A DNA stretch of 64,000 nt, from assembly GCA_007376205.1 (NCBI GenBank), contig VMFU01000001.1, positions 220,661 to 284,660 of the forward strand, in the 5' to 3' direction. Shown here one piece after another: positions 1 to 64,000 of the stretch. Each line of letters opens with the position of its first letter. The first letter of the stretch is position 1. The notes beneath the pieces are model-generated. The model saw nothing but the letters and a program-made list of their open reading frames with translations, had not been told where the DNA came from and ran no database searches. Origin of the DNA: Candidatus Peregrinibacteria bacterium Gr01-1014_25 (lineage in GTDB: Bacteria; Patescibacteriota; Gracilibacteria; Peribacterales; Peribacteraceae). The position numbers and the translations under genes were made by a program.

Positions 1-57
1 TTCGGTTGCACGGATGCCCTTGTGGAAAACGTGCGCCGGCAGATGCCGCAGCGGTGA
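1..57 (+). CDS. C-terminal tail of an upstream CDS, truncated by the window
   Basis: Open frame from base 1 to TGA at 55-57, followed by a terminator-like hairpin. Confidence 0.3.
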   Translation, partial: FGCTDALVENVRRQMPQR

Positions 58-78
58 CTTCCCTTCAACACCAGCACG

Positions 79-116
79 CCACCCCCCTCTTCGGTAGACT
101 TGGGGGGTGGTTTTGC
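79..116 (+). terminator. Rho-independent terminator-like hairpin
   Basis: ccacccccc / ggggggtgg stem followed by TTTT. Confidence 0.6.
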
Positions 117-1594
117 ATTTCCGCGTGCGGCGATGTCATTCCGGCTTCCTGCTCCTGGAAGCTCTCATCGCCTTTACACTCCTTGGACTCTTCCTTCTAG
201 CGGTCGGCTTAACACTCCTTTTGAGCCACCGCGGCGTCCTGGCAGCGGGCGACCGCACGCGTGGCATCGGGCTTGCGGAGCGTGCCTTGGAAGCGGCGCG
301 CAGCATCCGCGACCAGAGTTTTGCCTCGGTCACCGACGGCAACCACGGCGTCGTCGTCGGCACGGGGGCATCCGCGGGCCAATGGAAGTGGAGCGGCACG
401 GCGGTCACAGGCAGCGGCTATACGACGGTTGTGACAGTGTCCACCATCGCCGCCGATCGCAAGCGCGCCGATGCGCGAACGTCATGGAACTTCGGCGCGA
501 GCCGGTCGGGGAGCGTGCTCCTGACGACCGAGCTGACAGACTGGCGGTTGGCGTGGAGCGTCGGCAACTGGGGGGTGGCATCCCTCGATGGGAGCATTAC
601 CGAGGGCGCAGCCGTCGTGTTCCGCGACGTCCTGGTCGTTGCATCGGGCAGCACCCTCGCGGCCTATGTTACGGGTGACGACAGCGTGGCGGGGAATGGC
701 GTTCTCGTCGCGTACGACGTCACGACGATGCCTCCGACGAAGCAGTGGTCGGAAACGTTCGGCGGCCAGGGGCTGCAGCTCGCCGTACGGGGAAGCACCC
801 TCTACGTTCTGACGCGCGCGGCAGGCAGCGAAGTGCGCGTCTACAACATCGCCTCACTCTTCAGCCCCGCGCTCCTCTCCTCGCGGGATATTCCGGGGAG
901 TGGACGCGCCCGGTCCATCGCCGTGCGGCAGGACGCTCTCCTCGTTGGCGCCGCCCAGGATGCGGTGGAGGCGGAACTGTACGCGTATGCCATTCCCCAG
1001 GCGTCGATCTTCACGCTCTCCGGCAGCCTGCAGATGACGGACGGCAGCGCACCAATCAGTATCAACATGATCGGCTTGCGCGGAAAATACGGCTACCTTG
1101 CCACGTCACAGGACACGGCGGAATTGCGCGTGGCGGGTGTGGACGATGCGGAGCGACTCACGGCGCAGTCGGCCTCGGGGTATAACCTCACCGACCGCAG
1201 CGAGGATGGAACGGCGATCGCAATTACGGGAACAGCGGCGCTCATCGGAACACAAGGCGGCAGTCTCTTTTCGGAGGCGGTGCTCCTCACCGCGACCGGC
1301 GCGGTACCGCGGTCTCCACCCGGCCCATGGGCACACGAAGCGGGCAGTGGGGTATCGCCGTCCGCGCAGGTCAACGACATTGCGATGGATCCCAGCCAAC
1401 GGTATGCCTTCTGCGCCGTCGAGGGCGATCGTGACCTTCAGATCGTTGATCTTCGCAAGCTGCAACAGGGCCAGCCGGAGGAGGTGTTCTCGGCGACGCT
1501 CGCCGGTTTCGGGAGGGCGGTGCATTACAACATCCAGCGCGACCGGCTGTACATGCTCACCGACACGATTTTGTCCGTCTACAAACCCGGATGA
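107..1594 (+). CDS. Prepilin-like protein with large C-terminal beta-propeller/LVIVD-like domain
   Basis: N-terminal SGFLLLEALIAFTLLGLFLLAVGL class III (type IV pilin) signal; start may be GTG 125. Confidence 0.7.
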   Translation: MVLHFRVRRCHSGFLLLEALIAFTLLGLFLLAVGLTLLLSHRGVLAAGDRTRGIGLAERALEAARSIRDQSFASVTDGNHGVVVGTGASAGQWKWSGTAVTGSGYTTVVTVSTIAADRKRADARTSWNFGASRSGSVLLTTELTDWRLAWSVGNWGVASLDGSITEGAAVVFRDVLVVASGSTLAAYVTGDDSVAGNGVLVAYDVTTMPPTKQWSETFGGQGLQLAVRGSTLYVLTRAAGSEVRVYNIASLFSPALLSSRDIPGSGRARSIAVRQDALLVGAAQDAVEAELYAYAIPQASIFTLSGSLQMTDGSAPISINMIGLRGKYGYLATSQDTAELRVAGVDDAERLTAQSASGYNLTDRSEDGTAIAITGTAALIGTQGGSLFSEAVLLTATGAVPRSPPGPWAHEAGSGVSPSAQVNDIAMDPSQRYAFCAVEGDRDLQIVDLRKLQQGQPEEVFSATLAGFGRAVHYNIQRDRLYMLTDTILSVYKPG

Positions 1595-2007
1595 TGCTCA
1601 CGCGGGCCCGCGACGGCTACGTCTTCCTGGTGAGCGTGCTCGCCGTCGGCGCCATTGCCATCGCGGTCGTAGCAACCCTCCTCCTCGCGGCGACGTCGAT
1701 CAGCCGCAACCGCCTGACGCTCGAAGAGTCCGCGCGCGCCCTGGCGCACAGTCAGACCTGTGCGGAACATGTACTGCGTAAACTGCGGATCGACGCAGCC
1801 TACAGCGGCAACGAGACGCTGACGTTGACCAGCGGATCCTGCACGGTGCGTTCCGTGGGCGGCGTCGGTAACACCGACCGAACGGTGTGCGTGGAGGGCG
1901 TCAGCGGCAGCGTGACGCGTCGCCTGGAAATCGACGTGGAGCGGGTGTACCCGTCGATGCGCGTTCGTCAGTGGCAGGAAGTCTCCGCATTTTCCCTGTG
2001 CCCGTGA
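1591..2007 (+). CDS. PilX/minor-pilin-like membrane-anchored protein
   Basis: N-terminal hydrophobic helix, overlapping ATGA junction with the prepilin gene upstream, pilin cluster context. Confidence 0.55.
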   Translation: MMLTRARDGYVFLVSVLAVGAIAIAVVATLLLAATSISRNRLTLEESARALAHSQTCAEHVLRKLRIDAAYSGNETLTLTSGSCTVRSVGGVGNTDRTVCVEGVSGSVTRRLEIDVERVYPSMRVRQWQEVSAFSLCP

Positions 2008-2645
2008 TTCGCCCGCACGCCCGCTCCGGCATCACCCTCGTCGAGCTGCTGCTCTTCGTCGGTCTGCTGGCGTTCTCCGGGCTTGCGACGGTGCAGCTCC
2101 TTTTCCTCACCAGCGACAATCAGATCCGCCAGCAAGCAACGGCGGACGTCGAACAGAGCGCGCTGCAGATCTCGCAGCTCTTGGCGTACCGCGTCCGTCA
2201 CGCGGAGCGCATCGTTCGCCCGCTGCGTGGAGGGACGGGGGCGATTCTTGTGCTGCAAACCGGGAGTGTCGACAACAATCCGACTGTGATCGGCACCGCA
2301 AGCGGCGTGATTGTCGAGACGCTCGGAGACACCGAGGAGGCCGTCAGCGACGCTCGCGTGACCGTCAGCAGTTTTCTCATCACGAACACCTCCCCCTCCG
2401 ACGACCGTCCGAGCGTGCGCATCACGATGCGGCTGACGAAGCCCGGCGTGGTGCCGTCCTCTCCGGCGGTGTCACGCTTTGTCGATCTGGCATTCGCGTT
2501 GTTTCCCGACGACGTCACAAGCGGCGGAGCATGCAACGGCGTCATCTGTGCCGCGCCGCGGTGCAGCTCGGTCCATCATCATTACCAGTGGGATGTCTGC
2601 GTCTCCGGCGCATGCAAAGCGGCATCGGGATCACTGATCTGCTGA
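2004..2645 (+). CDS. Prepilin-like N-terminal methylation domain protein
   Basis: VIRPHARSGITLVELLLFVGLLAFSG; GTG start overlaps the previous stop (GTGA). Confidence 0.75.
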   Translation: MIRPHARSGITLVELLLFVGLLAFSGLATVQLLFLTSDNQIRQQATADVEQSALQISQLLAYRVRHAERIVRPLRGGTGAILVLQTGSVDNNPTVIGTASGVIVETLGDTEEAVSDARVTVSSFLITNTSPSDDRPSVRITMRLTKPGVVPSSPAVSRFVDLAFALFPDDVTSGGACNGVICAAPRCSSVHHHYQWDVCVSGACKAASGSLIC

Positions 2646-2761
2646 AAGGAGATGTCAAGACGATCTACCGTAAAGAAGCGCTCGCCCGCGTATACTGGTG
2701 GCCTCGCGCGAGGTGGCATTCTTGTGCCCGACGCGCCCCCTTCCTTTTCCTCCCCTTCCGT

Positions 2762-3217
2762 ATGGTTCAACACTTCCTCTCCCGCAACGCTCGCAAGGGC
2801 TTCACCCTCATCGAGCTCCTGCTCGTGATCGGCATCATCGCGATCCTGGCGGCCATCGTCATCGTCGCGATCAACCCGACCAAGCAGCTTGCCGACGCGC
2901 GAAACGCCCAGCGCCGCAGCGACGTGAATACGATTCTGAATGCGGTGTACCAGTACTCCATCGACAACACGGGCAACCTGCCGTCGACCATCACGACGAC
3001 AACGAAGGAAATCTGCGAGTCCAAGGCCGACTGCGACAGCGATGGCATCCACCTCGACATGCTCACCGGCACGTATCTCGTGAGCCTGCCGACCGATCCG
3101 CGTGCAGCCAGCACGGCGACGGGCACGGACTACACGATCGTCAAGACCAGCGGCGGCCGCGTGACGGTCAGCGCTCCGCAGGCCGAACAGAGCCAGACGA
3201 TTCAGGTGACCCGCTAA
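2762..3217 (+). CDS. Type IV pilin/type II secretion major pseudopilin-like protein
   Basis: KGFTLIELLLVIGIIAILAAIVIVAINPTKQLADARNAQRRSDV. Confidence 0.9.
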   Translation: MVQHFLSRNARKGFTLIELLLVIGIIAILAAIVIVAINPTKQLADARNAQRRSDVNTILNAVYQYSIDNTGNLPSTITTTTKEICESKADCDSDGIHLDMLTGTYLVSLPTDPRAASTATGTDYTIVKTSGGRVTVSAPQAEQSQTIQVTR

Positions 3218-3229
3218 GCATTCGCTTCA

Positions 3230-3790
3230 TTGCGTATGTCGCGGACACTCCCTACATCGTCGGCTAAACGCGCGGGGTTCACCCGTCAACGTCTGCGTGG
3301 GCTCCGCCGAGGTTTCACCCTCATCGAGCTTCTGCTCGTGATCGGCATCATCGCGATCCTAGCGGCCGTCGTCATCGTCGCGATCAACCCGACCAAGCAG
3401 CTTGCCGACGCGCGAAACGCCCAGCGCCGCAGCGACGTGAATACGATTTTAAATGCGATCTATCAGTACGCGATCGACAACAACGGCAACCTCCCCACCG
3501 GCATCCCGACGGGCTCGGCGAATATCCGCGAAATCTGCAAGACGGATCCGGGGAAGAAATGCATCAGCGCTGCGTCGGTCGCCGGTCTCGCGTGGGGGCG
3601 CACGAACCTCGATATCCTGACGGGTTCGTATCTGACCGCGCTCCCCAACGATCCGCGCTACCCTGGTACGTCTGCTTCCGTCCACGCCCAATCCGGATCG
3701 TACTATTTCATCTACCAGTCCACCGGCGGCCGCGTGACGGTCACGTCGTCCGGCGCCGAACTCGGCGCGAGTATTTCGGTGACGCGGTAA
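3230..3790 (+). CDS. Type IV pilin/pseudopilin-like protein (tandem paralogue)
   Basis: RGFTLIELLLVIGIIAILAAVVIVAINPTKQLADARNAQRRSDV, near-identical N-terminus to the preceding pilin. Confidence 0.9.
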   Translation: MRMSRTLPTSSAKRAGFTRQRLRGLRRGFTLIELLLVIGIIAILAAVVIVAINPTKQLADARNAQRRSDVNTILNAIYQYAIDNNGNLPTGIPTGSANIREICKTDPGKKCISAASVAGLAWGRTNLDILTGSYLTALPNDPRYPGTSASVHAQSGSYYFIYQSTGGRVTVTSSGAELGASISVTR

Positions 3791-3809
3791 CCCTCATCAG
3801 GCGTTCCAT

Positions 3810-3838
3810 AGCGGCGAGGCGTTCTCGCCGCTATTTTT
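3810..3838 (+). terminator. Rho-independent terminator of the pilin cluster
   Basis: agcggcgag-gcgtt-ctcgccgct stem then atttttc. Confidence 0.85.
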
Positions 3839-3883
3839 CGCTGCCACTGGCCAAAATACCCCTTCTCTGCTATACTCCTTGGA

Positions 3884-5485
3884 TTGACGGAAAACACCAA
3901 CCAATCACCGTCTAAAACCCTGCTGCGCGGATCCATTCTGCGGCGCGCCGTCATGCAATCGGTGCTGCTGGGATTCTTCACGGTGGGCATGTTGAGTTTG
4001 GCGGCGTTCATCGTCATGCGCCGTCTGCTGACCGATATTGTACTTGCGATCCACGAGGCGACGCCGGCATTCACCTGGCAGGCCGTTCAGGAGGTACTGG
4101 AACGCGAGGGGCTGACGGACGGCCGCATCATCGCATCGGCGCTCGCGACCATCAGCGGTCTCATGCTGCTCTGTGCGATTCTGCTGGCGATTCTGCTGGC
4201 CCGCAGTCTCACGCAGCCGATCGTCTCGCTCACGGGCAAAGTGCGGACGCTCCGGCCCGGACACTGGCGCTTTGACCGCGACGTCCGGACAGGCGATGAA
4301 GTGGAAGTGCTCGACGCGGTGGTGGCGGACATGGCGCAGCGTTTGAAGAAAATGTACGAGCGCCTGGAGGCCGAAGTGCGGTCGCGCACGCGCGAGTTGC
4401 GTCGGCAGTACGTACTCGACCGAGCCATTCTGGAAGCCATTGATTACGGGGTGATGACCGTCGACGAGCACGGCGCCGTGCGTCAGGCGAACCCGGGGAC
4501 GGAACGCCTCCTCGGCTGCACGCAGGACGTGATCGTGGGGAAGAGCATTGCCGAAATTCTGCCGCTCTGCAGCGGGCGCGAATGCCGGCCGCTGTCGAAG
4601 CATCCGGTTGAACAGTGCCTCCGCACGGGAAAGCCGTACCGTTCCGGCGTCGGCGAACATCTCACCGCGGTCCGCGCTGACGGGACGATGCTCCCCGTTG
4701 TCGTCGCGGCGAACCCCCTCGGCATGGCGCGGGTCCGCAACGCCGTCGTCGTCGTGCAGGACGTCAGCGAAGAGCGTCGCGTGGACGAAATGAAATCGGA
4801 ATTCATCTCCCTCGCCTCCCATCAACTCCGCACGCCACTGTCGATTCTGCGGTGGTATCTGGATCTCTTTGGCACTGGCGGGGCCGACGTGGCTCCCGCG
4901 CAGCGCCCGTACATCGCTGAAATGCAGGGCGCGGTTGATCGCATGGTCAACCTACTCAACGCGCTTCTGCAAGTGGCGAAGCTCGAAGGCGAGGATGCGC
5001 GTGCGACACTGCAGCGCGTGGACTGCCGCACCATAGTCCGCGAGGCCATTCGCGACATCCGGCCCGTTTCCGAGGCGAGGCATATTCGCTGTGTAGAGGA
5101 TGTTCCTGCGCATGCCGTCTACGCGAAGACGGATGCCGCGCTGCTGAAGGTCATTCTGCACAACCTCCTCATGAATGCCGTGAAGTACAACAAGGACGGC
5201 GGCACGGTGGATCTGCGTCTCTGGACGGATGGCGCTCGCGTGCGCATCGCCGTGCGCGATAGCGGTGCGGGCATTCCGCTCGCGGAGCAGGCGAGGGTCT
5301 TCCAGAAGTTCTTCCGCGCGGAGAACATCAAGCGCTTCGATACCGACGGTAACGGCTTGGGGCTCTACATGTGCAAGCTCATCTTGAGCGGCCTCGGGGG
5401 TGATATTTCCTTTGAAAGCCAGGAGGGCAAAGGCACAACATTCACGATCGAGATCCCGGCGGGGCGGGGGAAGAAGCGCTCATGA
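3884..5485 (+). CDS. Membrane sensor histidine kinase (HAMP-PAS-HisKA-HATPase_c)
   Basis: LASHQLRTPLSILRWYL H-box, NLLMNAVKYNKDGG N-box, DSGAGIP, GNGLGLYMCK; TTG start just after TATACT. Confidence 0.93.
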   Translation: MTENTNQSPSKTLLRGSILRRAVMQSVLLGFFTVGMLSLAAFIVMRRLLTDIVLAIHEATPAFTWQAVQEVLEREGLTDGRIIASALATISGLMLLCAILLAILLARSLTQPIVSLTGKVRTLRPGHWRFDRDVRTGDEVEVLDAVVADMAQRLKKMYERLEAEVRSRTRELRRQYVLDRAILEAIDYGVMTVDEHGAVRQANPGTERLLGCTQDVIVGKSIAEILPLCSGRECRPLSKHPVEQCLRTGKPYRSGVGEHLTAVRADGTMLPVVVAANPLGMARVRNAVVVVQDVSEERRVDEMKSEFISLASHQLRTPLSILRWYLDLFGTGGADVAPAQRPYIAEMQGAVDRMVNLLNALLQVAKLEGEDARATLQRVDCRTIVREAIRDIRPVSEARHIRCVEDVPAHAVYAKTDAALLKVILHNLLMNAVKYNKDGGTVDLRLWTDGARVRIAVRDSGAGIPLAEQARVFQKFFRAENIKRFDTDGNGLGLYMCKLILSGLGGDISFESQEGKGTTFTIEIPAGRGKKRS

Positions 5486-5504
5486 AGAGGTAGACTGGGG
5501 GCAT

Positions 5505-5580
5505 GCCGCTGTAGCTCAGCTGGTAGAGCAACTCACTTGTAATGAGTAGGTCGCCGGTTCGAATCCGGCCAGCGGCTCCA
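5505..5580 (+). tRNA. tRNA-Thr (anticodon TGT), CCA encoded
   Basis: gccgctg...cagcggc acceptor, cacttgtaatg anticodon arm, ggttcgaatcc T-arm, terminal CCA. Confidence 0.97.
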
Positions 5581-5594
5581 CCAAGAAGGGATCG

Positions 5595-6128
5595 TCACCC
5601 GTCGTTCTCCTGACCCCGTGCGTCGTCGTCGCGGTGGTTCGCAATCCACTGGGACCATTCGTGATCCGCATCAAGGAAGCGGATGCACGCGTTAACAATA
5701 GTCATATCATTCATCCAATCTTTCGTTTGCCGTGGAACTTGATCGAGAGCGAGCAGACCTGCTTGCCCGATCGAGTCATGCTCCTCTGCCTGATGCATCG
5801 CCTCGCTTTCAGAGTGGAGCACTCTGCCACAAACACCCATGATTTGGCCTGCGACATATTCAGCAACTTTCACAGGAGTGCGTCGATCTGCATCCGTGAA
5901 TGTCCCCACATGGAGCTTCGGAGTAATGCCGAGCGCGATGAGTCTGCCTTGTGCATGTTCCAAGGCACCGTATATCCGCTGTCTGGCTTCTGGGTTCAGG
6001 CCCTCTTTCTCCGTGAGAATCATACGGGCGCTTCGGATAATTTGCAGAGTAATCTCGCGGAGCTCGCGTGCTCGGGGGTGAGCTGAGTATTCTTTTTGCG
6101 TTGGGTAGATTGGTTTATTCACTGTCAT
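5595..6128 (-). CDS. Hypothetical protein
   Basis: 177-aa ORF with protein-like composition, non-overlapping between tRNA-Thr and rnpB. Confidence 0.6.
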   Translation of the reverse strand: MTVNKPIYPTQKEYSAHPRARELREITLQIIRSARMILTEKEGLNPEARQRIYGALEHAQGRLIALGITPKLHVGTFTDADRRTPVKVAEYVAGQIMGVCGRVLHSESEAMHQAEEHDSIGQAGLLALDQVPRQTKDWMNDMTIVNACIRFLDADHEWSQWIANHRDDDARGQENDG

Positions 6129-6149
6129 AATGTTATTTTATCACTTTTT

Positions 6150-6186
6150 TTATTATATGCCAAACCGAGGGTACGAATACCCTCGA
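6150..6186 (-). terminator. Terminator of RNase P RNA
   Basis: On minus strand cgagggta-ttcg-taccctcg hairpin followed by an A/T-rich tract. Confidence 0.65.
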
Positions 6187-6582
6187 TTCTGGCCTCCCAC
6201 TCTTCTGTACGCCGGGTTCTGTCCGCCGCCGGGCGACGCCGGCGGCGCAGTGACCATCTCTCTAGGGGAAACGGTTGCCCGTTCCCTCAAGCGGAGGAGC
6301 ATCGGGAGCGACGAAACCATCGCTGTATCCCAATACCCAAACCCTCCTTGCATCACCATGAGTTTGCCAACCGCGAACCGATACTGGTCCACGGCCTCGG
6401 TTCCCGAGGCGTTTCACATCCATACGCTTGGACTCCTTGCGGAGGCGTGTCGCACGGACTCGTCTCTGTGGCACTGGTCCTCCCGCATCCTTATGGATTA
6501 TGCGATGCGGTGGCGGGTGTTACCCGCATGGCGTTTCGGTGATGCCCGGACGTTCCTCCCCGCACCTTTTTGAGGCTGAACC
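6186..6582 (-). ncRNA. rnpB: RNase P RNA, bacterial class A-like
   Basis: Minus strand: GGGGAGGAACGUCCGGGC (P4 5' half), AGUGCCACAGAGACGAGUCC, GGAUGUGAAACGCCUCG, GGCAAACUC, UAGAGAGAUGGUCACUG and 3' ACAGAACCCGGCGUAC; ends can form P1; about 397 nt. Confidence 0.93.
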
Positions 6583-6793
6583 CCGATGGGTGCCACGTAT
6601 TTCCACGTGGAAGCAAATGACATCTTCCAAGGAACGACCTCAAAAGGGTGCGGGGCGGTCACTCAAAGAGCAGGACAGCCCATTATCTCGCAAAGGCCCG
6701 CCAGAAGCAAGATTTTCCACACTTTTTCCCATCGAAGGCGATGCTCCAGACACCCTCGACGCCTGCATCCTCCTCGCCCATACTCATGGCCGC

Positions 6794-8188
6794 ATGAAGC
6801 GGCTGGAAATCCTCTTCGGCGCGCTCCGCGTCCCCCTCGACGCTGTTGCCGTTGCCGCCGCGCTCCTTCTGGCGTACGAGCTGCGTGTCCGGAGCATGGA
6901 TTTGCTTCCCGGCGTGCAACTCCTGGAGCCCCCGACAACGTTGCCGGGTGCACCGGAGTACCTCGCATCGTTCGTTGTGCCGGGCGCCGCCCTCTTCATT
7001 CTGCTCGCCGCGCTTCTGGGGCTGTACACACTGACCACGGTGCGCAGCGCGTGGCGGGAAGTCGGACGCACCATCATCGCATGCGCCCTGTGGCTTTCCC
7101 TCGTCATCGCCTGGTATTTCCTCGTGCGCAAACAGCTGTTCTACTCCCGCGTCCTGCTTCTCCACGCCGTCACGTTCGCCGGCCTCTTCGTGCTGACACT
7201 GCGCGCCGCTCTGACGCTCGTGCAGCGTGCATTCCTCCGTCGCGGCTACGGTGTTCGGTCCGTCCTGACCGTTGGAGCCGTGCCACCGTCCCCGGCGGCA
7301 CTCGCCACACTGATGAAAGATATCCGCTACGCGTACCGCGGACATGTGGATTCCCTGCGCCAGGCCGGAGAAATTTGCACGCACGGCGACATCGACCTGA
7401 TCATTCAGACAGACGCCCGGCCGGGCAGCGACGAGACGGCGCAACTCATCGACACATGCCGCAGCAGGCAGGTGGCGTACGCGTTCCTGCCGCCGCTCTT
7501 TACGGACGTTCCCCACCTGCTCGGCGTCGAGCGGCTCGGGCTGCTGCCGCTGCTCCAATTCCAGCCGACCCCGCTCGACGGATGGGGCCGCATCTGGAAA
7601 GCGCTCTTCGACGCCGCGGCGAGCCTGGTCATCATCCTCGTCCTACTGCCGCTCTTCCTGCTCATCACCCTCTGCATTCTCATCGAGGACGGATGGCCGG
7701 TGTTCTTCGTCTCCCGGCGTATCGGCGAGAAGGGGCGAGGGACGATCCCCGTCGTCAAATTCCGTTCGATGGTGAAAGATGCCGAGCGCAAGAAGCAGGA
7801 GCTCTCCGCGCAAAATTTCCGAAGCGACGGTCCGCTTTTCAAGGTGCGCGGTGATCCCCGCGTCACCCGCGTCGGGCGCGTACTCCGTCGCTGGTCGCTG
7901 GACGAGTTGCCTCAATTCTTCAACGTCCTCGCCGGCCACATGGCTCTGGTCGGCCCCCGCCCACATCTTCCCGAAGAAGTGGCGCGCTACTCGCCGTACG
8001 AACGTCGCGTGTTCGTCGTGCGTCCGGGCGTTACCGGCCTCGCGCAGATTTCCGGCCGTTCGGATCTCTCATTCAGCGAAGAAGTGCATCTTGATTTGCA
8101 GTACATCGAGGAGTGGTCGCCATTTCTGGATCTCTGGGTTCTCTGGCGGACGGTCGTCGTGGTGTTGACGCGCAAGGGGGCAGAGTAG
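6794..8188 (+). CDS. Undecaprenyl-phosphate sugar phosphotransferase (bacterial sugar transferase family)
   Basis: Multi-TM N-terminus plus C-terminal VKFRSMVKDAERKK...RSDGPLFKVRGDPRVTRVGRVLRRWSLDELPQFFNVLAGHMALVGPRP. Confidence 0.93.
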   Translation: MKRLEILFGALRVPLDAVAVAAALLLAYELRVRSMDLLPGVQLLEPPTTLPGAPEYLASFVVPGAALFILLAALLGLYTLTTVRSAWREVGRTIIACALWLSLVIAWYFLVRKQLFYSRVLLLHAVTFAGLFVLTLRAALTLVQRAFLRRGYGVRSVLTVGAVPPSPAALATLMKDIRYAYRGHVDSLRQAGEICTHGDIDLIIQTDARPGSDETAQLIDTCRSRQVAYAFLPPLFTDVPHLLGVERLGLLPLLQFQPTPLDGWGRIWKALFDAAASLVIILVLLPLFLLITLCILIEDGWPVFFVSRRIGEKGRGTIPVVKFRSMVKDAERKKQELSAQNFRSDGPLFKVRGDPRVTRVGRVLRRWSLDELPQFFNVLAGHMALVGPRPHLPEEVARYSPYERRVFVVRPGVTGLAQISGRSDLSFSEEVHLDLQYIEEWSPFLDLWVLWRTVVVVLTRKGAE

Positions 8189-8228
8189 AGCGCTTTTCGC
8201 CTCCCGCTTCCCGCGGTATGCTCATCGC

Positions 8229-8576
8229 GTGTCTTCGCAGCTTCGCTTCACCACCGTGGTCTTCTTGGCGTTCGTTGGCATCGTCACCGTCGCGCAGACG
8301 GTGATCCGCGGTGCGCGGCTGGACGCGCTGGCCAACCGCCCCAAACCCCCGCCGGTGCCGTGTCGCGGAGAATCCATCGCCGTCGACGACGATTTCAACG
8401 GGGGATCGCTCAAGCCCTGGTCGTGCAAGGCCAAATGTGCGGAGAAGAAGGAATACTACCTGCTGTACCACAACGGCGTGGCCACGCAGTGCGGCGCATA
8501 CCCGGACTGCTTTGATGAAGGCGAGGACAAGGGGCTGACGTGCATTCCACAACTGAAGACGACGAAGAAGAAGTGA
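8229..8576 (+). CDS. Hypothetical protein with N-terminal hydrophobic segment
   Basis: 115-aa ORF, GTG start 6 nt after TATGCT. Confidence 0.5.
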   Translation: MSSQLRFTTVVFLAFVGIVTVAQTVIRGARLDALANRPKPPPVPCRGESIAVDDDFNGGSLKPWSCKAKCAEKKEYYLLYHNGVATQCGAYPDCFDEGEDKGLTCIPQLKTTKKK

Positions 8577-8579
8577 CCG

Positions 8580-10829
8580 TCACAGCATGGCCATCTGCCC
8601 GCTTCCCGCGCCGGCGGGCCGGCTTCCGTTTCCGCAAACACTTTTGACGTAGGCAAGCACCGTACGTCCGTAAGTTTTCTCATGGAGCCGCTTGTCGAGC
8701 AGGAGCACGCGCCCGCCGCTCGTCCGCTGACGGGAGAACGTGCGCAAAATGCGGAAGAGTCGGTGGAGCAAACGCGGCAGGGAATAGGCGGTGAATCCGT
8801 TGCCGCTCCGTTCCGAGCGGAGGTGCGTGACGGGGTGCGATGGATGGTCAAAGGGCAGGCTGTCGATCGCGAGAAGATCGACCGAGGCGGCCGGCAAATC
8901 TAGGGTTTCGTACATCCACGGCGTCAGCACGAGCATGGCATGGGGAGAGGCCAGGAATTCCGCTTCCATACGCCCCTGTCCTCCGCTGAATCCTTGGCAA
9001 ATCAAACGAGTGTTCCCCTGCTCCAGTCGTTCGGTCCAGCGGATGAATGCCTGCTCGATGAGGCGCTTGCTGCCGAGCAGCACCACGGTCCGTCCGTCCG
9101 GCGGCTCCTCGAAGAGCCGGTCACTCGTCATGCCGGCCGGTGCATCGTACGAAAGAGGTACTCCGGGCAGAGGACACGCCGTCTCGCGCGTTACGATGTC
9201 AGGAGGCAGGACGTCGACCAGGTCGCAGCCCGGCGGGGTGATCAGCGTCACCGCATGCTTCCGATAGAGGTGCAGGGCGAGAAGGCTGCCGGTCGTGACG
9301 GGCGCGCGGTGGAGGAGCTGGCCGCCGCCGAGGCGGACCTCCGTCCAGGCGATGGCCCCCTCCAGGCTGCGCGCGTCGAGGAAGGATTGGAGAGCGAGGA
9401 GCAGATCCCGCGTGCGCGAGGGTACGTCGTCACGCGCTACAGCATCGGCCACCGCATCCCGCAGACCCTTCGCTTCGCGCGTGCCGGCGTCTTGCGGGCC
9501 CAAGAGATGCTGCTCTTCCTGTCCACGGATTTTCCCCGTCCAGAGCTCGGCGAGATCTACGAGGTGCATCAATGTCGCATCCCCCTGCGCGGCGGCCCGC
9601 AGGTCATCGAAGGCGATGCTTGCACCGAATGTCTTGGTCGCCGTGTCTTCGAGCATCGACGCGTCGTCGATGACGATGTGATCGTCGTTAGAGAGAACGG
9701 CATTGTCCTCGTCCCGCGCGAACATCAGCAGTTGCCGGTGATCGACGAGCAGTGCCTGCGCTTTTGCGTCGAACTGTGCACGGTATGCCGGTGACGACTC
9801 GGTACAGGCGATTTTCCCGTTCCAGACATCCTTCTCCCCGCCGTGAAGCGGGAAGCCGTCGCGATGGTGCGGTGCGTACCACAGGAGTTTGATCGCCAGG
9901 CTCGCCTCGTCCGCGGTGAACATCTCCTGCTGCGTCAACCGAGCGATCGTCGCGGGGTCGGGAAGTTGCAGCGGCGGCAGGATCGCCGTGGCTCCATGCG
10001 GAGGTGGTGAGCGCCGCAGAATCGTCGTCAGATTTTTAACGGCGAACCAGGTGCGGCGACTGCCTTTTGCGGCCGTGGCGATGAACGATGGCAGCAGCGC
10101 GGGCGAGAGGGAATCGTCAAAGAGTTGCACCGTCCCTACGGGAGGCGGATCGGCCGGACAGGGCTGCAGCGCAACATCGATACTGTCGCGGTTGCGGCAG
10201 GAGAGCCATGCGGGCGTGTCCGTGGACGTCGCCGATGGCAGCGCCTCGAAGAAGCGGCGGTACCCCTCCGGCGCGCGGGTCATGATGTCCTGGGCGATGG
10301 CGCGGTGCTCCTGTGGCAGCTGGCAGAGGCGTTCCCACACGCGTTCCAGGAGTTCGAGTGTGGCGCGGACGTCGCCGAGCGCGCGGTGCGGGGGATCGTG
10401 CCGGAGATTGAGCGTCGCGGAGAGGTAACCGAGCGAAAAGCTCGCGCATTCCGGAAACACGAGCGACGCGAGCATGGACGTGTCGATCCACGGGCGCTCG
10501 GTCAGATCGATGCCGTTGCGCTTCAGGAACTGCAGGTCGAAGGTGACGTTCTGCCCGACGATGATGACGTCGCCGTCGAGTTTCTGGGCGATGTCGTCGC
10601 GCACGTCTGCAAACGTCGGCTTCCCCGCCAGGTCCTCCGGTTTGATGCGCGTCAGGACCTGCACGTGCGGTGGGATCTCATCATCGGCCGCAAGCAGCTG
10701 TTCGTAGGTGTCGACGACCGCGCCGCCCTCGACGCGCACCATCGCGTACTCGATGATACGGTGCGCCCCAGGCACGAAGCCCGTCGTCTCGGTATCGAGA
10801 ACGACGAAGGAGAGCGGGGGAAGGGGCAT
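8580..10829 (-). CDS. DnaQ-like 3'-5' exonuclease fused to a DinG-like helicase region
   Basis: FVVLDTETTGFVPGAHRIIEYAMVRV (ExoI), HRALGDVRATLELLERVWERL (ExoIII); C-terminus resembles DinG domain 2; helicase motifs look degenerate. Confidence 0.8.
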   Translation of the reverse strand: MPLPPLSFVVLDTETTGFVPGAHRIIEYAMVRVEGGAVVDTYEQLLAADDEIPPHVQVLTRIKPEDLAGKPTFADVRDDIAQKLDGDVIIVGQNVTFDLQFLKRNGIDLTERPWIDTSMLASLVFPECASFSLGYLSATLNLRHDPPHRALGDVRATLELLERVWERLCQLPQEHRAIAQDIMTRAPEGYRRFFEALPSATSTDTPAWLSCRNRDSIDVALQPCPADPPPVGTVQLFDDSLSPALLPSFIATAAKGSRRTWFAVKNLTTILRRSPPPHGATAILPPLQLPDPATIARLTQQEMFTADEASLAIKLLWYAPHHRDGFPLHGGEKDVWNGKIACTESSPAYRAQFDAKAQALLVDHRQLLMFARDEDNAVLSNDDHIVIDDASMLEDTATKTFGASIAFDDLRAAAQGDATLMHLVDLAELWTGKIRGQEEQHLLGPQDAGTREAKGLRDAVADAVARDDVPSRTRDLLLALQSFLDARSLEGAIAWTEVRLGGGQLLHRAPVTTGSLLALHLYRKHAVTLITPPGCDLVDVLPPDIVTRETACPLPGVPLSYDAPAGMTSDRLFEEPPDGRTVVLLGSKRLIEQAFIRWTERLEQGNTRLICQGFSGGQGRMEAEFLASPHAMLVLTPWMYETLDLPAASVDLLAIDSLPFDHPSHPVTHLRSERSGNGFTAYSLPRLLHRLFRILRTFSRQRTSGGRVLLLDKRLHEKTYGRTVLAYVKSVCGNGSRPAGAGSGQMAML

Positions 10830-10949
10830 GATGGAAGGATACCGAGGGGGCGAAGGAAACCAAGGAAACCAAAGCAACCAAAGAGACCAACGATCCAATG
10901 AGCATTTCCGTCACGAATGTCACCTCATCGCTGGCGCGGTGGGGAAAGG

Positions 10950-12182
10950 TTATTTCTCTTCCTCTTTAACTTCCTCGGTCGCCTTGGTTTCTTTGGTTGC
11001 CTTTACCTCCTCGGCCTCCTTTGTCTCATCGGTCACTTCGGTCTCTTCTTCAGTCTTGATCTCCGCCACCGCCACCGGTTCCCCGCGCAGCTCGGCAAGC
11101 TTGGCCTTGAAGGCCGGTAGCTCCTCGTAGTTGTACATGTCCAATTCGTACGCGGTCAGCTCCGTCGCCAGGCGGATGTTCTGCCCTTTCTTGCCGATGG
11201 CCATCGGACGCTGTGCCTCTTCAACGAAGACGGCGGCTCGTTTCTTGATGCGCCGTCCAGCGTCATCCATGTGCTCCTTGTCGTTCACGATGATGACCGC
11301 CGAGATCGATGCCGGTTGCAGTGCCGTGGCGATGAGCTTGATGGCATCCTCGCTCCACTCGAGCATGTCGACGCGCTCGCCGTTGATCTCCTCCATGACG
11401 GCCTGAATGCGTACGCCCTTCTGCCCGACGCACGCGCCGATGGGATCGACGCGCGGATCCTTGCTCAACACCGCGACCTTGCTGCGGAAGCCCGCGTCGC
11501 GCGCGATCGATTTCACTTCGACGTCGCCGTTGCGCACTTCGGGAATTTCCAATTCGAGGAGTTTGCGGACGAGGTTGGGGTGCGTGCGGGAGATGCGCAG
11601 CTGCGGACCTTTGCCTGTCAGCTCGACCTTCTCGAGGTACACGCGGATGCGCTTGCCCGTGTAGTAGTGCTCGCCCGGGATCTGCTCGCGCCACGGGAGA
11701 CTCACGGTCATACCCTCGATTTCGAGCGTGACCCAGTTGGGATCGACTTTCGTGACCGTCGCCGTGAGCAGCTCATTCTCGCGGTCTTTGAATTTCTCGT
11801 AGAGGCTCTGGCGCTCCGCTTCCTGCAGTTTCTGCAGAATGACCTGCTTCGCGGCCTGCGCGGCGATGCGACCGTAACCCTCGGGTGTGACGTCGATCTC
11901 GACCTCGTCGCCCACGTCGACGTCGCGCTTGATCTTCTTGGCATCCTTAATACCGATTTCGAAGTTGTCGTTCTCCACCTCCGCGACGACTTCCTTCACG
12001 ATCAAGATCGTCGGCATTTCCTTGCTCTCATCCAGCCGGACGCGGATTTCCATTTCCTTGTTGCCGTAGTCCTTGCGGTACGCCGTGGCGATCGCCTGTT
12101 GAACGGCTTCGAGGACCTGGTCGGCCGACACATTCTTTTCAGCGCAGATTTGGTTGATGGCGGCGAGGAACGATGCGCGCAT
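10950..12182 (-). CDS. nusA: Transcription termination/antitermination factor NusA
   Basis: FLAAINQICAEKNVSADQVLEAVQQAIATAYRKDYG, S1 and KH domains, GACVGQKGVRIQAVMEEINGERVDMLEWSED, AIGKKGQNIRLATELTAYELDM. Confidence 0.96.
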   Translation of the reverse strand: MRASFLAAINQICAEKNVSADQVLEAVQQAIATAYRKDYGNKEMEIRVRLDESKEMPTILIVKEVVAEVENDNFEIGIKDAKKIKRDVDVGDEVEIDVTPEGYGRIAAQAAKQVILQKLQEAERQSLYEKFKDRENELLTATVTKVDPNWVTLEIEGMTVSLPWREQIPGEHYYTGKRIRVYLEKVELTGKGPQLRISRTHPNLVRKLLELEIPEVRNGDVEVKSIARDAGFRSKVAVLSKDPRVDPIGACVGQKGVRIQAVMEEINGERVDMLEWSEDAIKLIATALQPASISAVIIVNDKEHMDDAGRRIKKRAAVFVEEAQRPMAIGKKGQNIRLATELTAYELDMYNYEELPAFKAKLAELRGEPVAVAEIKTEEETEVTDETKEAEEVKATKETKATEEVKEEEK

Positions 12183-12328
12183 GGGATGGGAGAGAAAAGA
12201 GGCCCGATGAAGGCCACCGTTCCATCATCAATGGAACAGTGAACGATCAAGGAGGAACGTTGATAAGCAAAGTGTACACGAACCTCACCGGAAGGCAAGG
12301 GCTTTTGGAAGCTGCAGGAGCGGCCAAG

Positions 12329-13192
12329 CTATTTCTTCGTCGCCATCTTCGTCGTCACCACGTACATGAAGGCCAGCAACACGAGCGACCAGAAGCCGGC
12401 GAAAATACCGCGGCCCAAGCCGACGAGGGACGAGAGCGCTTGGAGCAGAACGACCGGCGTCATGCCGTACAGTGACAGGCGGTACAGCGCCCCGTACGAG
12501 AGTTTCGCTTTGCGCAGGCGGTGGATAAGCCAGAGAACGAACGTGGGGAGCAGCAGCCAGAGCAGGTGCCACGAAAGGGAGAGCGCTCCGGCGATGAAGG
12601 GCAGAACGAGAACCGAGAAGGCGAGTAGGACCCAGAGCATCATCGGCAACATGGAGCGCAGACGCGCGAGGCCGTCGACGTACTCTTCGCGCGTGATCGT
12701 CAGCGGCTCTTTGGGATACGAGATGACGCGATAACCGCTCTCTTCTGGGATGACGATGCCCCCGCGGGTTAGGAGCACCAAGCTCCCGCGCGCCGGGTAA
12801 TCCTCCACCGATGCCGACGTGTCGATCGTTGCGAGAGAGCGGACGGTCTGGCCCTCATCTTCCAGCGCTTCCTGATCAATGAATGTTGGGAAAGGAATGA
12901 CGACCGGCTTGGGATCGCTCGACGTCAAAAGACCGTTGTCGATCGTCAACGTCAGATCCTCCGGATAGAGCACGCGGAGATCCTCCAGTTTCTCGTCGAT
13001 CGCGCTTCCCGATGGGATGACGGTGACCACGGGGATGGCAAGGGCGAGGATGCCGACGAAGGAGAGGAGCGTCAGGAGCGCGTACGCGTACCCGGTGCCC
13101 GTTCGCAGTGAGCGCTTGCGGAGCGTCCGGTAGAAACCGACGTCGCTGCAGGTGCGCAGGACGGTCTGGAAGAAGGTGCGGAGGCGATGCAT
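12329..13192 (-). CDS. DUF1189-like multi-TM membrane protein
   Basis: Hydrophobic helices and overall DUF1189-like layout. Confidence 0.6.
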   Translation of the reverse strand: MHRLRTFFQTVLRTCSDVGFYRTLRKRSLRTGTGYAYALLTLLSFVGILALAIPVVTVIPSGSAIDEKLEDLRVLYPEDLTLTIDNGLLTSSDPKPVVIPFPTFIDQEALEDEGQTVRSLATIDTSASVEDYPARGSLVLLTRGGIVIPEESGYRVISYPKEPLTITREEYVDGLARLRSMLPMMLWVLLAFSVLVLPFIAGALSLSWHLLWLLLPTFVLWLIHRLRKAKLSYGALYRLSLYGMTPVVLLQALSSLVGLGRGIFAGFWSLVLLAFMYVVTTKMATKK

Positions 13193-13213
13193 GCGCGGAG
13201 TATACCTATGCGA

Positions 13214-14497
13214 TCAGCTTTTGCCCGCCATGAATTTGTGAAGCTTGCCGTACCACGCTCCGCGGATGTGTTTCAGGAGAACGGTTTTCACCGCGTCACT
13301 TTCGAGTGTTCGGGTGAGCAAGAGACGCAGCTCGTGATCGGCGTCTTTCCGATCCTCGATGCGGCTGCCCACCGCTCCGACGATGCCCCGTGCTTCATCA
13401 AGGAACTGCGGGAAATCGACAGCGGCCAGCACCTCCTCCCGCTGGTCGCGAATGGTATCGGTGATGAAGGAGCGGACGGATTCATCCGTGCGGCCCGATA
13501 GACGTTTGCCCTGCACATGCCATCGATTACCGAAGAACACGCCCTGCGTTTGGAAGCGGTGCTTCTGAAGGAGCGCATCGATGTCTCTCTGCTGGTCCAT
13601 CGCCGCTTCGCGCAGATCGGCGACGGCGATTTCGTTCACCGTTCCTCTTTTCAAAATGAAGAGTTCGGGCGCGACGATGCCCATCGACACGAGGACGTAC
13701 TCGCCAATGGTGTTGAGCAATTGCACCGCGTGCATCTCCGCCGAATCGCGTCTCGACATTTTCATGTAACCACTGGCGAACCGCGCCTGCATGCGTTCGG
13801 AAATGATCGGCAGCAGCTTCTCGAGGACGACGACATCGCGGAAATATTCCTGAAATGGTCGCGAGGTGCCATCGCCGATCGACGATGCCAGCGACAGAAT
13901 CTTCGTGATAATGCGAACATGGGGATCAAGAACCGAGTGGATGTCGAGTGCAGCGCGGTTTTCGCCAATCTCTTGGACGATTCCCTGCGAGTCCTGGCCT
14001 TTCATTGCGTTCAGAAGATCTATGTTCTCCCGCATGTCCTTCTCCAATTTCGCCGGGTTTTCCCATGCCTGGAGGTATTTTCCCTGTGTTGTGCGGAGCG
14101 TGTGCGTGCCCCCATTCTCCGCTTCGACTTCCACATTCCCCTCGCATGCGGCGAACAGTGCGAGCGCAGCGACACGCTGGTAGATCTGCTGGCTCGGAAG
14201 CGAAACCGCCGTGCGATTCGCCAAGAGCTGTTCGCGGATCGAAGGATTGAGCAATCCCTGACGGAGCGTGTCGATGTGCTCCGTCTTGCCTTGCTGACTA
14301 GCGGTCTGTGCGAGAGTCTCGACCATCTGCTCGTACTGCTCATCGGTGGCGCACGGGCCGTCCTCGAGGAGCTGGCGCATGGACAGGCCCATGCGCTGTG
14401 CCAATTCCATGCGCAGCTCCATGCGCTGGGCAGTCGTCAGCACTTGGCGCTGTTCCAGCCTCTGGCCCATGCTCATTCCCATCGACATACTCATCAT
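13214..14497 (-). CDS. Hypothetical protein with Met/Gln-rich N-terminus
   Basis: 427-aa ORF, MMSMSMGMSMGQRLEQRQVLTTAQRMELRMELAQRMGLSMRQLLEDG. Confidence 0.65.
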   Translation of the reverse strand: MMSMSMGMSMGQRLEQRQVLTTAQRMELRMELAQRMGLSMRQLLEDGPCATDEQYEQMVETLAQTASQQGKTEHIDTLRQGLLNPSIREQLLANRTAVSLPSQQIYQRVAALALFAACEGNVEVEAENGGTHTLRTTQGKYLQAWENPAKLEKDMRENIDLLNAMKGQDSQGIVQEIGENRAALDIHSVLDPHVRIITKILSLASSIGDGTSRPFQEYFRDVVVLEKLLPIISERMQARFASGYMKMSRRDSAEMHAVQLLNTIGEYVLVSMGIVAPELFILKRGTVNEIAVADLREAAMDQQRDIDALLQKHRFQTQGVFFGNRWHVQGKRLSGRTDESVRSFITDTIRDQREEVLAAVDFPQFLDEARGIVGAVGSRIEDRKDADHELRLLLTRTLESDAVKTVLLKHIRGAWYGKLHKFMAGKS

Positions 14498-14549
14498 TTC
14501 GAATGGTAAACTATTTTAGTGTTTTTGCAAGTTCTTTGCGGCGATTCTG

Positions 14550-15503
14550 CTATGCCTGCGTTCGCGCGGTATCTATGCCTTGCATGAACGCTTTCGCATG
14601 CCTTCCACGCATGGTCGGGAACAGGCTGATGCATCGGTACGCAAGGCGCTTCCACCCACGCGGTGCGCGGTCGAACGCGGGGTCCATGCGCGCCATCGCG
14701 ACCGCGGACCGGCCGATCGTCTCCATGCGTTTAAGAGAATCTTCCAACGAAAGGCGGTGGTGGTGGAGCGCCCGCGCATTTGGTTCGTAGAGGAGCGCTA
14801 TGCCAGCGTCGCGCAGCCGCAGCCCCCACTCGACGTCCTCCCAACCGTAGAGCGAAACATCCTCGCGAAACGGGAAGCGGCGCGCGATCTCCGTCGGCAG
14901 GCTAATGTGACTGGTGTACGTGAAGCGGTGTTGGATGGCTTGCGGCAGGGCTCGGTGCGCATACGCTGCAATCCGCGTGTACCCAAACTGCCACCCCGTC
15001 CTGTCGAGCCAGCGCATCGCTGGCGTGATGCCCGCGGCTGGATCCCAGGCGGTGTGGCCAAGAATAGCTGTGAGCTGTGAGCTGTGAGCTGTGAACTGCC
15101 TAGAGCCCATAGCTAATAGCCCATAGCTGTCATGCGCTTGCACATGTATTTCACAAGCATCTCTCTCGAGCAATATGTCGTCGCCGATGAAGAGCACATA
15201 GGGGGCAGTCGCCTCGGCGACGCCGCGGTTGCGAGCAACGCCCTGATGGCAGGGCGGGATGTTGATGAAGCGAACAGTGGGCAGCGGGCAGCGGGCAGAA
15301 CTATTCGCTGTTCGCTGTTCGCTGACCGCCACCTGTGTTTCGTCGTCTCCCCCGTCACTCACCACAATCACCTCGAGCCGGTCCGCGATCGTCTGCCGCG
15401 CGAGGCGTTCCAGGCAGAGCGCAAGGATTGGTGCGCGCCGGTGCGTCGGGATGATGACGGAGAGAGCCGGCGATGGGTGGACAGCGTTCAGCGGACAGGG
15501 GAC
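14550..15503 (-). CDS. Glycosyltransferase family 2
   Basis: LSVIIPTHRRAPILALCLERLARQTIADRLEVIVVSDGGDD, GVARNRGVAEATAPYVLFIGDDI; interrupted by heptamer-encoded inserts. Confidence 0.88.
   Translation of the reverse strand, partial: VPCPLNAVHPSPALSVIIPTHRRAPILALCLERLARQTIADRLEVIVVSDGGDDETQVAVSEQRTANSSARCPLPTVRFINIPPCHQGVARNRGVAEATAPYVLFIGDDILLERDACEIHVQAHDSYGLLAMGSRQFTAHSSQLTAILGHTAWDPAAGITPAMRWLDRTGWQFGYTRIAAYAHRALPQAIQHRFTYTSHISLPTEIARRFPFREDVSLYGWEDVEWGLRLRDAGIALLYEPNARALHHHRLSLEDSLKRMETIGRSAVAMARMDPAFDRAPRGWKRLAYRCISLFPTMRGRHAKAFMQGIDTARTQA
15064..15131. repeat. Heptanucleotide tandem repeat tract (AGCTGTG type) with diverged inverted arm, inside GT2 gene
   Basis: agctgtgagctgtgagctgtgagctgtgaactgcctagagcccatagctaatagcccatagct. 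Confidence 0.85.
15270..15333. repeat. Heptanucleotide tract (GGGCAGC / CGCTGTT) with inverted arms, inside GT2 gene
   Basis: gaacagtgggcagcgggcagcgggcagaactattcgctgttcgctgttcgctg. Confidence 0.85.
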
Positions 15504-15512
15504 AGTGGGGGC
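15481..15512. repeat. Degenerate heptanucleotide tract at GT2 5' end
   Basis: acagcgttcagcggacaggggacagtgggg. Confidence 0.5.
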
Positions 15513-15541
15513 ATCATCGCACGGGGCCGGGGCCCTTTTCC

Positions 15542-16180
15542 ATGCGTTCCATGAGAAGTTTCTTCCTCGATCTTGCATCCCACGACGGCATCGCGGCACT
15601 CGTCGAAGGCGATCGCGTCATAGGACATCAGGCGATGGACCACCGCGTGAGCGACGCCGAGTTGCTACCGACGATCGAAAACCTCTTGCACGCCGCGGAG
15701 TGGACATTCGCCACGCTCACGCATGTCGCCTGCGTGACAGGACCGGGAGGATTCACCAGCCTGCGCATCGCCGTGACGCTCGCCAATACGCTGTCGGACC
15801 AACTTGGCATTCCGCTCACCGGGGTGCACTTGAGCGATGTGTATGCGGCGAGAGTAACGGGCGGGCAGCGACCAGCGACCAGCGGACAGATTTTTTGGCT
15901 GCATTCAACAAAGGCCCACGAGGTGTTCGTGCGGGAGATGGGATCGGCGAAGACGCAGTGGACCGAACCGACGCATATGACGATGGAGGATCTGGACCGC
16001 TTGTTGCCCAAGACGTTCTCCTGGTGCGGCGAGCTGCTCCCTGCGCACCAGCAAGTCATCGCCGAACGAGGCGGCGCAGCGCAGGCGACAGCGCCGCTCA
16101 TGTCGGTTCTTCCTGACATCGTGCGGAGTTTGTCCTACGCAAAACCCCCAGTTCTGCCTTGGTACGGACGTGGATGGTGA
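15542..16180 (+). CDS. tsaB: tRNA threonylcarbamoyladenosine biosynthesis protein TsaB
   Basis: FFLDLASHDGIAALVEG...VACVTGPGGFTSLRIAVTLANTLSDQLGIPLTGV. Confidence 0.88.
   Translation: MRSMRSFFLDLASHDGIAALVEGDRVIGHQAMDHRVSDAELLPTIENLLHAAEWTFATLTHVACVTGPGGFTSLRIAVTLANTLSDQLGIPLTGVHLSDVYAARVTGGQRPATSGQIFWLHSTKAHEVFVREMGSAKTQWTEPTHMTMEDLDRLLPKTFSWCGELLPAHQQVIAERGGAAQATAPLMSVLPDIVRSLSYAKPPVLPWYGRGW
15860..15891. repeat. Heptanucleotide tract (GCGACCA type) inside tsaB
   Basis: gggcgggcagcgaccagcgaccagcggaca, encoding TGGQRPATSGQ. Confidence 0.75.
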
Positions 16181-16296
16181 CGTCGGTGGAAAACTTGCGA
16201 ATTTTAAGAAAATGGTCTTCAATATCCATATTCGCATTTGTGCAAACGGGCACCTATGCGAATGACAGTGACTGCTCCTTTCAGAAGGGAGGGACC

Positions 16297-16839
16297 ATGG
16301 AAGAGTTCGTGCGCTTTGCGCTGGGACTCCTCGATGCTTCGTACGACCCGAAAGGGTTTGTGCTGACGCCCGACGACCGTCGCCGCCTGATCGAAGGTCT
16401 CGAGCGCGTTGTTGTTTTGGGCCCAATGAGCGAGACGCTTCTCGCCTACCAATGCGCGTTGAGTCGCATCAACAAGGCGCAGGGCGAGCGGTGGAACGCG
16501 GCATATACCCGCTGGATTGCCGATCAGAATAGGCGGCAGTTCGTAGAAAATCGCGATCAACCCCGCTGGAGGCAGGAAGCCATGACCATCGCGGAAGCGG
16601 CCCAGGCAGGATTCGGGTCTCTCGCGGACGATCAACTCCTGCAAATGGTCGACCCGACCGTGGCCATGGAAGTCGCCGACCAGCTCTGGGCCCACGACCC
16701 CGCCACGAAGCAGATCGTGCTGCCGCCCTACTGGCTAACACTGCGGCAACGACTCTTTCCAGGCTGGGAGTCGACAGGGGACATGCTGCGCCGTTCGATT
16801 GAGGAATGGCGACGGCGTCGAGAAGATCAGTCTGAATGA
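16297..16839 (+). CDS. Hypothetical protein
   Basis: ATG preceded by agaagggagggacc Shine-Dalgarno, own leader and terminator. Confidence 0.75.
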   Translation: MEEFVRFALGLLDASYDPKGFVLTPDDRRRLIEGLERVVVLGPMSETLLAYQCALSRINKAQGERWNAAYTRWIADQNRRQFVENRDQPRWRQEAMTIAEAAQAGFGSLADDQLLQMVDPTVAMEVADQLWAHDPATKQIVLPPYWLTLRQRLFPGWESTGDMLRRSIEEWRRRREDQSE

Positions 16840-16853
16840 CGGACAGTCGCTTC

Positions 16854-16884
16854 CCGGGAGGCATGCGTGCCTCCCGGATTTTCC
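16854..16884 (+). terminator. Rho-independent terminator
   Basis: ccgggaggca-tgcg-tgcctcccgg then atttt. Confidence 0.88.
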
Positions 16885-16901
16885 TGTAGACTGCGTCTCT
16901 C

Positions 16902-19673
16902 ATGGTTTCCGTTCTCGACGTTCTCAATAAGCTCCTCGGCGACCCCAGCCAGCGTGAGCTCAAGAAGCTCTGGCCTTCCGTCGCGCCGATCCGCGAGCGG
17001 CAACGCTCGGCGGAGTACCAGGCGCTCGCACTTACCGATCTTCCCGCGCAGACCGCGCTGCTCAAGCAGCGGCTTGTCGACGGCGCGACGCTCGACGACG
17101 TCCTCGTCGATGCCTTTGCCCTCGTTTGCCGCGCCTGCGAACTCCTCCAGGGCACGACGACACAGATCGGGCGTCAAACGTTCACGTGGGACATGGTGCC
17201 ATTCGACGTGCAGCTCATCGGCGGAATGGTGCTCCATCGCGGATGCATTGCGGAGATGCGGACGGGTGAGGGAAAGACCCTCGTCTGTACGTTGCCCGTG
17301 TATCTCAACGCGCTCGCGGGCAGGGGCGTGCACGTCGTCACCGTGAACGACTACCTCGCCCGCCGCGACGCGCAGTGGATGGGCGTCCTCTACGGCGCGC
17401 TCGGCATGACCGTCGGGACCATCGTCCACGGCCTCACGCACGACCAGCGCCGCGCCGCGTACGCCGCGGATATCACCTACGGAACGAACAACGAATTCGG
17501 CTTCGATTACCTGCGCGACAACATGGCCGTCGCCGTCGACCATCAGGTGCAGCGCGGTCTCCATTACGCCGTGGTCGACGAAGTGGACTCGATTCTCATC
17601 GACGAAGCGCGCACGCCGCTCATCATCAGCCAGCCCGCGGGAGAATCGACCGCAAAGTACGCGCAGTATGCGCGGCTCGTCAGCCAGTTGCAGGAAACGA
17701 CGCACTTCACGAAGGATGAGAAGCAGCGGACGGCGATCCTCACAGAAGAAGGAATCTCCGCCATGGAGAAGCTCCTCGGCGTCGAGAGCATCTACACCGA
17801 GCGCGGCTTCGAGGAAGTTCACCACATCGAGCAGGCACTCCGCGCCCATGCCATCTATCAGCGCGACGTCGACTACGTCGTGAAGGACGGCGAGATCATC
17901 ATCGTCGACGAGTTCACAGGCCGCCTCATGCCGGGCCGTCGCTACAGCCACGGCCTGCACCAGGCGATCGAGGCGAAGGAGGGCGTGGAGGTGCAGCGCG
18001 AGAGCCGGACGCTCGCCACGATCACCTTCCAGAATTACTTCCGTATCTACCGCAAGCTCGCGGGCATGACCGGCACGGCGAAAACCGAAGAGGAGGAATT
18101 CGAATCGATCTACAAATTGCGCGTCATCGTGATTCCGACGCACCGTCCCATGATCCGCAAGGACAATCCCGATGCGGTCTACCGGACGGTGAAGGCCAAG
18201 TTCGTCGCCGCCGCGGCACTCGCGAAGGAGAAGCATGAAAAAGGACAGCCGGTGCTCATCGGCACGACGTCCATCGAGAAATCCGAGGCGATGAGCGCGC
18301 TGCTCACGGACATGAACGTGCCGCACCACGTGCTCAATGCCAAGCACCACGAGAAGGAAGCGGAAATCGTCGCGCAGGCGGGACAGCGCGGCACCGTGAC
18401 AATCGCGACGAACATGGCCGGCCGTGGCACGGACATCAAGCTCGGCCCGGGCGTGCCCGATATCGGCGGTCTGGCGATCATCGGCACCGAACGCCACGAA
18501 GCCCGTCGCATCGACAACCAGTTGCGCGGCCGTGCGGGACGTCAGGGCGACACGGGCGACAGCCAGTTCTTCGTCTCGATGGAGGACGATCTGATGCGTC
18601 TCTTCGGCGGCGACCGGCTCAAAAACCTCATGGTCCGCCTGAACGTCCCGGACGACGTCCCGTTGCAGAACGCGATGGTCAGCCGCAGCATCGAGAGCGC
18701 GCAGAAGCGCGTCGAGGGACACAACTTCGACATCCGCCGCCACGTTCTGCAGTACGACGACGTGATGAACAAGCATCGCGACATCATCTACAAGCGGCGG
18801 CAGAACATTCTCGAGAAACTGGCGGGGGGTGAGGGCGAACAGCGAACAGCGAACAGCGAACAGCACGTCAGGAACGCATCATCACTGCACGATGACATTC
18901 TCGCCTCGATGCGGCATGAAGCCAATGCCATCGCCGGCGCCGCGACGGCGTCCGACGACCCCGACGAGTGGCAAATTGACCGGATGATGGACGATGTGCG
19001 CGGCGTGCATGCCGAACTGGCCGACGGAGCATTCACGGCCTTTGTGAAGGAAACGCGCGAACGCGATGTACTGGTCGAGGGTGTCTGTAAGCGCCTCATC
19101 GCCTTCTACGAAGCGAAGTGTGCGGCCCATGAGCCACCCCTTGTCGCGCAGGCCGAGCGCGTCATCACACTGCGGTCGATCGACACGCACTGGATGGCAC
19201 ACATCGACGACATGGCGCATCTGCGTGAGCAGGTGGCCTTCGCCGGGTTCGCCCAGCGCGACCCGCTGATCGAGTACCAGGACCAAGGCTTCCAGCGCTT
19301 CCGCCAGTTGCTTGCGACCGTCGATGCGTCCATCGTGCGCATGCTCCTGCAGGTCGACTTCCGCGAATTCGCGCCGAAGCAGGTCCTTGAAGAGGCCGAG
19401 GAGGAACTGGAGAACATTGTCACGAACGCGGCCCAGATTGAAGAGGAACTCACGCAGACGGGCGTCTCCCGCGCTTCGCCCCTCCAGAGCAATCCCGAGG
19501 AAGTCCTCCTGCGGTCCGTGGAAGGCATTCCAGCCGCCATGAGCCCCTTGCGGCAATCTCCATCTTCCCAAATCCCCAAATCCGAATCCCGAATCCCAAA
19601 AACGGGCCGCAACGATCCGTGCCCGTGCGGGAGCGGAAAGAAGTTCAAGAAGTGCCACGGGGCGGGCAGATGA
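16902..19673 (+). CDS. secA: Preprotein translocase ATPase SecA
   Basis: MRTGEGKTLV, DEVDSILIDEARTPLIIS, TNMAGRGTDIKLG, C-terminal SEC-C DPCPCGSGKKFKKCHG. Confidence 0.98.
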   Translation: MVSVLDVLNKLLGDPSQRELKKLWPSVAPIRERQRSAEYQALALTDLPAQTALLKQRLVDGATLDDVLVDAFALVCRACELLQGTTTQIGRQTFTWDMVPFDVQLIGGMVLHRGCIAEMRTGEGKTLVCTLPVYLNALAGRGVHVVTVNDYLARRDAQWMGVLYGALGMTVGTIVHGLTHDQRRAAYAADITYGTNNEFGFDYLRDNMAVAVDHQVQRGLHYAVVDEVDSILIDEARTPLIISQPAGESTAKYAQYARLVSQLQETTHFTKDEKQRTAILTEEGISAMEKLLGVESIYTERGFEEVHHIEQALRAHAIYQRDVDYVVKDGEIIIVDEFTGRLMPGRRYSHGLHQAIEAKEGVEVQRESRTLATITFQNYFRIYRKLAGMTGTAKTEEEEFESIYKLRVIVIPTHRPMIRKDNPDAVYRTVKAKFVAAAALAKEKHEKGQPVLIGTTSIEKSEAMSALLTDMNVPHHVLNAKHHEKEAEIVAQAGQRGTVTIATNMAGRGTDIKLGPGVPDIGGLAIIGTERHEARRIDNQLRGRAGRQGDTGDSQFFVSMEDDLMRLFGGDRLKNLMVRLNVPDDVPLQNAMVSRSIESAQKRVEGHNFDIRRHVLQYDDVMNKHRDIIYKRRQNILEKLAGGEGEQRTANSEQHVRNASSLHDDILASMRHEANAIAGAATASDDPDEWQIDRMMDDVRGVHAELADGAFTAFVKETRERDVLVEGVCKRLIAFYEAKCAAHEPPLVAQAERVITLRSIDTHWMAHIDDMAHLREQVAFAGFAQRDPLIEYQDQGFQRFRQLLATVDASIVRMLLQVDFREFAPKQVLEEAEEELENIVTNAAQIEEELTQTGVSRASPLQSNPEEVLLRSVEGIPAAMSPLRQSPSSQIPKSESRIPKTGRNDPCPCGSGKKFKKCHGAGR
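18834..18865. repeat. Heptanucleotide tract (GAACAGC)x4 inside secA
   Basis: gcgaacagcgaacagcgaacagcgaacagc, encoding GEQRTANSEQ. Confidence 0.92.
19564..19602. repeat. Heptanucleotide tract (CCGAATC type) inside secA, before SEC-C
   Basis: ttcccaaatccccaaatccgaatcccgaatcccaaaa, encoding SQIPKSESRIPK. Confidence 0.85.
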
Positions 19674-19697
19674 ACGTTCTGCTACGATCGTTCTCCC

Positions 19698-20657
19698 ATG
19701 CCGGATACCGTCATCCTCGGCCACGAACGTCAGCGTGAGGCGCTGCTCGACGATCTTGCGCAGGACAATGTTTCGCATGCGTACCTCTTCGAGGGGCCGC
19801 CGCATATCGGCAAATTCACGGTGGCGCGGTGGTTCGCTCGCATGCTTCTCCTTCATGGGCTCGGCGACGCCGCCCGCGCCGACGCCGAGAGCCGCATCGA
19901 CCGCCTGCTCCACCCCGACCTGCTCATGCTCGACCAATTGTGGATCGAGGAACGCTGCGAGGATTGGGCGGTGATCGGGAGGACATCGAATGTTCCGCAA
20001 GAACATCGTATGAAGGCGAAGGCGAAAACGGACGCAATCAGCATCGACGATGTGCGCGTGATCCAGGACCGCCTCTACGAGACGGGGATGGGGGCCTACC
20101 GCTGCTGCTGCTTGCGTTCTGCCGAGCGTATGCAACCGCCTGCGGCGAACGCCCTACTCAAAATCCTTGAGGAACCGCCCCCGGGGCGCGTGTTCTTCCT
20201 CACCACACAGCATCGCGCGCTGCTCCCGCCTACCGTCGTCTCCCGCACGCGCGTCATTCCCTTCTACCGACTCCCAGACACCGCGTTGCAGCCGCTCCTT
20301 GAGGAGCAGGATCCCGACGCGGTGCGTTTCCTCCTGCACCTCGCCCAGGGGGCGCCGGGGCTGCTCCTTCGACTGCGGGCGGACTCCGACCTCCTGCTGC
20401 GGGAGAAACAGCTGCATGCGTCCGCCGCGCGGGTGTGGCAAGGTACGCTCTTCGAGCGCTTGCGGCTGCTGCAGCCCCTCGCGGAGCGCGGCGAGGAAGC
20501 CGATCGTTTCCTTCTGCACCTCGCGCTCACCGCCCGCGAGCTCACCCAGCCGCCTGCGGAGGCGATCGCCGCATTCCATCGCTTGTCCGGCGGACTGGAG
20601 ACGAATGCCCATAGGGGCCTGCTTATCCAGCAGTTTGCGATGGCGTTGGGAGAGTGA
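19698..20657 (+). CDS. holB: DNA polymerase III delta' subunit-like clamp loader ATPase
   Basis: ILGHERQREALLDDLAQDNVSHAYLFEGPPHIGKFTVARWFARML, PAANALLKILEEPPPGRVFFLTT. Confidence 0.88.
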   Translation: MPDTVILGHERQREALLDDLAQDNVSHAYLFEGPPHIGKFTVARWFARMLLLHGLGDAARADAESRIDRLLHPDLLMLDQLWIEERCEDWAVIGRTSNVPQEHRMKAKAKTDAISIDDVRVIQDRLYETGMGAYRCCCLRSAERMQPPAANALLKILEEPPPGRVFFLTTQHRALLPPTVVSRTRVIPFYRLPDTALQPLLEEQDPDAVRFLLHLAQGAPGLLLRLRADSDLLLREKQLHASAARVWQGTLFERLRLLQPLAERGEEADRFLLHLALTARELTQPPAEAIAAFHRLSGGLETNAHRGLLIQQFAMALGE

Positions 20658-20683
20658 GATGGCGGTGCTACACTCCCTCGTCC

Positions 20684-21988
20684 ATGGATATTCGCTTCCA
20701 TGTTCGCGGCGGGACACCCCTGTACGGGGACGTCCGCGTTAGCGGCTCGAAGAACGCAAGTCTCCCGCTCCTTGCGGCGAGCTTGCTGTGCAGCGGCGAG
20801 ACCGTTCTGACGAACATGCCGCGCCTGCGCGATACCGAGGGGATGATCCGTATCCTCGAGTTCCTCGGAGCAACGGTTGCCATCGACGGGACGACCGTGC
20901 GCATCAATGCCGATCGAGCGCGCGGGCGCCCCATCACGCACGAGCTTGTGTCCAAATTACGCGGATCAATCGTTCTGTTGGGTCCGCTCCTCGCGCGCTT
21001 CGGCGTCGCGGAGATGGGATATCCCGGCGGCTGCGTGCTGGGCAAGCGGCCGGTGCACGCGCATATCGAGGCGCTGGAACAGATGGGCGCGGTGAACATG
21101 AGCAATGAGGACGTGCTCCACTTGCAGGGAAGACTCCGGCCCGGTCGTGTCATCCTGCCGGAGTTCTCCGTCACGGCCACCGAGAACGCGTTGATGGCCG
21201 CGGCACTGACGCCGGGCGAGACACGTATCGATCTGGCCGCGGCAGAGCCGCATGTACAGGACCTCGTCCGCTTCCTCACGGCCGCGGGGGCGCAGATCGC
21301 GTGGGCCGGGCCGCACACGCTGGTCATTCGCGGGACATCATCGCTCAAAGGCGTCGAACACCGCGTGACGCCCGATTACCTCGAGGTCGGCGCATTGAGC
21401 ATCGCCGCGCTCGTCACACGCGGCAGGCTGACGTTGCACGACATCGACAGCGAACACCTTGTGTCATTCCTGGACACGCTCCGGCGCGGCGGAGTCGTAT
21501 GGCAGCATGACAGCGCCGCACGCACGCTCACCGTGGACGGTGAACGGTCCGAATTGCGCGCCATGAAGGTCCAGACGAATATTTTCCCCGGATTCCCCAC
21601 CGATCTCCTCGCGCCGCTCGGTGTCGCGATGACCCAGGCGTCCGGCGTCAGCCGCATCTTCGAAATCCTCTTCGAGGGGCGGATGGCCTACCTCTACGAG
21701 CTGGAGAAAATGGGGGCGCACGTCGAAGTGCTCAACGCCCACCAAGCGCTCATCATCGGTCCGCGCCAGCTGCGGGGACGCGTCGTCGCGAGCAACGACA
21801 TTCGTGCGGGAGTCGCGATGGTGCTGGCCGCCCTCTGCGCCGAGGGCGAGACGACGATCACCGACGTCCACTACATTGAGCGCGGGTACGACAGGCTCGA
21901 AGAGAAACTCCGCAGCGTCGGCGCGCACATCGAGCGCGTCGCCACGCCCAAACAAGAGGCAACAGCGGTTGCCGGGATTCGGGATTAG
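20684..21988 (+). CDS. murA: UDP-N-acetylglucosamine 1-carboxyvinyltransferase
   Basis: FHVRGGTPLYGDVRVSGSKNASLPLLAASLLCSGETVLTNMP, NIFPGFPTDL, EGRMAYLYELEKMGA. Confidence 0.95.
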   Translation: MDIRFHVRGGTPLYGDVRVSGSKNASLPLLAASLLCSGETVLTNMPRLRDTEGMIRILEFLGATVAIDGTTVRINADRARGRPITHELVSKLRGSIVLLGPLLARFGVAEMGYPGGCVLGKRPVHAHIEALEQMGAVNMSNEDVLHLQGRLRPGRVILPEFSVTATENALMAAALTPGETRIDLAAAEPHVQDLVRFLTAAGAQIAWAGPHTLVIRGTSSLKGVEHRVTPDYLEVGALSIAALVTRGRLTLHDIDSEHLVSFLDTLRRGGVVWQHDSAARTLTVDGERSELRAMKVQTNIFPGFPTDLLAPLGVAMTQASGVSRIFEILFEGRMAYLYELEKMGAHVEVLNAHQALIIGPRQLRGRVVASNDIRAGVAMVLAALCAEGETTITDVHYIERGYDRLEEKLRSVGAHIERVATPKQEATAVAGIRD

Positions 21989-22030
21989 GAATGCGGACCC
22001 CTACCCTCTACTTTTCCCGTCCTGTACCCT
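21972..22030. repeat. Heptanucleotide-periodic tract over murA 3' end and spacer
   Basis: gggattcgggattaggaatgcggacccctaccctctacttttcccgtcctgtaccct; supplies the murA stop codon. Confidence 0.6.
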
Positions 22031-22036
22031 CTCCCC

Positions 22037-22564
22037 ATGCTTACGATTACCTACCATTCTAAGGGGGGCGTGCGACTGACCGGCGGTCAGCGCGGCATCA
22101 CGGCGTACGCGAAGGCGCCCTTGGAGAAAGGCGACATGCTCCTGCAGTTCATTCCGGAGGAGACGCCCACCACGGGCATCTACTGCTGGCCCGGCGAGTA
22201 CGATGTCGGCGGCGTGATGTTGCGCGGCATCGGGCATAACGAAGGACAGCAGGTGACGTTCCTGGCCGTGGTCGACGGCATCCGCTGCGCGCTGCTCGCG
22301 CTCCCTCTGCCGGAATGGTCGGATGCTGATCTGCAACTGCTCGGCGACGTCGATGTGTTGCTGCTCCCCGATACCGATCCCAAGGTCATTCAGACGCTCC
22401 TCGATAAAATGGACCCGCGCGCTCTCGTCCTACTGCCCTCCGAGAAGGGCAAAGTGTCCGACGAGGTCCTCCGTGTCTGTGGAGCGCAGGACAAAGCGCC
22501 CGTCAGTGAGTACAAGGTGAAGGGCCTGCCGCAGGAGGGGCGTGAGGTGGTGGTGATGGGATAG
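22037..22564 (+). CDS. Metallo-beta-lactamase-fold-like protein
   Basis: MLTITYHSKGGVRLTGG...GEYDVGGVMLRGIGH...LLLPDTDPKVIQTLLDKMDPRALVLLP, resembling short MBL-fold proteins. Confidence 0.6.
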   Translation: MLTITYHSKGGVRLTGGQRGITAYAKAPLEKGDMLLQFIPEETPTTGIYCWPGEYDVGGVMLRGIGHNEGQQVTFLAVVDGIRCALLALPLPEWSDADLQLLGDVDVLLLPDTDPKVIQTLLDKMDPRALVLLPSEKGKVSDEVLRVCGAQDKAPVSEYKVKGLPQEGREVVVMG

Positions 22565-22637
22565 CTATGAGCTATAGGCGATGAGCGATAAGCTGGGTCC
22601 GTTCTTTCTCATAGCCAAAAGCCCACAGCTCGCCGCT
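22563..22637. repeat. Heptanucleotide inverted-repeat element (AGCTATG type)
   Basis: agctatgagctataggcgatgagcgataagctggg...ctcatagccaaaagcccacagct; gctatgag/ctcatagc exact arms. Confidence 0.75.
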
Positions 22638-22642
22638 TTTCA

Positions 22643-22717
22643 GGCCTCGTAGTTCAATGGATAGAACGGCCCTCTCCTAAGGGGCAAATATAGGTTCAAT
22701 TCCTATCGGGGCCACCA
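22643..22717 (+). tRNA. tRNA-Arg (anticodon CCT), CCA encoded
   Basis: ggcctcg/cggggcc acceptor with one G-U pair, ctctcctaagg anticodon region, ggttcaattcc T-arm, CCA. Confidence 0.95.
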
Positions 22718-22843
22718 CGAAGTATGCGCTCTCCATGCGTCGAGGCGAATGACTCTGAGCGAGCGGTCGAAGAGCCCCTGCGCGGAAAACAGCGCGACCA
22801 TCCTTGTAAGAAATCTTCCCCTGCATCGTCTATACTTGTGGCA

Positions 22844-24502
22844 ATGCGTCGCGCCTCCCTCCTCCTCGCGCCCTTCCTTCTGATTCCGGCGGTCGCCCTC
22901 GCGGACCTGGATTTCGCCGATACCACGGAGCGCTACAACGACGCACCGTTCCCGGCCGAGGAAAGTGCGGCGATCAGCTTGCTGACGAACCTGGATGCGG
23001 TCGAAGGATATCCCGACGGTACGTTCCGTCCGACGCGCAGCCTCAACCGCGCGGAGTTTTTGCGGATCGTCCTTGCGAGTCATCCGCTTGGGAAGTCTTG
23101 GGCGGAGCGGCAGACAAACCTGCGATGCTTCCCCGATGTCCGCAGCGATGCGTGGTACGCGCCGAGCGTATGCGCGGCGAAGGAGCGTGGCATCGTCGGC
23201 GGCTACCCCGACGGCTGGTTTCGGGCCGAGCGGACGGTGAACTACGCCGAGGCGGTGAAAATCCTCGCAACCCTCTACAGCTACGACGTAGAAAAGAATA
23301 GAGCCCCGTGGTATGCGCCCTATGTCGATGCCGCGGCATCGCATGATGTTTCGCTGCCCGACGCCGTACCCGATACATTCCTCTCGCGCGGACAGATGGC
23401 GCGCCTCGCAGCGATGTTCCGTGCGGAGCATGACGGCGAGCTCGACGCCTACTGGAAGGCGGTTACAGGCACGTGGCTCCCGTCGATTTCCTCGTCGTCT
23501 GCATCCTCATCCTCTGCCCCCTCCTCAATCTCGTCGGCGTCCTCGTCCTCCTCGATCGCCATGGAAACCTTCCCCGACTACCCTGCTGTCAGCCGTCTTC
23601 TCCTCCTCGGCAGCCGCACGCCGACGCTGCTCGATGGCGTGTTTCTTTCCAGCGAAGACGCGGTCATCCGCATCCCCGAACTCAAACTCCGCAGCGAAAT
23701 TCGCTCAATCGACAAGATGTTCCTGGTCGACGAGAACGGCGTGGAGCTGGCGCAGCTCACGCTGGCGACGACCGACGAAACTGATAAGCGCATCTGGCGT
23801 GTCGAGTTGCCTCCCGAGAACGGGAACATCCTCCGCGCGGGCGTCGCACGCAGGCTGGGCATCCGCGTGACGCTGAAGCAGCCGGGATTCGGCACTCCGC
23901 GCGAGCTGTGGGAGGTGGAGAGTTTCTCCATCGTCGTGCGGGGCGTCGAAAGCGGCACGTCTCGCCAGCTGGTCCCACAGACTCCGCACCAACCGACGCA
24001 CCAGATCACCCTCGCGCGCATCGCGTCCGTCCGGTCGCTTCCTCCAGAGACCACGTTCATTCGCCCTGGACCGAATCGTCGGTTGGCATCGTTCACGTTC
24101 TCCGGTGCCATCGCGCCGGGTGCATCCCTGACGCTCAAGTCGATCCTCGTTGCCGTCGACAGCACAAATGTACGCGTCGAGACCGTGCGCATCGGCGACG
24201 GATCGCCGGTGAATACCGCCGACTGCGCCGCCGACCCGGCGAACGCCACGCTCTTCTCGTGCACCATCATTCCCCAAGCGCTCCGCGGCATCAGCGCCTC
24301 CTCTCCGCGCACGCTCTCCATCGAGGCGACAGTGTCTCTCCTCGCGGGAAAAACGGAAGGAACGGTCCGCGCGTGGCTCGGGAACGCCGGCTCGCCGACG
24401 GGCGAGGGCGTCGTGCGATGGGATGACGGCACGAGCGAGTATGGATGGATGGATATTCCGTCGCCGGTGGCAACGGGACCAGAATGGAAAGTGCAGCCCT
24501 AA
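22844..24502 (+). CDS. Secreted S-layer homology (SLH) domain protein
   Basis: Signal peptide; SLH-like FADTTERYNDAPFPAEESAAISLLTNLDAVEGYPDGTFRPTRSLNRAEFLRIVL and FPDVRSDAWYAPSVCAAKERGIVGGYPDGWFRAERTVNYAEAVKIL; Ser-rich linker. Confidence 0.9.
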   Translation: MRRASLLLAPFLLIPAVALADLDFADTTERYNDAPFPAEESAAISLLTNLDAVEGYPDGTFRPTRSLNRAEFLRIVLASHPLGKSWAERQTNLRCFPDVRSDAWYAPSVCAAKERGIVGGYPDGWFRAERTVNYAEAVKILATLYSYDVEKNRAPWYAPYVDAAASHDVSLPDAVPDTFLSRGQMARLAAMFRAEHDGELDAYWKAVTGTWLPSISSSSASSSSAPSSISSASSSSSIAMETFPDYPAVSRLLLLGSRTPTLLDGVFLSSEDAVIRIPELKLRSEIRSIDKMFLVDENGVELAQLTLATTDETDKRIWRVELPPENGNILRAGVARRLGIRVTLKQPGFGTPRELWEVESFSIVVRGVESGTSRQLVPQTPHQPTHQITLARIASVRSLPPETTFIRPGPNRRLASFTFSGAIAPGASLTLKSILVAVDSTNVRVETVRIGDGSPVNTADCAADPANATLFSCTIIPQALRGISASSPRTLSIEATVSLLAGKTEGTVRAWLGNAGSPTGEGVVRWDDGTSEYGWMDIPSPVATGPEWKVQP

Positions 24503-24507
24503 TCCTG

Positions 24508-24600
24508 CACTGCGAAAAATCCGAAAATCGAAATTCGAACAAATATGCATTGCAAATATTCGAATTTCTCAAACTCATTCGAGCTTCGGATTTCGGTATT
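24508..24600. repeat. AT-rich heptamer-type inverted repeat between convergent genes
   Basis: aaaaatccgaaaatcgaaattcgaac...attcgaatttctc...cttcggatttcgg. Confidence 0.75.
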
Positions 24601-24601
24601 T

Positions 24602-25456
24602 TCATGCACTCAACACTTTCCGCAGCTCCGCAGCCATAGTCTCCGCCGCCTTCCGTGCCGCGTCCTGCCAATCGCTCCCGCCGGACGCCTGAATGATCGA
24701 CCGGCTCGCGCTCACAACGGCCCCCGTGCCGTCGGGAATGAATCCGCGGGCAACGTCCGCCGCCGTCCCTCCCTGCGCCCCGTAGCCCGGGATCAGGAAC
24801 GGACAGTGCGGCATGAGCGTGCGGAGGTACTTCAACTCCTCGGGGTACGTCGCTCCGACGACCGCGCCGACGCAGGACAGGTTCGTCTTGGGTCCGAAGT
24901 GCGCCGCTCCCCAACTCTCGACGAGCTGTGCCAGGTGCTCGTGCACGGCTTCGTCGCCGCAGGGCAGGTCCTGGAGCTCGCCCGCAGACGCATTGCTGGT
25001 CTTCACGAGGACGTACACGCCTTTTCCGTTTCTCGCCGCGACGTCGATGAAGGGGCGGATGCCATCGCTTCCATGGTACGGGTGAACGGTGAGCGCATCG
25101 ACCGCTGCGTTCTCGTGCAGATACCCCTCCGCGTACGCCTCCGCCGTCGATCCGATGTCCCCGCGCTTCCCGTCTGCAATGACGAGGAGCTTCTTGCTCT
25201 GCGCGTACGCGCAGATGTCCCAGAAAATCTTCATGCCCTCCCAGCCGAGGAGCTCGAAGAAAGCGAGGTTCGGCTTCACGCAGGCGGCGATATCATGTGT
25301 CGCGTCGATGATGCCGTGACAGAACTGCGCGACGCCCTCGGGTGAGTGATCCAAGCCGGAGGGGAGTTTGCGTATCTGCGGGTCCAGCCCGACGCACACG
25401 GGAGAAGTGTCGGCGATCCGCGCCTGCAGCCGGTCAGCGAAGTGGGAGGAGGTCAC
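24602..25456 (-). CDS. pyrF: Orotidine 5'-phosphate decarboxylase
   Basis: SPVCVGLDPQIRKLP, ACVKPNLAFFELLGWEG, VIADGKRGDIGSTAEAYAEG, PYHGSDGI. Confidence 0.95.
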   Translation of the reverse strand: MTSSHFADRLQARIADTSPVCVGLDPQIRKLPSGLDHSPEGVAQFCHGIIDATHDIAACVKPNLAFFELLGWEGMKIFWDICAYAQSKKLLVIADGKRGDIGSTAEAYAEGYLHENAAVDALTVHPYHGSDGIRPFIDVAARNGKGVYVLVKTSNASAGELQDLPCGDEAVHEHLAQLVESWGAAHFGPKTNLSCVGAVVGATYPEELKYLRTLMPHCPFLIPGYGAQGGTAADVARGFIPDGTGAVVSASRSIIQASGGSDWQDAARKAAETMAAELRKVLSA

Positions 25457-25486
25457 GACGAGAAGTATAGAGGGCCCTTATACCCA

Positions 25487-26659
25487 TCATTGATCCAAGT
25501 GTCTGCGGATACGCGTAAAGCGGCCGCAGAGCTGGCCCTTGCGCAGATCGTTGACACCGCTGATCGTCGAAGGAGCGCAGGGCGAAGCGGTCATCGAGGT
25601 AGCCATGCCTTCCGGCTGCACCGGCCACTGCGAGGGCGGCGGCATGGAATCCGATGATGGAGCCTCCATCATGGACAGCGGCATGGAAGGGATTGAGGGC
25701 AGGGGCAGAGCGTCGGTCATCGGCCAGAGTGCGCTCAATGCGGCAAAGAAATCCTCGGGGAGGAGGGCGTTTGCCGGTGCGACAACGGCGGGCAGAGTCG
25801 CGAGGTGCTGGGACGAACCCTTGAGGCGCATGGAGAAATCCTCCGTGGCCCAGTCTCCCGCGAGCGTCCACGACGAGGGCACGTCGCCGCTTGCACGCAC
25901 GCGAAGCGTCATGTGCAGCGAGGAGAACATGGCGCGGAGCACGGCAACATCGTCATCCCGCAAGACATCGCGCAGCGCCTGGCGGAGGAGGAGCGGATCG
26001 GCCCCCTGCATTTCCAGGATGAAGGCCGTTCCGGCGCGCAGAACGTCATCGACGAACGAAGGCTTGAGTGTGAGGATGTAGTCCGTGCCCCCCGGCGTCG
26101 CCGATCGCGTCAGCGAAAAGGCGGCGTTCGCCAGGGCATCCATGAGCGCCTCGGTCTGTTCCTCGCCGACGTCGATCCCACTGCCGCGGAGCAGGTCCAC
26201 GAGCATCGTCATGGCCGCAGCGCGGTCCATCGTCTGGAATTCCTGCGGCAACGGAATCATCAGCCACTTCTTCCCGTGCATGCGCAGGTCGAGCACCGCG
26301 AGCTCGTCCTCGAACGCGCCGCGGATTTCCTCCAGCGAGACGTAGAGCGTCCCTCCGGTCAGACGGTAGAGCAGGCGGATGCGTGCGTTGATGCCCTGCG
26401 CATGATCGACCACGTCGACGGTCACCGTGCCCTGGCCCGCGGCCAGCGCGGGGATCGTGCCCCGGTGCGTGCCTTTGCCCCACAGCGAAACGTACGTACC
26501 GTCGGCGCCAGCGTGAATTTCGACGGCGTATGCATGGGGATGTTCGTCGCTCTCGATCACGCCGAGGACATCGGCCGGCGTCGTCAGTGCGGCGAGCGCG
26601 GGGACGGGGAGGATGGTGACGACGAGCAGGGCGACCGTGCGGAGCATGCGGAGACGCAT
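25487..26659 (-). CDS. Secreted hypothetical protein (signal peptide)
   Basis: MRLRMLRTVALLVVTILPVPALA signal peptide, 390 aa. Confidence 0.65.
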   Translation of the reverse strand: MRLRMLRTVALLVVTILPVPALAALTTPADVLGVIESDEHPHAYAVEIHAGADGTYVSLWGKGTHRGTIPALAAGQGTVTVDVVDHAQGINARIRLLYRLTGGTLYVSLEEIRGAFEDELAVLDLRMHGKKWLMIPLPQEFQTMDRAAAMTMLVDLLRGSGIDVGEEQTEALMDALANAAFSLTRSATPGGTDYILTLKPSFVDDVLRAGTAFILEMQGADPLLLRQALRDVLRDDDVAVLRAMFSSLHMTLRVRASGDVPSSWTLAGDWATEDFSMRLKGSSQHLATLPAVVAPANALLPEDFFAALSALWPMTDALPLPSIPSMPLSMMEAPSSDSMPPPSQWPVQPEGMATSMTASPCAPSTISGVNDLRKGQLCGRFTRIRRHLDQ

Positions 26660-26723
26660 ACGCGGAGGGGGAATGCGCTGTGAGGCTAGGAGGCTTCGGC
26701 TGGAGCGTCAATCCGCTGCGCTC

Positions 26724-28226
26724 TCATTCATCCCCCAGGACGTTCTGCCGGTACTGAAGCGCCTCGGCGATGTGAGGAGGCGCAAGCGCGGCGTCGCCGG
26801 CGAGGTCGGCGATGGTGCGGGCGACTTTGATGGTGCGGTGATAGCTCCGGGCGGAGAGTTTGAGTCGCTCCGCCGCCTGCACGAGGAGGCGCTCACACTC
26901 CGCCGTGAGGGGACAGAGCTCCTGCAGATGGCGGACCCCCATTTCCTTGTTCGTGCGGATGCCAATGCCGCGCAGGCGCGCGACCTGCCGCTCACGTGCA
27001 TGGGCCACCATCTGCCGCAGCTCCGATGATTCCTGCACGCCCACAGGGGCGCGCTGCTGTAAATCGCCGATCGGGACGGGTTGGACGTCGACGGTCAGAT
27101 CAAGCCGGTCAAGGAGCGGCGCGCTGATGCGGCGGCGCAGGCGATGTTCATTGCTCCCCGTGTACTGGGGCGGATTCATCGCGGTCACGAGCAGGACGTC
27201 CGCCGGGAACGTCACCGCCCCTTGCGCGCGGGTGATGGTGATCGCGCGGTCTTCCAGCGGCTGGCGCAAAACCTCCAGGACGTGCGGCGGAAACTCCGCG
27301 AGCTCGTCTAAAAAAAGCACGCCGCGGTGCGCAAGGCTGACTTCCCCCGGGCCAGGAATCTGGCCGCCGCCGACGATGGCGACACCGCTGGCCGTGTGGT
27401 GTACGGCGCGGAACGGGCGCTGCGTGAGCAGCGGCGTGTCGGCGGGGAGGAGGTTGGCGATGGAGTAAATCTGCGTCACCTCGATGGATTCCTCGTGCGT
27501 GAGAGGTGGCAGAATGCCCTGGAGCGCGCGGGCGAGGAGCGTCTTTCCCGATCCCGGCGCGCCGGAGAGCAGCGCGTTGTGGCCGCCCGCGGCGGCGATG
27601 ACGAGCGCGCGCTTCGCCAGCTCCTGCCCGCGCACATCGGCGAAATCGATGGCCGGCGCATCGGGCGACGCGCCGCACGCCGGCGGGCAGACGGGTTCGG
27701 GCTGACTGCGGCCGGCGAGGATGTCGAGCAATTCTTGGAGCGTGCGCGGCGCGATAATCGTGAGCCCGGGGATCAGCGCCGCCTCGGGTCCGTTCACGGC
27801 CGGCACGACGAGCGTCGAGAGCCCCGCGTCGCGACAGGCGATGGCCGCCGAGAGCACGCCCGACACGTGGCGTAGCGAACCGTCGATCCCCAGTTCCCCG
27901 ATGAACGCCATCGTTTTGAGCTCCTCCGGTTTCGCCTCGACGAGCTCGTGTGCGAGCAGGAGCCCGAGGGCAATGGGCAGGTCGTAGCGCGGGCCGGCCT
28001 TCTTCAAATCCGCCGGAGCGAGATTCACCGTCACGACCCGCGACGACGGGAAACGCTGCCCGCAGGCGCGCAGCGCCAAGCGAACCCGCTGGCGGCTCTC
28101 CTGCACGGCGGTATCCCCGAGTCCGACGATGAAGAATTTGCTCTCGCCCGGCGTCGATCCGACTTCCACGGTGATGCGTTCGCCTTTGAGGCCGACGGGA
28201 GCGAAAGAGGTGAGTTGGGTGAACAT
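26724..28226 (-). CDS. YifB/ComM family Mg-chelatase-like AAA ATPase
   Basis: VEVGSTPGESKFFIVGLGDTAVQESRQRVRLAL, LSGAPGSGKTLLARALQGILPP, AHRGVLFLDELAEF. Confidence 0.95.
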   Translation of the reverse strand: MFTQLTSFAPVGLKGERITVEVGSTPGESKFFIVGLGDTAVQESRQRVRLALRACGQRFPSSRVVTVNLAPADLKKAGPRYDLPIALGLLLAHELVEAKPEELKTMAFIGELGIDGSLRHVSGVLSAAIACRDAGLSTLVVPAVNGPEAALIPGLTIIAPRTLQELLDILAGRSQPEPVCPPACGASPDAPAIDFADVRGQELAKRALVIAAAGGHNALLSGAPGSGKTLLARALQGILPPLTHEESIEVTQIYSIANLLPADTPLLTQRPFRAVHHTASGVAIVGGGQIPGPGEVSLAHRGVLFLDELAEFPPHVLEVLRQPLEDRAITITRAQGAVTFPADVLLVTAMNPPQYTGSNEHRLRRRISAPLLDRLDLTVDVQPVPIGDLQQRAPVGVQESSELRQMVAHARERQVARLRGIGIRTNKEMGVRHLQELCPLTAECERLLVQAAERLKLSARSYHRTIKVARTIADLAGDAALAPPHIAEALQYRQNVLGDE

Positions 28227-28314
28227 CTGCAGTGAGGAAAGCGCAGGGTGATGCGTTGGTCGAGGAGAGTGTACTTTCGTACACCTATGACTGTCAAATA
28301 GGTCGCCGAAAGCC

Positions 28315-28713
28315 CTATTCCGTCCACTCCAGATCCTCAATGTGCGCGATGACGCGGTCGCCTGCGACGCACAGAGCGTCGAGCCGGCAACCCGTCTCCC
28401 CCGCTCTGCGCGCCAGCCATTTGCGTGCTGCGCGGCACATCCGCCGCTTCTTCGCCGGCGTCAGGTTCAGTTCGGGGTTGAAGTCGCGGTCATCCGCCGC
28501 ACGTGTTTTTACCTCGACGAAGACAATGGTATTGCCGACGGGGTCGATGGCGATCACGTCGATCTCGTCGCCGCCGTAGAGCCGGACGTTGCGTGCAAGG
28601 ATGCGATAGCCCAGGCGCCGCAGGTACGCCGCCGCGATACGTTCACCGCGTCGGCCAAGTTGCAGGTGCGCCGCCAGTTGCGGGTGGAAGCGACGCGTAA
28701 GCAGGGAGAACAT
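28315..28713 (-). CDS. UPF0102 (YraN) family putative endonuclease
   Basis: LGRRGERIAAAYLRRLGYRILARNVRLYGGDEIDVIAIDPVGNTIVFVEVKTR. Confidence 0.92.
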   Translation of the reverse strand: MFSLLTRRFHPQLAAHLQLGRRGERIAAAYLRRLGYRILARNVRLYGGDEIDVIAIDPVGNTIVFVEVKTRAADDRDFNPELNLTPAKKRRMCRAARKWLARRAGETGCRLDALCVAGDRVIAHIEDLEWTE

Positions 28714-28804
28714 CTCTGCAGCATGCCCGCACGCAAAAGGAGCGCGAGAGCAGTGGACGGAGATACACCGCGGCGAAAAAGTGCAGAATGCAGAGCGCAA
28801 AGTA

Positions 28805-29491
28805 TTACCAGCCCAGTACCGCCGTCGTCTCCACTTTCTCCGTCACGGCCTTGAGTGGCCAGCGGTGCCAATCCTCTTCATTCGCGCGCAATTCCTCCCA
28901 CGCGCTTTTCTTGTCCTTGCCCAAGAGCACGACGGCTTCCCGCGCGGACGTCAGCACAGGCAGCGTGACGCTGATGCGCTGCGGGATGTCGAAACGGTCG
29001 GTGTGCGTGGCGATGACGAGCGCTGGCCCTGCGGCGGTGTCCGGCACGGGCGGGAAGAGCGAGGCGATGTGTCCATCCGCGCCCAGTCCCAACACAACGG
29101 CGTCGATGCCGCGCGTCACGATAGGCGCGAGCACGCGTCCGTACTCCTCCGCGCTGTCATCCGGCGCCAGCGACGGATCGGGAAACAGCACCTGCGATTC
29201 CGGGATCGGCGCCGCGCGCAGCAGGGTGGACCGAAGCAGGAACTGATTGCTGTGCGGACTGTCCGCTCGGACGCAGCGGTCGTCGACGAGGAACACGGTG
29301 ACGGCAGACCAATCGATACCCGCCGCTTTTCCAAGAATCTCGTACACCGGTCGTGGGGTGGACCCTCCGGAGAGCCCGATCGTGCATCGGCCATGGTCGG
29401 TGATGTTCCTGCGCAGAATCGCCGCAAGCAGTCCGGCGCTCTGCGTGGTAAATACGTCGGCCGCCGGTGCATGGATGTTGATGCAGGACAT
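28805..29491 (-). CDS. pgl: 6-phosphogluconolactonase
   Basis: GLSGGSTPRPVYEIL, WSAVTVFLVDDRCVRADSPHSNQFLLRSTLL, VLGLGADGHIASLFP. Confidence 0.93.
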   Translation of the reverse strand: MSCINIHAPAADVFTTQSAGLLAAILRRNITDHGRCTIGLSGGSTPRPVYEILGKAAGIDWSAVTVFLVDDRCVRADSPHSNQFLLRSTLLRAAPIPESQVLFPDPSLAPDDSAEEYGRVLAPIVTRGIDAVVLGLGADGHIASLFPPVPDTAAGPALVIATHTDRFDIPQRISVTLPVLTSAREAVVLLGKDKKSAWEELRANEEDWHRWPLKAVTEKVETTAVLGW

Positions 29492-29510
29492 CGAGGATAC
29501 GGTATCCGAA

Positions 29511-29579
29511 ATTCCCTCTCCCCGCTCGTTACGAGCACCCCTCCCCCCACGGGGGAGGGGTTGGGGGAGAGGGGAATTT
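29511..29579. repeat. Nested inverted repeat between pgl and zwf
   Basis: aattccctctcccc ... ggggagaggggaatt outer arms, inner gctcgttacgagc and acccctccccc/ggggaggggt. Confidence 0.85.
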
Positions 29580-31043
29580 TCACTCCATCCATCGTCTCCC
29601 CTCCTTCTTCATCCACTCTTCCGCCGCGTCGGGATGGTGTCCCGCGGGGTAGGAGTGTAGGGGGGTTTCGGGCCGGTCGAGGTGCGCCTGCAGCGGATCG
29701 ACCAGCCGCCACGCCGCGCGGACTTCGTCGATCGACAGGTACCACGACGTGCGACCGTGGATCGCTTCGAGCAGGAGCATGCCGTGTTCGGGGAGGCAGT
29801 CGCCGACGCACACGAGCGGATCGGCCATGACAAGCGGCCGGAACCGCGGCTCGGTGCCCCCGAGTTTCGTCTGCAGGAACAGGCGCATGCCGGCCTCTCC
29901 TTGCAGGATGATGTCGAGGCGGTTGGACGTCGATCCTTCGCCGATGTGTTTGGGCTCCTGGAAGAGGATCGAAACGCGCGTCTCCTTCGCCGGCAGCCGC
30001 TTGCCCGTGCGCAGGTAGAACGGCACGCCCTCCCAGCGGGAGATGCGCGTGAGGAGTTTAAGGGCGATGTACGTGTTCGTCCGCGAGTCCGGCCGGACAC
30101 CCGACTCCTCGCGGTACCCGGGCGCGTGGTCGCCCAGGATCTTCCCCGCACCGTACTGGCCCTGCACGATCACGTCGTCGAGGCTGGACGCATGGGGAAG
30201 ATAGAACTGCTCGAGGGCGTTGAGCCGGCTGGTACGGAACGAGTCGCCCTCCTGCAGGCGCATCGTGAGCAGTGCGGCGATCTGCAGCAGGTGGCTCTGC
30301 ACGAAGTCGCGCAACGTGCCCGTCTCCTCGAAGTACCCCGCCCGCCCCTCCAATCCGTGCGCCTCACTCGCGGTAATCTCGACATGCTCGATGAGCGTGT
30401 TCTTGAAGATGCGCTCCAGCACCGGGTTCGCATGCCGCAGGTAGTACACGTTCCGTACCGCCTCTTTCCCCAAGTAGTGGTCGAGCAGGTAGACGGATTC
30501 CTCGCCGAAGCACGCAACGAGATCGCGCCAGATCGCCTCGCCGGACTTTTGGTCGTGACCCAAGGGCTTCTCGACGATGCAGCGGAAGCCGCTCACACCC
30601 GTACCGTGCGGGATGCCCGCTTTGCACAGATTCTGCAGCACCGGCGGGAAGATGGTCGGCGGCACCGAGAGGTACGCCAGGCGGACGTGCTCTTCCCATC
30701 CGTTCTCCAGGCTCGTCAGATGTTTCTCCAGCGCGGCAAAGTCGGCCGGCGCGTCGTACGCGCCGCGAACGTAGTGCACATGGGTCAGGAAGTCCGCGAG
30801 GGCGCGCTCGGTCACTTCGGGCATGTCGGCGCGCACGGCGCCCTCGACGAGCGTGCGAAAACCGCCGTCGTCCATCGCCGACCGCGCGAAGCCGACGATC
30901 GCGTACTGCGCGGGCAGGCGCTTCTTGAGGGCGAGCGTGTAGAGCGCCGGATAGAGCTTCTGCTTGGCCAGATGCCCCGACGCGCCGAACAGAACCAGCG
31001 TGAAGGGAATGTGCGAGCCGAAGGGGGCGGGGGATGCGGCCAT
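29580..31043 (-). CDS. zwf: Glucose-6-phosphate 1-dehydrogenase
   Basis: LVLFGASGHLAKQKLYPALYTLALKKRLP, RCIVEKPLGHDQKSG, LLDHYLGKEAVRNV. Confidence 0.96.
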   Translation of the reverse strand: MAASPAPFGSHIPFTLVLFGASGHLAKQKLYPALYTLALKKRLPAQYAIVGFARSAMDDGGFRTLVEGAVRADMPEVTERALADFLTHVHYVRGAYDAPADFAALEKHLTSLENGWEEHVRLAYLSVPPTIFPPVLQNLCKAGIPHGTGVSGFRCIVEKPLGHDQKSGEAIWRDLVACFGEESVYLLDHYLGKEAVRNVYYLRHANPVLERIFKNTLIEHVEITASEAHGLEGRAGYFEETGTLRDFVQSHLLQIAALLTMRLQEGDSFRTSRLNALEQFYLPHASSLDDVIVQGQYGAGKILGDHAPGYREESGVRPDSRTNTYIALKLLTRISRWEGVPFYLRTGKRLPAKETRVSILFQEPKHIGEGSTSNRLDIILQGEAGMRLFLQTKLGGTEPRFRPLVMADPLVCVGDCLPEHGMLLLEAIHGRTSWYLSIDEVRAAWRLVDPLQAHLDRPETPLHSYPAGHHPDAAEEWMKKEGRRWME

Positions 31044-31055
31044 GGGCGAGACAGA

Positions 31056-31068
31056 AGTGTACTACACT
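31056..31068. promoter_or_regulatory. Palindromic divergent promoter core (back-to-back TACACT -10 boxes)
   Basis: agtgta-c-tacact between zwf (minus) and a YbaK-like gene (plus). Confidence 0.5.
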
Positions 31069-31090
31069 CCTCTCCTGCCCCGCGTTGTCC

Positions 31091-31573
31091 ATGGATGTCT
31101 GTGATTTCCTTACGTCAAACGGCATTCCCTTCGAGCGGTTCGATCACCCCGCGGTCTTCACGTGCGAGGAGTCGGCGCTCCTTGCGCCGATGCCGGGGGC
31201 CGACACCAAAAATCTCTTCCTTACAGAGGACCGGGGCGATCGCTCCTTCCTCGTGACGGTCGGGCACAACAAGCGCGTCGACCTCAAAGGCCTCTGCGGA
31301 CTGCTCGGCATCAAGCGCCTCTCGTTCGGGTCGCCGGAGGAGTTGCGAGCATCGCTCGGAGTCGATCCCGGATCGGTCACGCTCCTCGGCCTCGCATGCG
31401 ATACGGAGCACCGTGTCGATGTGGTGATCGACCGGCCTATCTGGGACGCCCCGTCCGTACAGTGCCACCCGCTTGTGAACACCGCGACGCTCATCATCCC
31501 GCATACGGGGCTAGAAACATTCCTCGCGCGCACGGGACACACGCCGCGGATTATCGACGTGCCGGAGCGGTAG
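31091..31573 (+). CDS. YbaK/ProX-like aminoacyl-tRNA deacylase
   Basis: FDHPAVFTCEESALLAPMPGADTKNLFLTEDRGDRSFLVTV...VDVVIDRPIWDAPSVQCHPLVNTATLII. Confidence 0.88.
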   Translation: MDVCDFLTSNGIPFERFDHPAVFTCEESALLAPMPGADTKNLFLTEDRGDRSFLVTVGHNKRVDLKGLCGLLGIKRLSFGSPEELRASLGVDPGSVTLLGLACDTEHRVDVVIDRPIWDAPSVQCHPLVNTATLIIPHTGLETFLARTGHTPRIIDVPER

Positions 31574-31580
31574 ACGGGAA

Positions 31581-32714
31581 TCACTTCTTCTCCTTGAGCT
31601 TCTGCACCTGGTCTTGCACGTTTTTCAGGCGGGTGCTCAAACCGAGAATGCGGTCGCGCTGCGTGCGGGACATTGCGCCCAGGGCGTGGATGATCTTCAT
31701 CGTCGCCGCCGGCGTATCGCGTCCCCGGGCGCTTGGAGGGAGTGATGCTTTCTCGATCGCGCTGATGAAACTGGCGAGCGCGCTCTCGTGCTGGGCATTG
31801 CCGACGATCACCTGCGCCGTTCCCGGCAAGTCCGCCAGGGCGTCGAGCTTCTCGAGCGCGGCCAACGCGATCGCGTTGCCTGGGCGGTCCATATCCGCGT
31901 AGAGCTGGCTGATGGACTTGGCGGCTTTGCCACTCCCCACCTGGAGCACCGCGGGAGCGACGGGAACGCCCTCCGTCGTGCTCGGCGCGGGATGGAGTTT
32001 GAGCATCGTCGTCAGCCATTCTTTGGCGAGCGAAGGCTTCGCGGCGAGTTCTTCAAGGAGCGCGCGGATCTCGCGCTGACGCTCGAGCGCGTCCTCCGTC
32101 ACACAGTGCGCCCGCAGAAGGAAGGCCACCGCGTCCATCGCCTGCGTGCCGTCGCCGATGTCCGCAACCAGCGCGAGCTGCTCGCGGGCGTGGCGGCGGA
32201 AATCGTAGGCGGGGTTCGAGTGCCGGAGGATTCCGGCGAGGAGGTGACCGGCCGCGGCATTGCCATCCGCGGCCGCCGACGTGAGGAGGCCGCGCAACGC
32301 ATTCTCCCGCTGTTGCCGCTCGCGAAGCATGATCGCGCGGCGAGGATCCTCGGTCGTTGTCGTTTCCTGTAGTGCTCGGAGGTTGCTTGCGGTTTCCGTC
32401 GTCGATTGCAGCATGTCGAGGGCATCGTTACCGTCCACGGTCGTCGCTTCGACAATGAGCAGCTCCCCCATCACTTCACGCACGCGCATGCTTTGCACGT
32501 GAACGGACGCGGAAAATCCGGCGCCCTGCAATCGAAAAACGCGGTGTTCCGGCGCATCGACGGTGCAGGCGGCACCCCGCAATTTCTCGCCGAACGCCGT
32601 ACGGATCTTCGTCATGACGGGCCCGTCGACGATTCGCAAATGCCGGCGCTCGTAGGCAACGGGAACGGGGATGGCGGTGGGCGGGATGTCTGTTTGAGAA
32701 GAGACATCGGGCAT
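31581..32714 (-). CDS. Hypothetical helical-repeat protein
   Basis: 377 aa, Ala/Leu-rich helical C-terminal half. Confidence 0.6.
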   Translation of the reverse strand: MPDVSSQTDIPPTAIPVPVAYERRHLRIVDGPVMTKIRTAFGEKLRGAACTVDAPEHRVFRLQGAGFSASVHVQSMRVREVMGELLIVEATTVDGNDALDMLQSTTETASNLRALQETTTTEDPRRAIMLRERQQRENALRGLLTSAAADGNAAAGHLLAGILRHSNPAYDFRRHAREQLALVADIGDGTQAMDAVAFLLRAHCVTEDALERQREIRALLEELAAKPSLAKEWLTTMLKLHPAPSTTEGVPVAPAVLQVGSGKAAKSISQLYADMDRPGNAIALAALEKLDALADLPGTAQVIVGNAQHESALASFISAIEKASLPPSARGRDTPAATMKIIHALGAMSRTQRDRILGLSTRLKNVQDQVQKLKEKK

Positions 32715-32928
32715 GAACCGAGCATGTCCCGGGGAAGAGCGGCGGGCAAGCGGGAAGGATTGCCCAACCGTGGGGCGCGCAATTTTTTCGCTTGAGCAAG
32801 CGAACGGCTGATGATTGCGATCAGAGAATGCCGCTCGCGGCCGCGGAAATATGTGCACATTTTTTACACAATCCTGTAACGAATTCGTCAATCGAACGTC
32901 TTAGCTAGTGTCAGCACCTCTCCATCCC

Positions 32929-33081
32929 ATGTCCAAGGACACCCGCAACGCCGGCTTCGCCCTCCTGCTCTCGCTCGCGATCGTCATGACCGCAAGCATC
33001 TCGGCGCGCGTGTTCTTCGAGGACGTGAAAACGGTCGAAGCGGGAGAAAGCCAGATTATGACGCCCGTGGACGGATACTAG
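32929..33081 (+). CDS. Small single-TM protein (50 aa)
   Basis: MSKDTRNAGFALLLSLAIVMTASISARVFFEDVKTVEAGESQIMTPVDGY; below the ORF track length cutoff. Confidence 0.4.
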   Translation: MSKDTRNAGFALLLSLAIVMTASISARVFFEDVKTVEAGESQIMTPVDGY

Positions 33082-33123
33082 AATAGTGTTGCTTTGATTT
33101 TGAGGCCGAGGCAGCATACCACC

Positions 33124-33489
33124 ATGTCGGCCATCAATGCTTTGCGTGCATTAACCGAGGATTATGCGGATGACGATCCTTTACGGAAGGCTGTGGTGAC
33201 GATAGCGCATATCGGTGACACCATGCTCCACAACATTCTCGTTTGCCTGCTCGAGCATTCGCTCGACCAGCGCGAGCCGGACACCCAGGGTTTACGGGAA
33301 TTTTTTCGCCTGGCGGGTTTACGTTTGAGTACATCGCGCAAGGAGGGCCTGGATCAAATCGCCCATGGGATCAACGGCGCCTGCCTTGTGGATGCCGCCA
33401 AGTACGCAGTGGATGAGCTCGATTTCGAGGCGTCCCACAGCCTGCGCAGTGCGTTGCTGGCGGTCAACGTCGACCTCGACGAGTGGTAA
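33124..33489 (+). CDS. Hypothetical protein
   Basis: 121-aa ORF from ATG 33124. Confidence 0.55.
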   Translation: MSAINALRALTEDYADDDPLRKAVVTIAHIGDTMLHNILVCLLEHSLDQREPDTQGLREFFRLAGLRLSTSRKEGLDQIAHGINGACLVDAAKYAVDELDFEASHSLRSALLAVNVDLDEW

Positions 33490-33636
33490 TTCCTTGCAAA
33501 TTAGTAAAAAACATCGGTGGATATTTTTGGCTTCGGTGAGCTATTTTTCCGATCAAAAAAAGTACTCAAACAGAATGTCTCTCCAATGCATAGTCCGATG
33601 CATTGCGTGGATTTTGCCCTTGGATATGATAGCTCG

Positions 33637-34262
33637 ATTTGCCAAGCACAGCCCGGCAGATCGCACACCAAGAGTACAGACACACATTCGTTCTTTTCTC
33701 TCTAGCACATCCACACACAACGAATCGTCCCAGGCGCGGCTTGGGACACCGGCTCCGGAGCCACCATATGAAAAGCATCAGAGGAACAAGAAGAACCGAT
33801 ACACCGACCTTTGACACCATCGCATCGCAGAGAGGGTAGCGGACAGCGTGCTACGCGCGTTCCTCCCCAGCCAATCATTGCATTCTTGCACAATTCTGGA
33901 GCCAGGCACGTGACCCGTGCCGCTGGACGCTCCTCTCTCTGCTCCATGAATTTCACGCGGTGCGGGCAGAGGTTCGTCCCGCCGCGTGTGCCCCTTCCTC
34001 CCCAGTGTTCCCCTTCCCTCCTTGAGGGTCGTGGCGGACCGGTCCGGGGACCTCGGTGCGGTGCCGAGGAGAAACAAGACACCGGAATGGGGCAGAGACC
34101 AGGGTAGCCTCACCCGTGTCCTGCATCCTCGCGGTGCAGGGCAACCCGCGCGCCTACGGCGCGCGGACCCCCCTCTCGGCCGCGGCTCTTGGCTCACAAA
34201 AAGCCCTGATAGCCCCCGAAGGGAACATCAACACAAAGACCGGCCACTCCGGTCTTTTTGTT
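33637..34262 (+). ncRNA. Candidate structured non-coding RNA of unknown family
   Basis: Promoter-like TTGCGT-16-TATGAT at 33603-33630, multiple GC-rich hairpins, terminator at the 3' end, no convincing ORF. Confidence 0.4.
34236..34262 (+). terminator. Rho-independent terminator
   Basis: aaagaccgg-ccact-ccggtcttttt. Confidence 0.85.
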
Positions 34263-34305
34263 ATGCCTTTTTACACCGCCCGCCTCTCTATACTATGGAA
34301 TCGTC

Positions 34306-37300
34306 ATGCCCTTGCGGCGCCTTGCCCAAATCGGGATCGCTCTTTTCCTCCCCATTGTTTTTTTGACGCTCGCCACAGAGCATGGCGGGAAACGGTTTCT
34401 GGGAGCGAGCGGCGGTGGCGACCAGAGCGTGGGGACTGATGGAGGAGGACAGGTGAATGAGTGGTGCTGTCCGCAAGGATGCTACAACCCCGACCCGACG
34501 CTCGATCCTCCGTGCAATCTCTTCGGTCCGAGTCAGTGCAGTTTGATTCCCGCTCCCCCGACGGAGCAAAGTGCCTGCAAGTACTGGGTGTGCCAGGGAT
34601 GGGACGCGATAACGGGTGGCCCGGCATGCAACGCGTACTGCAATGCGCAGCCACCGATCCCGTACTGTCCCGGCGCGGGTGGGGGCGTCGGCACGAACGC
34701 GGGTGATGGCGGGGCGAACGCAGGAGGCATCGGCGGGTCTTCTACAGGCGGTGGAACATCAACGGGAGGCGGCACTTCCGTCGGAGGGGTGTCCTCGGGG
34801 GGCTTTGCGTCCTCCGGGATTTCTACGTCTCCCAGTACGTCATTGCCTGGTGGGACATCTTCCCTCTCTTTTTCAGCGGTGTTCTCTTCAAGTAGTGCGA
34901 CCTCCTCAACGACGAGCAGCGCGTCCAGTCAGTCCGTCGGCCCCGGATATGATGTCCCGTGCAATCCCACGGAGTGGTACGCCTGTGAAGTGCCCGAGGA
35001 AGGCGCACCGTACTTCGGCATGTACATCGAACATCGCTTCCCCAAGGATCGCGGGCCGACCGTCACGGACGAAATGCGCGATTTTCTTCAGGAGCACGGC
35101 AACGCGGGCTTCGGTCCCTGCATGGTCGATACCTTTCCTCCGGAGGTTCCCCTGTGGCCCCTGTGCTTCGAAGGCCGCACGTTTGGATTGGGAACGGGAC
35201 AAGTAAAAGAGTATTTGGATCGCGGGGCGACGCTCGGCGCTTGCCAGCCGACTCCCGATTGCCCCGGCGTCGATTTCCAATGTTTCACCGATGGTCCGAT
35301 CTTCATACAGGCAGCGGGCATTGCGCCGGAGTATCCACTCGTCGATAACGATCCTCCGGACGGTATACGCGGGGTGTATGACCGAGGCGACGCCGATCCA
35401 CTGCCATCGCTCTGGAACATGGTACGCGGATCGGGTCAGTGGAATGGTCCCCCGCAAGGCATCGAACCTTCCGATAAGAAGGTGTATGTCCTCGACTACG
35501 ATCCCAAGCTCCCGCACATGCGCGCCTACAAGGAGCCGATACCGACGCCCATTGGTCACTACGTCGACGACCAGGCGGAATTGGAGGGTTTCCCGGGGGC
35601 GACGCGCGCACTCCGGTACAGCGAGAATGTCTGCACTCCCACACAACCCAATAGCGGGGCGCTGTCGTATCTCACAGAGCCCACGGACGTCACCGAAATT
35701 GCGTGGCTGCCCGGCCGGGGGTTGGCTGCCCGGCTGGATGCGGACTTCGTCGATGACTGTTCTGCACGTCATGGGCATTCGGACTACTTCGCGATCGTCG
35801 CGGCATGCCGCGACGCCTACCGGTGCGGCGAGGGCGTGCTCCACCTCGCCGTGGATGCGAACGGAGAGAACGCCATGGTGAAGCTCCTGGGATTCGGCGG
35901 AGAGGAGCTCGCATCCATGAAACTCCCCGGCGTCTACGAACCCGCAATGGCGGTCGATGCCGATGGCAGGCCATACGTGCTGCAGGTTCCTGATGGCAAG
36001 ACGGTCAACCTCCTGCGTCTTTTTGAGGGCGGAACGCTTCTTGGTGCCACGGGGTTGCCGCGCGGCGTGGACTCGATGACTTTCGCTCCGGACGGCACGC
36101 TGTACGCCATGCATTCACGCCGCCGCACGCTGTACCGCATCGACGTGGTGACGGGCCGCGCCACAGTCGTTCACGAATTCAAAGACGGATTGCAGCTAGC
36201 CGGCGGCGATATTGCCTTCGATGACAACGGTCGCCTCTTCTACCTTGGGCTCTCCCTTGAGAAGGCGCCTGTCAATGTCCTGTACGAGGTCAACCTCACA
36301 ACATTCAGGATCACGAAGATCGGGACGCTTCCGAAAGGAATTCACGACGGCCTCGCTTTCGTCGGATACAGCCGGTTCCTGACGGCAAACGTGACGGAGA
36401 AGCATATGGCGCGCATCACCGTTGACCCGTGGAGGGTCGACAACCTAGCGAGCGCCGAAACCGGCGATGCCGCCGATTGCGCAACATGTCCTCCCGCGCC
36501 CCTGCCCGGCGGAAGTTCGACGAGTACCTCAACATCCCGGACATCCTCCACCTCGTCGCACGTTGATAGTACGACCAGCGCATCATCGACCTCCGGCCCG
36601 ATCGTCGCCACGACCAGCGCGACGTCTTCTTCTGGCAACCTGGACTCCACCACGAGCGCATCGTCCACCTCCAGGGTGATCGTACCTTCCTCGACTGCTC
36701 CCTCGACCGCTACCTCAAGAGTCTCCTCGCAGAACAGCGCATGCGCATTCTGTCCGTCGGGGCAATGTGTGAACGGTCAGTGTCTGTGCAAAGACAGTAC
36801 GCAGTGTCCCGCAGGCAAGAAGTGCATCAATGGCAGGTGTGGGTGTACCGACAATGCGCAGTGCCTGGCAGGACAGCAGTGTCAGGACGGAAAGTGCGTG
36901 TGCATCGACGTTCTGAACTGTCCTCCGAAGCAATGCTCCACGGACAAGGATTGCCCGGCGTACTACGCATGCCGCGACGGTCTCTGCAAGGCGATGGCCT
37001 GCTCGGGCCTCGAATGCGCGAGCGGAGGCAGCGCACTCTGCGCCGCCGCGGGCAAGATCTGCCTGCAGTACTCCACGCCGCCCTGCGCGGTGTGCGGCGG
37101 TGAAACGCGCGAACAGGCGCTCGCCGACATCGTCCTGCAGCAGGCCTTCTGCGGCAACGGCCGCATTGAGGTGGGGGAAGAGTGCGACGACGGCAATGCT
37201 CGTAACGGCGATGGCTGCTCCGCGTTCTGCGGCAAGGGAGATGAGAATCCCCCTTTGTCGTCCGTGCTTGAAGGTATGCGCCAACAGAGCGGCATTGCCC

Positions 37301-37500
37301 CCAGGCTGGGCATGCGCGAGTTCGTCTTCGGCCGCGCCGCCGCGCCGCTCCAAGGAATGGTCGCGGGATCATCGACCCGGGAATTCTTGCCTGCGCCGAT
37401 GCACGCTCCCGTCGGCGACACCGGCCCTGCAGCCGTCGCCGTCATGGCCGCAGGCGCGGCGGCAGGCTGGTCATGGGTGCGGAGACGGAGGAGGCGATAA
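34306..37500 (+). CDS. Large Cys-rich surface/secreted protein with Ser/Thr-rich linkers and C-terminal anchor
   Basis: N-terminal hydrophobic segment, Gly/Ser/Thr linkers, CxxxxxCxxGxC modules, CGNGRIEVGEECDDGNARNGDGCSAFC (DUF4215/Myxococcus Cys-rich type), C-terminal TM and RRRRRR. Confidence 0.85.
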   Translation: MPLRRLAQIGIALFLPIVFLTLATEHGGKRFLGASGGGDQSVGTDGGGQVNEWCCPQGCYNPDPTLDPPCNLFGPSQCSLIPAPPTEQSACKYWVCQGWDAITGGPACNAYCNAQPPIPYCPGAGGGVGTNAGDGGANAGGIGGSSTGGGTSTGGGTSVGGVSSGGFASSGISTSPSTSLPGGTSSLSFSAVFSSSSATSSTTSSASSQSVGPGYDVPCNPTEWYACEVPEEGAPYFGMYIEHRFPKDRGPTVTDEMRDFLQEHGNAGFGPCMVDTFPPEVPLWPLCFEGRTFGLGTGQVKEYLDRGATLGACQPTPDCPGVDFQCFTDGPIFIQAAGIAPEYPLVDNDPPDGIRGVYDRGDADPLPSLWNMVRGSGQWNGPPQGIEPSDKKVYVLDYDPKLPHMRAYKEPIPTPIGHYVDDQAELEGFPGATRALRYSENVCTPTQPNSGALSYLTEPTDVTEIAWLPGRGLAARLDADFVDDCSARHGHSDYFAIVAACRDAYRCGEGVLHLAVDANGENAMVKLLGFGGEELASMKLPGVYEPAMAVDADGRPYVLQVPDGKTVNLLRLFEGGTLLGATGLPRGVDSMTFAPDGTLYAMHSRRRTLYRIDVVTGRATVVHEFKDGLQLAGGDIAFDDNGRLFYLGLSLEKAPVNVLYEVNLTTFRITKIGTLPKGIHDGLAFVGYSRFLTANVTEKHMARITVDPWRVDNLASAETGDAADCATCPPAPLPGGSSTSTSTSRTSSTSSHVDSTTSASSTSGPIVATTSATSSSGNLDSTTSASSTSRVIVPSSTAPSTATSRVSSQNSACAFCPSGQCVNGQCLCKDSTQCPAGKKCINGRCGCTDNAQCLAGQQCQDGKCVCIDVLNCPPKQCSTDKDCPAYYACRDGLCKAMACSGLECASGGSALCAAAGKICLQYSTPPCAVCGGETREQALADIVLQQAFCGNGRIEVGEECDDGNARNGDGCSAFCGKGDENPPLSSVLEGMRQQSGIAPRLGMREFVFGRAAAPLQGMVAGSSTREFLPAPMHAPVGDTGPAAVAVMAAGAAAGWSWVRRRRRR

Positions 37501-37532
37501 TGAGGAGGCGGTAAGCGGGAGGCGGGAAACGA
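37501..37532. repeat. Short degenerate heptamer tract (GGAGGCG type)
   Basis: gaggaggcggtaagcgggaggcgggaaacg. Confidence 0.45.
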
Positions 37533-37553
37533 AAGGGGCGCTACACTATTCCT

Positions 37554-38195
37554 ATGCTCGAGCAACTCACCGCGACTGCCGGCGATCTGATTCACACCTA
37601 CGGCGTTCTCGGCGTGTTTCTGGCGAGCATCGTCGAGGAGGTTATCGCGCCCATTCCCTCCGCGGGCGTCGTCCTGCTGGCGGGCTTCCTGCTGATTCCG
37701 CCGGAGGCGACGTGGACCGCCGCGGCCGCGGCCGCGGCGGTGAACGTGATGATCCCCGCGTCGATCGGACTCACTGTCGGATCGCTGTTCCCGTACGGCG
37801 TCGCCCGCATCGGCGGCAAACTCGCCGTCGACAAGTGCGGCCGTTTGCTGGGCATCGACTGGTCCTTGGTCGAACGGGCCCAGGCGCGATTCACGCGTTC
37901 GCGCTCCGATGAACTGCTGCTCTTCGGTGTCCGGTGCGTACCCGTCATCCCCTCCGTCGTGATCGGCGTGCTGTGCGGCCTCGTGCGATTGCCGCTCCCG
38001 GAATTCATCCTTTTCACGTTCCTCGGCAGTCTCGTGCGGACGTTCATTCTCGCGCTCGTCGGATGGTCCGCAAGCGCGGCGTACAGCGCGTACGCCGAGC
38101 AGTTTTCCCGTGGCGAAGACATCGTGCTCGGCATCATTGCCATTGCGATCGTTGCCTTCGCGCTCCGATGGCACAGCAAGAGAAAGCAACGATGA
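37554..38195 (+). CDS. DedA/VTT family membrane protein
   Basis: FLASIVEEVIAPIPSAGVVLLAGF and VRCVPVIPSVVIGVLCGLVRLPLPEFILFTFLGSLVRT. Confidence 0.88.
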   Translation: MLEQLTATAGDLIHTYGVLGVFLASIVEEVIAPIPSAGVVLLAGFLLIPPEATWTAAAAAAAVNVMIPASIGLTVGSLFPYGVARIGGKLAVDKCGRLLGIDWSLVERAQARFTRSRSDELLLFGVRCVPVIPSVVIGVLCGLVRLPLPEFILFTFLGSLVRTFILALVGWSASAAYSAYAEQFSRGEDIVLGIIAIAIVAFALRWHSKRKQR

Positions 38196-38267
38196 ACCCA
38201 TAATTTCCTTCCCGCGCCACTCGTCCCGATTTGCCGTGCAAATCGCCAAAGCGATACCATAGCCCCC

Positions 38268-38720
38268 ATGGGGCGCCCCGCCTTCCCATTCCACGGAATC
38301 TTCTCATCGCTGCAGCAAGAAGGAGCAGCCGATCCTGTGGTCGGAGCCGCAACCGGCGATCGTGGCGTTCCGGTTCGGAGCGCGGCACAGGGCCAAGGGC
38401 AGGTCGCAGTCGACATCTACGAGCAGGACAATTATTACATCATCAAGGCGCCGATCGCGGGCGTGCGTCTCTGCGATCTGGACATCGAAATCAGCGACAG
38501 CGTCGTCACCATCCGCGGCACGCGGCAGCAAGGGGATGATGTTCCGCGGGACACCTACTATGTGCAGGAGTGTTTCTGGGGGCAGTTCAGCCGCTCCGTC
38601 ACGCTCCCCTGCGCCGTCGATCCCAAGCGCGTCCGCGCGACGTTCAACAAGGAGTGTATTCTGAAGATCATCATTCCGAAGGAGGAGAAGGTGAAGATTG
38701 TGAGGATCAATGAAGGGTAA
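38268..38720 (+). CDS. Hsp20/alpha-crystallin family small heat shock protein
   Basis: VDIYEQDNYYIIKAPIAGVRLCDLDIEISDSVVTIRGTRQ...QECFWGQFSRSVTLPCAVDPKRVRATFNKECILKIIIPKEE. Confidence 0.9.
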   Translation: MGRPAFPFHGIFSSLQQEGAADPVVGAATGDRGVPVRSAAQGQGQVAVDIYEQDNYYIIKAPIAGVRLCDLDIEISDSVVTIRGTRQQGDDVPRDTYYVQECFWGQFSRSVTLPCAVDPKRVRATFNKECILKIIIPKEEKVKIVRINEG

Positions 38721-38735
38721 TATACTGCCCCACCC

Positions 38736-39563
38736 ATGAAGATCACCCAGGCCATCCTCCCCGTGGCCGGCCTTGGAACGCGGTTCCTGCCGTGGACGAA
38801 GGTCGTGCCCAAGGAGCTCCTGCCCATCGGCAGCCAGCCGATCATCGCGCACCTCGTCGACGAGTGCATCAGCATCGGCATCGATGACATCTGCTTCGTC
38901 ATCAGCCGCGGCAAGGAGATGATCCCGCAGTACTTCTACGCCGCGCCCGCGCTGGAGCACGAACTCAAGCGGCGCGGGAAGCACACGATGCTCGACGAGC
39001 TCAAGCGCTACGATACCGTGCGCCTGCACGTCGTGTACCAGGAGGACCAACTCGGCGACGGCCACGCCATCCTGCAGGCGGTGCCCTGGGTGCAGAGCGA
39101 CACCATCGCCGTGCTCTTCGGCGACGACATCATCGTGGGCGATGAGAACGGCTTGCAGCAGCTTGTCCGCGCGCACGCGGGCCTGCCCGCGGAAGAGCGC
39201 ACGCATGCGTCGGTGCTCACACTGGAGAACGTCCCGGCCGAACTGACGCACAAGTATGGCATTGCAGACATTGATCCATCGCGCTCCTCCGGCCGACTCC
39301 ATCGCATCAAGGGGCTCGTGGAGAAGCCGGCGGCGGGTGAAGCGCCGTCCACGTTAGGCATCGTCGGCAAATACCTCATTCCGCGACGCATCTTCGATCT
39401 CCTCCCTATCGTCGCACCGTCGCACGGCGGCGAGATCCGGCTGGTCGACGGTCTGATCGCGCACCTCAAGAACGGCCCCGTCTACGGCTACGAATTCGCG
39501 GGAAAGCGCTACGACACGGGCTCGCCCGAGGGGTACAAAGAGGCTGTTCGGGAATTGGGGTGA
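38736..39563 (+). CDS. galU: UTP-glucose-1-phosphate uridylyltransferase
   Basis: ITQAILPVAGLGTRFLPWTKVVPKELLPIGSQPIIAHLVDECISIGIDDICFVISRGKEMI. Confidence 0.95.
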   Translation: MKITQAILPVAGLGTRFLPWTKVVPKELLPIGSQPIIAHLVDECISIGIDDICFVISRGKEMIPQYFYAAPALEHELKRRGKHTMLDELKRYDTVRLHVVYQEDQLGDGHAILQAVPWVQSDTIAVLFGDDIIVGDENGLQQLVRAHAGLPAEERTHASVLTLENVPAELTHKYGIADIDPSRSSGRLHRIKGLVEKPAAGEAPSTLGIVGKYLIPRRIFDLLPIVAPSHGGEIRLVDGLIAHLKNGPVYGYEFAGKRYDTGSPEGYKEAVRELG

Positions 39564-39600
39564 CCTTTGCTATACTCCGTGCTTCCTTTCCCTACGCGCT

Positions 39601-40227
39601 ATGTCCGCACAGCAGCTCTATAGCATGATCGCCTGGTTCTGGGACGCCGGCTCGTACATGGTCGGCCATCTGCGTGAGGCGGAGTACGTCGTGAATCACC
39701 TGCCCATCGACTCCCAAAAGCCGATCAACGTCCTCGACATCGGCTGCGGCACGGGGCTGTACACGCGCAACATCCTCCGGCGTTTCCCTCACGCCAAGGT
39801 GACGGCAATCGATTTGAGCAAACAGATGCTCGGCGAGCTGCAATCTTCGCTCAAGAAGCGCGGATGGGATCACCGCGTGACGATTCTCCACGGCGACGCG
39901 ATCGCCACCGCCAAGAAGCTGCAGGGGCCGTTCGATCTGATCGTCACAGCGGGGCTGCTGGAGTACCTCGATGACAAGGCGCTCCTCGACGTGATCGCGC
40001 AGAAACTCGCCCCGGCCGGCACGTACCTGAACTCCTCCGTCCGCGACACGGTGTCCGGACGGGTCATCGGCTTGCTCGCCCGCTGCCGTACGTCCACAAC
40101 GCGCAGCACCATCGATCTCTGCACGCGGCGTGGCATGCGCCTGGAGCGTCTCATCACGGTTCCGGAGACCATCTGGTATTTCCCGGCCTGCCACTACAAG
40201 GAAGGACAGGTGTATCGGAAAGCGTAG
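39601..40227 (+). CDS. Class I SAM-dependent methyltransferase
   Basis: INVLDIGCGTGLYTRNILRRFPHAKVTAIDLSKQML. Confidence 0.9.
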   Translation: MSAQQLYSMIAWFWDAGSYMVGHLREAEYVVNHLPIDSQKPINVLDIGCGTGLYTRNILRRFPHAKVTAIDLSKQMLGELQSSLKKRGWDHRVTILHGDAIATAKKLQGPFDLIVTAGLLEYLDDKALLDVIAQKLAPAGTYLNSSVRDTVSGRVIGLLARCRTSTTRSTIDLCTRRGMRLERLITVPETIWYFPACHYKEGQVYRKA

Positions 40228-40238
40228 AGGCGAAGCCG

Positions 40239-40267
40239 TTGACATGTCCGCTGTGCGGGAGTGTGAT
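40239..40267 (+). promoter_or_regulatory. Sigma70-like promoter
   Basis: TTGACA-17 nt-TGTGAT upstream of the 40335 ORF. Confidence 0.55.
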
Positions 40268-40334
40268 GGCCGCCTTGCGCGTGCAAGGCGTGCCGTCGGC
40301 ACGGGACATGTTTCACAACGACGGGAGGCAGATC

Positions 40335-40709
40335 ATGACACCGTATCTCTTCGAAGGCGACTTGAGGGAGTTGAGCATGACGCTGGAGGCCGTGAAGTGT
40401 GTCCTTCAGCAGGGCACTCTCGATGGATCAGCGCTGAACGTGATCGCACGGTCAGCCGGTGGACAGGATGGCGCCGCCGCCGTGCGTCTCGCGTATATGT
40501 TTCGCAAAGTGAGTGCGCGTGAGCAGCAAGACGTCAGGACGAACGCACTCGTGCAGTTCGGCATGTACGTCCGCCGGCACGGTCTGTACAGCAAATCGGT
40601 GCTTGGAATGCTGCTCCTCTGGCAGCTGATCGACCTGGAAACGGCAGACCTCATGGTGACAGCGCATCGCACCGCTGCCGCACTCGAAATGGACATGGCT
40701 CTGTCATAG
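40335..40709 (+). CDS. Hypothetical helical protein
   Basis: ATG preceded by gggagg Shine-Dalgarno; MTPYLFEGDLRELSMTLEAVKCVLQQGTLDG. Confidence 0.65.
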   Translation: MTPYLFEGDLRELSMTLEAVKCVLQQGTLDGSALNVIARSAGGQDGAAAVRLAYMFRKVSAREQQDVRTNALVQFGMYVRRHGLYSKSVLGMLLLWQLIDLETADLMVTAHRTAAALEMDMALS

Positions 40710-40720
40710 GAGCTTCCCGT

Positions 40721-40753
40721 AGGGGCCCGAGTACATCTCGGGCCTCTTCTTTT
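40721..40753 (+). terminator. Rho-independent terminator
   Basis: aggggcccgag-tacat-ctcgggcctcttctttt. Confidence 0.85.
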
Positions 40754-40799
40754 ACCACATCAATTTCTCCCGGTATAGGCAAGGGAAAGCGCGCGGGCT

Positions 40800-42809
40800 T
40801 CATTTCATGAACTCCCTCCGCAGCAGCTCAATCTCGTCACGCAGGTCGGCGGCTTTCTCGAATTCCAGGTTCTGCGCGGCCAGGTCCATCTGCTCTTCCA
40901 GTTCCTCGAGCAGCCGCTTCTTCTCGTCTTTCGGGATCTTCGTGTGATCGTGCTTTGGACGACGCAATTCCAGCTTGCGGTGCTCTTCGGCGATGTCGCG
41001 GATGGCCTTCTTGATCGTCGTCGGCGTGATGCCGTGCTTGGTATTGTGGGCCTCCTGGATCGCCCGCCTCCGGCCGGTCTCGTCGATCGCCTGCTTCATG
41101 GCGTCGGTCATCCGGTCGGCATACAGCGTGACATGGCCGTTGACGTTTCGCGCCGCACGGCCGATGGTCTGGATGAGCGCGTCGCGCGAGCGCAGGAAGC
41201 CCTGCTTGTCCGCGTCGAGGATGGCGATGAAACTCACTTCCGGCAGGTCGAGCCCTTCGCGCAGCAGGTTGATACCGACGAGGATGTCGATCGTGCCCGT
41301 GCGGAGTTTGCGCAGAATTTCGATGCGGTCGAGTGTCTCGACGTCGCTGTGGAGGTACTGGACCTTTTGCCCGTGGTCCGCGAGGAACTTCGTGAGGTCC
41401 TCGGCCATCCGCTTGGTGAGCGTGGTGATCAGCACGCGCTCGCCGCGCGTGACCGTCTCCTGCACTTCACGGAAGAGGTCGTCCATCTGCCCCTTCGTCG
41501 GCTTCACCGCGACCGGCGGGTCGAGCAGGCCGGTGGGGCGGATGATCTGCTCCACGAGTCGTTCCTTCGGCGTGTGCGCGTACTCGTACTTTCCCGGAGT
41601 CGCGGAGACGTAGATGCGCTGGTGCGCTCTATCCTCGAATTCCGCGAATTTCAACGGACGGTTGTCATGGGATGACGGCAGGCGGAAGCCGAAATCGATC
41701 AGCGTCTGCTTGCGGCTTCTGTTGCCCTCCTCCATCGCGCCGACCTGCGGGATGGTGATGTGCGACTCGTCGATGATCATCAGGTAGTCATCGGGGAAGT
41801 AGTCGAGCAACGTCGAGGGCGGCCGTCCGGGCTCGCTGTTGTTCGTCAGGTAGCGAACGTAGTTCTCGATGCCCGTGCAGTAGCCCGTTTCCTTCAACAT
41901 TTCGATGTCGTACTCCGTGCGCATTCGCAGACGTTCGGCCTTCACCAACTCGCCGGCCTTAAGCAATTCGGCTTCGCGATCCTTGAGCTCGACGAGGACA
42001 CCGTCACACGCGCGGTCGATCTTGTCCTGGGTCGTGACGTTGTGCGACGCGGGGAAGATGGTGGTCGCGTTGAGCTCCTGCAACACTTCACCCGTGAAGC
42101 TGTCGACTTCCTGGATCCGCTCGACCTCGTCGAATGGCATCTCGATGCGTATGACCGTGTCGGCGCTCGGAGGGAAGACTTCGACGGTGTCGCCGAGGAC
42201 GTGGACCATGCCCTGCTTGAATTCCAGGTGCGACCGCCGGTACTGGATGTCGGTCAGCCGCCGCAGGAACGTATCGCGCTGCATCTTGTCGCCGCGCGTC
42301 ACCGTGATCGCGAGCGCCTCGTAATCCTCGACGTTGCCGAGGCCGTAGATGCACGAAACCGATGCGACGATGAGCACGTCGCGCCGCGTGAGCAGGTTCA
42401 TCGTCGCCGCGTGCCGGAACTTCTCGATTTCCTCGTTGATCGACGCGTCTTTCTCGATGTACGTGTCCGTGTGCGGGACGTACGCCTCCGGCTGGTAGTA
42501 ATCGTAGTACGAGACGAAGTAGCTGATGGCGTTGTCCGGGAAGAACGCCTGGAACTCGCTGCAGAGCTGCGCCGCGAGAGTTTTGTTGTGCGCGAGGACG
42601 ATCGTCGGCCGCTGCACTTTCTCGACGATGTTTGCCATGGTGAACGTCTTGCCGGTCCCGGTGGCGCCGAGGAGCGTCTGGTGTTTCTCCTTCGTCAGCA
42701 GCCCGTCCACGAGCCTGTCGATGGCCGCCGGCTGGTCGCCCGTCGGCGAGAAATCCGAGACGAGGCGGAAGGGTTTTGCCGCGAGCTGCTTCTTCGGGTG
42801 CGCCGACAT
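40800..42809 (-). CDS. uvrB: Excinuclease ABC subunit B
   Basis: LLGATGTGKTFTMANIVEKVQRPTIVLAHNKTLAAQL, YFVSYYDYYQPEAYVP, DTYIEKDASINEEIEKFRHAAT. Confidence 0.98.
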   Translation of the reverse strand: MSAHPKKQLAAKPFRLVSDFSPTGDQPAAIDRLVDGLLTKEKHQTLLGATGTGKTFTMANIVEKVQRPTIVLAHNKTLAAQLCSEFQAFFPDNAISYFVSYYDYYQPEAYVPHTDTYIEKDASINEEIEKFRHAATMNLLTRRDVLIVASVSCIYGLGNVEDYEALAITVTRGDKMQRDTFLRRLTDIQYRRSHLEFKQGMVHVLGDTVEVFPPSADTVIRIEMPFDEVERIQEVDSFTGEVLQELNATTIFPASHNVTTQDKIDRACDGVLVELKDREAELLKAGELVKAERLRMRTEYDIEMLKETGYCTGIENYVRYLTNNSEPGRPPSTLLDYFPDDYLMIIDESHITIPQVGAMEEGNRSRKQTLIDFGFRLPSSHDNRPLKFAEFEDRAHQRIYVSATPGKYEYAHTPKERLVEQIIRPTGLLDPPVAVKPTKGQMDDLFREVQETVTRGERVLITTLTKRMAEDLTKFLADHGQKVQYLHSDVETLDRIEILRKLRTGTIDILVGINLLREGLDLPEVSFIAILDADKQGFLRSRDALIQTIGRAARNVNGHVTLYADRMTDAMKQAIDETGRRRAIQEAHNTKHGITPTTIKKAIRDIAEEHRKLELRRPKHDHTKIPKDEKKRLLEELEEQMDLAAQNLEFEKAADLRDEIELLRREFMK

Positions 42810-42856
42810 GTCCGGGCATTGTACCGAAAACCGAACTATGGTCCAATGCCTCACGT

Positions 42857-43363
42857 ATGCGGGATATCCCCGAGGATTGGCGCCACGTTGCGGAGTCCGA
42901 GCCGTTTCTCGACGCGCAGGAGGCGCTATGCGCAGCATTCCACCAACAGCGCGACAGGCTCCTCGCAAAAGTCCCCCTGCCGTATCGCATCTACCTTCAG
43001 GACGTGCAGCCGCGGAATTTCTGGCCGGAACTGGAAAACCCGCCGCGCGATCTACGTGGCAAGCTGATCATGTTCATCGCCGGCTACCTTCGCGCGCCGA
43101 CGGAAGGCGGCGAGATGCGACCGGCCTTGTCCTTTGAACAACGTCTGTCCATCGCATGGGTCCAGAAGATCTGTGGGCAGCTCATTGCTGCCCAGCAGCG
43201 CGCCATCATCGATGTGGCGTTCGGTCACCACCAGGAATACCTCGAGCACATCATGCGTCAGGGGCAGGCAATCTCGGCCACGAATCTGCTCAATATCCAA
43301 CAGCACTGCGAAAAGCTCTGTCACACCTACCAACAGGCCATCGATCGTCTTGTCCGTGAGTAG
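42857..43363 (+). CDS. Hypothetical protein
   Basis: 168-aa ORF between uvrB and serS with protein-like composition. Confidence 0.6.
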   Translation: MRDIPEDWRHVAESEPFLDAQEALCAAFHQQRDRLLAKVPLPYRIYLQDVQPRNFWPELENPPRDLRGKLIMFIAGYLRAPTEGGEMRPALSFEQRLSIAWVQKICGQLIAAQQRAIIDVAFGHHQEYLEHIMRQGQAISATNLLNIQQHCEKLCHTYQQAIDRLVRE

Positions 43364-43385
43364 TGATTTCACCCATACTCCTCCC

Positions 43386-44705
43386 ATGATCGACTTAAGC
43401 GACCTGCGCGCGCGGCCCGACGCCTACAAGACGGCGGCGAAGCACAAGCACATCAACGTGGACATCGACGCGTTTCTTGCACTCGATGCCAAGCGCCGCG
43501 CGCTTGTGCCCGACGTCGAGACGATGCGCAAGCGGCAGAACGAGGCCAGCAAGACGATGCCAGGTCTCAAGGGCGCGGAGAAGGAGGCTCTTCTTCAGGA
43601 GATGAAGATACTGTCGTCGGCTCTCAAGGCAAAGGAGAGCGAGCTCGAAGCGATCGAGGGGGATTGGCAAGCGCAGCAATTCCTCCTGCCGCAGCTTCCG
43701 CATTCCTCCGTGCCCGTCGGCAAGGACGAAACGGAGAACGTCGAGGCGTCGCGATGGGGAAACCCGGACACGTGGCTCGGTGACAGCCCCCCGAAAGCAC
43801 CCAGGGACCATGTCGCCCTCGCCGAGGCGCTCGATATCCTCGACATCGCGCGCGGCGTGAACATCGCCGGTGCGCGTTCCTACGTGCTCAAGGGTGCGGG
43901 CGCGCTTCTGCATCAGGCGGTGCTGCGCTTCACGATCGACCACCTCGTCGCCAAGGGATGGACGCTCTTCCAGCCGCCGTACCTGGCGCGGTACGAGTGC
44001 TTCCAGGGGACGGGGTTTTTCCCGGGGCCCGACCAAGCCAACATCTACGCCGTCGGCGGACAGACCGGGCGCGGTGGCCCCATCGAGCCTGACGACCTGC
44101 ATCTCATCGGCACGTCGGAAGTGTCCGTCTGCAGCTACCACGCGGGGGAAACACTTCCGACCGACGCCCTCCCCACGCGCTACGCGGGCTACTCGCCATG
44201 CTTCCGCCGCGAGGCGGGAACGTACGGCAAGGACACACACGGCCTGTACCGCATCCACCAATTCGAGAAGGTGGAGCAAGTGGTCCTCTGCGAAGCGGAT
44301 GAAGGGAAGGCGATGGCGATGTTCGAGGAAATCCGCACGAATGCCGAAGAGGTCCTCCGCGCGCTCAAGCTCCCCTACCGCGTTCTGACGATCTGCACGG
44401 GCGACATGGGCAAGGGCAAGGTCTTCATGCAGGACATCGAGACGTGGATGCCCAGCCGCAAGAGCTACGGCGAGACGCACAGCTGCAGCTACCTGGGCGA
44501 CTTCCAGGCGCGCCGCCTCAACATCACCTATAAGGATGCCGACGGCAAGAAGCGCTTCGTCCATACCCTCAACAACACGTGCATCGCCAGCCCGCGGATC
44601 CTCATCCCCATTCTTGAGATGTACCAGAACGCCGACGGGTCCATCACCATCCCCGAGGTTCTGCGTCCGTACATGGGGGGGCGGGAGAGGATCGAGAAGA
44701 TATAG
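43386..44705 (+). CDS. serS: Seryl-tRNA synthetase
   Basis: MIDLSDLRARPDAYKTAAKHKH, GTSEVSVCSYHAGE, FRREAGTYGKDTHGLYRIHQFEKVEQVV. Confidence 0.97.
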   Translation: MIDLSDLRARPDAYKTAAKHKHINVDIDAFLALDAKRRALVPDVETMRKRQNEASKTMPGLKGAEKEALLQEMKILSSALKAKESELEAIEGDWQAQQFLLPQLPHSSVPVGKDETENVEASRWGNPDTWLGDSPPKAPRDHVALAEALDILDIARGVNIAGARSYVLKGAGALLHQAVLRFTIDHLVAKGWTLFQPPYLARYECFQGTGFFPGPDQANIYAVGGQTGRGGPIEPDDLHLIGTSEVSVCSYHAGETLPTDALPTRYAGYSPCFRREAGTYGKDTHGLYRIHQFEKVEQVVLCEADEGKAMAMFEEIRTNAEEVLRALKLPYRVLTICTGDMGKGKVFMQDIETWMPSRKSYGETHSCSYLGDFQARRLNITYKDADGKKRFVHTLNNTCIASPRILIPILEMYQNADGSITIPEVLRPYMGGRERIEKI

Positions 44706-44768
44706 AAGAGAAAGAGGCCCCCTCCTCTCGTTCTTCTATTTCCTCTGCTTCCTCTATATCCTTTCATC

Positions 44769-45182
44769 ATGATTCTCCTCGTCTGCGGAGCGTCGGACAT
44801 GGCCCGCAGGATGCTCGCCGAGAAATTCGTGCGGGAGCAGGAAGGGTGGAAGCACTTGCCGCTGGAGCGCGTGCACCAGCTCATGGAGCGCGAAGTGGAG
44901 AGCGATGACCCTACGCTGTTCCTGCGCGTTGCCTGCCACTGCGCGCGCGAGCTTGCCGAGGACGGTACGCATGTCATCTTAAGCCATCCGGAAGCGACCG
45001 AGCACGTCGCGCTTCTGCGGGAGGAGCTGGAGCCCGGATTCACAGCGTTCCACCTGGGTCCCATCGACGAAGAAGGCGCCGATCCTGACATCGAAGAAGC
45101 GTTCGATTACCTCATCGATTCCCGCCAGCATTCCGTGAACGACGCTTTCGAACTCATCGTCGGCGTGCTGGCGCAGCGTTGA
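44769..45182 (+). CDS. Hypothetical protein
   Basis: 137-aa ORF following serS. Confidence 0.6.
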   Translation: MILLVCGASDMARRMLAEKFVREQEGWKHLPLERVHQLMEREVESDDPTLFLRVACHCARELAEDGTHVILSHPEATEHVALLREELEPGFTAFHLGPIDEEGADPDIEEAFDYLIDSRQHSVNDAFELIVGVLAQR

Positions 45183-45196
45183 TTGCCACGATTCCT

Positions 45197-46297
45197 ATGC
45201 GCATTCTCTTCACACGCTTTCCCCTGGAGAGCCGCTACGGAGGCGCCGAAGTCCAGACGCTCACACTGATGCGCGGGCTGAAAGCACTCGGGCACGATGT
45301 GACATTCCTCGGGAGCTGTTCCGTGCTCCTAGAGCACACTGCCCGCTGTTCACTGCCCGCTGCCCGCCTCGACATCGGTTTCCCGCCGGTTACGAAGTGG
45401 CTCGCCGTCAGTTTCCTGTGGCGACAGTTCGCCATGCGTCGCCTTCTCATACAGGCGCTCATAGCCCACAGCCCACAGCCCACAGCGATCGTCATGCTCT
45501 CCCTCTCCGAAAAACTCCTCCTGACGCGGTGGGCCGCCTCGCGCGGCATCCGCGTGATCTGGGTTGAGCACGATCGCGTCGGACGCTGGTTCACGCATAA
45601 TCCCTGGCTGCCGCGCCTGCGCCGATTGGCAAAACTCGCGACGACGGTCGTCGTGTCTGAAATGAGCAGAGACATCTACCGCGAACTCGGCTGGCCAGAG
45701 GAGAACATTGTCGCGATTCCGAACGGCGTTGAAATGCAGGTATCCCTTCCCACTGTCCGAATCCCTATTCCCGATTCCCGTCTTCATATCGGCTGTCTCT
45801 CACGCCTGACGCATGATAAAGGCATTGACGTGCTGATCGACGCCATGGATCACCTGCCGGATATTCGGCTCACGATCGTCGGCACAGGGAGAGATGAGGC
45901 GGATTTCAAAGCGCGCGCCGCCCGCGGCGGCGCGCGCGATCGCATCGACTTTTTGCCTAGCGTCAGGGCTCCGCAGGATTTGTTCGACGCAATCGATATT
46001 CTCATCCTCCCCTCGCGCGAACACGATCCGTTCGGTCTGGTCGCGGCCGAGGCGATGTTTCGCGACATTCCGGTGATCGTCACCGATGCCTGCGGCATCG
46101 CGGGGTACTTGCAGAGCGGCACCGACGCCATCGTCGTGAAGGCAGGTGATCGCGGAGCCCTACAGGAAGCCATTTCTTTACTCTCCGACCGCGAACACAG
46201 GAATGCAATCGGCACTGCGGGACAGCATGCCGCGCAGGAGAAGTTTACCGCGGAGAGAATGAGCCGGCAGTACGAGGAACTGCTCCAGTCCCTGTAG
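45197..46297 (+). CDS. Glycosyltransferase family 4 (GT-B)
   Basis: RYGGAEVQTLTLMRGLKALGHDVTFL, IGCLSRLTHDKGIDVLIDAMDHLP, LPSREHDPFGLVAAEAMFRDIPVIVTDACGIAGYL. Confidence 0.93.
   Translation: MRILFTRFPLESRYGGAEVQTLTLMRGLKALGHDVTFLGSCSVLLEHTARCSLPAARLDIGFPPVTKWLAVSFLWRQFAMRRLLIQALIAHSPQPTAIVMLSLSEKLLLTRWAASRGIRVIWVEHDRVGRWFTHNPWLPRLRRLAKLATTVVVSEMSRDIYRELGWPEENIVAIPNGVEMQVSLPTVRIPIPDSRLHIGCLSRLTHDKGIDVLIDAMDHLPDIRLTIVGTGRDEADFKARAARGGARDRIDFLPSVRAPQDLFDAIDILILPSREHDPFGLVAAEAMFRDIPVIVTDACGIAGYLQSGTDAIVVKAGDRGALQEAISLLSDREHRNAIGTAGQHAAQEKFTAERMSRQYEELLQSL
45327..45370. repeat. Heptanucleotide tract inside GT4 gene
   Basis: gcacactgcccgctgttcactgcccgctgcccgcc. Confidence 0.7.
45459..45487. repeat. 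Heptanucleotide tract (AGCCCAC) inside GT4 gene
   Basis: catagcccacagcccacagcccacagc. Confidence 0.85.
45748..45783. repeat. Heptanucleotide tract (TCCCGAT type) inside GT4 gene
   Basis: cccactgtccgaatccctattcccgattcccgtc. Confidence 0.7.
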
Positions 46298-46343
46298 TAA
46301 CACATCGACGCCTTCTGCATTCCATATTCTTTAAGCCCCATCC

Positions 46344-46367
46344 CTACAATTATTGAAATAATTGTAG
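46344..46367. promoter_or_regulatory. Operator-like perfect dyad
   Basis: CTACAATTATT-GA-AATAATTGTAG, 11-bp arms, upstream of the amidase/SpoIID gene. Confidence 0.5.
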
Positions 46368-46429
46368 AAGTAGTGCTGGGTAGACGGTGCGAGGGGATGA
46401 AAAGGGATGCGCACGGAGTATGTTCTCTC

Positions 46430-49030
46430 ATGGGGATTCGTTATACTTCCCTTCTCGTGCGACGACGTTTCATCAGCATCGGATGCGTCGGCGCCGCTGT
46501 CGTCGTGCTATCGCTGTTGCCCATCGAGTCACAGTCTCCGCGCCAGCACAACGTCAGTCGGACGTCATCGCTGGGCGTATTGACGCAGGAGCATCTGTCG
46601 TGGGGCGCGCGCTACTCATTCGCAGAGCCGATTGATGCCGTCAGTTTCCGCATGCCACAGAATTTGCAAACGGCCGCCGTACGAGGATGGACAGGATCGG
46701 GTTGGACGGGCTGGGAGGCTTTGGCGGTGGAGACGGAGTTCGATCCGCTCCTCACGGAGTCCAACCTCGTGATGTTTCCCGCCGGCGTACGCATCGTGGA
46801 ATTGCAGTCGCCGTTGGCACTGGAGATGCATCCACTGACGGTTGCGCATGACCCGCCGCGGTACGCCGTTGCCGCGCGAACTCCGTCTGTGCGCCCGCGC
46901 ATTCTCTCGCGATCCGAGTGGGGTGCCGACGATACGTTCCTCGTCCGCGGTCCCGACACATCGCGTTCCGATGTGCCGTCGACGGGCGAGGACGTCGTGC
47001 AGCAGCGGGAAGCGAACGGAACGGCTGTGGAAACGCCGTCGCAACGCATCGTCGATTGTGAGCAGGCGCATCGCAACTACCCGCAGGAATTCAAACCCGC
47101 GAAGACGGTGCGCACGCTTCCATCGGGTGGAGCGCTGCGGTGGCCGCAGCAGTACTCCAAGGAAGTACGCATCCTTGCCGTGCATCACACAGCCATCGCC
47201 GTGCACGGCGACAGCCGTCCCGCCGCGGAGCGCGTCCGCGCACTGTACGCGTACCACGCCAACAATCGCGGCTGGGGCGATATCGGCTACCACTTCGTCG
47301 TCGACGAAGACGGGCAGATCTACGAGGGGCGCGCCGGCGGAAAGGGCGTCGTCGGCGGGCATGCCTACTGTAACAACGTCGGTTCCATCGGCATCGCGCT
47401 CCTGGGGAACTTCGAACTGGAGCAGCCGACGCAGAAGCAGGTCGCCGCGTTGCAGTGGCTTCTCCACTCTCTTGCGATGACGTACGACATCGACCTCGCC
47501 TCTTCCGTGCAGTTCCATGGCAAGGCGATGCCTCCGATCGTCGGGCACGGCGACCTGGTGTCGACGACGTGCCCGGGGTTCTACATGCGCGAGGTGATGA
47601 CGCAGGTGCGTCGCAACGTCCGCGTTGGCGACATCGACGTGAGAGTGTCCTTCCCGAAGCTGCCGAAAGCGTCACTGAAGAAGCGTGCGCCGTCACGCGG
47701 TACGGCCCGGCCCGCGCAGCGGCCGCCGGGAGTCGAAGGCGTCTCGCCGATGGGCACGACGTTTCTGCAGGGGCATCCCGGATCGCAGACGCTCATTGCG
47801 TTGCGTTACCAGGCGGGCGACCATGCGACGAAATCTCATGAAGAGGTTGCAAAGGTCGACAGGACGGACGGCTCTACCGGCGTGTGGCAGGACATCGGCG
47901 GCACGTTCGAACGCGTACGCGACGCACTCGTCACGTCCGCGCCTGTTCCGTCCCGCGGGACGGTGCTGCTGCGGGTGAAAGTGCAATTCCCCGATGTCGC
48001 AGGCAGGAGCACGCTCACCATCGGCTCCGTGACGTATGTGCTCGAAACCAGCGGCCGTCCGCTGCGCGCGCCGTCCGCGAGGCCGGCGAGCGCGACGGGT
48101 TCATCGCCGATTCAAGAGCGTCCCGCGCTGTCCACCGCCCGCACACGCCCAGCCAAGCACCCGCGCAGCGGCGGATCCGCGACGCAAGCAAAGAGCGCGG
48201 CAGACGGTCCCGACGTACGCATCCGTTTGAGCGTAGCGGGCGACGACGCGCGGCTCACGGCGCCCGCAGGCACCCGCATCGGCCGTGAGCGTCTGTCCGC
48301 AGTGCAGCTGGAACTGCACCGCAATGGAACGGTCTGCACGGCGTCGCAGGGGGGACGCACGCTTGCGAGAGGCATCGTGCGGATCGAGCCTCCCGCGGGG
48401 GGCATCGTCAGCATCGACAGCGGGGAGAAGGAAGCGCGGCGATTCCGCGGGACAATCGAATGCCGCGTGATCGACAGAGCGATGGTGCTCATCAACGAAC
48501 TGCCGCTTGAGCAGTATCTCTACGGGCTCGCCGAAGAACCCGACAGCGAGCCGTATGAAAAACAGCGGGCATTCGCGATTGCGGCGCGCAGTTACGTGAT
48601 GCACTACCTCAATCCCGATATGCGGAAGTTTCCCGGGAAGCCCTACGACGGCAGCGACGATCCCGCCGTGTTCCAGGCGTACGGCGGCGTCCTGCTGGAA
48701 GAGCGTAATCCGCAGTGGATGCGCGCGGTAAAGAGCACGCGACTGACCGTTCTCACCGTCGGCGGCGACATCCTCCGCGCGGCGTACTTCTCCGCGAGCG
48801 ACGGCAAGACCCGCTCGCCGGCGGAGGTGGGATGGCCGAATTTTCCTCATGCGGAAGTATTCACGAAGAAAGCCGATCCCTGGTGTAGCGGGCAGGGGCG
48901 CCGCGGTCACGGCGTCGGCATGAGCGGGTGCGGCGCGGAAGGCCAGGCGAACGAAGGCAAAACTGCGGAAGAGATTCTCGCCTACTATTACAGCGGCGCC
49001 ATGCTCAAGCGCCTGGACGAGGTTCGCTGA
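46430..49030 (+). CDS. PGRP-type N-acetylmuramoyl-L-alanine amidase fused to SpoIID-like domain
   Basis: AVHHTAIA...GWGDIGYHFVVDEDGQIYEGRAGGKGVVGGHAYCNNVGSIGIALLGNF...VGHGDLVSTTCPG; SpoIID: INELPLEQYLYGLAEEPDSEPYEKQRAFAIAARSYVMHYL...GHGVGMSGCGAEGQANEGKTAEEILAYYYSGA. Confidence 0.92.
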   Translation: MGIRYTSLLVRRRFISIGCVGAAVVVLSLLPIESQSPRQHNVSRTSSLGVLTQEHLSWGARYSFAEPIDAVSFRMPQNLQTAAVRGWTGSGWTGWEALAVETEFDPLLTESNLVMFPAGVRIVELQSPLALEMHPLTVAHDPPRYAVAARTPSVRPRILSRSEWGADDTFLVRGPDTSRSDVPSTGEDVVQQREANGTAVETPSQRIVDCEQAHRNYPQEFKPAKTVRTLPSGGALRWPQQYSKEVRILAVHHTAIAVHGDSRPAAERVRALYAYHANNRGWGDIGYHFVVDEDGQIYEGRAGGKGVVGGHAYCNNVGSIGIALLGNFELEQPTQKQVAALQWLLHSLAMTYDIDLASSVQFHGKAMPPIVGHGDLVSTTCPGFYMREVMTQVRRNVRVGDIDVRVSFPKLPKASLKKRAPSRGTARPAQRPPGVEGVSPMGTTFLQGHPGSQTLIALRYQAGDHATKSHEEVAKVDRTDGSTGVWQDIGGTFERVRDALVTSAPVPSRGTVLLRVKVQFPDVAGRSTLTIGSVTYVLETSGRPLRAPSARPASATGSSPIQERPALSTARTRPAKHPRSGGSATQAKSAADGPDVRIRLSVAGDDARLTAPAGTRIGRERLSAVQLELHRNGTVCTASQGGRTLARGIVRIEPPAGGIVSIDSGEKEARRFRGTIECRVIDRAMVLINELPLEQYLYGLAEEPDSEPYEKQRAFAIAARSYVMHYLNPDMRKFPGKPYDGSDDPAVFQAYGGVLLEERNPQWMRAVKSTRLTVLTVGGDILRAAYFSASDGKTRSPAEVGWPNFPHAEVFTKKADPWCSGQGRRGHGVGMSGCGAEGQANEGKTAEEILAYYYSGAMLKRLDEVR

Positions 49031-49058
49031 ACGGAAGGAGCGTGGTAGTGTCAGGGGT

Positions 49059-50465
49059 ATGGGTTACCTCGAGAGCGCTTTCCTCGGTGCGCTGCAGGGC
49101 GTCACGGAATTTCTGCCGATCTCCAGCGACGGGCATCTCGTCGTGGCCGAGGCGCTCGCGGGTGTCAGCTTGCAGGGGCGCGATGCGTTGGGATTCGACA
49201 TCCTCCTGCACGCGGGGAGTTTGCTCGCGCTTCTCCTATGCACGGGAAAACAGTGGATCGCGCTCCTGCGTGATGCCATTGCCGATGCCGACGACGCGCG
49301 GCGGATGCTTCTGCTCATCGTCGTCGCGACGGTCCCCGGCGCGATTGCCGGCCTGTTCTTTGCCGACGCCGTTGCGCAGATGCGGTTCCTGCCCGCCGCC
49401 GCCGCGGGGTTTGCGGCGACGGGATTCGCGCTCCTCATCGGCGAGCTCGCCGGCGGGAACCGTGCTCCCGCGCAGCGACTCCAGTGGGAACTGCGGTGGT
49501 GGATGGTGTTTGCCATCGGTCTTGCGCAAGCCCTCGCGCTTCTGCCGGGCGTGTCGCGCTCCGGATCGACGATCGCCGTGGGGATGATCCTGGGTCTCTC
49601 GCGGCGCGACGCGTTCAGCTTCTCCTTCCTCATGGCAGCCCCCATCCTCGCGGGCGCCATTGGCAAGAACATCCTGGACGTCGCCGGCGGCGTGGTGACG
49701 CTGCCCCCCGCTTCGGTGAGCGTGGCGGGATTCGTGGCGGCGACGATCGTCAGCGCCGGCGCGTACCTGCTGCTGCGCACGTGGGTCACGCGCTTGAGCC
49801 TCTCGTGGTTTGCGTTGTACCTCTTCCCCCTCGCGCTGGTTCTCCTGTGGATCGAAATCGGGATGCCGCACACGTTCGAAGCCGCCGAAGCGCGCGTACT
49901 CCTGGAGCGCTACGGCGCGATGGCCGTCTTCCTCTTCGCCATGCTGGAATCCACGCCGCCGTTCAGCGTGATCTCGCCGGGCGTGGTCGTGATGCTGCTC
50001 GCGGGAGCGGTGGCGGGCGATCTTCGTCTGCTCATGATGTTCGCCGCAGCGGGGGCGGCCGGCGTCCTCCTTCCGAGCGTGACATTCTACTTCCTCGGCG
50101 TGCAGTACGGCCGTTCCATCGCGCACCGTTTCCATCTGACCGACTCCGCCCTCTCGCGCGCCGAATCGCTGTCGGTACGTTACGGCGGAGCGGGGGTCAT
50201 TATCGGGCAATTCATCGGCCTTGCCCGCCCGGCGGTGGCGTTCATCGCCGGCACCGTGCGCCTGCGCAGGCGGGTCTTCCTCCCGTGCGCCGCGCTCGGA
50301 GCCATCTTGCTGCCCAGCGCCTATCTGGGCCTCGGCTATCTCTTCCGATCCAACCTGGATGTCGTGATCCCCGTCGTGACGCTCGGCGGAACGGCGCTCG
50401 TCATTCTCACGTTCCTCTTCGGCGGAGCATGGGGCGTCGGCAAAGCAATCGCGCGCCGCCGTTGA
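49059..50465 (+). CDS. Undecaprenyl-diphosphatase (BacA/UppP) fused to DedA/VTT domain
   Basis: BacA motifs LQGVTEFLPISSDGHL and LLPGVSRSGSTIAVGMILGLSRRDAFSFSFLMAAP; C-terminal DedA-like FLFAMLESTPPFSVISPGVVVMLLAGAVAG...GQFIGLARPAVAFIAGTVRLRRRVFL. Confidence 0.88.
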   Translation: MGYLESAFLGALQGVTEFLPISSDGHLVVAEALAGVSLQGRDALGFDILLHAGSLLALLLCTGKQWIALLRDAIADADDARRMLLLIVVATVPGAIAGLFFADAVAQMRFLPAAAAGFAATGFALLIGELAGGNRAPAQRLQWELRWWMVFAIGLAQALALLPGVSRSGSTIAVGMILGLSRRDAFSFSFLMAAPILAGAIGKNILDVAGGVVTLPPASVSVAGFVAATIVSAGAYLLLRTWVTRLSLSWFALYLFPLALVLLWIEIGMPHTFEAAEARVLLERYGAMAVFLFAMLESTPPFSVISPGVVVMLLAGAVAGDLRLLMMFAAAGAAGVLLPSVTFYFLGVQYGRSIAHRFHLTDSALSRAESLSVRYGGAGVIIGQFIGLARPAVAFIAGTVRLRRRVFLPCAALGAILLPSAYLGLGYLFRSNLDVVIPVVTLGGTALVILTFLFGGAWGVGKAIARRR

Positions 50466-50540
50466 CGTCATTTTCACCACTCTTGCATGGAAATATTCCG
50501 TAAGTAGAATGCTGGCCTCCACACGTTCTCACCCACGCCC

Positions 50541-50768
50541 ATGACAACGACGGTCGTCCTCCGTAATTCCATCCGGCGTCTGCGCTTCGAGCACAACATG
50601 ACTCAAGAAGAACTTGCGCTGCGCACGGGCGTGAGCCGTCAGACGATCATGAGCATCGAGCGCGGAGAGACGAATCCGTCCGTTCTTCTGGCCCTGAAAA
50701 TCGCATCGGCATTCAGCGTGCCGGTGACGGATGTGTTTGCAATGGAGGGCAAACTGGCGCCGGTGTAG
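50541..50768 (+). CDS. XRE-family HTH transcriptional regulator
   Basis: IRRLRFEHNMTQEELALRTGVSRQTIMSIERGETNPSVLLALKIASAFSVPVTDVF. Confidence 0.92.
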   Translation: MTTTVVLRNSIRRLRFEHNMTQEELALRTGVSRQTIMSIERGETNPSVLLALKIASAFSVPVTDVFAMEGKLAPV

Positions 50769-52443
50769 CCACGGGGACGGAGAGTGAAACGGCCGACCGC
50801 AGATCGTCCACGATCCACTGCGCGCGTTCTTTGCCGTTCCACTGGTTGATGCCGAGTCGTGCGATGACATCCACGGCGTGCGTAAGATGCGGTAGCGTGC
50901 GGCCCAGGCCGAAGCCGATCGCGCCGATGCCTGCGAGACCGGCTTGCAGGTGACGTCCATCGCCGCCGACGAGGCGCGCATGCTCCAGCGTGACTTTGCA
51001 TAGGAGGAAGCGCGGTTCCGGATTGCCTTCGCCAAACGGTTCCAGGGTGGAGAGCGTGCGGGCAAGCGCCGCATTGGCAAGGCGGGGATCGATCGCAACG
51101 TCCGCGCAGCACGCGGGCGAGCGCCGGTCGATCGGAAGCAGCGCGTCGACGTCCGCGTGCACGGCATCGGCAACATCAGCGAAATGCTCGGCGTGGAACG
51201 TGCAGCCGGCGGCGCGCGCATGGCCGCCGACGGAGGAGAATCCCCCGCCGCCTCCTTGAAGAAGGCGTTCGTGGCAACGCCGCAGCACGGCGATGATGTC
51301 GCATCCCGGAGGGCTGCGCAGCGACGCGGTGCAAAGGCCGCCGTGGATCGTGCCGACGAGCGCGGGCTTTCCCGTGCGTTCTGTGATTTTGCCGGCGAGC
51401 AGGCCGAGCAACCCATGGGGATACCGCGCGTCGGCAATGCACACACAAGCCTGGTCGTGAGCGCCGGCAATCGCCGCGTCACAATCCTGCAGGAGTGCCT
51501 CGGTCTGTTCCTGGCGCGCCGCGTTGAGGTGTTCCAGCGTGTCCAGCGCGGCGGCGTCGCCAAGGAGCGCGCGTAGGGCGATGTGCGGATCGTCCATGCG
51601 GCCCGCCGCGTTGATCCGCGGCGCGATGCGGTAGGCGATGTCCTGTGCGGTGAGTGGACCATTCCCGCCCAACGTGCGCTGCACGAGCAGCGCGAGGGGC
51701 GCATCGGCGTCGATCCGATGGATGTCCGCCAGAGCCGAACGTACGAGCGCGCGGTTACCACCGAGGAGCGGTACGACATCGGCAACGGTGCCAAGCGCGG
51801 CGAGCAGACGATCCTCCGCTTCACCAATCCATGTGTCACCTTCAACGCGGCGCACGAATGCGTAGACAATGCCGGCGGCGCTGGGATGGGGTTCGGACAA
51901 ACCCGCGAGCGCCGGGTGCACGATGGCCGTGGCGTTGGGAAGCTGTGTCGGCAGCGCATGATGGTCGAGGATGATCACGTCCATGCCGCCCGCCCGCGTC
52001 GCTTCAATGGCAGCAAGCGCCGTGACGCCGGTATCGGCCGCGATGAGCAGTCCGACGCCGGCATCGATGCAGGCCGCCACGTGCGATGGATGCAGGCCGT
52101 AGCCGTCGCGAACGCGATGCGGCAGCAGGACCGTCGGTTCGCAGCCGTGGCGCCGGCAGCACCGCACGAGCTGCGCAGCGGAGGTGATGCCGTCGCAATC
52201 GTAATCACCGACGATGCCGATGCGTTCGCCCGCGTCCAGCGCCGCACGCATCCGGGTCGCAGCCGTCTCGATGGCCTCGCCCCATGCATCGTCAGCCCGC
52301 GTCTCCTGCGTCGGGTCGATGCCGCGCAGGCTCAAAAGCGCCTGGAGCACGGCATCATGCGATGAGAGCATCGGCGCGCCTTCATCGATGGTCACTCCCG
52401 ATCGCCACACCCAACGTTTGCCGGTGAGGGAATGCCGGGACAT
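50713..52443 (-). CDS. recJ: Single-stranded-DNA-specific exonuclease RecJ
   Basis: IGIVGDYDCDGITSAAQLVR, IILDHHALPTQLPNATAIVHPAL, GGNGPLTAQDIAYRIAPRINAAGRMDDPHIAL. Confidence 0.95.
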   Translation of the reverse strand: MSRHSLTGKRWVWRSGVTIDEGAPMLSSHDAVLQALLSLRGIDPTQETRADDAWGEAIETAATRMRAALDAGERIGIVGDYDCDGITSAAQLVRCCRRHGCEPTVLLPHRVRDGYGLHPSHVAACIDAGVGLLIAADTGVTALAAIEATRAGGMDVIILDHHALPTQLPNATAIVHPALAGLSEPHPSAAGIVYAFVRRVEGDTWIGEAEDRLLAALGTVADVVPLLGGNRALVRSALADIHRIDADAPLALLVQRTLGGNGPLTAQDIAYRIAPRINAAGRMDDPHIALRALLGDAAALDTLEHLNAARQEQTEALLQDCDAAIAGAHDQACVCIADARYPHGLLGLLAGKITERTGKPALVGTIHGGLCTASLRSPPGCDIIAVLRRCHERLLQGGGGGFSSVGGHARAAGCTFHAEHFADVADAVHADVDALLPIDRRSPACCADVAIDPRLANAALARTLSTLEPFGEGNPEPRFLLCKVTLEHARLVGGDGRHLQAGLAGIGAIGFGLGRTLPHLTHAVDVIARLGINQWNGKERAQWIVDDLRSAVSLSVPVATPAPVCPPLQTHPSPAR

Positions 52444-52499
52444 GCGGACACAGTGATGACCCCCGCCCGCATGCGCAAGGGCGGTGGACGATCATCTCC

Positions 52500-53093
52500 T
52501 CACCACGACATTTCCACAGTGACGTTCCTCCGCGCCCGTCGCAGGACGAACCAGCCGATGACGGTGAGCATCAGGAGTGATACGGGCGTGCCAAACCCCG
52601 TGTCCGTGAGCGGAGCGCCGCTATGGAGCACCTCGCCGCCGTAGGGGGATTCCGGCTCATCCTGGTGCCGCTGGATGCGCTGCAACAGGCGGTACGTTTC
52701 CGGATCGAGCGCAATGCCCTCTTCCTCAACCAGCGCATCATCAGTCGCCCCCGGCGCCGCCGGATGGCCGGCGCCGCCCTGCAGCGATTGCAGGATATCC
52801 GCCAGCTGTTTCATGAGCTCCTCCTGGCTCGTTGCAGCGCCCTCCGTCGCCGCGGGTTCGTTTGCAGTATTCTCCGCGTCCTTCTGCGTGCGCAGCTGGT
52901 CGTAGGTCGCATTGCGCATGTCCGTGCTCTGCTGCATCTGCGTTTCCGCTCGCTTCCGTGCCTCGGAGCGTCGGGGCGGGTAGAGGAGCATCTCGGAGAA
53001 AATCACCTCGTCGGGGCTCATGTACGCGGCGGCATGCGTCGGCAGGACGAGCAGGATGCCGGCCAGAAGCGCAGTGGAGGCACGGAGGAGCAT
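52500..53093 (-). CDS. Secreted hypothetical protein with C-terminal TM
   Basis: Signal peptide MLLRASTALLAGILLVLPTHAAAY, C-terminal VSLLMLTVIGWFVLRRARR. Confidence 0.65.
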   Translation of the reverse strand: MLLRASTALLAGILLVLPTHAAAYMSPDEVIFSEMLLYPPRRSEARKRAETQMQQSTDMRNATYDQLRTQKDAENTANEPAATEGAATSQEELMKQLADILQSLQGGAGHPAAPGATDDALVEEEGIALDPETYRLLQRIQRHQDEPESPYGGEVLHSGAPLTDTGFGTPVSLLMLTVIGWFVLRRARRNVTVEMSW

Positions 53094-53166
53094 CAAACCA
53101 TTATACAGCAAATCCGTCGCGCCCGCAATGCACAGCCTTTCCCGGCGCATGAGCCTCATGGACTGA

Positions 53167-54159
53167 TCAGCAATCCTTTCCCCCCGCCAGGTGGCAGGTG
53201 ATGAACTCTTGGTAATCGCTGATGCCGTCGCCGTTGCTGTCCGGGTTGAGCGGGTCGGTTTCCTTGTCGTCGACGATGCCGTTGAGATTCCGGTCCTCGC
53301 CGATGTACAGCTTCTGCCGTTTGAGTTTAACAAGACAGAGTCCGTCGCACAGGTCGTCGCGATCGCTGTCGGGAGTGCGCGGGTTGGTTTCGCCGCGGTC
53401 GACCCTGCCGTCCCAGTCCTTGTCCTCGATGCCGTCGATGAGTCCGTCGACGTCGCTGTCTCGCTGCGTGGGGTTCGTGCCGGTGCGGTACTCGACGCCG
53501 TCGAGAATGCCGTCGGCGTCGGTATCGGGCAGTTCCGGTCGCGTGCCGGAGTCTCGCTCTACGCGGGTGTTGAGTCCGTCGCTGTCCGCGTCGACGCCCA
53601 ACGGAATGGAGAGTTCGGACATCACGTAGCACATCGTCGAGCCTTCGAAGACGTCCACCTCATGGCGGATCCGGCCGTGAACCGCCGTTCCCGCGATAAT
53701 GTCTTCCTTGCGCGGCAGCCGCAGGAGCGAGAATCGGTACGGCTGTTGCTGCGTGTACGCCTCGCGCACGGCGCGCTCTTTCTTCGACAGGAACAGCTGG
53801 CCCGGCAGGTTCATGCGCTGCGCCTGCACCTCGGGTTCGTAGTTCGCCGGCAGGCAGTATCCCCAGAAGCGCACGGTGTCGCTCGTGTAACCAAAGAGCA
53901 CGTCGAGCGAAATGCGTTCCAGGGTGTCGGGTAGATGGAAGACGACGTGCGTGTCGGCCGGCACGGACACGCCCGTGGCGACATCCGCCTGGTCGTAGAC
54001 GATCCACGGCGTCGGTTTGCGTTCCTGCTGTACGATCAGACCTTGCAGGGACTCCGGCGCAAAGCGCATGCCGGCGACGCTCACGAGCGCCGTGACGGCG
54101 ACGGTAGCCATCGTCCATCCAAGAGCGCGGTGCAGGAAGAGGAGCCTGCGAGAAGCCAT
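53167..54159 (-). CDS. Membrane-anchored protein with thrombospondin type-3-like Ca-binding repeats
   Basis: DADSDGLNTRVERDSGTRPELPDTDADGILDGVEYRTGTNPTQRDSDVDGLIDGIED...DPLNPDSNGDGISDYQEF. Confidence 0.85.
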   Translation of the reverse strand: MASRRLLFLHRALGWTMATVAVTALVSVAGMRFAPESLQGLIVQQERKPTPWIVYDQADVATGVSVPADTHVVFHLPDTLERISLDVLFGYTSDTVRFWGYCLPANYEPEVQAQRMNLPGQLFLSKKERAVREAYTQQQPYRFSLLRLPRKEDIIAGTAVHGRIRHEVDVFEGSTMCYVMSELSIPLGVDADSDGLNTRVERDSGTRPELPDTDADGILDGVEYRTGTNPTQRDSDVDGLIDGIEDKDWDGRVDRGETNPRTPDSDRDDLCDGLCLVKLKRQKLYIGEDRNLNGIVDDKETDPLNPDSNGDGISDYQEFITCHLAGGKDC

Positions 54160-54213
54160 CCCGCCATTGTAGCACGTTTTCCTGTGTCCCGCCATCCGCT
54201 ACGATGGCTTCCC

Positions 54214-55275
54214 GTGGCGAAGGATCCGTACACCGTCCTCGGCCTCAAACGCGACGCCTCTCCCGAGGACGTGAAGCGTGCGTATCGGTCGTTGAGCAAG
54301 GAGTGGCATCCGGACAAACACAAGGGCGACAAAACAGCCGAGGAACGGTTCAAAGAGATCAACAGTGCCTACGAAATTTTGAGCGATCCCGAGAAGCGCA
54401 GGATGTACGACCAGTTCGGTGCGGCAGGCGGGGGGAGGGGGATGCCGGGAGGATTCGATTTCAGCGGTTTCCGCGGGGCCCCCCAAGGCCTTGAGGATCT
54501 TTTCAGCACGTTCTTCGGTGGGCGCGCGCAGTCGCGCCGCCACCGCGAAGAGGGGGAGGACATGGAAATGGGCATCGAACTGACGTTGCGCGAGGCGTTT
54601 GAGGGCGGCCAGCGGACGGTGCAGCTGCGGCGGCCGGTTCAGTGCTCGGCATGCAAAGGGACGGGAGCCGAGAAGGACACGCGCATCATCACGTGCGATG
54701 CGTGCGGAGGGACGGGCGAAGTGACCCACACCGTGCAGTCGTTCTTCGGCGTCATCCAGCAGGCCGCCGTTTGCGAGGCATGCGGAGGCGCGGGCAAGCG
54801 CCCCGAGAAGCCATGCCATTCTTGCGGTGGTGATGGCCGCAAAGACGATCGTGCCTCGGTGACCGTGCGCATCCCCGCCGGCATCGCCACCGGCCAGCGG
54901 TTGAAGGTTGCGGGCGAGGGCGCGGCCGGACGCCGCGGCGCGCGCGCGCGCGATCTGTACGTCGACATCGCGGTGCTGGACGATCCACAGTACGTGCGCG
55001 ATGGCGACGATATCCGCAGCGTTCATGAACTTGCGCTCATCGACGCCCTCCTCGGCGCGGACGTCGCGGTCACGACACTCCACGGCGACGTGACCGTGCG
55101 CGTCGCGGAGGGGACCCAGCCCGGCCAGGTTTTTCGCCTGCGCGGCAAGGGCATGCCGGTCATCGGCACCAGCCGTCACGGCGATCATTTCGTCGACATG
55201 CGCATCGTCGTTCCGACGAAGTTGTCCAAAGCGGAACGGAAGTTGATGGAGGAATGGAGGGAAATGGGGAAATAA
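54214..55275 (+). CDS. dnaJ: Chaperone DnaJ
   Basis: DPYTVLGLKRDASPEDVKRAYRSLSKEWHPDKH and CxxCxGxG zinc finger repeats. Confidence 0.97.
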   Translation: MAKDPYTVLGLKRDASPEDVKRAYRSLSKEWHPDKHKGDKTAEERFKEINSAYEILSDPEKRRMYDQFGAAGGGRGMPGGFDFSGFRGAPQGLEDLFSTFFGGRAQSRRHREEGEDMEMGIELTLREAFEGGQRTVQLRRPVQCSACKGTGAEKDTRIITCDACGGTGEVTHTVQSFFGVIQQAAVCEACGGAGKRPEKPCHSCGGDGRKDDRASVTVRIPAGIATGQRLKVAGEGAAGRRGARARDLYVDIAVLDDPQYVRDGDDIRSVHELALIDALLGADVAVTTLHGDVTVRVAEGTQPGQVFRLRGKGMPVIGTSRHGDHFVDMRIVVPTKLSKAERKLMEEWREMGK

Positions 55276-55283
55276 TGAAACCG

Positions 55284-55388
55284 TGAAATCCGAAATCCGA
55301 AAGAAATCCCAATGACCGAAACAATGAATCATTCAAACATTGTTTTGGTGATTCGGATTTGAAACATTCTTTCGGATTTCGGATTTCA
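55284..55388. repeat. Heptamer-type perfect inverted repeat between convergent dnaJ and jag/khpB-like genes
   Basis: tgaaatccgaaatccgaaagaa (55284-55305) and ttctttcggatttcggatttca (55367-55388), 22-bp perfect arms. Confidence 0.93.
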
Positions 55389-55400
55389 TCGTTTTTTCCA

Positions 55401-55931
55401 TCATACATCCAAATTCCCCAGATCATCATCCTGCGCCATGACGGGCGTCAGCTCTTCGCCTGCGGACACCTTTTCGTCCTTGAGCTTGAGCACGACCTGG
55501 CGGAAGTCCCCCTGCCCCACGCTCTCCGTCGTCATGTCGCCGAGGGCGGGCGAATTCGCAACGAACGTGTGCACCACACGGCGGAAATACGGGCTCATCG
55601 GCTGGAGCGCGATGCGGCTGCCCGTGCGGCGGACGAACTCGGCCTTCTGCTCGGCGATGCGGCGGACCTTCTCCTCCTGGCTGCGGCGGTAGCCATCGAC
55701 GTCAAGGACGAGGAACACCGGCGCCTTGCCCGCGGTGCGAAGCATGGCTTTGAGGAGGTGTTGCAGCGAGCTCAACGTCTCTCCGTGCCAACCGATGATG
55801 CGGCTCGGCTCCGTGGAGGCGATGTCGATACGCAGCACGTCGCCCTCCGGGGTCACCGTACATCCGTCGTACGGCAGTCCGAGGTGCTGCATGAGCGCGG
55901 CGAGTTGTTGCTGGATGAGTTCGTGATCCAT
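55401..55931 (-). CDS. Jag/KhpB-like KH-R3H RNA-binding protein
   Basis: RIIGWHGETLSSLQHLLKAML, FLVLDVDGYRRSQEEKVRRIAEQKAEFVRRTG, PMSPYFRRVVHTFVA. Confidence 0.88.
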   Translation of the reverse strand: MDHELIQQQLAALMQHLGLPYDGCTVTPEGDVLRIDIASTEPSRIIGWHGETLSSLQHLLKAMLRTAGKAPVFLVLDVDGYRRSQEEKVRRIAEQKAEFVRRTGSRIALQPMSPYFRRVVHTFVANSPALGDMTTESVGQGDFRQVVLKLKDEKVSAGEELTPVMAQDDDLGNLDV

Positions 55932-55949
55932 GAGTGGCGAGAGGGTAGC

Positions 55950-55984
55950 AGAAAAAAAGCCTCCTATGGAGGCTTCTTTTCCTG
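55950..55984. terminator. Rho-independent terminator, potentially bidirectional
   Basis: aaaaaaagcctcctatggaggcttctttt. Confidence 0.85.
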
Positions 55985-56000
55985 ATGACAATATTGTCGA

Positions 56001-56282
56001 TTACCGCACGGCGTCCTTCAGCGTCTTGCCGGCCTTGAAGGACGGAACCTTCATCGCCGGGATGGAGATGCGCTGCGAAGGATTGCGCGGGTTGACGCCC
56101 TGGCGGGCGGCGCGCTTGCTGACACGGAACGTGCCGAAGCCCGTGATCGTCACGTTGTTGCCCTTCTTGAGCTCCTTCGTGATCGTGAGGGTCATCGCCT
56201 CGAGCGCCTGGGAGGCAGAGCGCTTCGTAATGCCGGCGGCATTCGCCACCGTGTTGATCAGGTCCTGCTTGGACATGGCCAT
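56001..56282 (-). CDS. HU-family DNA-binding protein
   Basis: SKQDLINTVANAAGITKRSASQALEAMTLTITKELKKGNNVTITGFGTFRVSKRAARQGVNPRNPSQRISIPAMKVPSFKAGKTLKDAV. Confidence 0.97.
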   Translation of the reverse strand: MAMSKQDLINTVANAAGITKRSASQALEAMTLTITKELKKGNNVTITGFGTFRVSKRAARQGVNPRNPSQRISIPAMKVPSFKAGKTLKDAVR

Positions 56283-56485
56283 AAAAGAGGAGGGAAAAGA
56301 GGTAAGCACCCGGAGTCTATAGAAAAGAATTCCGCTTGTGCAAGCCAAAAACGACTTGCGGTACCGGGAAAAACGGCTATGGATCGCCCCTCTGCGTGAT
56401 GCCAAGCCAAAATTCCTGATGACAAAACGTGCTCAAACCCCTATCCTCGCCCCCCGATTGGGGACGCCGTCCCCACCTCTCCTCT

Positions 56486-58843
56486 GTGCCAACGCACCTC
56501 GTCATCGTCGAAAGTCCGGCAAAGGCAAAGACCATCAAGCGATTTCTTGGCAAGGATTTCCTCGTCGAGGCGAGCATGGGGCATGTCCGCGATCTGCCGG
56601 AGGGCAGTTTGGGAGTCGACGTCGACGACGCGTTCGCGCCGCAGTACGAGGTGCCGGAGGAGAAGCAGTCTGTCGTGAAGAATTTGAAGAAAGCCCTGAA
56701 GGAGGCGGACGATCTGTGGATCGCGACTGATGAGGATCGCGAGGGAGAAGCCATCGGGTGGCACTTGGTCCAGGTGCTCGGTGGCAAGAAGCTGGGCGCC
56801 ATCCGCCGCATCGTCTTCCATGAGATCACCGAGTCCGCGATCAAGGAGGCCGCAGCGCACCCGCGGGAGATCGACATGCGCCTGGTCGACGCGCAGCAAG
56901 CGCGGCGCATCCTCGACCGCCTCGTCGGCTACACGCTCTCGCCTTTCCTCTGGAAGAAGGTGATGAGCGGGCTCTCCGCCGGACGCGTGCAGTCCGTGGC
57001 GGTGCGCATCATCGTCGATCGCGAGCGCGAAATTCAGGCGTTCATCCCGCAGGAGTACTGGACGATCGCCGCCGAACTCACGACGCCGAAGGGCGAAGCC
57101 TTCACCGCGGAGCTCCAGCGGTACGGTGAGAAGAAGTGCGAGGTGCGGTCCGAGAGCGAGGCGAAGCACGTCCTCAAGGATCTCGACGGCGCGTCGTTCT
57201 CCGTCGCGTCTCTGGAAGAGAAAGACGTCCGGCGCTCTCCGCCGGCCCCCTTCACCACGTCGACGCTGCAGCAGGAGGCATCGCGCAAGCTGGGTTTTTC
57301 CGTGAAGCAGACGATGGTCGTTGCGCAGCAACTCTACGAAGGCGTCAGCCTGGGGAAGGGCGACGGGCACACCGGACTCATCACCTACATGCGCACGGAC
57401 TCCGTGAATTTGAGTGAAAAGGCGCTGGCCGATTGCAAGGAAACGATCGGCAAGCTCTACGGGCGCGAGTACGTCCTGGCCGAGTCGCGCACCTACAAGA
57501 CCAAGGCCAAGGGGGCGCAGGAGGCGCACGAGGCGATCCGTCCGACGGAGATCTCGCGCACGCCAGAGTCGCTTGCCGACGTCCTCGATCATCAGCAACT
57601 CAAGCTCTACACGCTCATCTGGAACCGCACGATGGCGACGCAGATGCCCGCCGCGGAATTCAAGCGCGTCGGCGCGGACATCGACGCAAACGGGTACGTC
57701 TTCCGCGCGACCGGCCAGACGGTGACCTTCGACGGATTCCTGCGCGTGTATTCCGAAGGCCGCGACGAGCCCGTCGATCATCGCCAGAATCCGGAGGAGG
57801 ATGAAGGCGAGAAGCGGCTGCCGCCTCTGAAGGAGGGCGAAAAGCTCGGTCTGCAGCAAATCGTGCCGGAGCAGCACTTCACCAAGCCGCCGCCGCGGTA
57901 CACCGAGGCGAGCCTGGTGAAAAAATTGGAGGAAGAGGGCATCGGCCGGCCGAGCACGTACGCGCCGACGATCTCCACCGTGCAGCAGCGCGGATACGTC
58001 ATGAAGGAGAGCAACCGCCTCATTCCTTCCGCCGTCGCATTCACCGTCGTCGATCTCCTCACCGAACACTTCCCATCGATCGTGGATCTGGGATTTACCG
58101 CGCAGATGGAGCAGTCGCTCGACGATATCGCCGAGGGCGGGAAGCATGGCACCGACTTCCTGCGCGACTTCTACAAACCGTTCAAGCAACTCGTCGACGT
58201 GAAGACGAAGGAGATCCGCAAGGAAGACGTGATGAAGGAGCGGCTTTTAGGCAAAGACCCCGCGACGGGCCAAAGCGTGTACGCCCGCATGGGCCGCTTC
58301 GGCCCCTACGTCCAACTCGGCGAGGCGAAGGACGCCGAAGGCAAGCGCAAGACCGACGCACGCACGGCGTCGCTGCCGAAGAACGCCCTTCTCGAGAGTG
58401 TCATGCTCGACGAAGCCCTTGCGCTGCTGGCATTCCCGAAAACTCTGGGACGTCACGGCGGGGAGGATGTGACCATCCAGTTCGGCCGTTTCGGCCCGTA
58501 CATCCGCTGCGGCAAGCAGACGACGACCGTGCCGAAGGACGCCGATCCCACCACCATCACGCTCATGCAGGCGGTGCAGATGATGGCGGAGGCGACCGAG
58601 CGCAAGAAGCGGGCGGCCGAGCCGCTTCGTGTCCTGGGGTCCGACCCGGCGACGGGCGCCGAGATGCTCATCAAGGACGGCCGGTACGGCCCGTACATCA
58701 CCGACGGCAAGACGAACGCATCGCTGCCGAAGAAGTTCGACCCGCAAACGGTCACCGTGGAGGAAGCGGCGGAACTCCTCGCGAAGAAGCGCGCGGCGGG
58801 ACCCGGGAAACGCGTGTGGCGAGGGAAGAAGAAAGGGGCGTAG
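56486..58843 (+). CDS. topA: DNA topoisomerase I
   Basis: THLVIVESPAKAKTIKRFLGKDFLVEASMGHVRDLPE, ATDEDREGEAIGWHL, GLITYMRTDSVNLS, C-terminal repeats FGPYVQLGE/FGPYIRCGK/YGPYITDGK. Confidence 0.97.
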   Translation: MPTHLVIVESPAKAKTIKRFLGKDFLVEASMGHVRDLPEGSLGVDVDDAFAPQYEVPEEKQSVVKNLKKALKEADDLWIATDEDREGEAIGWHLVQVLGGKKLGAIRRIVFHEITESAIKEAAAHPREIDMRLVDAQQARRILDRLVGYTLSPFLWKKVMSGLSAGRVQSVAVRIIVDREREIQAFIPQEYWTIAAELTTPKGEAFTAELQRYGEKKCEVRSESEAKHVLKDLDGASFSVASLEEKDVRRSPPAPFTTSTLQQEASRKLGFSVKQTMVVAQQLYEGVSLGKGDGHTGLITYMRTDSVNLSEKALADCKETIGKLYGREYVLAESRTYKTKAKGAQEAHEAIRPTEISRTPESLADVLDHQQLKLYTLIWNRTMATQMPAAEFKRVGADIDANGYVFRATGQTVTFDGFLRVYSEGRDEPVDHRQNPEEDEGEKRLPPLKEGEKLGLQQIVPEQHFTKPPPRYTEASLVKKLEEEGIGRPSTYAPTISTVQQRGYVMKESNRLIPSAVAFTVVDLLTEHFPSIVDLGFTAQMEQSLDDIAEGGKHGTDFLRDFYKPFKQLVDVKTKEIRKEDVMKERLLGKDPATGQSVYARMGRFGPYVQLGEAKDAEGKRKTDARTASLPKNALLESVMLDEALALLAFPKTLGRHGGEDVTIQFGRFGPYIRCGKQTTTVPKDADPTTITLMQAVQMMAEATERKKRAAEPLRVLGSDPATGAEMLIKDGRYGPYITDGKTNASLPKKFDPQTVTVEEAAELLAKKRAAGPGKRVWRGKKKGA

Positions 58844-58849
58844 GAATGG

Positions 58850-60133
58850 TCAGTACACAGGAATGACGTTATTGGCGATCACGAAGAGGAAGATCAGCGC
58901 GAAGAGGGCAAGCGTCAGTTTTTCGCGAGATGCGGCGGAGAGATTGCGGAGCATCTGCGGGAGGTACATCCACATCGACAGAAAGACGCCGATGCCCATC
59001 GAGGCTGCGGCGATGTAGATGACTTTGTGGTGGCCGAGGCCCGGCACGGGATACTTTGTGATCACGGCGATGAGGAACAGAAGTTGCAGGAGCGAGAAGC
59101 GGACGATGAAACGCGAAAAAAAGTGCCACTCATCCCTTGGTCTGCGACGGAGGAGATAGATCGCGATGCCCATCAAGACGAGCCATGGCATCAATGCAAG
59201 GTAGACATTGCTGAAGGACTGGGCGGCCGGGGATTGCGGCGCATGACCTTCCCCACGCCATAGCCCCCACCACGTCCGGACAAGCCGCCCCTCATGTTTG
59301 GGGACGTGCACGAAGGACACGATGAACCCCAGGGGGTCCGCATTACGCTCAGCGATGGACGGCTGGGATTCGTGCAGCAGCATCGTCCCCGCGCTTGTGT
59401 AGAAGAATGTGCCCTCCGGAATGTAGTAGTTGACGAAGTAGTAGGGCATGACCAGAGTCATCGCGACGGCGACCATCACCAAACCCCGTTTGATGTTCAG
59501 GGCCACATTCTTTCCCGCGGTGATCGCATAGAGGAACGGGATGGCGAGGCTGACGATGCCGGAGAATTTCGTCAGACAACCCGCGGCGAGGAAGTATCCC
59601 CCCAGAAGGCTGGATGCGCAGACGACGCGCCGGTGGTCCGCCTGGACGAGCGTCACCACCTGATACAGAGCGGCGCATGCCCACACAAAGACGAGCACAT
59701 CCATATTGACGCCGACGAGCAAATAACTCTGTAGCGGCAGATTGCAGGTCACATAGAGGAAGGCGATGGCGCATGGGTGGTCGAGGAGATGGAGCCGCCC
59801 CAGTGTCGCGCGCAGCAGAAAGAGAATTTCCAACGAGGCAATGAAGGACACGGTTTGCACAGCTTCGAGGGGTGAGGAACCGGTGATCCACGCGACGGTG
59901 TCCGCGAGCAGAAACGCAAGCGGCGGATGCATCGCGTAGTAGAACGCGCGCAGATCGAAGAATGGATGCAGCCAGTCAACGGCCGCCATTGCCTGGAAAT
60001 AACTGGGCACGTCGTATCCCCACGGGACATCAAGTCGCGAAACAAAGAGGATCGTCTTTGCGAAGACGGTGACGAAGAGAAGGCAGAGTTCTATATTTTT
60101 CCAAACCGGCGGCACGAGGGGCTGGTTCGTCAT
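58850..60133 (-). CDS. Multi-TM glycosyltransferase-like protein (PMT/ArnT-like GT-C fold)
   Basis: Many TM helices, PWGYDVPSYFQAMAAVDWLHPFFDLRAFYYAMHPPLAFLLADTVAW layout. Confidence 0.65.
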   Translation of the reverse strand: MTNQPLVPPVWKNIELCLLFVTVFAKTILFVSRLDVPWGYDVPSYFQAMAAVDWLHPFFDLRAFYYAMHPPLAFLLADTVAWITGSSPLEAVQTVSFIASLEILFLLRATLGRLHLLDHPCAIAFLYVTCNLPLQSYLLVGVNMDVLVFVWACAALYQVVTLVQADHRRVVCASSLLGGYFLAAGCLTKFSGIVSLAIPFLYAITAGKNVALNIKRGLVMVAVAMTLVMPYYFVNYYIPEGTFFYTSAGTMLLHESQPSIAERNADPLGFIVSFVHVPKHEGRLVRTWWGLWRGEGHAPQSPAAQSFSNVYLALMPWLVLMGIAIYLLRRRPRDEWHFFSRFIVRFSLLQLLFLIAVITKYPVPGLGHHKVIYIAAASMGIGVFLSMWMYLPQMLRNLSAASREKLTLALFALIFLFVIANNVIPVY

Positions 60134-60151
60134 GGCGATCGCAGTGTACAA

Positions 60152-60187
60152 CAAAAAAACCGCCTACCCCCTTCGGGGCAGGCGGCG
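60152..60187 (-). terminator. Rho-independent terminator (minus strand)
   Basis: Minus strand ccgcctgccccgaagggggtaggcggttttttt. Confidence 0.88.
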
Positions 60188-60211
60188 GAAGTCCTTGGCG
60201 CGGCTTCCTCG

Positions 60212-61795
60212 TTACGATTCGTAGCGCGTCGACCAGACAATGCTATCCGGCAGATCCGTGCCGACGAAGAACGTGCTGCCCAACGCGTCGCGGTCATACC
60301 ATGCGAGCGCGGACAGATCGATCCCGACCCGCAGGAGCGACGTTTGCGCGCTGTTGACCTTCGGATTGGTCACTAGTAGCCGAAGGACGAACGTTCCGTT
60401 TTCTCCGGATGCGAGCTGCGCGTTCACGGCGGAACTTTCGAGCTGCGCAGTGACCCTGTAACGGCCACTGCCCAGATCTTCGTAGCTCGCCGGCACGCTG
60501 GTACCGGGGTCGCTTTTGTTGAACACACGGAATGCGTTCAAGTCCAGCGCCACGTTCGTCGCTTCGACGATGAAGACCATCGTCATAGCATCGAATCTGT
60601 TGAGTCCGTACAGCGTGTTGACGTTTGAAGCTGCCTGCAGTTTGAACTGTCCGACGTTGCTGACGCCGGTCGGGACATTCGTCCCGTCCGCGTCCGGATT
60701 TACGTTGGTCACCGCCGTGAGTTTGGACATCACGACCGTGTGCCTCGGGCCGACGACCGGGCCGTCGGGACCGGGCGTCGAAGTGCCGATGAACACCTCG
60801 CCTTCTGCGAGAGCGTCACCGTCGTTGTCGACCAAATTGTTGGAGGACATCATGCCCCGTGCTTCGACGTCGTACAGAGCGATCAGGAACTGATCCCCCG
60901 ACACGCCGCCATCGCTGTCCGTCTTCATGACGGGTTTCACGATGACGTCGGTGACGAGGCCATCGTCGATGACCAATTGCCGACCGGGCATCCGTGCCGC
61001 GAAACCACGCGCTGGCTCTCCGTTAAGCGTCGATGGCATGAAATCACTGCCCCATGCACCGACCGTCGCGAACGCGAACGGTGATGGTTCCCCGGGACGG
61101 TAAAGCGCGAGACGGTCGATGGAACGGCCGTCCGCATTTCCCGCCACGAGGAACTTCAGGGTGTAGACGTCGATGTCTTCGCCCTGTGCGCGGAATTCGA
61201 TGCGCTGTCCCGTCGCGTCGCCCGTCCCGCCAAGCATGTGCATGGAGCGGACCGGCGTCGTGTCGGTGATAGCGAACAAATTCCCCGTCTCCGACGCGTG
61301 ATCGATCACGTGCAGCGGTTCCCTTCCGTGTTCCTGCAGCACGCCCCTCCACGGTCTGTGGAGAACTACCTGCCGCAGGTCGATGCCGAGCATGTCGCCG
61401 GCGGGGTTCGCCGCGATGTCGATGGTCACTTGGAAATGCCCGGGCATTCGTCGCTGGAGATGTGGATCGAACCGATTCAAAGGATCGAAGATGATCCCGC
61501 CTCCCGTCGGTTGTACGGTCTTGAGGCGCGTTTCGAACGTTCCGTTCCGATCACGGTCTTGCCAGAGCGTTGCCGAAGCAACGTCGCCGGCGTTTCCCTG
61601 TACCGCGTACGCGAGGGAATCGACGCGGACATATCTGCCCGCATGCAGCCAGAAGCGATCGGCAACCACGCCGGCTTCACCTCCTTCCAACGTCCTTGCC
61701 TCTACAGTTTCGTGCATGGCGGTCATCGTGACCGGCCAGAGCGCCGGAGCGATGCGACCTTCGAGTTGCTCCAGTCGCGGCACCATGTTCTTCAT
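60212..61795 (-). CDS. Large secreted/surface hypothetical protein with LEQLEGRIAP N-terminus
   Basis: MKNMVPRLEQLEGRIAPALWPVTM..., Asp-rich DNDGDALAEGEVFIG, own terminator. Confidence 0.75.
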   Translation of the reverse strand: MKNMVPRLEQLEGRIAPALWPVTMTAMHETVEARTLEGGEAGVVADRFWLHAGRYVRVDSLAYAVQGNAGDVASATLWQDRDRNGTFETRLKTVQPTGGGIIFDPLNRFDPHLQRRMPGHFQVTIDIAANPAGDMLGIDLRQVVLHRPWRGVLQEHGREPLHVIDHASETGNLFAITDTTPVRSMHMLGGTGDATGQRIEFRAQGEDIDVYTLKFLVAGNADGRSIDRLALYRPGEPSPFAFATVGAWGSDFMPSTLNGEPARGFAARMPGRQLVIDDGLVTDVIVKPVMKTDSDGGVSGDQFLIALYDVEARGMMSSNNLVDNDGDALAEGEVFIGTSTPGPDGPVVGPRHTVVMSKLTAVTNVNPDADGTNVPTGVSNVGQFKLQAASNVNTLYGLNRFDAMTMVFIVEATNVALDLNAFRVFNKSDPGTSVPASYEDLGSGRYRVTAQLESSAVNAQLASGENGTFVLRLLVTNPKVNSAQTSLLRVGIDLSALAWYDRDALGSTFFVGTDLPDSIVWSTRYES

Positions 61796-62007
61796 GTCAT
61801 ACCTTTCGTGAGGAAGCCGAAAATGCCAAGGACCGGTGCGCATGCACCTGTCATCCTTGCAATCACGCAAACGCCCGGGAATGGTACAGAAATGTATTTT
61901 TTTGTCAAGTGTCAAGTGCCGAGAAAAGGGGAATATTTGAGAGAGACGACAGGCCATCCATGACACTAGTCCGTATGCGCTCCGTGGACTCTCTAGAGGG
62001 AGAGTCC

Positions 62008-62604
62008 ATGGAATGCTATATTTCAAATGTGCGCAAACGTGTGATTATTATTCATGGATGGGGTGGCTTTCCTCAGGAGGGTTGGTTTCCCTGGTTGGCA
62101 GAACATCTGAAAAAAGAAGGTTTTGAAGTGGCCGTCCCTTCCATGCCTGATCCTGATACGCCAGAGATCACTACGTGGGTGCAGCATGTTTCCTCCGTGG
62201 TAGGCACACCCGATGAGCACACGTTTCTCGTTGGACACAGCATCGGTTGCCAGGCGATTCTGCGCTATCTTGAGTCGCTGCCCCCGGACACACATGTAGG
62301 AGGTGTTGTGTTGGTAGCTGGATTCTTTACTCTGACGAATATCGGTGGCCCGGCGGAAGAAGAGATCGCCCGACCATGGCTCACCAAAAGCATAAATTAT
62401 GAAAAGATTCTGTCACATACAGATCGGATCACAGCAATTTTTTCAGATAACGACGAATTTGTGCCTTTGGAAAATGTAAAGTTTTTTGAAGAGCGTTTGC
62501 AAGCGAAAACCATCATACAAAAGAATCGTGGGCACTTCAGCGGCAGCGATGGAATCATGGAATTGCCCGTTGCATTGACCGAGTTGCTGGAGCTCAGCAG
62601 ATGA
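62008..62604 (+). CDS. Alpha/beta hydrolase, RBBP9/YdeN-like serine hydrolase
   Basis: KRVIIIHGWGGFPQEGWFPWLAEHLKKEGFEVAVPSMPDPDTPEITTWV, FLVGHSIGCQAILRYLE. Confidence 0.9.
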   Translation: MECYISNVRKRVIIIHGWGGFPQEGWFPWLAEHLKKEGFEVAVPSMPDPDTPEITTWVQHVSSVVGTPDEHTFLVGHSIGCQAILRYLESLPPDTHVGGVVLVAGFFTLTNIGGPAEEEIARPWLTKSINYEKILSHTDRITAIFSDNDEFVPLENVKFFEERLQAKTIIQKNRGHFSGSDGIMELPVALTELLELSR

Positions 62605-62876
62605 TAAATGCGGATCGTGCCTGCGACTCCACGCTCACAATGATTCCACCAATGCGAGAATCTTTTCACGGCAATCCCATTGCTCCGGTAGCGGGAACGC
62701 GGATCTCGAGCGGATAGCGTTCCTGCGAACGTGAACTTCGGTGGTTGCAAAATGTTAATTTATGTATTATTATATTTTTTAGTTCATTGGCATCCACCGT
62801 TGACTGAGAACTCCAATGTTGCGTGTGGCAGAGGAGGAACGGGTGGAAATCGCAACGCACGCACAGGAATCTTTCC

Positions 62877-63365
62877 ATGTCAGTCCGTTTCGACGGGCAG
62901 CGCCTGTGGATCGGCGACATCGAATGCCGCCGTCCGCGCGAGAGCGCGCCGGGCAAGACCCGGCCGGCGCACCAGGAACGAATCTTGCGGGCGAAGGACA
63001 TGCCCGACGGCGGGGCTTTGAGCCTCGCCGGGACCACGATTCGTCAGTGGTCAGCCGAGGGGAAGATGGTTGCGGAGTGGCAGGTGCGCTTGGAACCGTA
63101 CCGCCGCATTCGGGACATTGCCATGGTGGCGGGTGTCCTCGCCATCCTTTACCACGACATCAGCGCGCCGCCGAACCCGCGGCTCGCTATGTACCACCTC
63201 GTGGAGACCACGTGGGTGAAAACTCGCGAGGTGCAGCCCGGCTATCTCTGGAGCGCCGACACGGTCGAGGCTGTTGGAAATGAGTTCATCGTCAGCGGGG
63301 ACGAGATGAACTGGGCGGGAAGCACGGACTTCCCGAATACCTCGACCATTCCCGCGAAAGCGTGA
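62877..63365 (+). CDS. Hypothetical protein
   Basis: 162-aa ORF from ATG with upstream AGGA, own terminator. Confidence 0.65.
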   Translation: MSVRFDGQRLWIGDIECRRPRESAPGKTRPAHQERILRAKDMPDGGALSLAGTTIRQWSAEGKMVAEWQVRLEPYRRIRDIAMVAGVLAILYHDISAPPNPRLAMYHLVETTWVKTREVQPGYLWSADTVEAVGNEFIVSGDEMNWAGSTDFPNTSTIPAKA

Positions 63366-63372
63366 ATGGTCT

Positions 63373-63405
63373 GTATCCCCGACGCGTCACGCGTCGGGGA
63401 TACTC
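63373..63405 (+). terminator. Strong hairpin terminator-like structure
   Basis: gtatccccgacgcg-tca-cgcgtcggggatac. Confidence 0.7.
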
Positions 63406-63455
63406 CTTGATGCTGGATCACAACGAGATACCCTTGGGAAAAATGAGACTTTTCT

Positions 63456-63713
63456 TCAGGCCGCTTTGCGCACGAAGGCATCGATGATCTCGTGCTGCTT
63501 GCGGACGCCAGCGGCATTCGCGATGCTCTCACGCTCCATTTGGGGATCAGCCATTTCAGCGGCAATTTGGAGGGCGCCGATGACTTTCTGCCGCTCCTCA
63601 TCCGTGGCTTGTTCAAGCATTTGTTGCGTAAGCCCATGTTGCCGTGCGATTGCCTGACCACGCTCATCTGTCAGGAATTCGATGGCATTCGGATTGGGTG
63701 TCAGTCCACTCAT
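63456..63713 (-). CDS. Small hypothetical protein
   Basis: 85-aa ORF MSGLTPNPNAIEFLTDERGQAIARQHGLTQQMLEQATDEERQKVI. Confidence 0.6.
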   Translation of the reverse strand: MSGLTPNPNAIEFLTDERGQAIARQHGLTQQMLEQATDEERQKVIGALQIAAEMADPQMERESIANAAGVRKQHEIIDAFVRKAA

Positions 63714-63740
63714 AGGAATAGGTGGGGAGGAAGTACGAAG

Positions 63741-63759
63741 TATATTGTATTACAATATA
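63741..63759. promoter_or_regulatory. Operator-like perfect dyad
   Basis: TATATTGTA-T-TACAATATA upstream of the 63456-63713 minus-strand gene. Confidence 0.45.
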
Positions 63760-63784
63760 TAAATAAGGTCAATTCAGCGATGTT

Positions 63785-63860
63785 TGGCAGGCGCTGTAGG
63801 GATCGAACCTACGACCTTCGGTTTTGGAGACCGACGCTCTACCAACTGAGCTAAGCGCCT
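63785..63860 (-). tRNA. tRNA-Trp (anticodon CCA), 3' CCA encoded
   Basis: Minus strand aggcgcttagctcagttggtagagcgtcggtctccaaaaccgaaggtcgtaggttcgatccctacagcgcctgcca. Confidence 0.97.
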
Positions 63861-63879
63861 ATGGTGATGACATTATGCC

Positions 63880-64000
63880 CTACAAAGGCGACGTTGACGA
63901 CGGTTTTCTGCGGCCGTAGCGCCGTCGGATGGCGAGCACCGAGAGGAATGCTTCGGTGATCTCGTGCAGCGAGAGATTGGAGATGCCCCTGCGGCGATTG
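63880..64000 (-). CDS. C-terminal part of a CDS truncated by the window, possibly ScpA-like
   Basis: NRRRGISNLSLHEITEAFLSVLAIRRRYGRRKPSSTSPL*; family guess is weak. Confidence 0.35.
   Translation of the reverse strand, partial: NRRRGISNLSLHEITEAFLSVLAIRRRYGRRKPSSTSPL

Follow-up and report, generated by a model that had tools for sequence, protein, structure and literature searches.

Can a single polypeptide both hydrolyse the carrier lipid C55-PP and take part in returning the product, C55-P, across the membrane? The question is raised by a gene at 49059..50465 (+) of the window, the stretch of 64,000 nucleotides analysed here from Candidatus Peregrinibacteria bacterium Gr01-1014_25 (contig VMFU01000001.1), which had been predicted from its letters to join a BacA/UppP phosphatase to a DedA/VTT domain. 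The proteins that return C55-P have been clarified only recently. Four residues, E39, D51, R130 and R136, are reported to be essential in YqjA, YghB and UptA. DedA and DUF368 proteins flip C55-P (PMC9876793, PMC12826051). DedA-PAP2 and DedA-rhodanese fusions have already been described (PMC10127716, PMC9876793, PMC12893004); for the DedA-PAP2 proteins, dephosphorylation followed by flipping was considered a possible role (PMC10127716). Neither a BacA-DedA nor a DedA-BacA fusion was found described in the article texts searched.

The gene is a single intact ORF of 468 aa with an ATG start, and its translation contains no internal stop. Residues 7-260 (49077..49838, +) match the BacA/UppP profile (PF02673, E=4.6e-57), with a score of 194.1 bits against a curated cut-off of 33.4. 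When the entire 468-aa protein was scanned with Pfam, PF09335 was not reported, which means that automatic annotation could miss the DedA half (residues 273-468, 49875..50462, +). Scanned alone, these C-terminal 196 aa gave a VTT_dom match over residues 307-427 (PF09335, E=2.3e-8) whose 35.0 bits narrowly exceed the cut-off of 33.9, and a whole-genome scan likewise placed a match above cut-off at 49977-50339 of the window. The NCBIfam UptA model matched residues 282-434 (E=2e-5), far under its equivalog cut-off, and the BacA half also scored under the NCBIfam equivalog cut-offs. BacA and VTT were the only domains recovered by the Pfam scans of the fusion protein, with no PAP2 domain. The original prediction of an N-terminal BacA of about 270 aa with both signature regions, followed by a DedA of about 190 aa, was thus borne out, but the second domain is a divergent member. 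From the sequence, we regard it as nearly certain that BacA and a divergent DedA/VTT domain follow each other in one chain.

Full-length homologues were found in four further genera of the same family (identity of 42% in G003, 40% in G030, 42% in G214 and 31% in G209). Among the four closer fusions, pairwise identity was 43-63% for the BacA halves and 37-56% for the DedA halves, which points to constraint on the DedA half and to similar rates of change in the two. The fusion adjoins an Hsp20-like gene in three relatives, two of which have recJ on the opposite side and one also a galU-like gene. In the window it adjoins a convergent recJ (50713..52443, -; RecJ_OB/DHH), the same neighbor as in L002 and L084, and the Hsp20/galU pair lies ~10 kb off, beside a stand-alone DedA gene. 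Forward fusions, with BacA first, were present in 5 of the 353 genomes of the class (G209 included), and a survey of 380 genomes from across the phylum revealed none in other families. Plasmid records gave 234 BacA matches, none covering 80% of the query and none of fusion length. A long BacA ORF in G235 was rejected as a fusion, its C-terminal stretch being soluble-looking and not DedA. At L075:898-2208 (+), a BacA is extended at its C-terminus by ~170 aa that are unrelated and apparently soluble.

The BacA half has the features expected of the enzyme. Its first motif, QGVTEFLPISSDGH (49095..49136, +; Q13, E17, S23, H26), aligned with E17, E21, S27 and H30 of E. coli BacA, and its second, PGVSRSGST (49545..49571, +; S166, R167, T171), with PGFSRSGAT of the same protein. 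In this alignment all catalytic positions are filled as in E. coli BacA; Q13 stands against E17 of the E. coli protein, a Q that is also found in nearly all relatives. The solved BacA structure PDB 5oon was matched both by sequence (E=1.1e-28) and by the fold of the model (TM(target) 0.82, E=6e-10). SSDGHL in place of SSSGHL had been pointed out as a deviation. The letters were read correctly but are no oddity, as the D aligns with T in E. coli BacA and with S, T or D in relatives, and the stand-alone BacAs of G035 and G009 also carry SSDGHL. This ordinary variant of the clade, at a variable position, was therefore rejected as the mark of an inactive enzyme. In its full domain, both motifs, catalytic residues and fold, the half resembles BacA/UppP (PF02673; E. 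coli BacA, PDB 5oon/6cb2), from which the fusion differs by the additional ~190-aa DedA domain.

The DedA half departs further from its model. Aligned on and numbered by E. coli YghB, it keeps E39 as E297 (49947..49949, +) and R136 as R390 (50226..50228, +), whereas D51 is replaced by V309 (49983..49985, +) and R130 by Q384 (50208..50210, +). It therefore reads E/V/Q/R and departs from the canonical COG0586 set of E39/D51/R130/R136, with its R-F-x-P-type motif reading GQFIGLARP. The Q noticed earlier where R is usual is this R130 position, to which the change of D51 to V has to be added. The counterparts of E39 and R136 are retained in all five forward fusions; the D51 position holds V or I in four and F in the fifth, and the R130 position Q in four and G in the fifth. 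The quartet E/V(I)/Q/R is thus common to the fusions of G000, G003, G030 and G214, and G209 reads E/F/G/R. In the model of B. subtilis UptA, R118 (= R136) is bonded to E32 and R112 (= R130) to Q64, and single mutants of E32, R112 and R118 lowered C55-P binding by just 27-30% (PMC11474028). The fusion appears to retain exactly the R118-E32 pair, provided that E32 is the counterpart of E39, and we infer that the remaining half-set of residues may suffice for function.

Folded on its own, the DedA half reached a pLDDT of 75 and a pTM of 0.69 with three sequences in the alignment. In the full-length model its pLDDT was ~40-50, too low for that model to show how the two halves are placed relative to each other. 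In BFVD, the DedA model drew "SNARE associated Golgi protein" entries as three of its four best matches, with weak E values of 0.16-0.82 against viral models. A PDB fold search gave no match among solved structures, and a sequence search of the PDB returned no DedA either.

On the DedA tree, the DedA halves of the BacA-DedA fusions group together (97/82) with one stand-alone protein of G026 (E/G/Q/R). They are part of a larger, well-supported group (100/96) that also takes in DedA-PAP2 proteins and their kin and stands apart from the canonical E/D/R/R DedAs; the E. coli COG0398 proteins YdjX and YdjZ group elsewhere. Two sets of known proteins can be compared with the fusion. It shares the VTT domain, the re-entrant-loop motifs, E39 and R136 with the DedA/UptA C55-P flippases (COG0586; YqjA, YghB, B. 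subtilis UptA), and differs from them by D51 to V, R130 to Q, a weak score and the joined phosphatase. DedA-PAP2 proteins such as P. aeruginosa PA4011 also have DedA joined to a lipid-phosphate phosphatase, and the DedA halves form related groups; in the fusion, however, the phosphatase is BacA, of an unrelated enzyme class, and lies N-terminal rather than C-terminal of DedA. Three DedA-PAP2 proteins of same-family relatives (L038, L039 and L040) have a long additional C-terminal part. A stand-alone DedA at L042:1261-1926 (+) has the altered motif of the fusion type (SPGG, GQFVGAVRP) and could be a progenitor or a product of gene fission. In genomes of family f14, of the same class, in-frame TGA codons occur within DedA genes, which, taken with the size of the window's genome (~1.1 Mb), points to Patescibacteria of the Gracilibacteria/Peribacteria kind.

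A second family of the class, f9, encodes a mirror-image fusion, with DedA first, in 17 of its 18 genomes; the frames measure 415-451 aa (for example L026:1489-2763, -, and L028:1012-2292, +; also L076-L082). Outside f9, none was seen among the same 380 genomes across the phylum. The DedA half of this reverse fusion reads E/D/G/F, keeping both acidic residues and having G and F in place of the arginines, and most f9 members conserve a TPIPFK motif. A tree constrained to hold the DedA halves of the forward and reverse fusions in a single clade was rejected (p-AU 2e-53), from which we conclude that the two types arose independently. The two proteins are alike in having the same two domains in one chain, which measures about 425-430 aa in f9, and differ in their order, origin and DedA type (E/D/G/F with TPIPFK in f9). 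In five f9 genomes of 86-95% completeness (G342, G054, G344, G347 and G348), the DedA-BacA protein was the only VTT-domain protein found, and DUF368 was present in only two of the 18 (G350 and G351).

On the BacA tree, which bears on how the forward fusion came about, the closest partner of the window's BacA is the stand-alone protein of G035 (100/91), followed by the one of G009, and not the BacA half of another fusion. Monophyly of all five fusion BacA halves was weakly rejected (p-AU 0.018; 0.039 without G209). This tree, in which several branches are long, fits two histories: an old fusion that lost its DedA half repeatedly, or joining on more than one occasion. A likely pre-fusion state is offered by G403, G391 and G434, from three families of the phylum, where BacA and a canonical-type DedA abut in the same frame with exactly one stop codon between them (L128:2214-3644, +; L129:1844-3304, -; L130:2622-4037, -). 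These "full-length" matches were rejected as fusions, being two separate genes, and a single mutation could fuse them. More generally, a DedA gene lies within 1.5 kb of 15 of the 50 distinct unfused BacA genes of relatives.

The window's genome (~1.1 Mb, 99.9% complete) has the BacA of the fusion as its sole BacA, and a profile search of the genome returned no PAP2 above the cut-off. The fusion is therefore the only recognised C55-PP phosphatase of the genome, by predicted activity. A PAP2 candidate, L036, was rejected because it fell below the cut-off and the ORFs read at the locus are not PAP2-like. UppS is present in one copy. DUF368 was absent in the profile search, and the second, stand-alone DedA of 213 aa (37554..38195, +; PF09335 E=2.8e-14) reads E/A/R/S, keeping R130 and lacking D51 and R136, which leaves the genome without a recognised canonical C55-P flippase. 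Probably, although not certainly, C55-P is flipped by one of the two non-canonical DedAs. The residues lost and kept by the stand-alone protein are roughly complementary to those of the fusion, which keeps R136 and has lost D51 and R130. Upstream of the fusion, on the same strand and ending 28 nt before it, lies a gene of 885 aa for peptidoglycan remodelling (46373..49030, +; Amidase_2, PF01510, E=9e-20; SpoIID, PF08486, E=5e-11). Further upstream, 34258-37500 (+) encodes a Ser/Thr- and Cys-rich protein of 1080 aa whose hydrophobic segment at the C-terminus precedes Arg; it is probably a surface protein.

What could such a protein do? In the reading that we favor, and whose chances we judge to be about even, the fusion would be a tethered C55-PP phosphatase and C55-P handling or translocation unit that couples the steps of carrier recycling. 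At the outer face of the cytoplasmic membrane, the BacA half would hydrolyse C55-PP, yielding C55-P, and the adjacent DedA half would bind the released C55-P through its retained E297/R390 pair and help to bring it back to the inner leaflet for use by MraY-type enzymes. Tethering would keep dephosphorylation and flip-back at 1:1 and near each other. UppP itself has been proposed as a C55-P flippase (PMC9876793, PMC12826051), and its re-entrant structure resembles that of DedA (PMC7818093), so the two halves may be mechanistically closer than their names suggest. The loss of D51 and R130 points to a translocation or hand-over step that is modified and may not be proton-driven, rather than to a copy of UptA/YghB. 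That the fusion may couple C55-PP dephosphorylation to carrier recycling was part of the original prediction, and comparative genomics partly supports it: two independent fusions in opposite orders and the frequent neighborhood of BacA and DedA speak for coupling, whereas a DedA half that lacks two of the four residues and groups with PAP2-linked DedAs is a doubtful candidate for a working C55-P flippase.

The main doubt on this relay comes from that same loss and kinship. PA4011 did not rescue the loss of PA4029, the true flippase of P. aeruginosa, and was judged likely uninvolved in flip-back (PMC12893004). It is a serious, if less probable, possibility that the DedA half is an accessory, which would hold or sense C55-P(P), serve dimerisation or position the phosphatase, while another protein does the flip-back. 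Both D51 and R130 are gone from every forward fusion, the nearest kin are PAP2-linked, and G003 and G030 each have, in addition to the fusion, a stand-alone DedA with the canonical E/D/R/R, so that the fusion need not be the flippase there. On the other side, E39 and R136 are retained, the DedA-BacA protein is the only VTT protein found in the five f9 genomes, and in the window's genome, with its E/A/R/S second DedA and no DUF368, some non-canonical protein presumably flips C55-P.

Tethering could also bring no gain, the two halves working independently after a neutral joining of neighboring genes. The abutting pairs that one mutation would fuse, and the stand-alone BacAs placed among fusions on the BacA tree, which make tethering look dispensable, agree with this. 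We consider it unlikely, however, as joining occurred twice independently and in opposite orders, the second time in nearly a whole family, and the DedA type of the forward fusion differs from the E/E/R/R of the abutting DedAs. More improbable still is that the DedA half moves another lipid, by phospholipid scrambling or by transport of another phosphorylated lipid, the fusion serving membrane lipid balance. Lipid flipping or scrambling is the common trait of the superfamily, and groups without the acidic/arginine set are thought unlikely to be C55-P flippases (PMC10127716), but the partner here is a C55-PP phosphatase, R136 is kept, and YdjX and YdjZ group elsewhere. An assembly or frame artefact, for which one could cite the draft assemblies of the relatives in many contigs and which the original prediction had named as a danger together with a C-terminus lacking DedA by HMM, can practically be dismissed given the VTT match above cut-off, the intact ORF, the in-frame full-length homologues of four further genera in independent assemblies, with neighbors shared in three, and the 17 reverse fusions.

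Coming back to the coupled phosphatase and translocation unit, one may go a step further and propose, tentatively and with the greater weight of probability against it, that C55 phosphatase-flippase relay proteins with BacA evolved at least twice, in opposite orders, and that hand-over of the substrate within the chain freed their DedA halves from the canonical arginine/proton motif. If this is true, the D51/R130 pair would prove dispensable for C55-P translocation as such. The missing pair makes the fusion a direct test of which residues are needed for flipping. Being single chains, such fusions also lend themselves to joint measurement of phosphatase activity, C55-P binding and flipping. Natural fusions of a phosphatase with DedA, made twice and in opposite orders, are evidence for a functional link between the two steps that is independent of mutant phenotypes.
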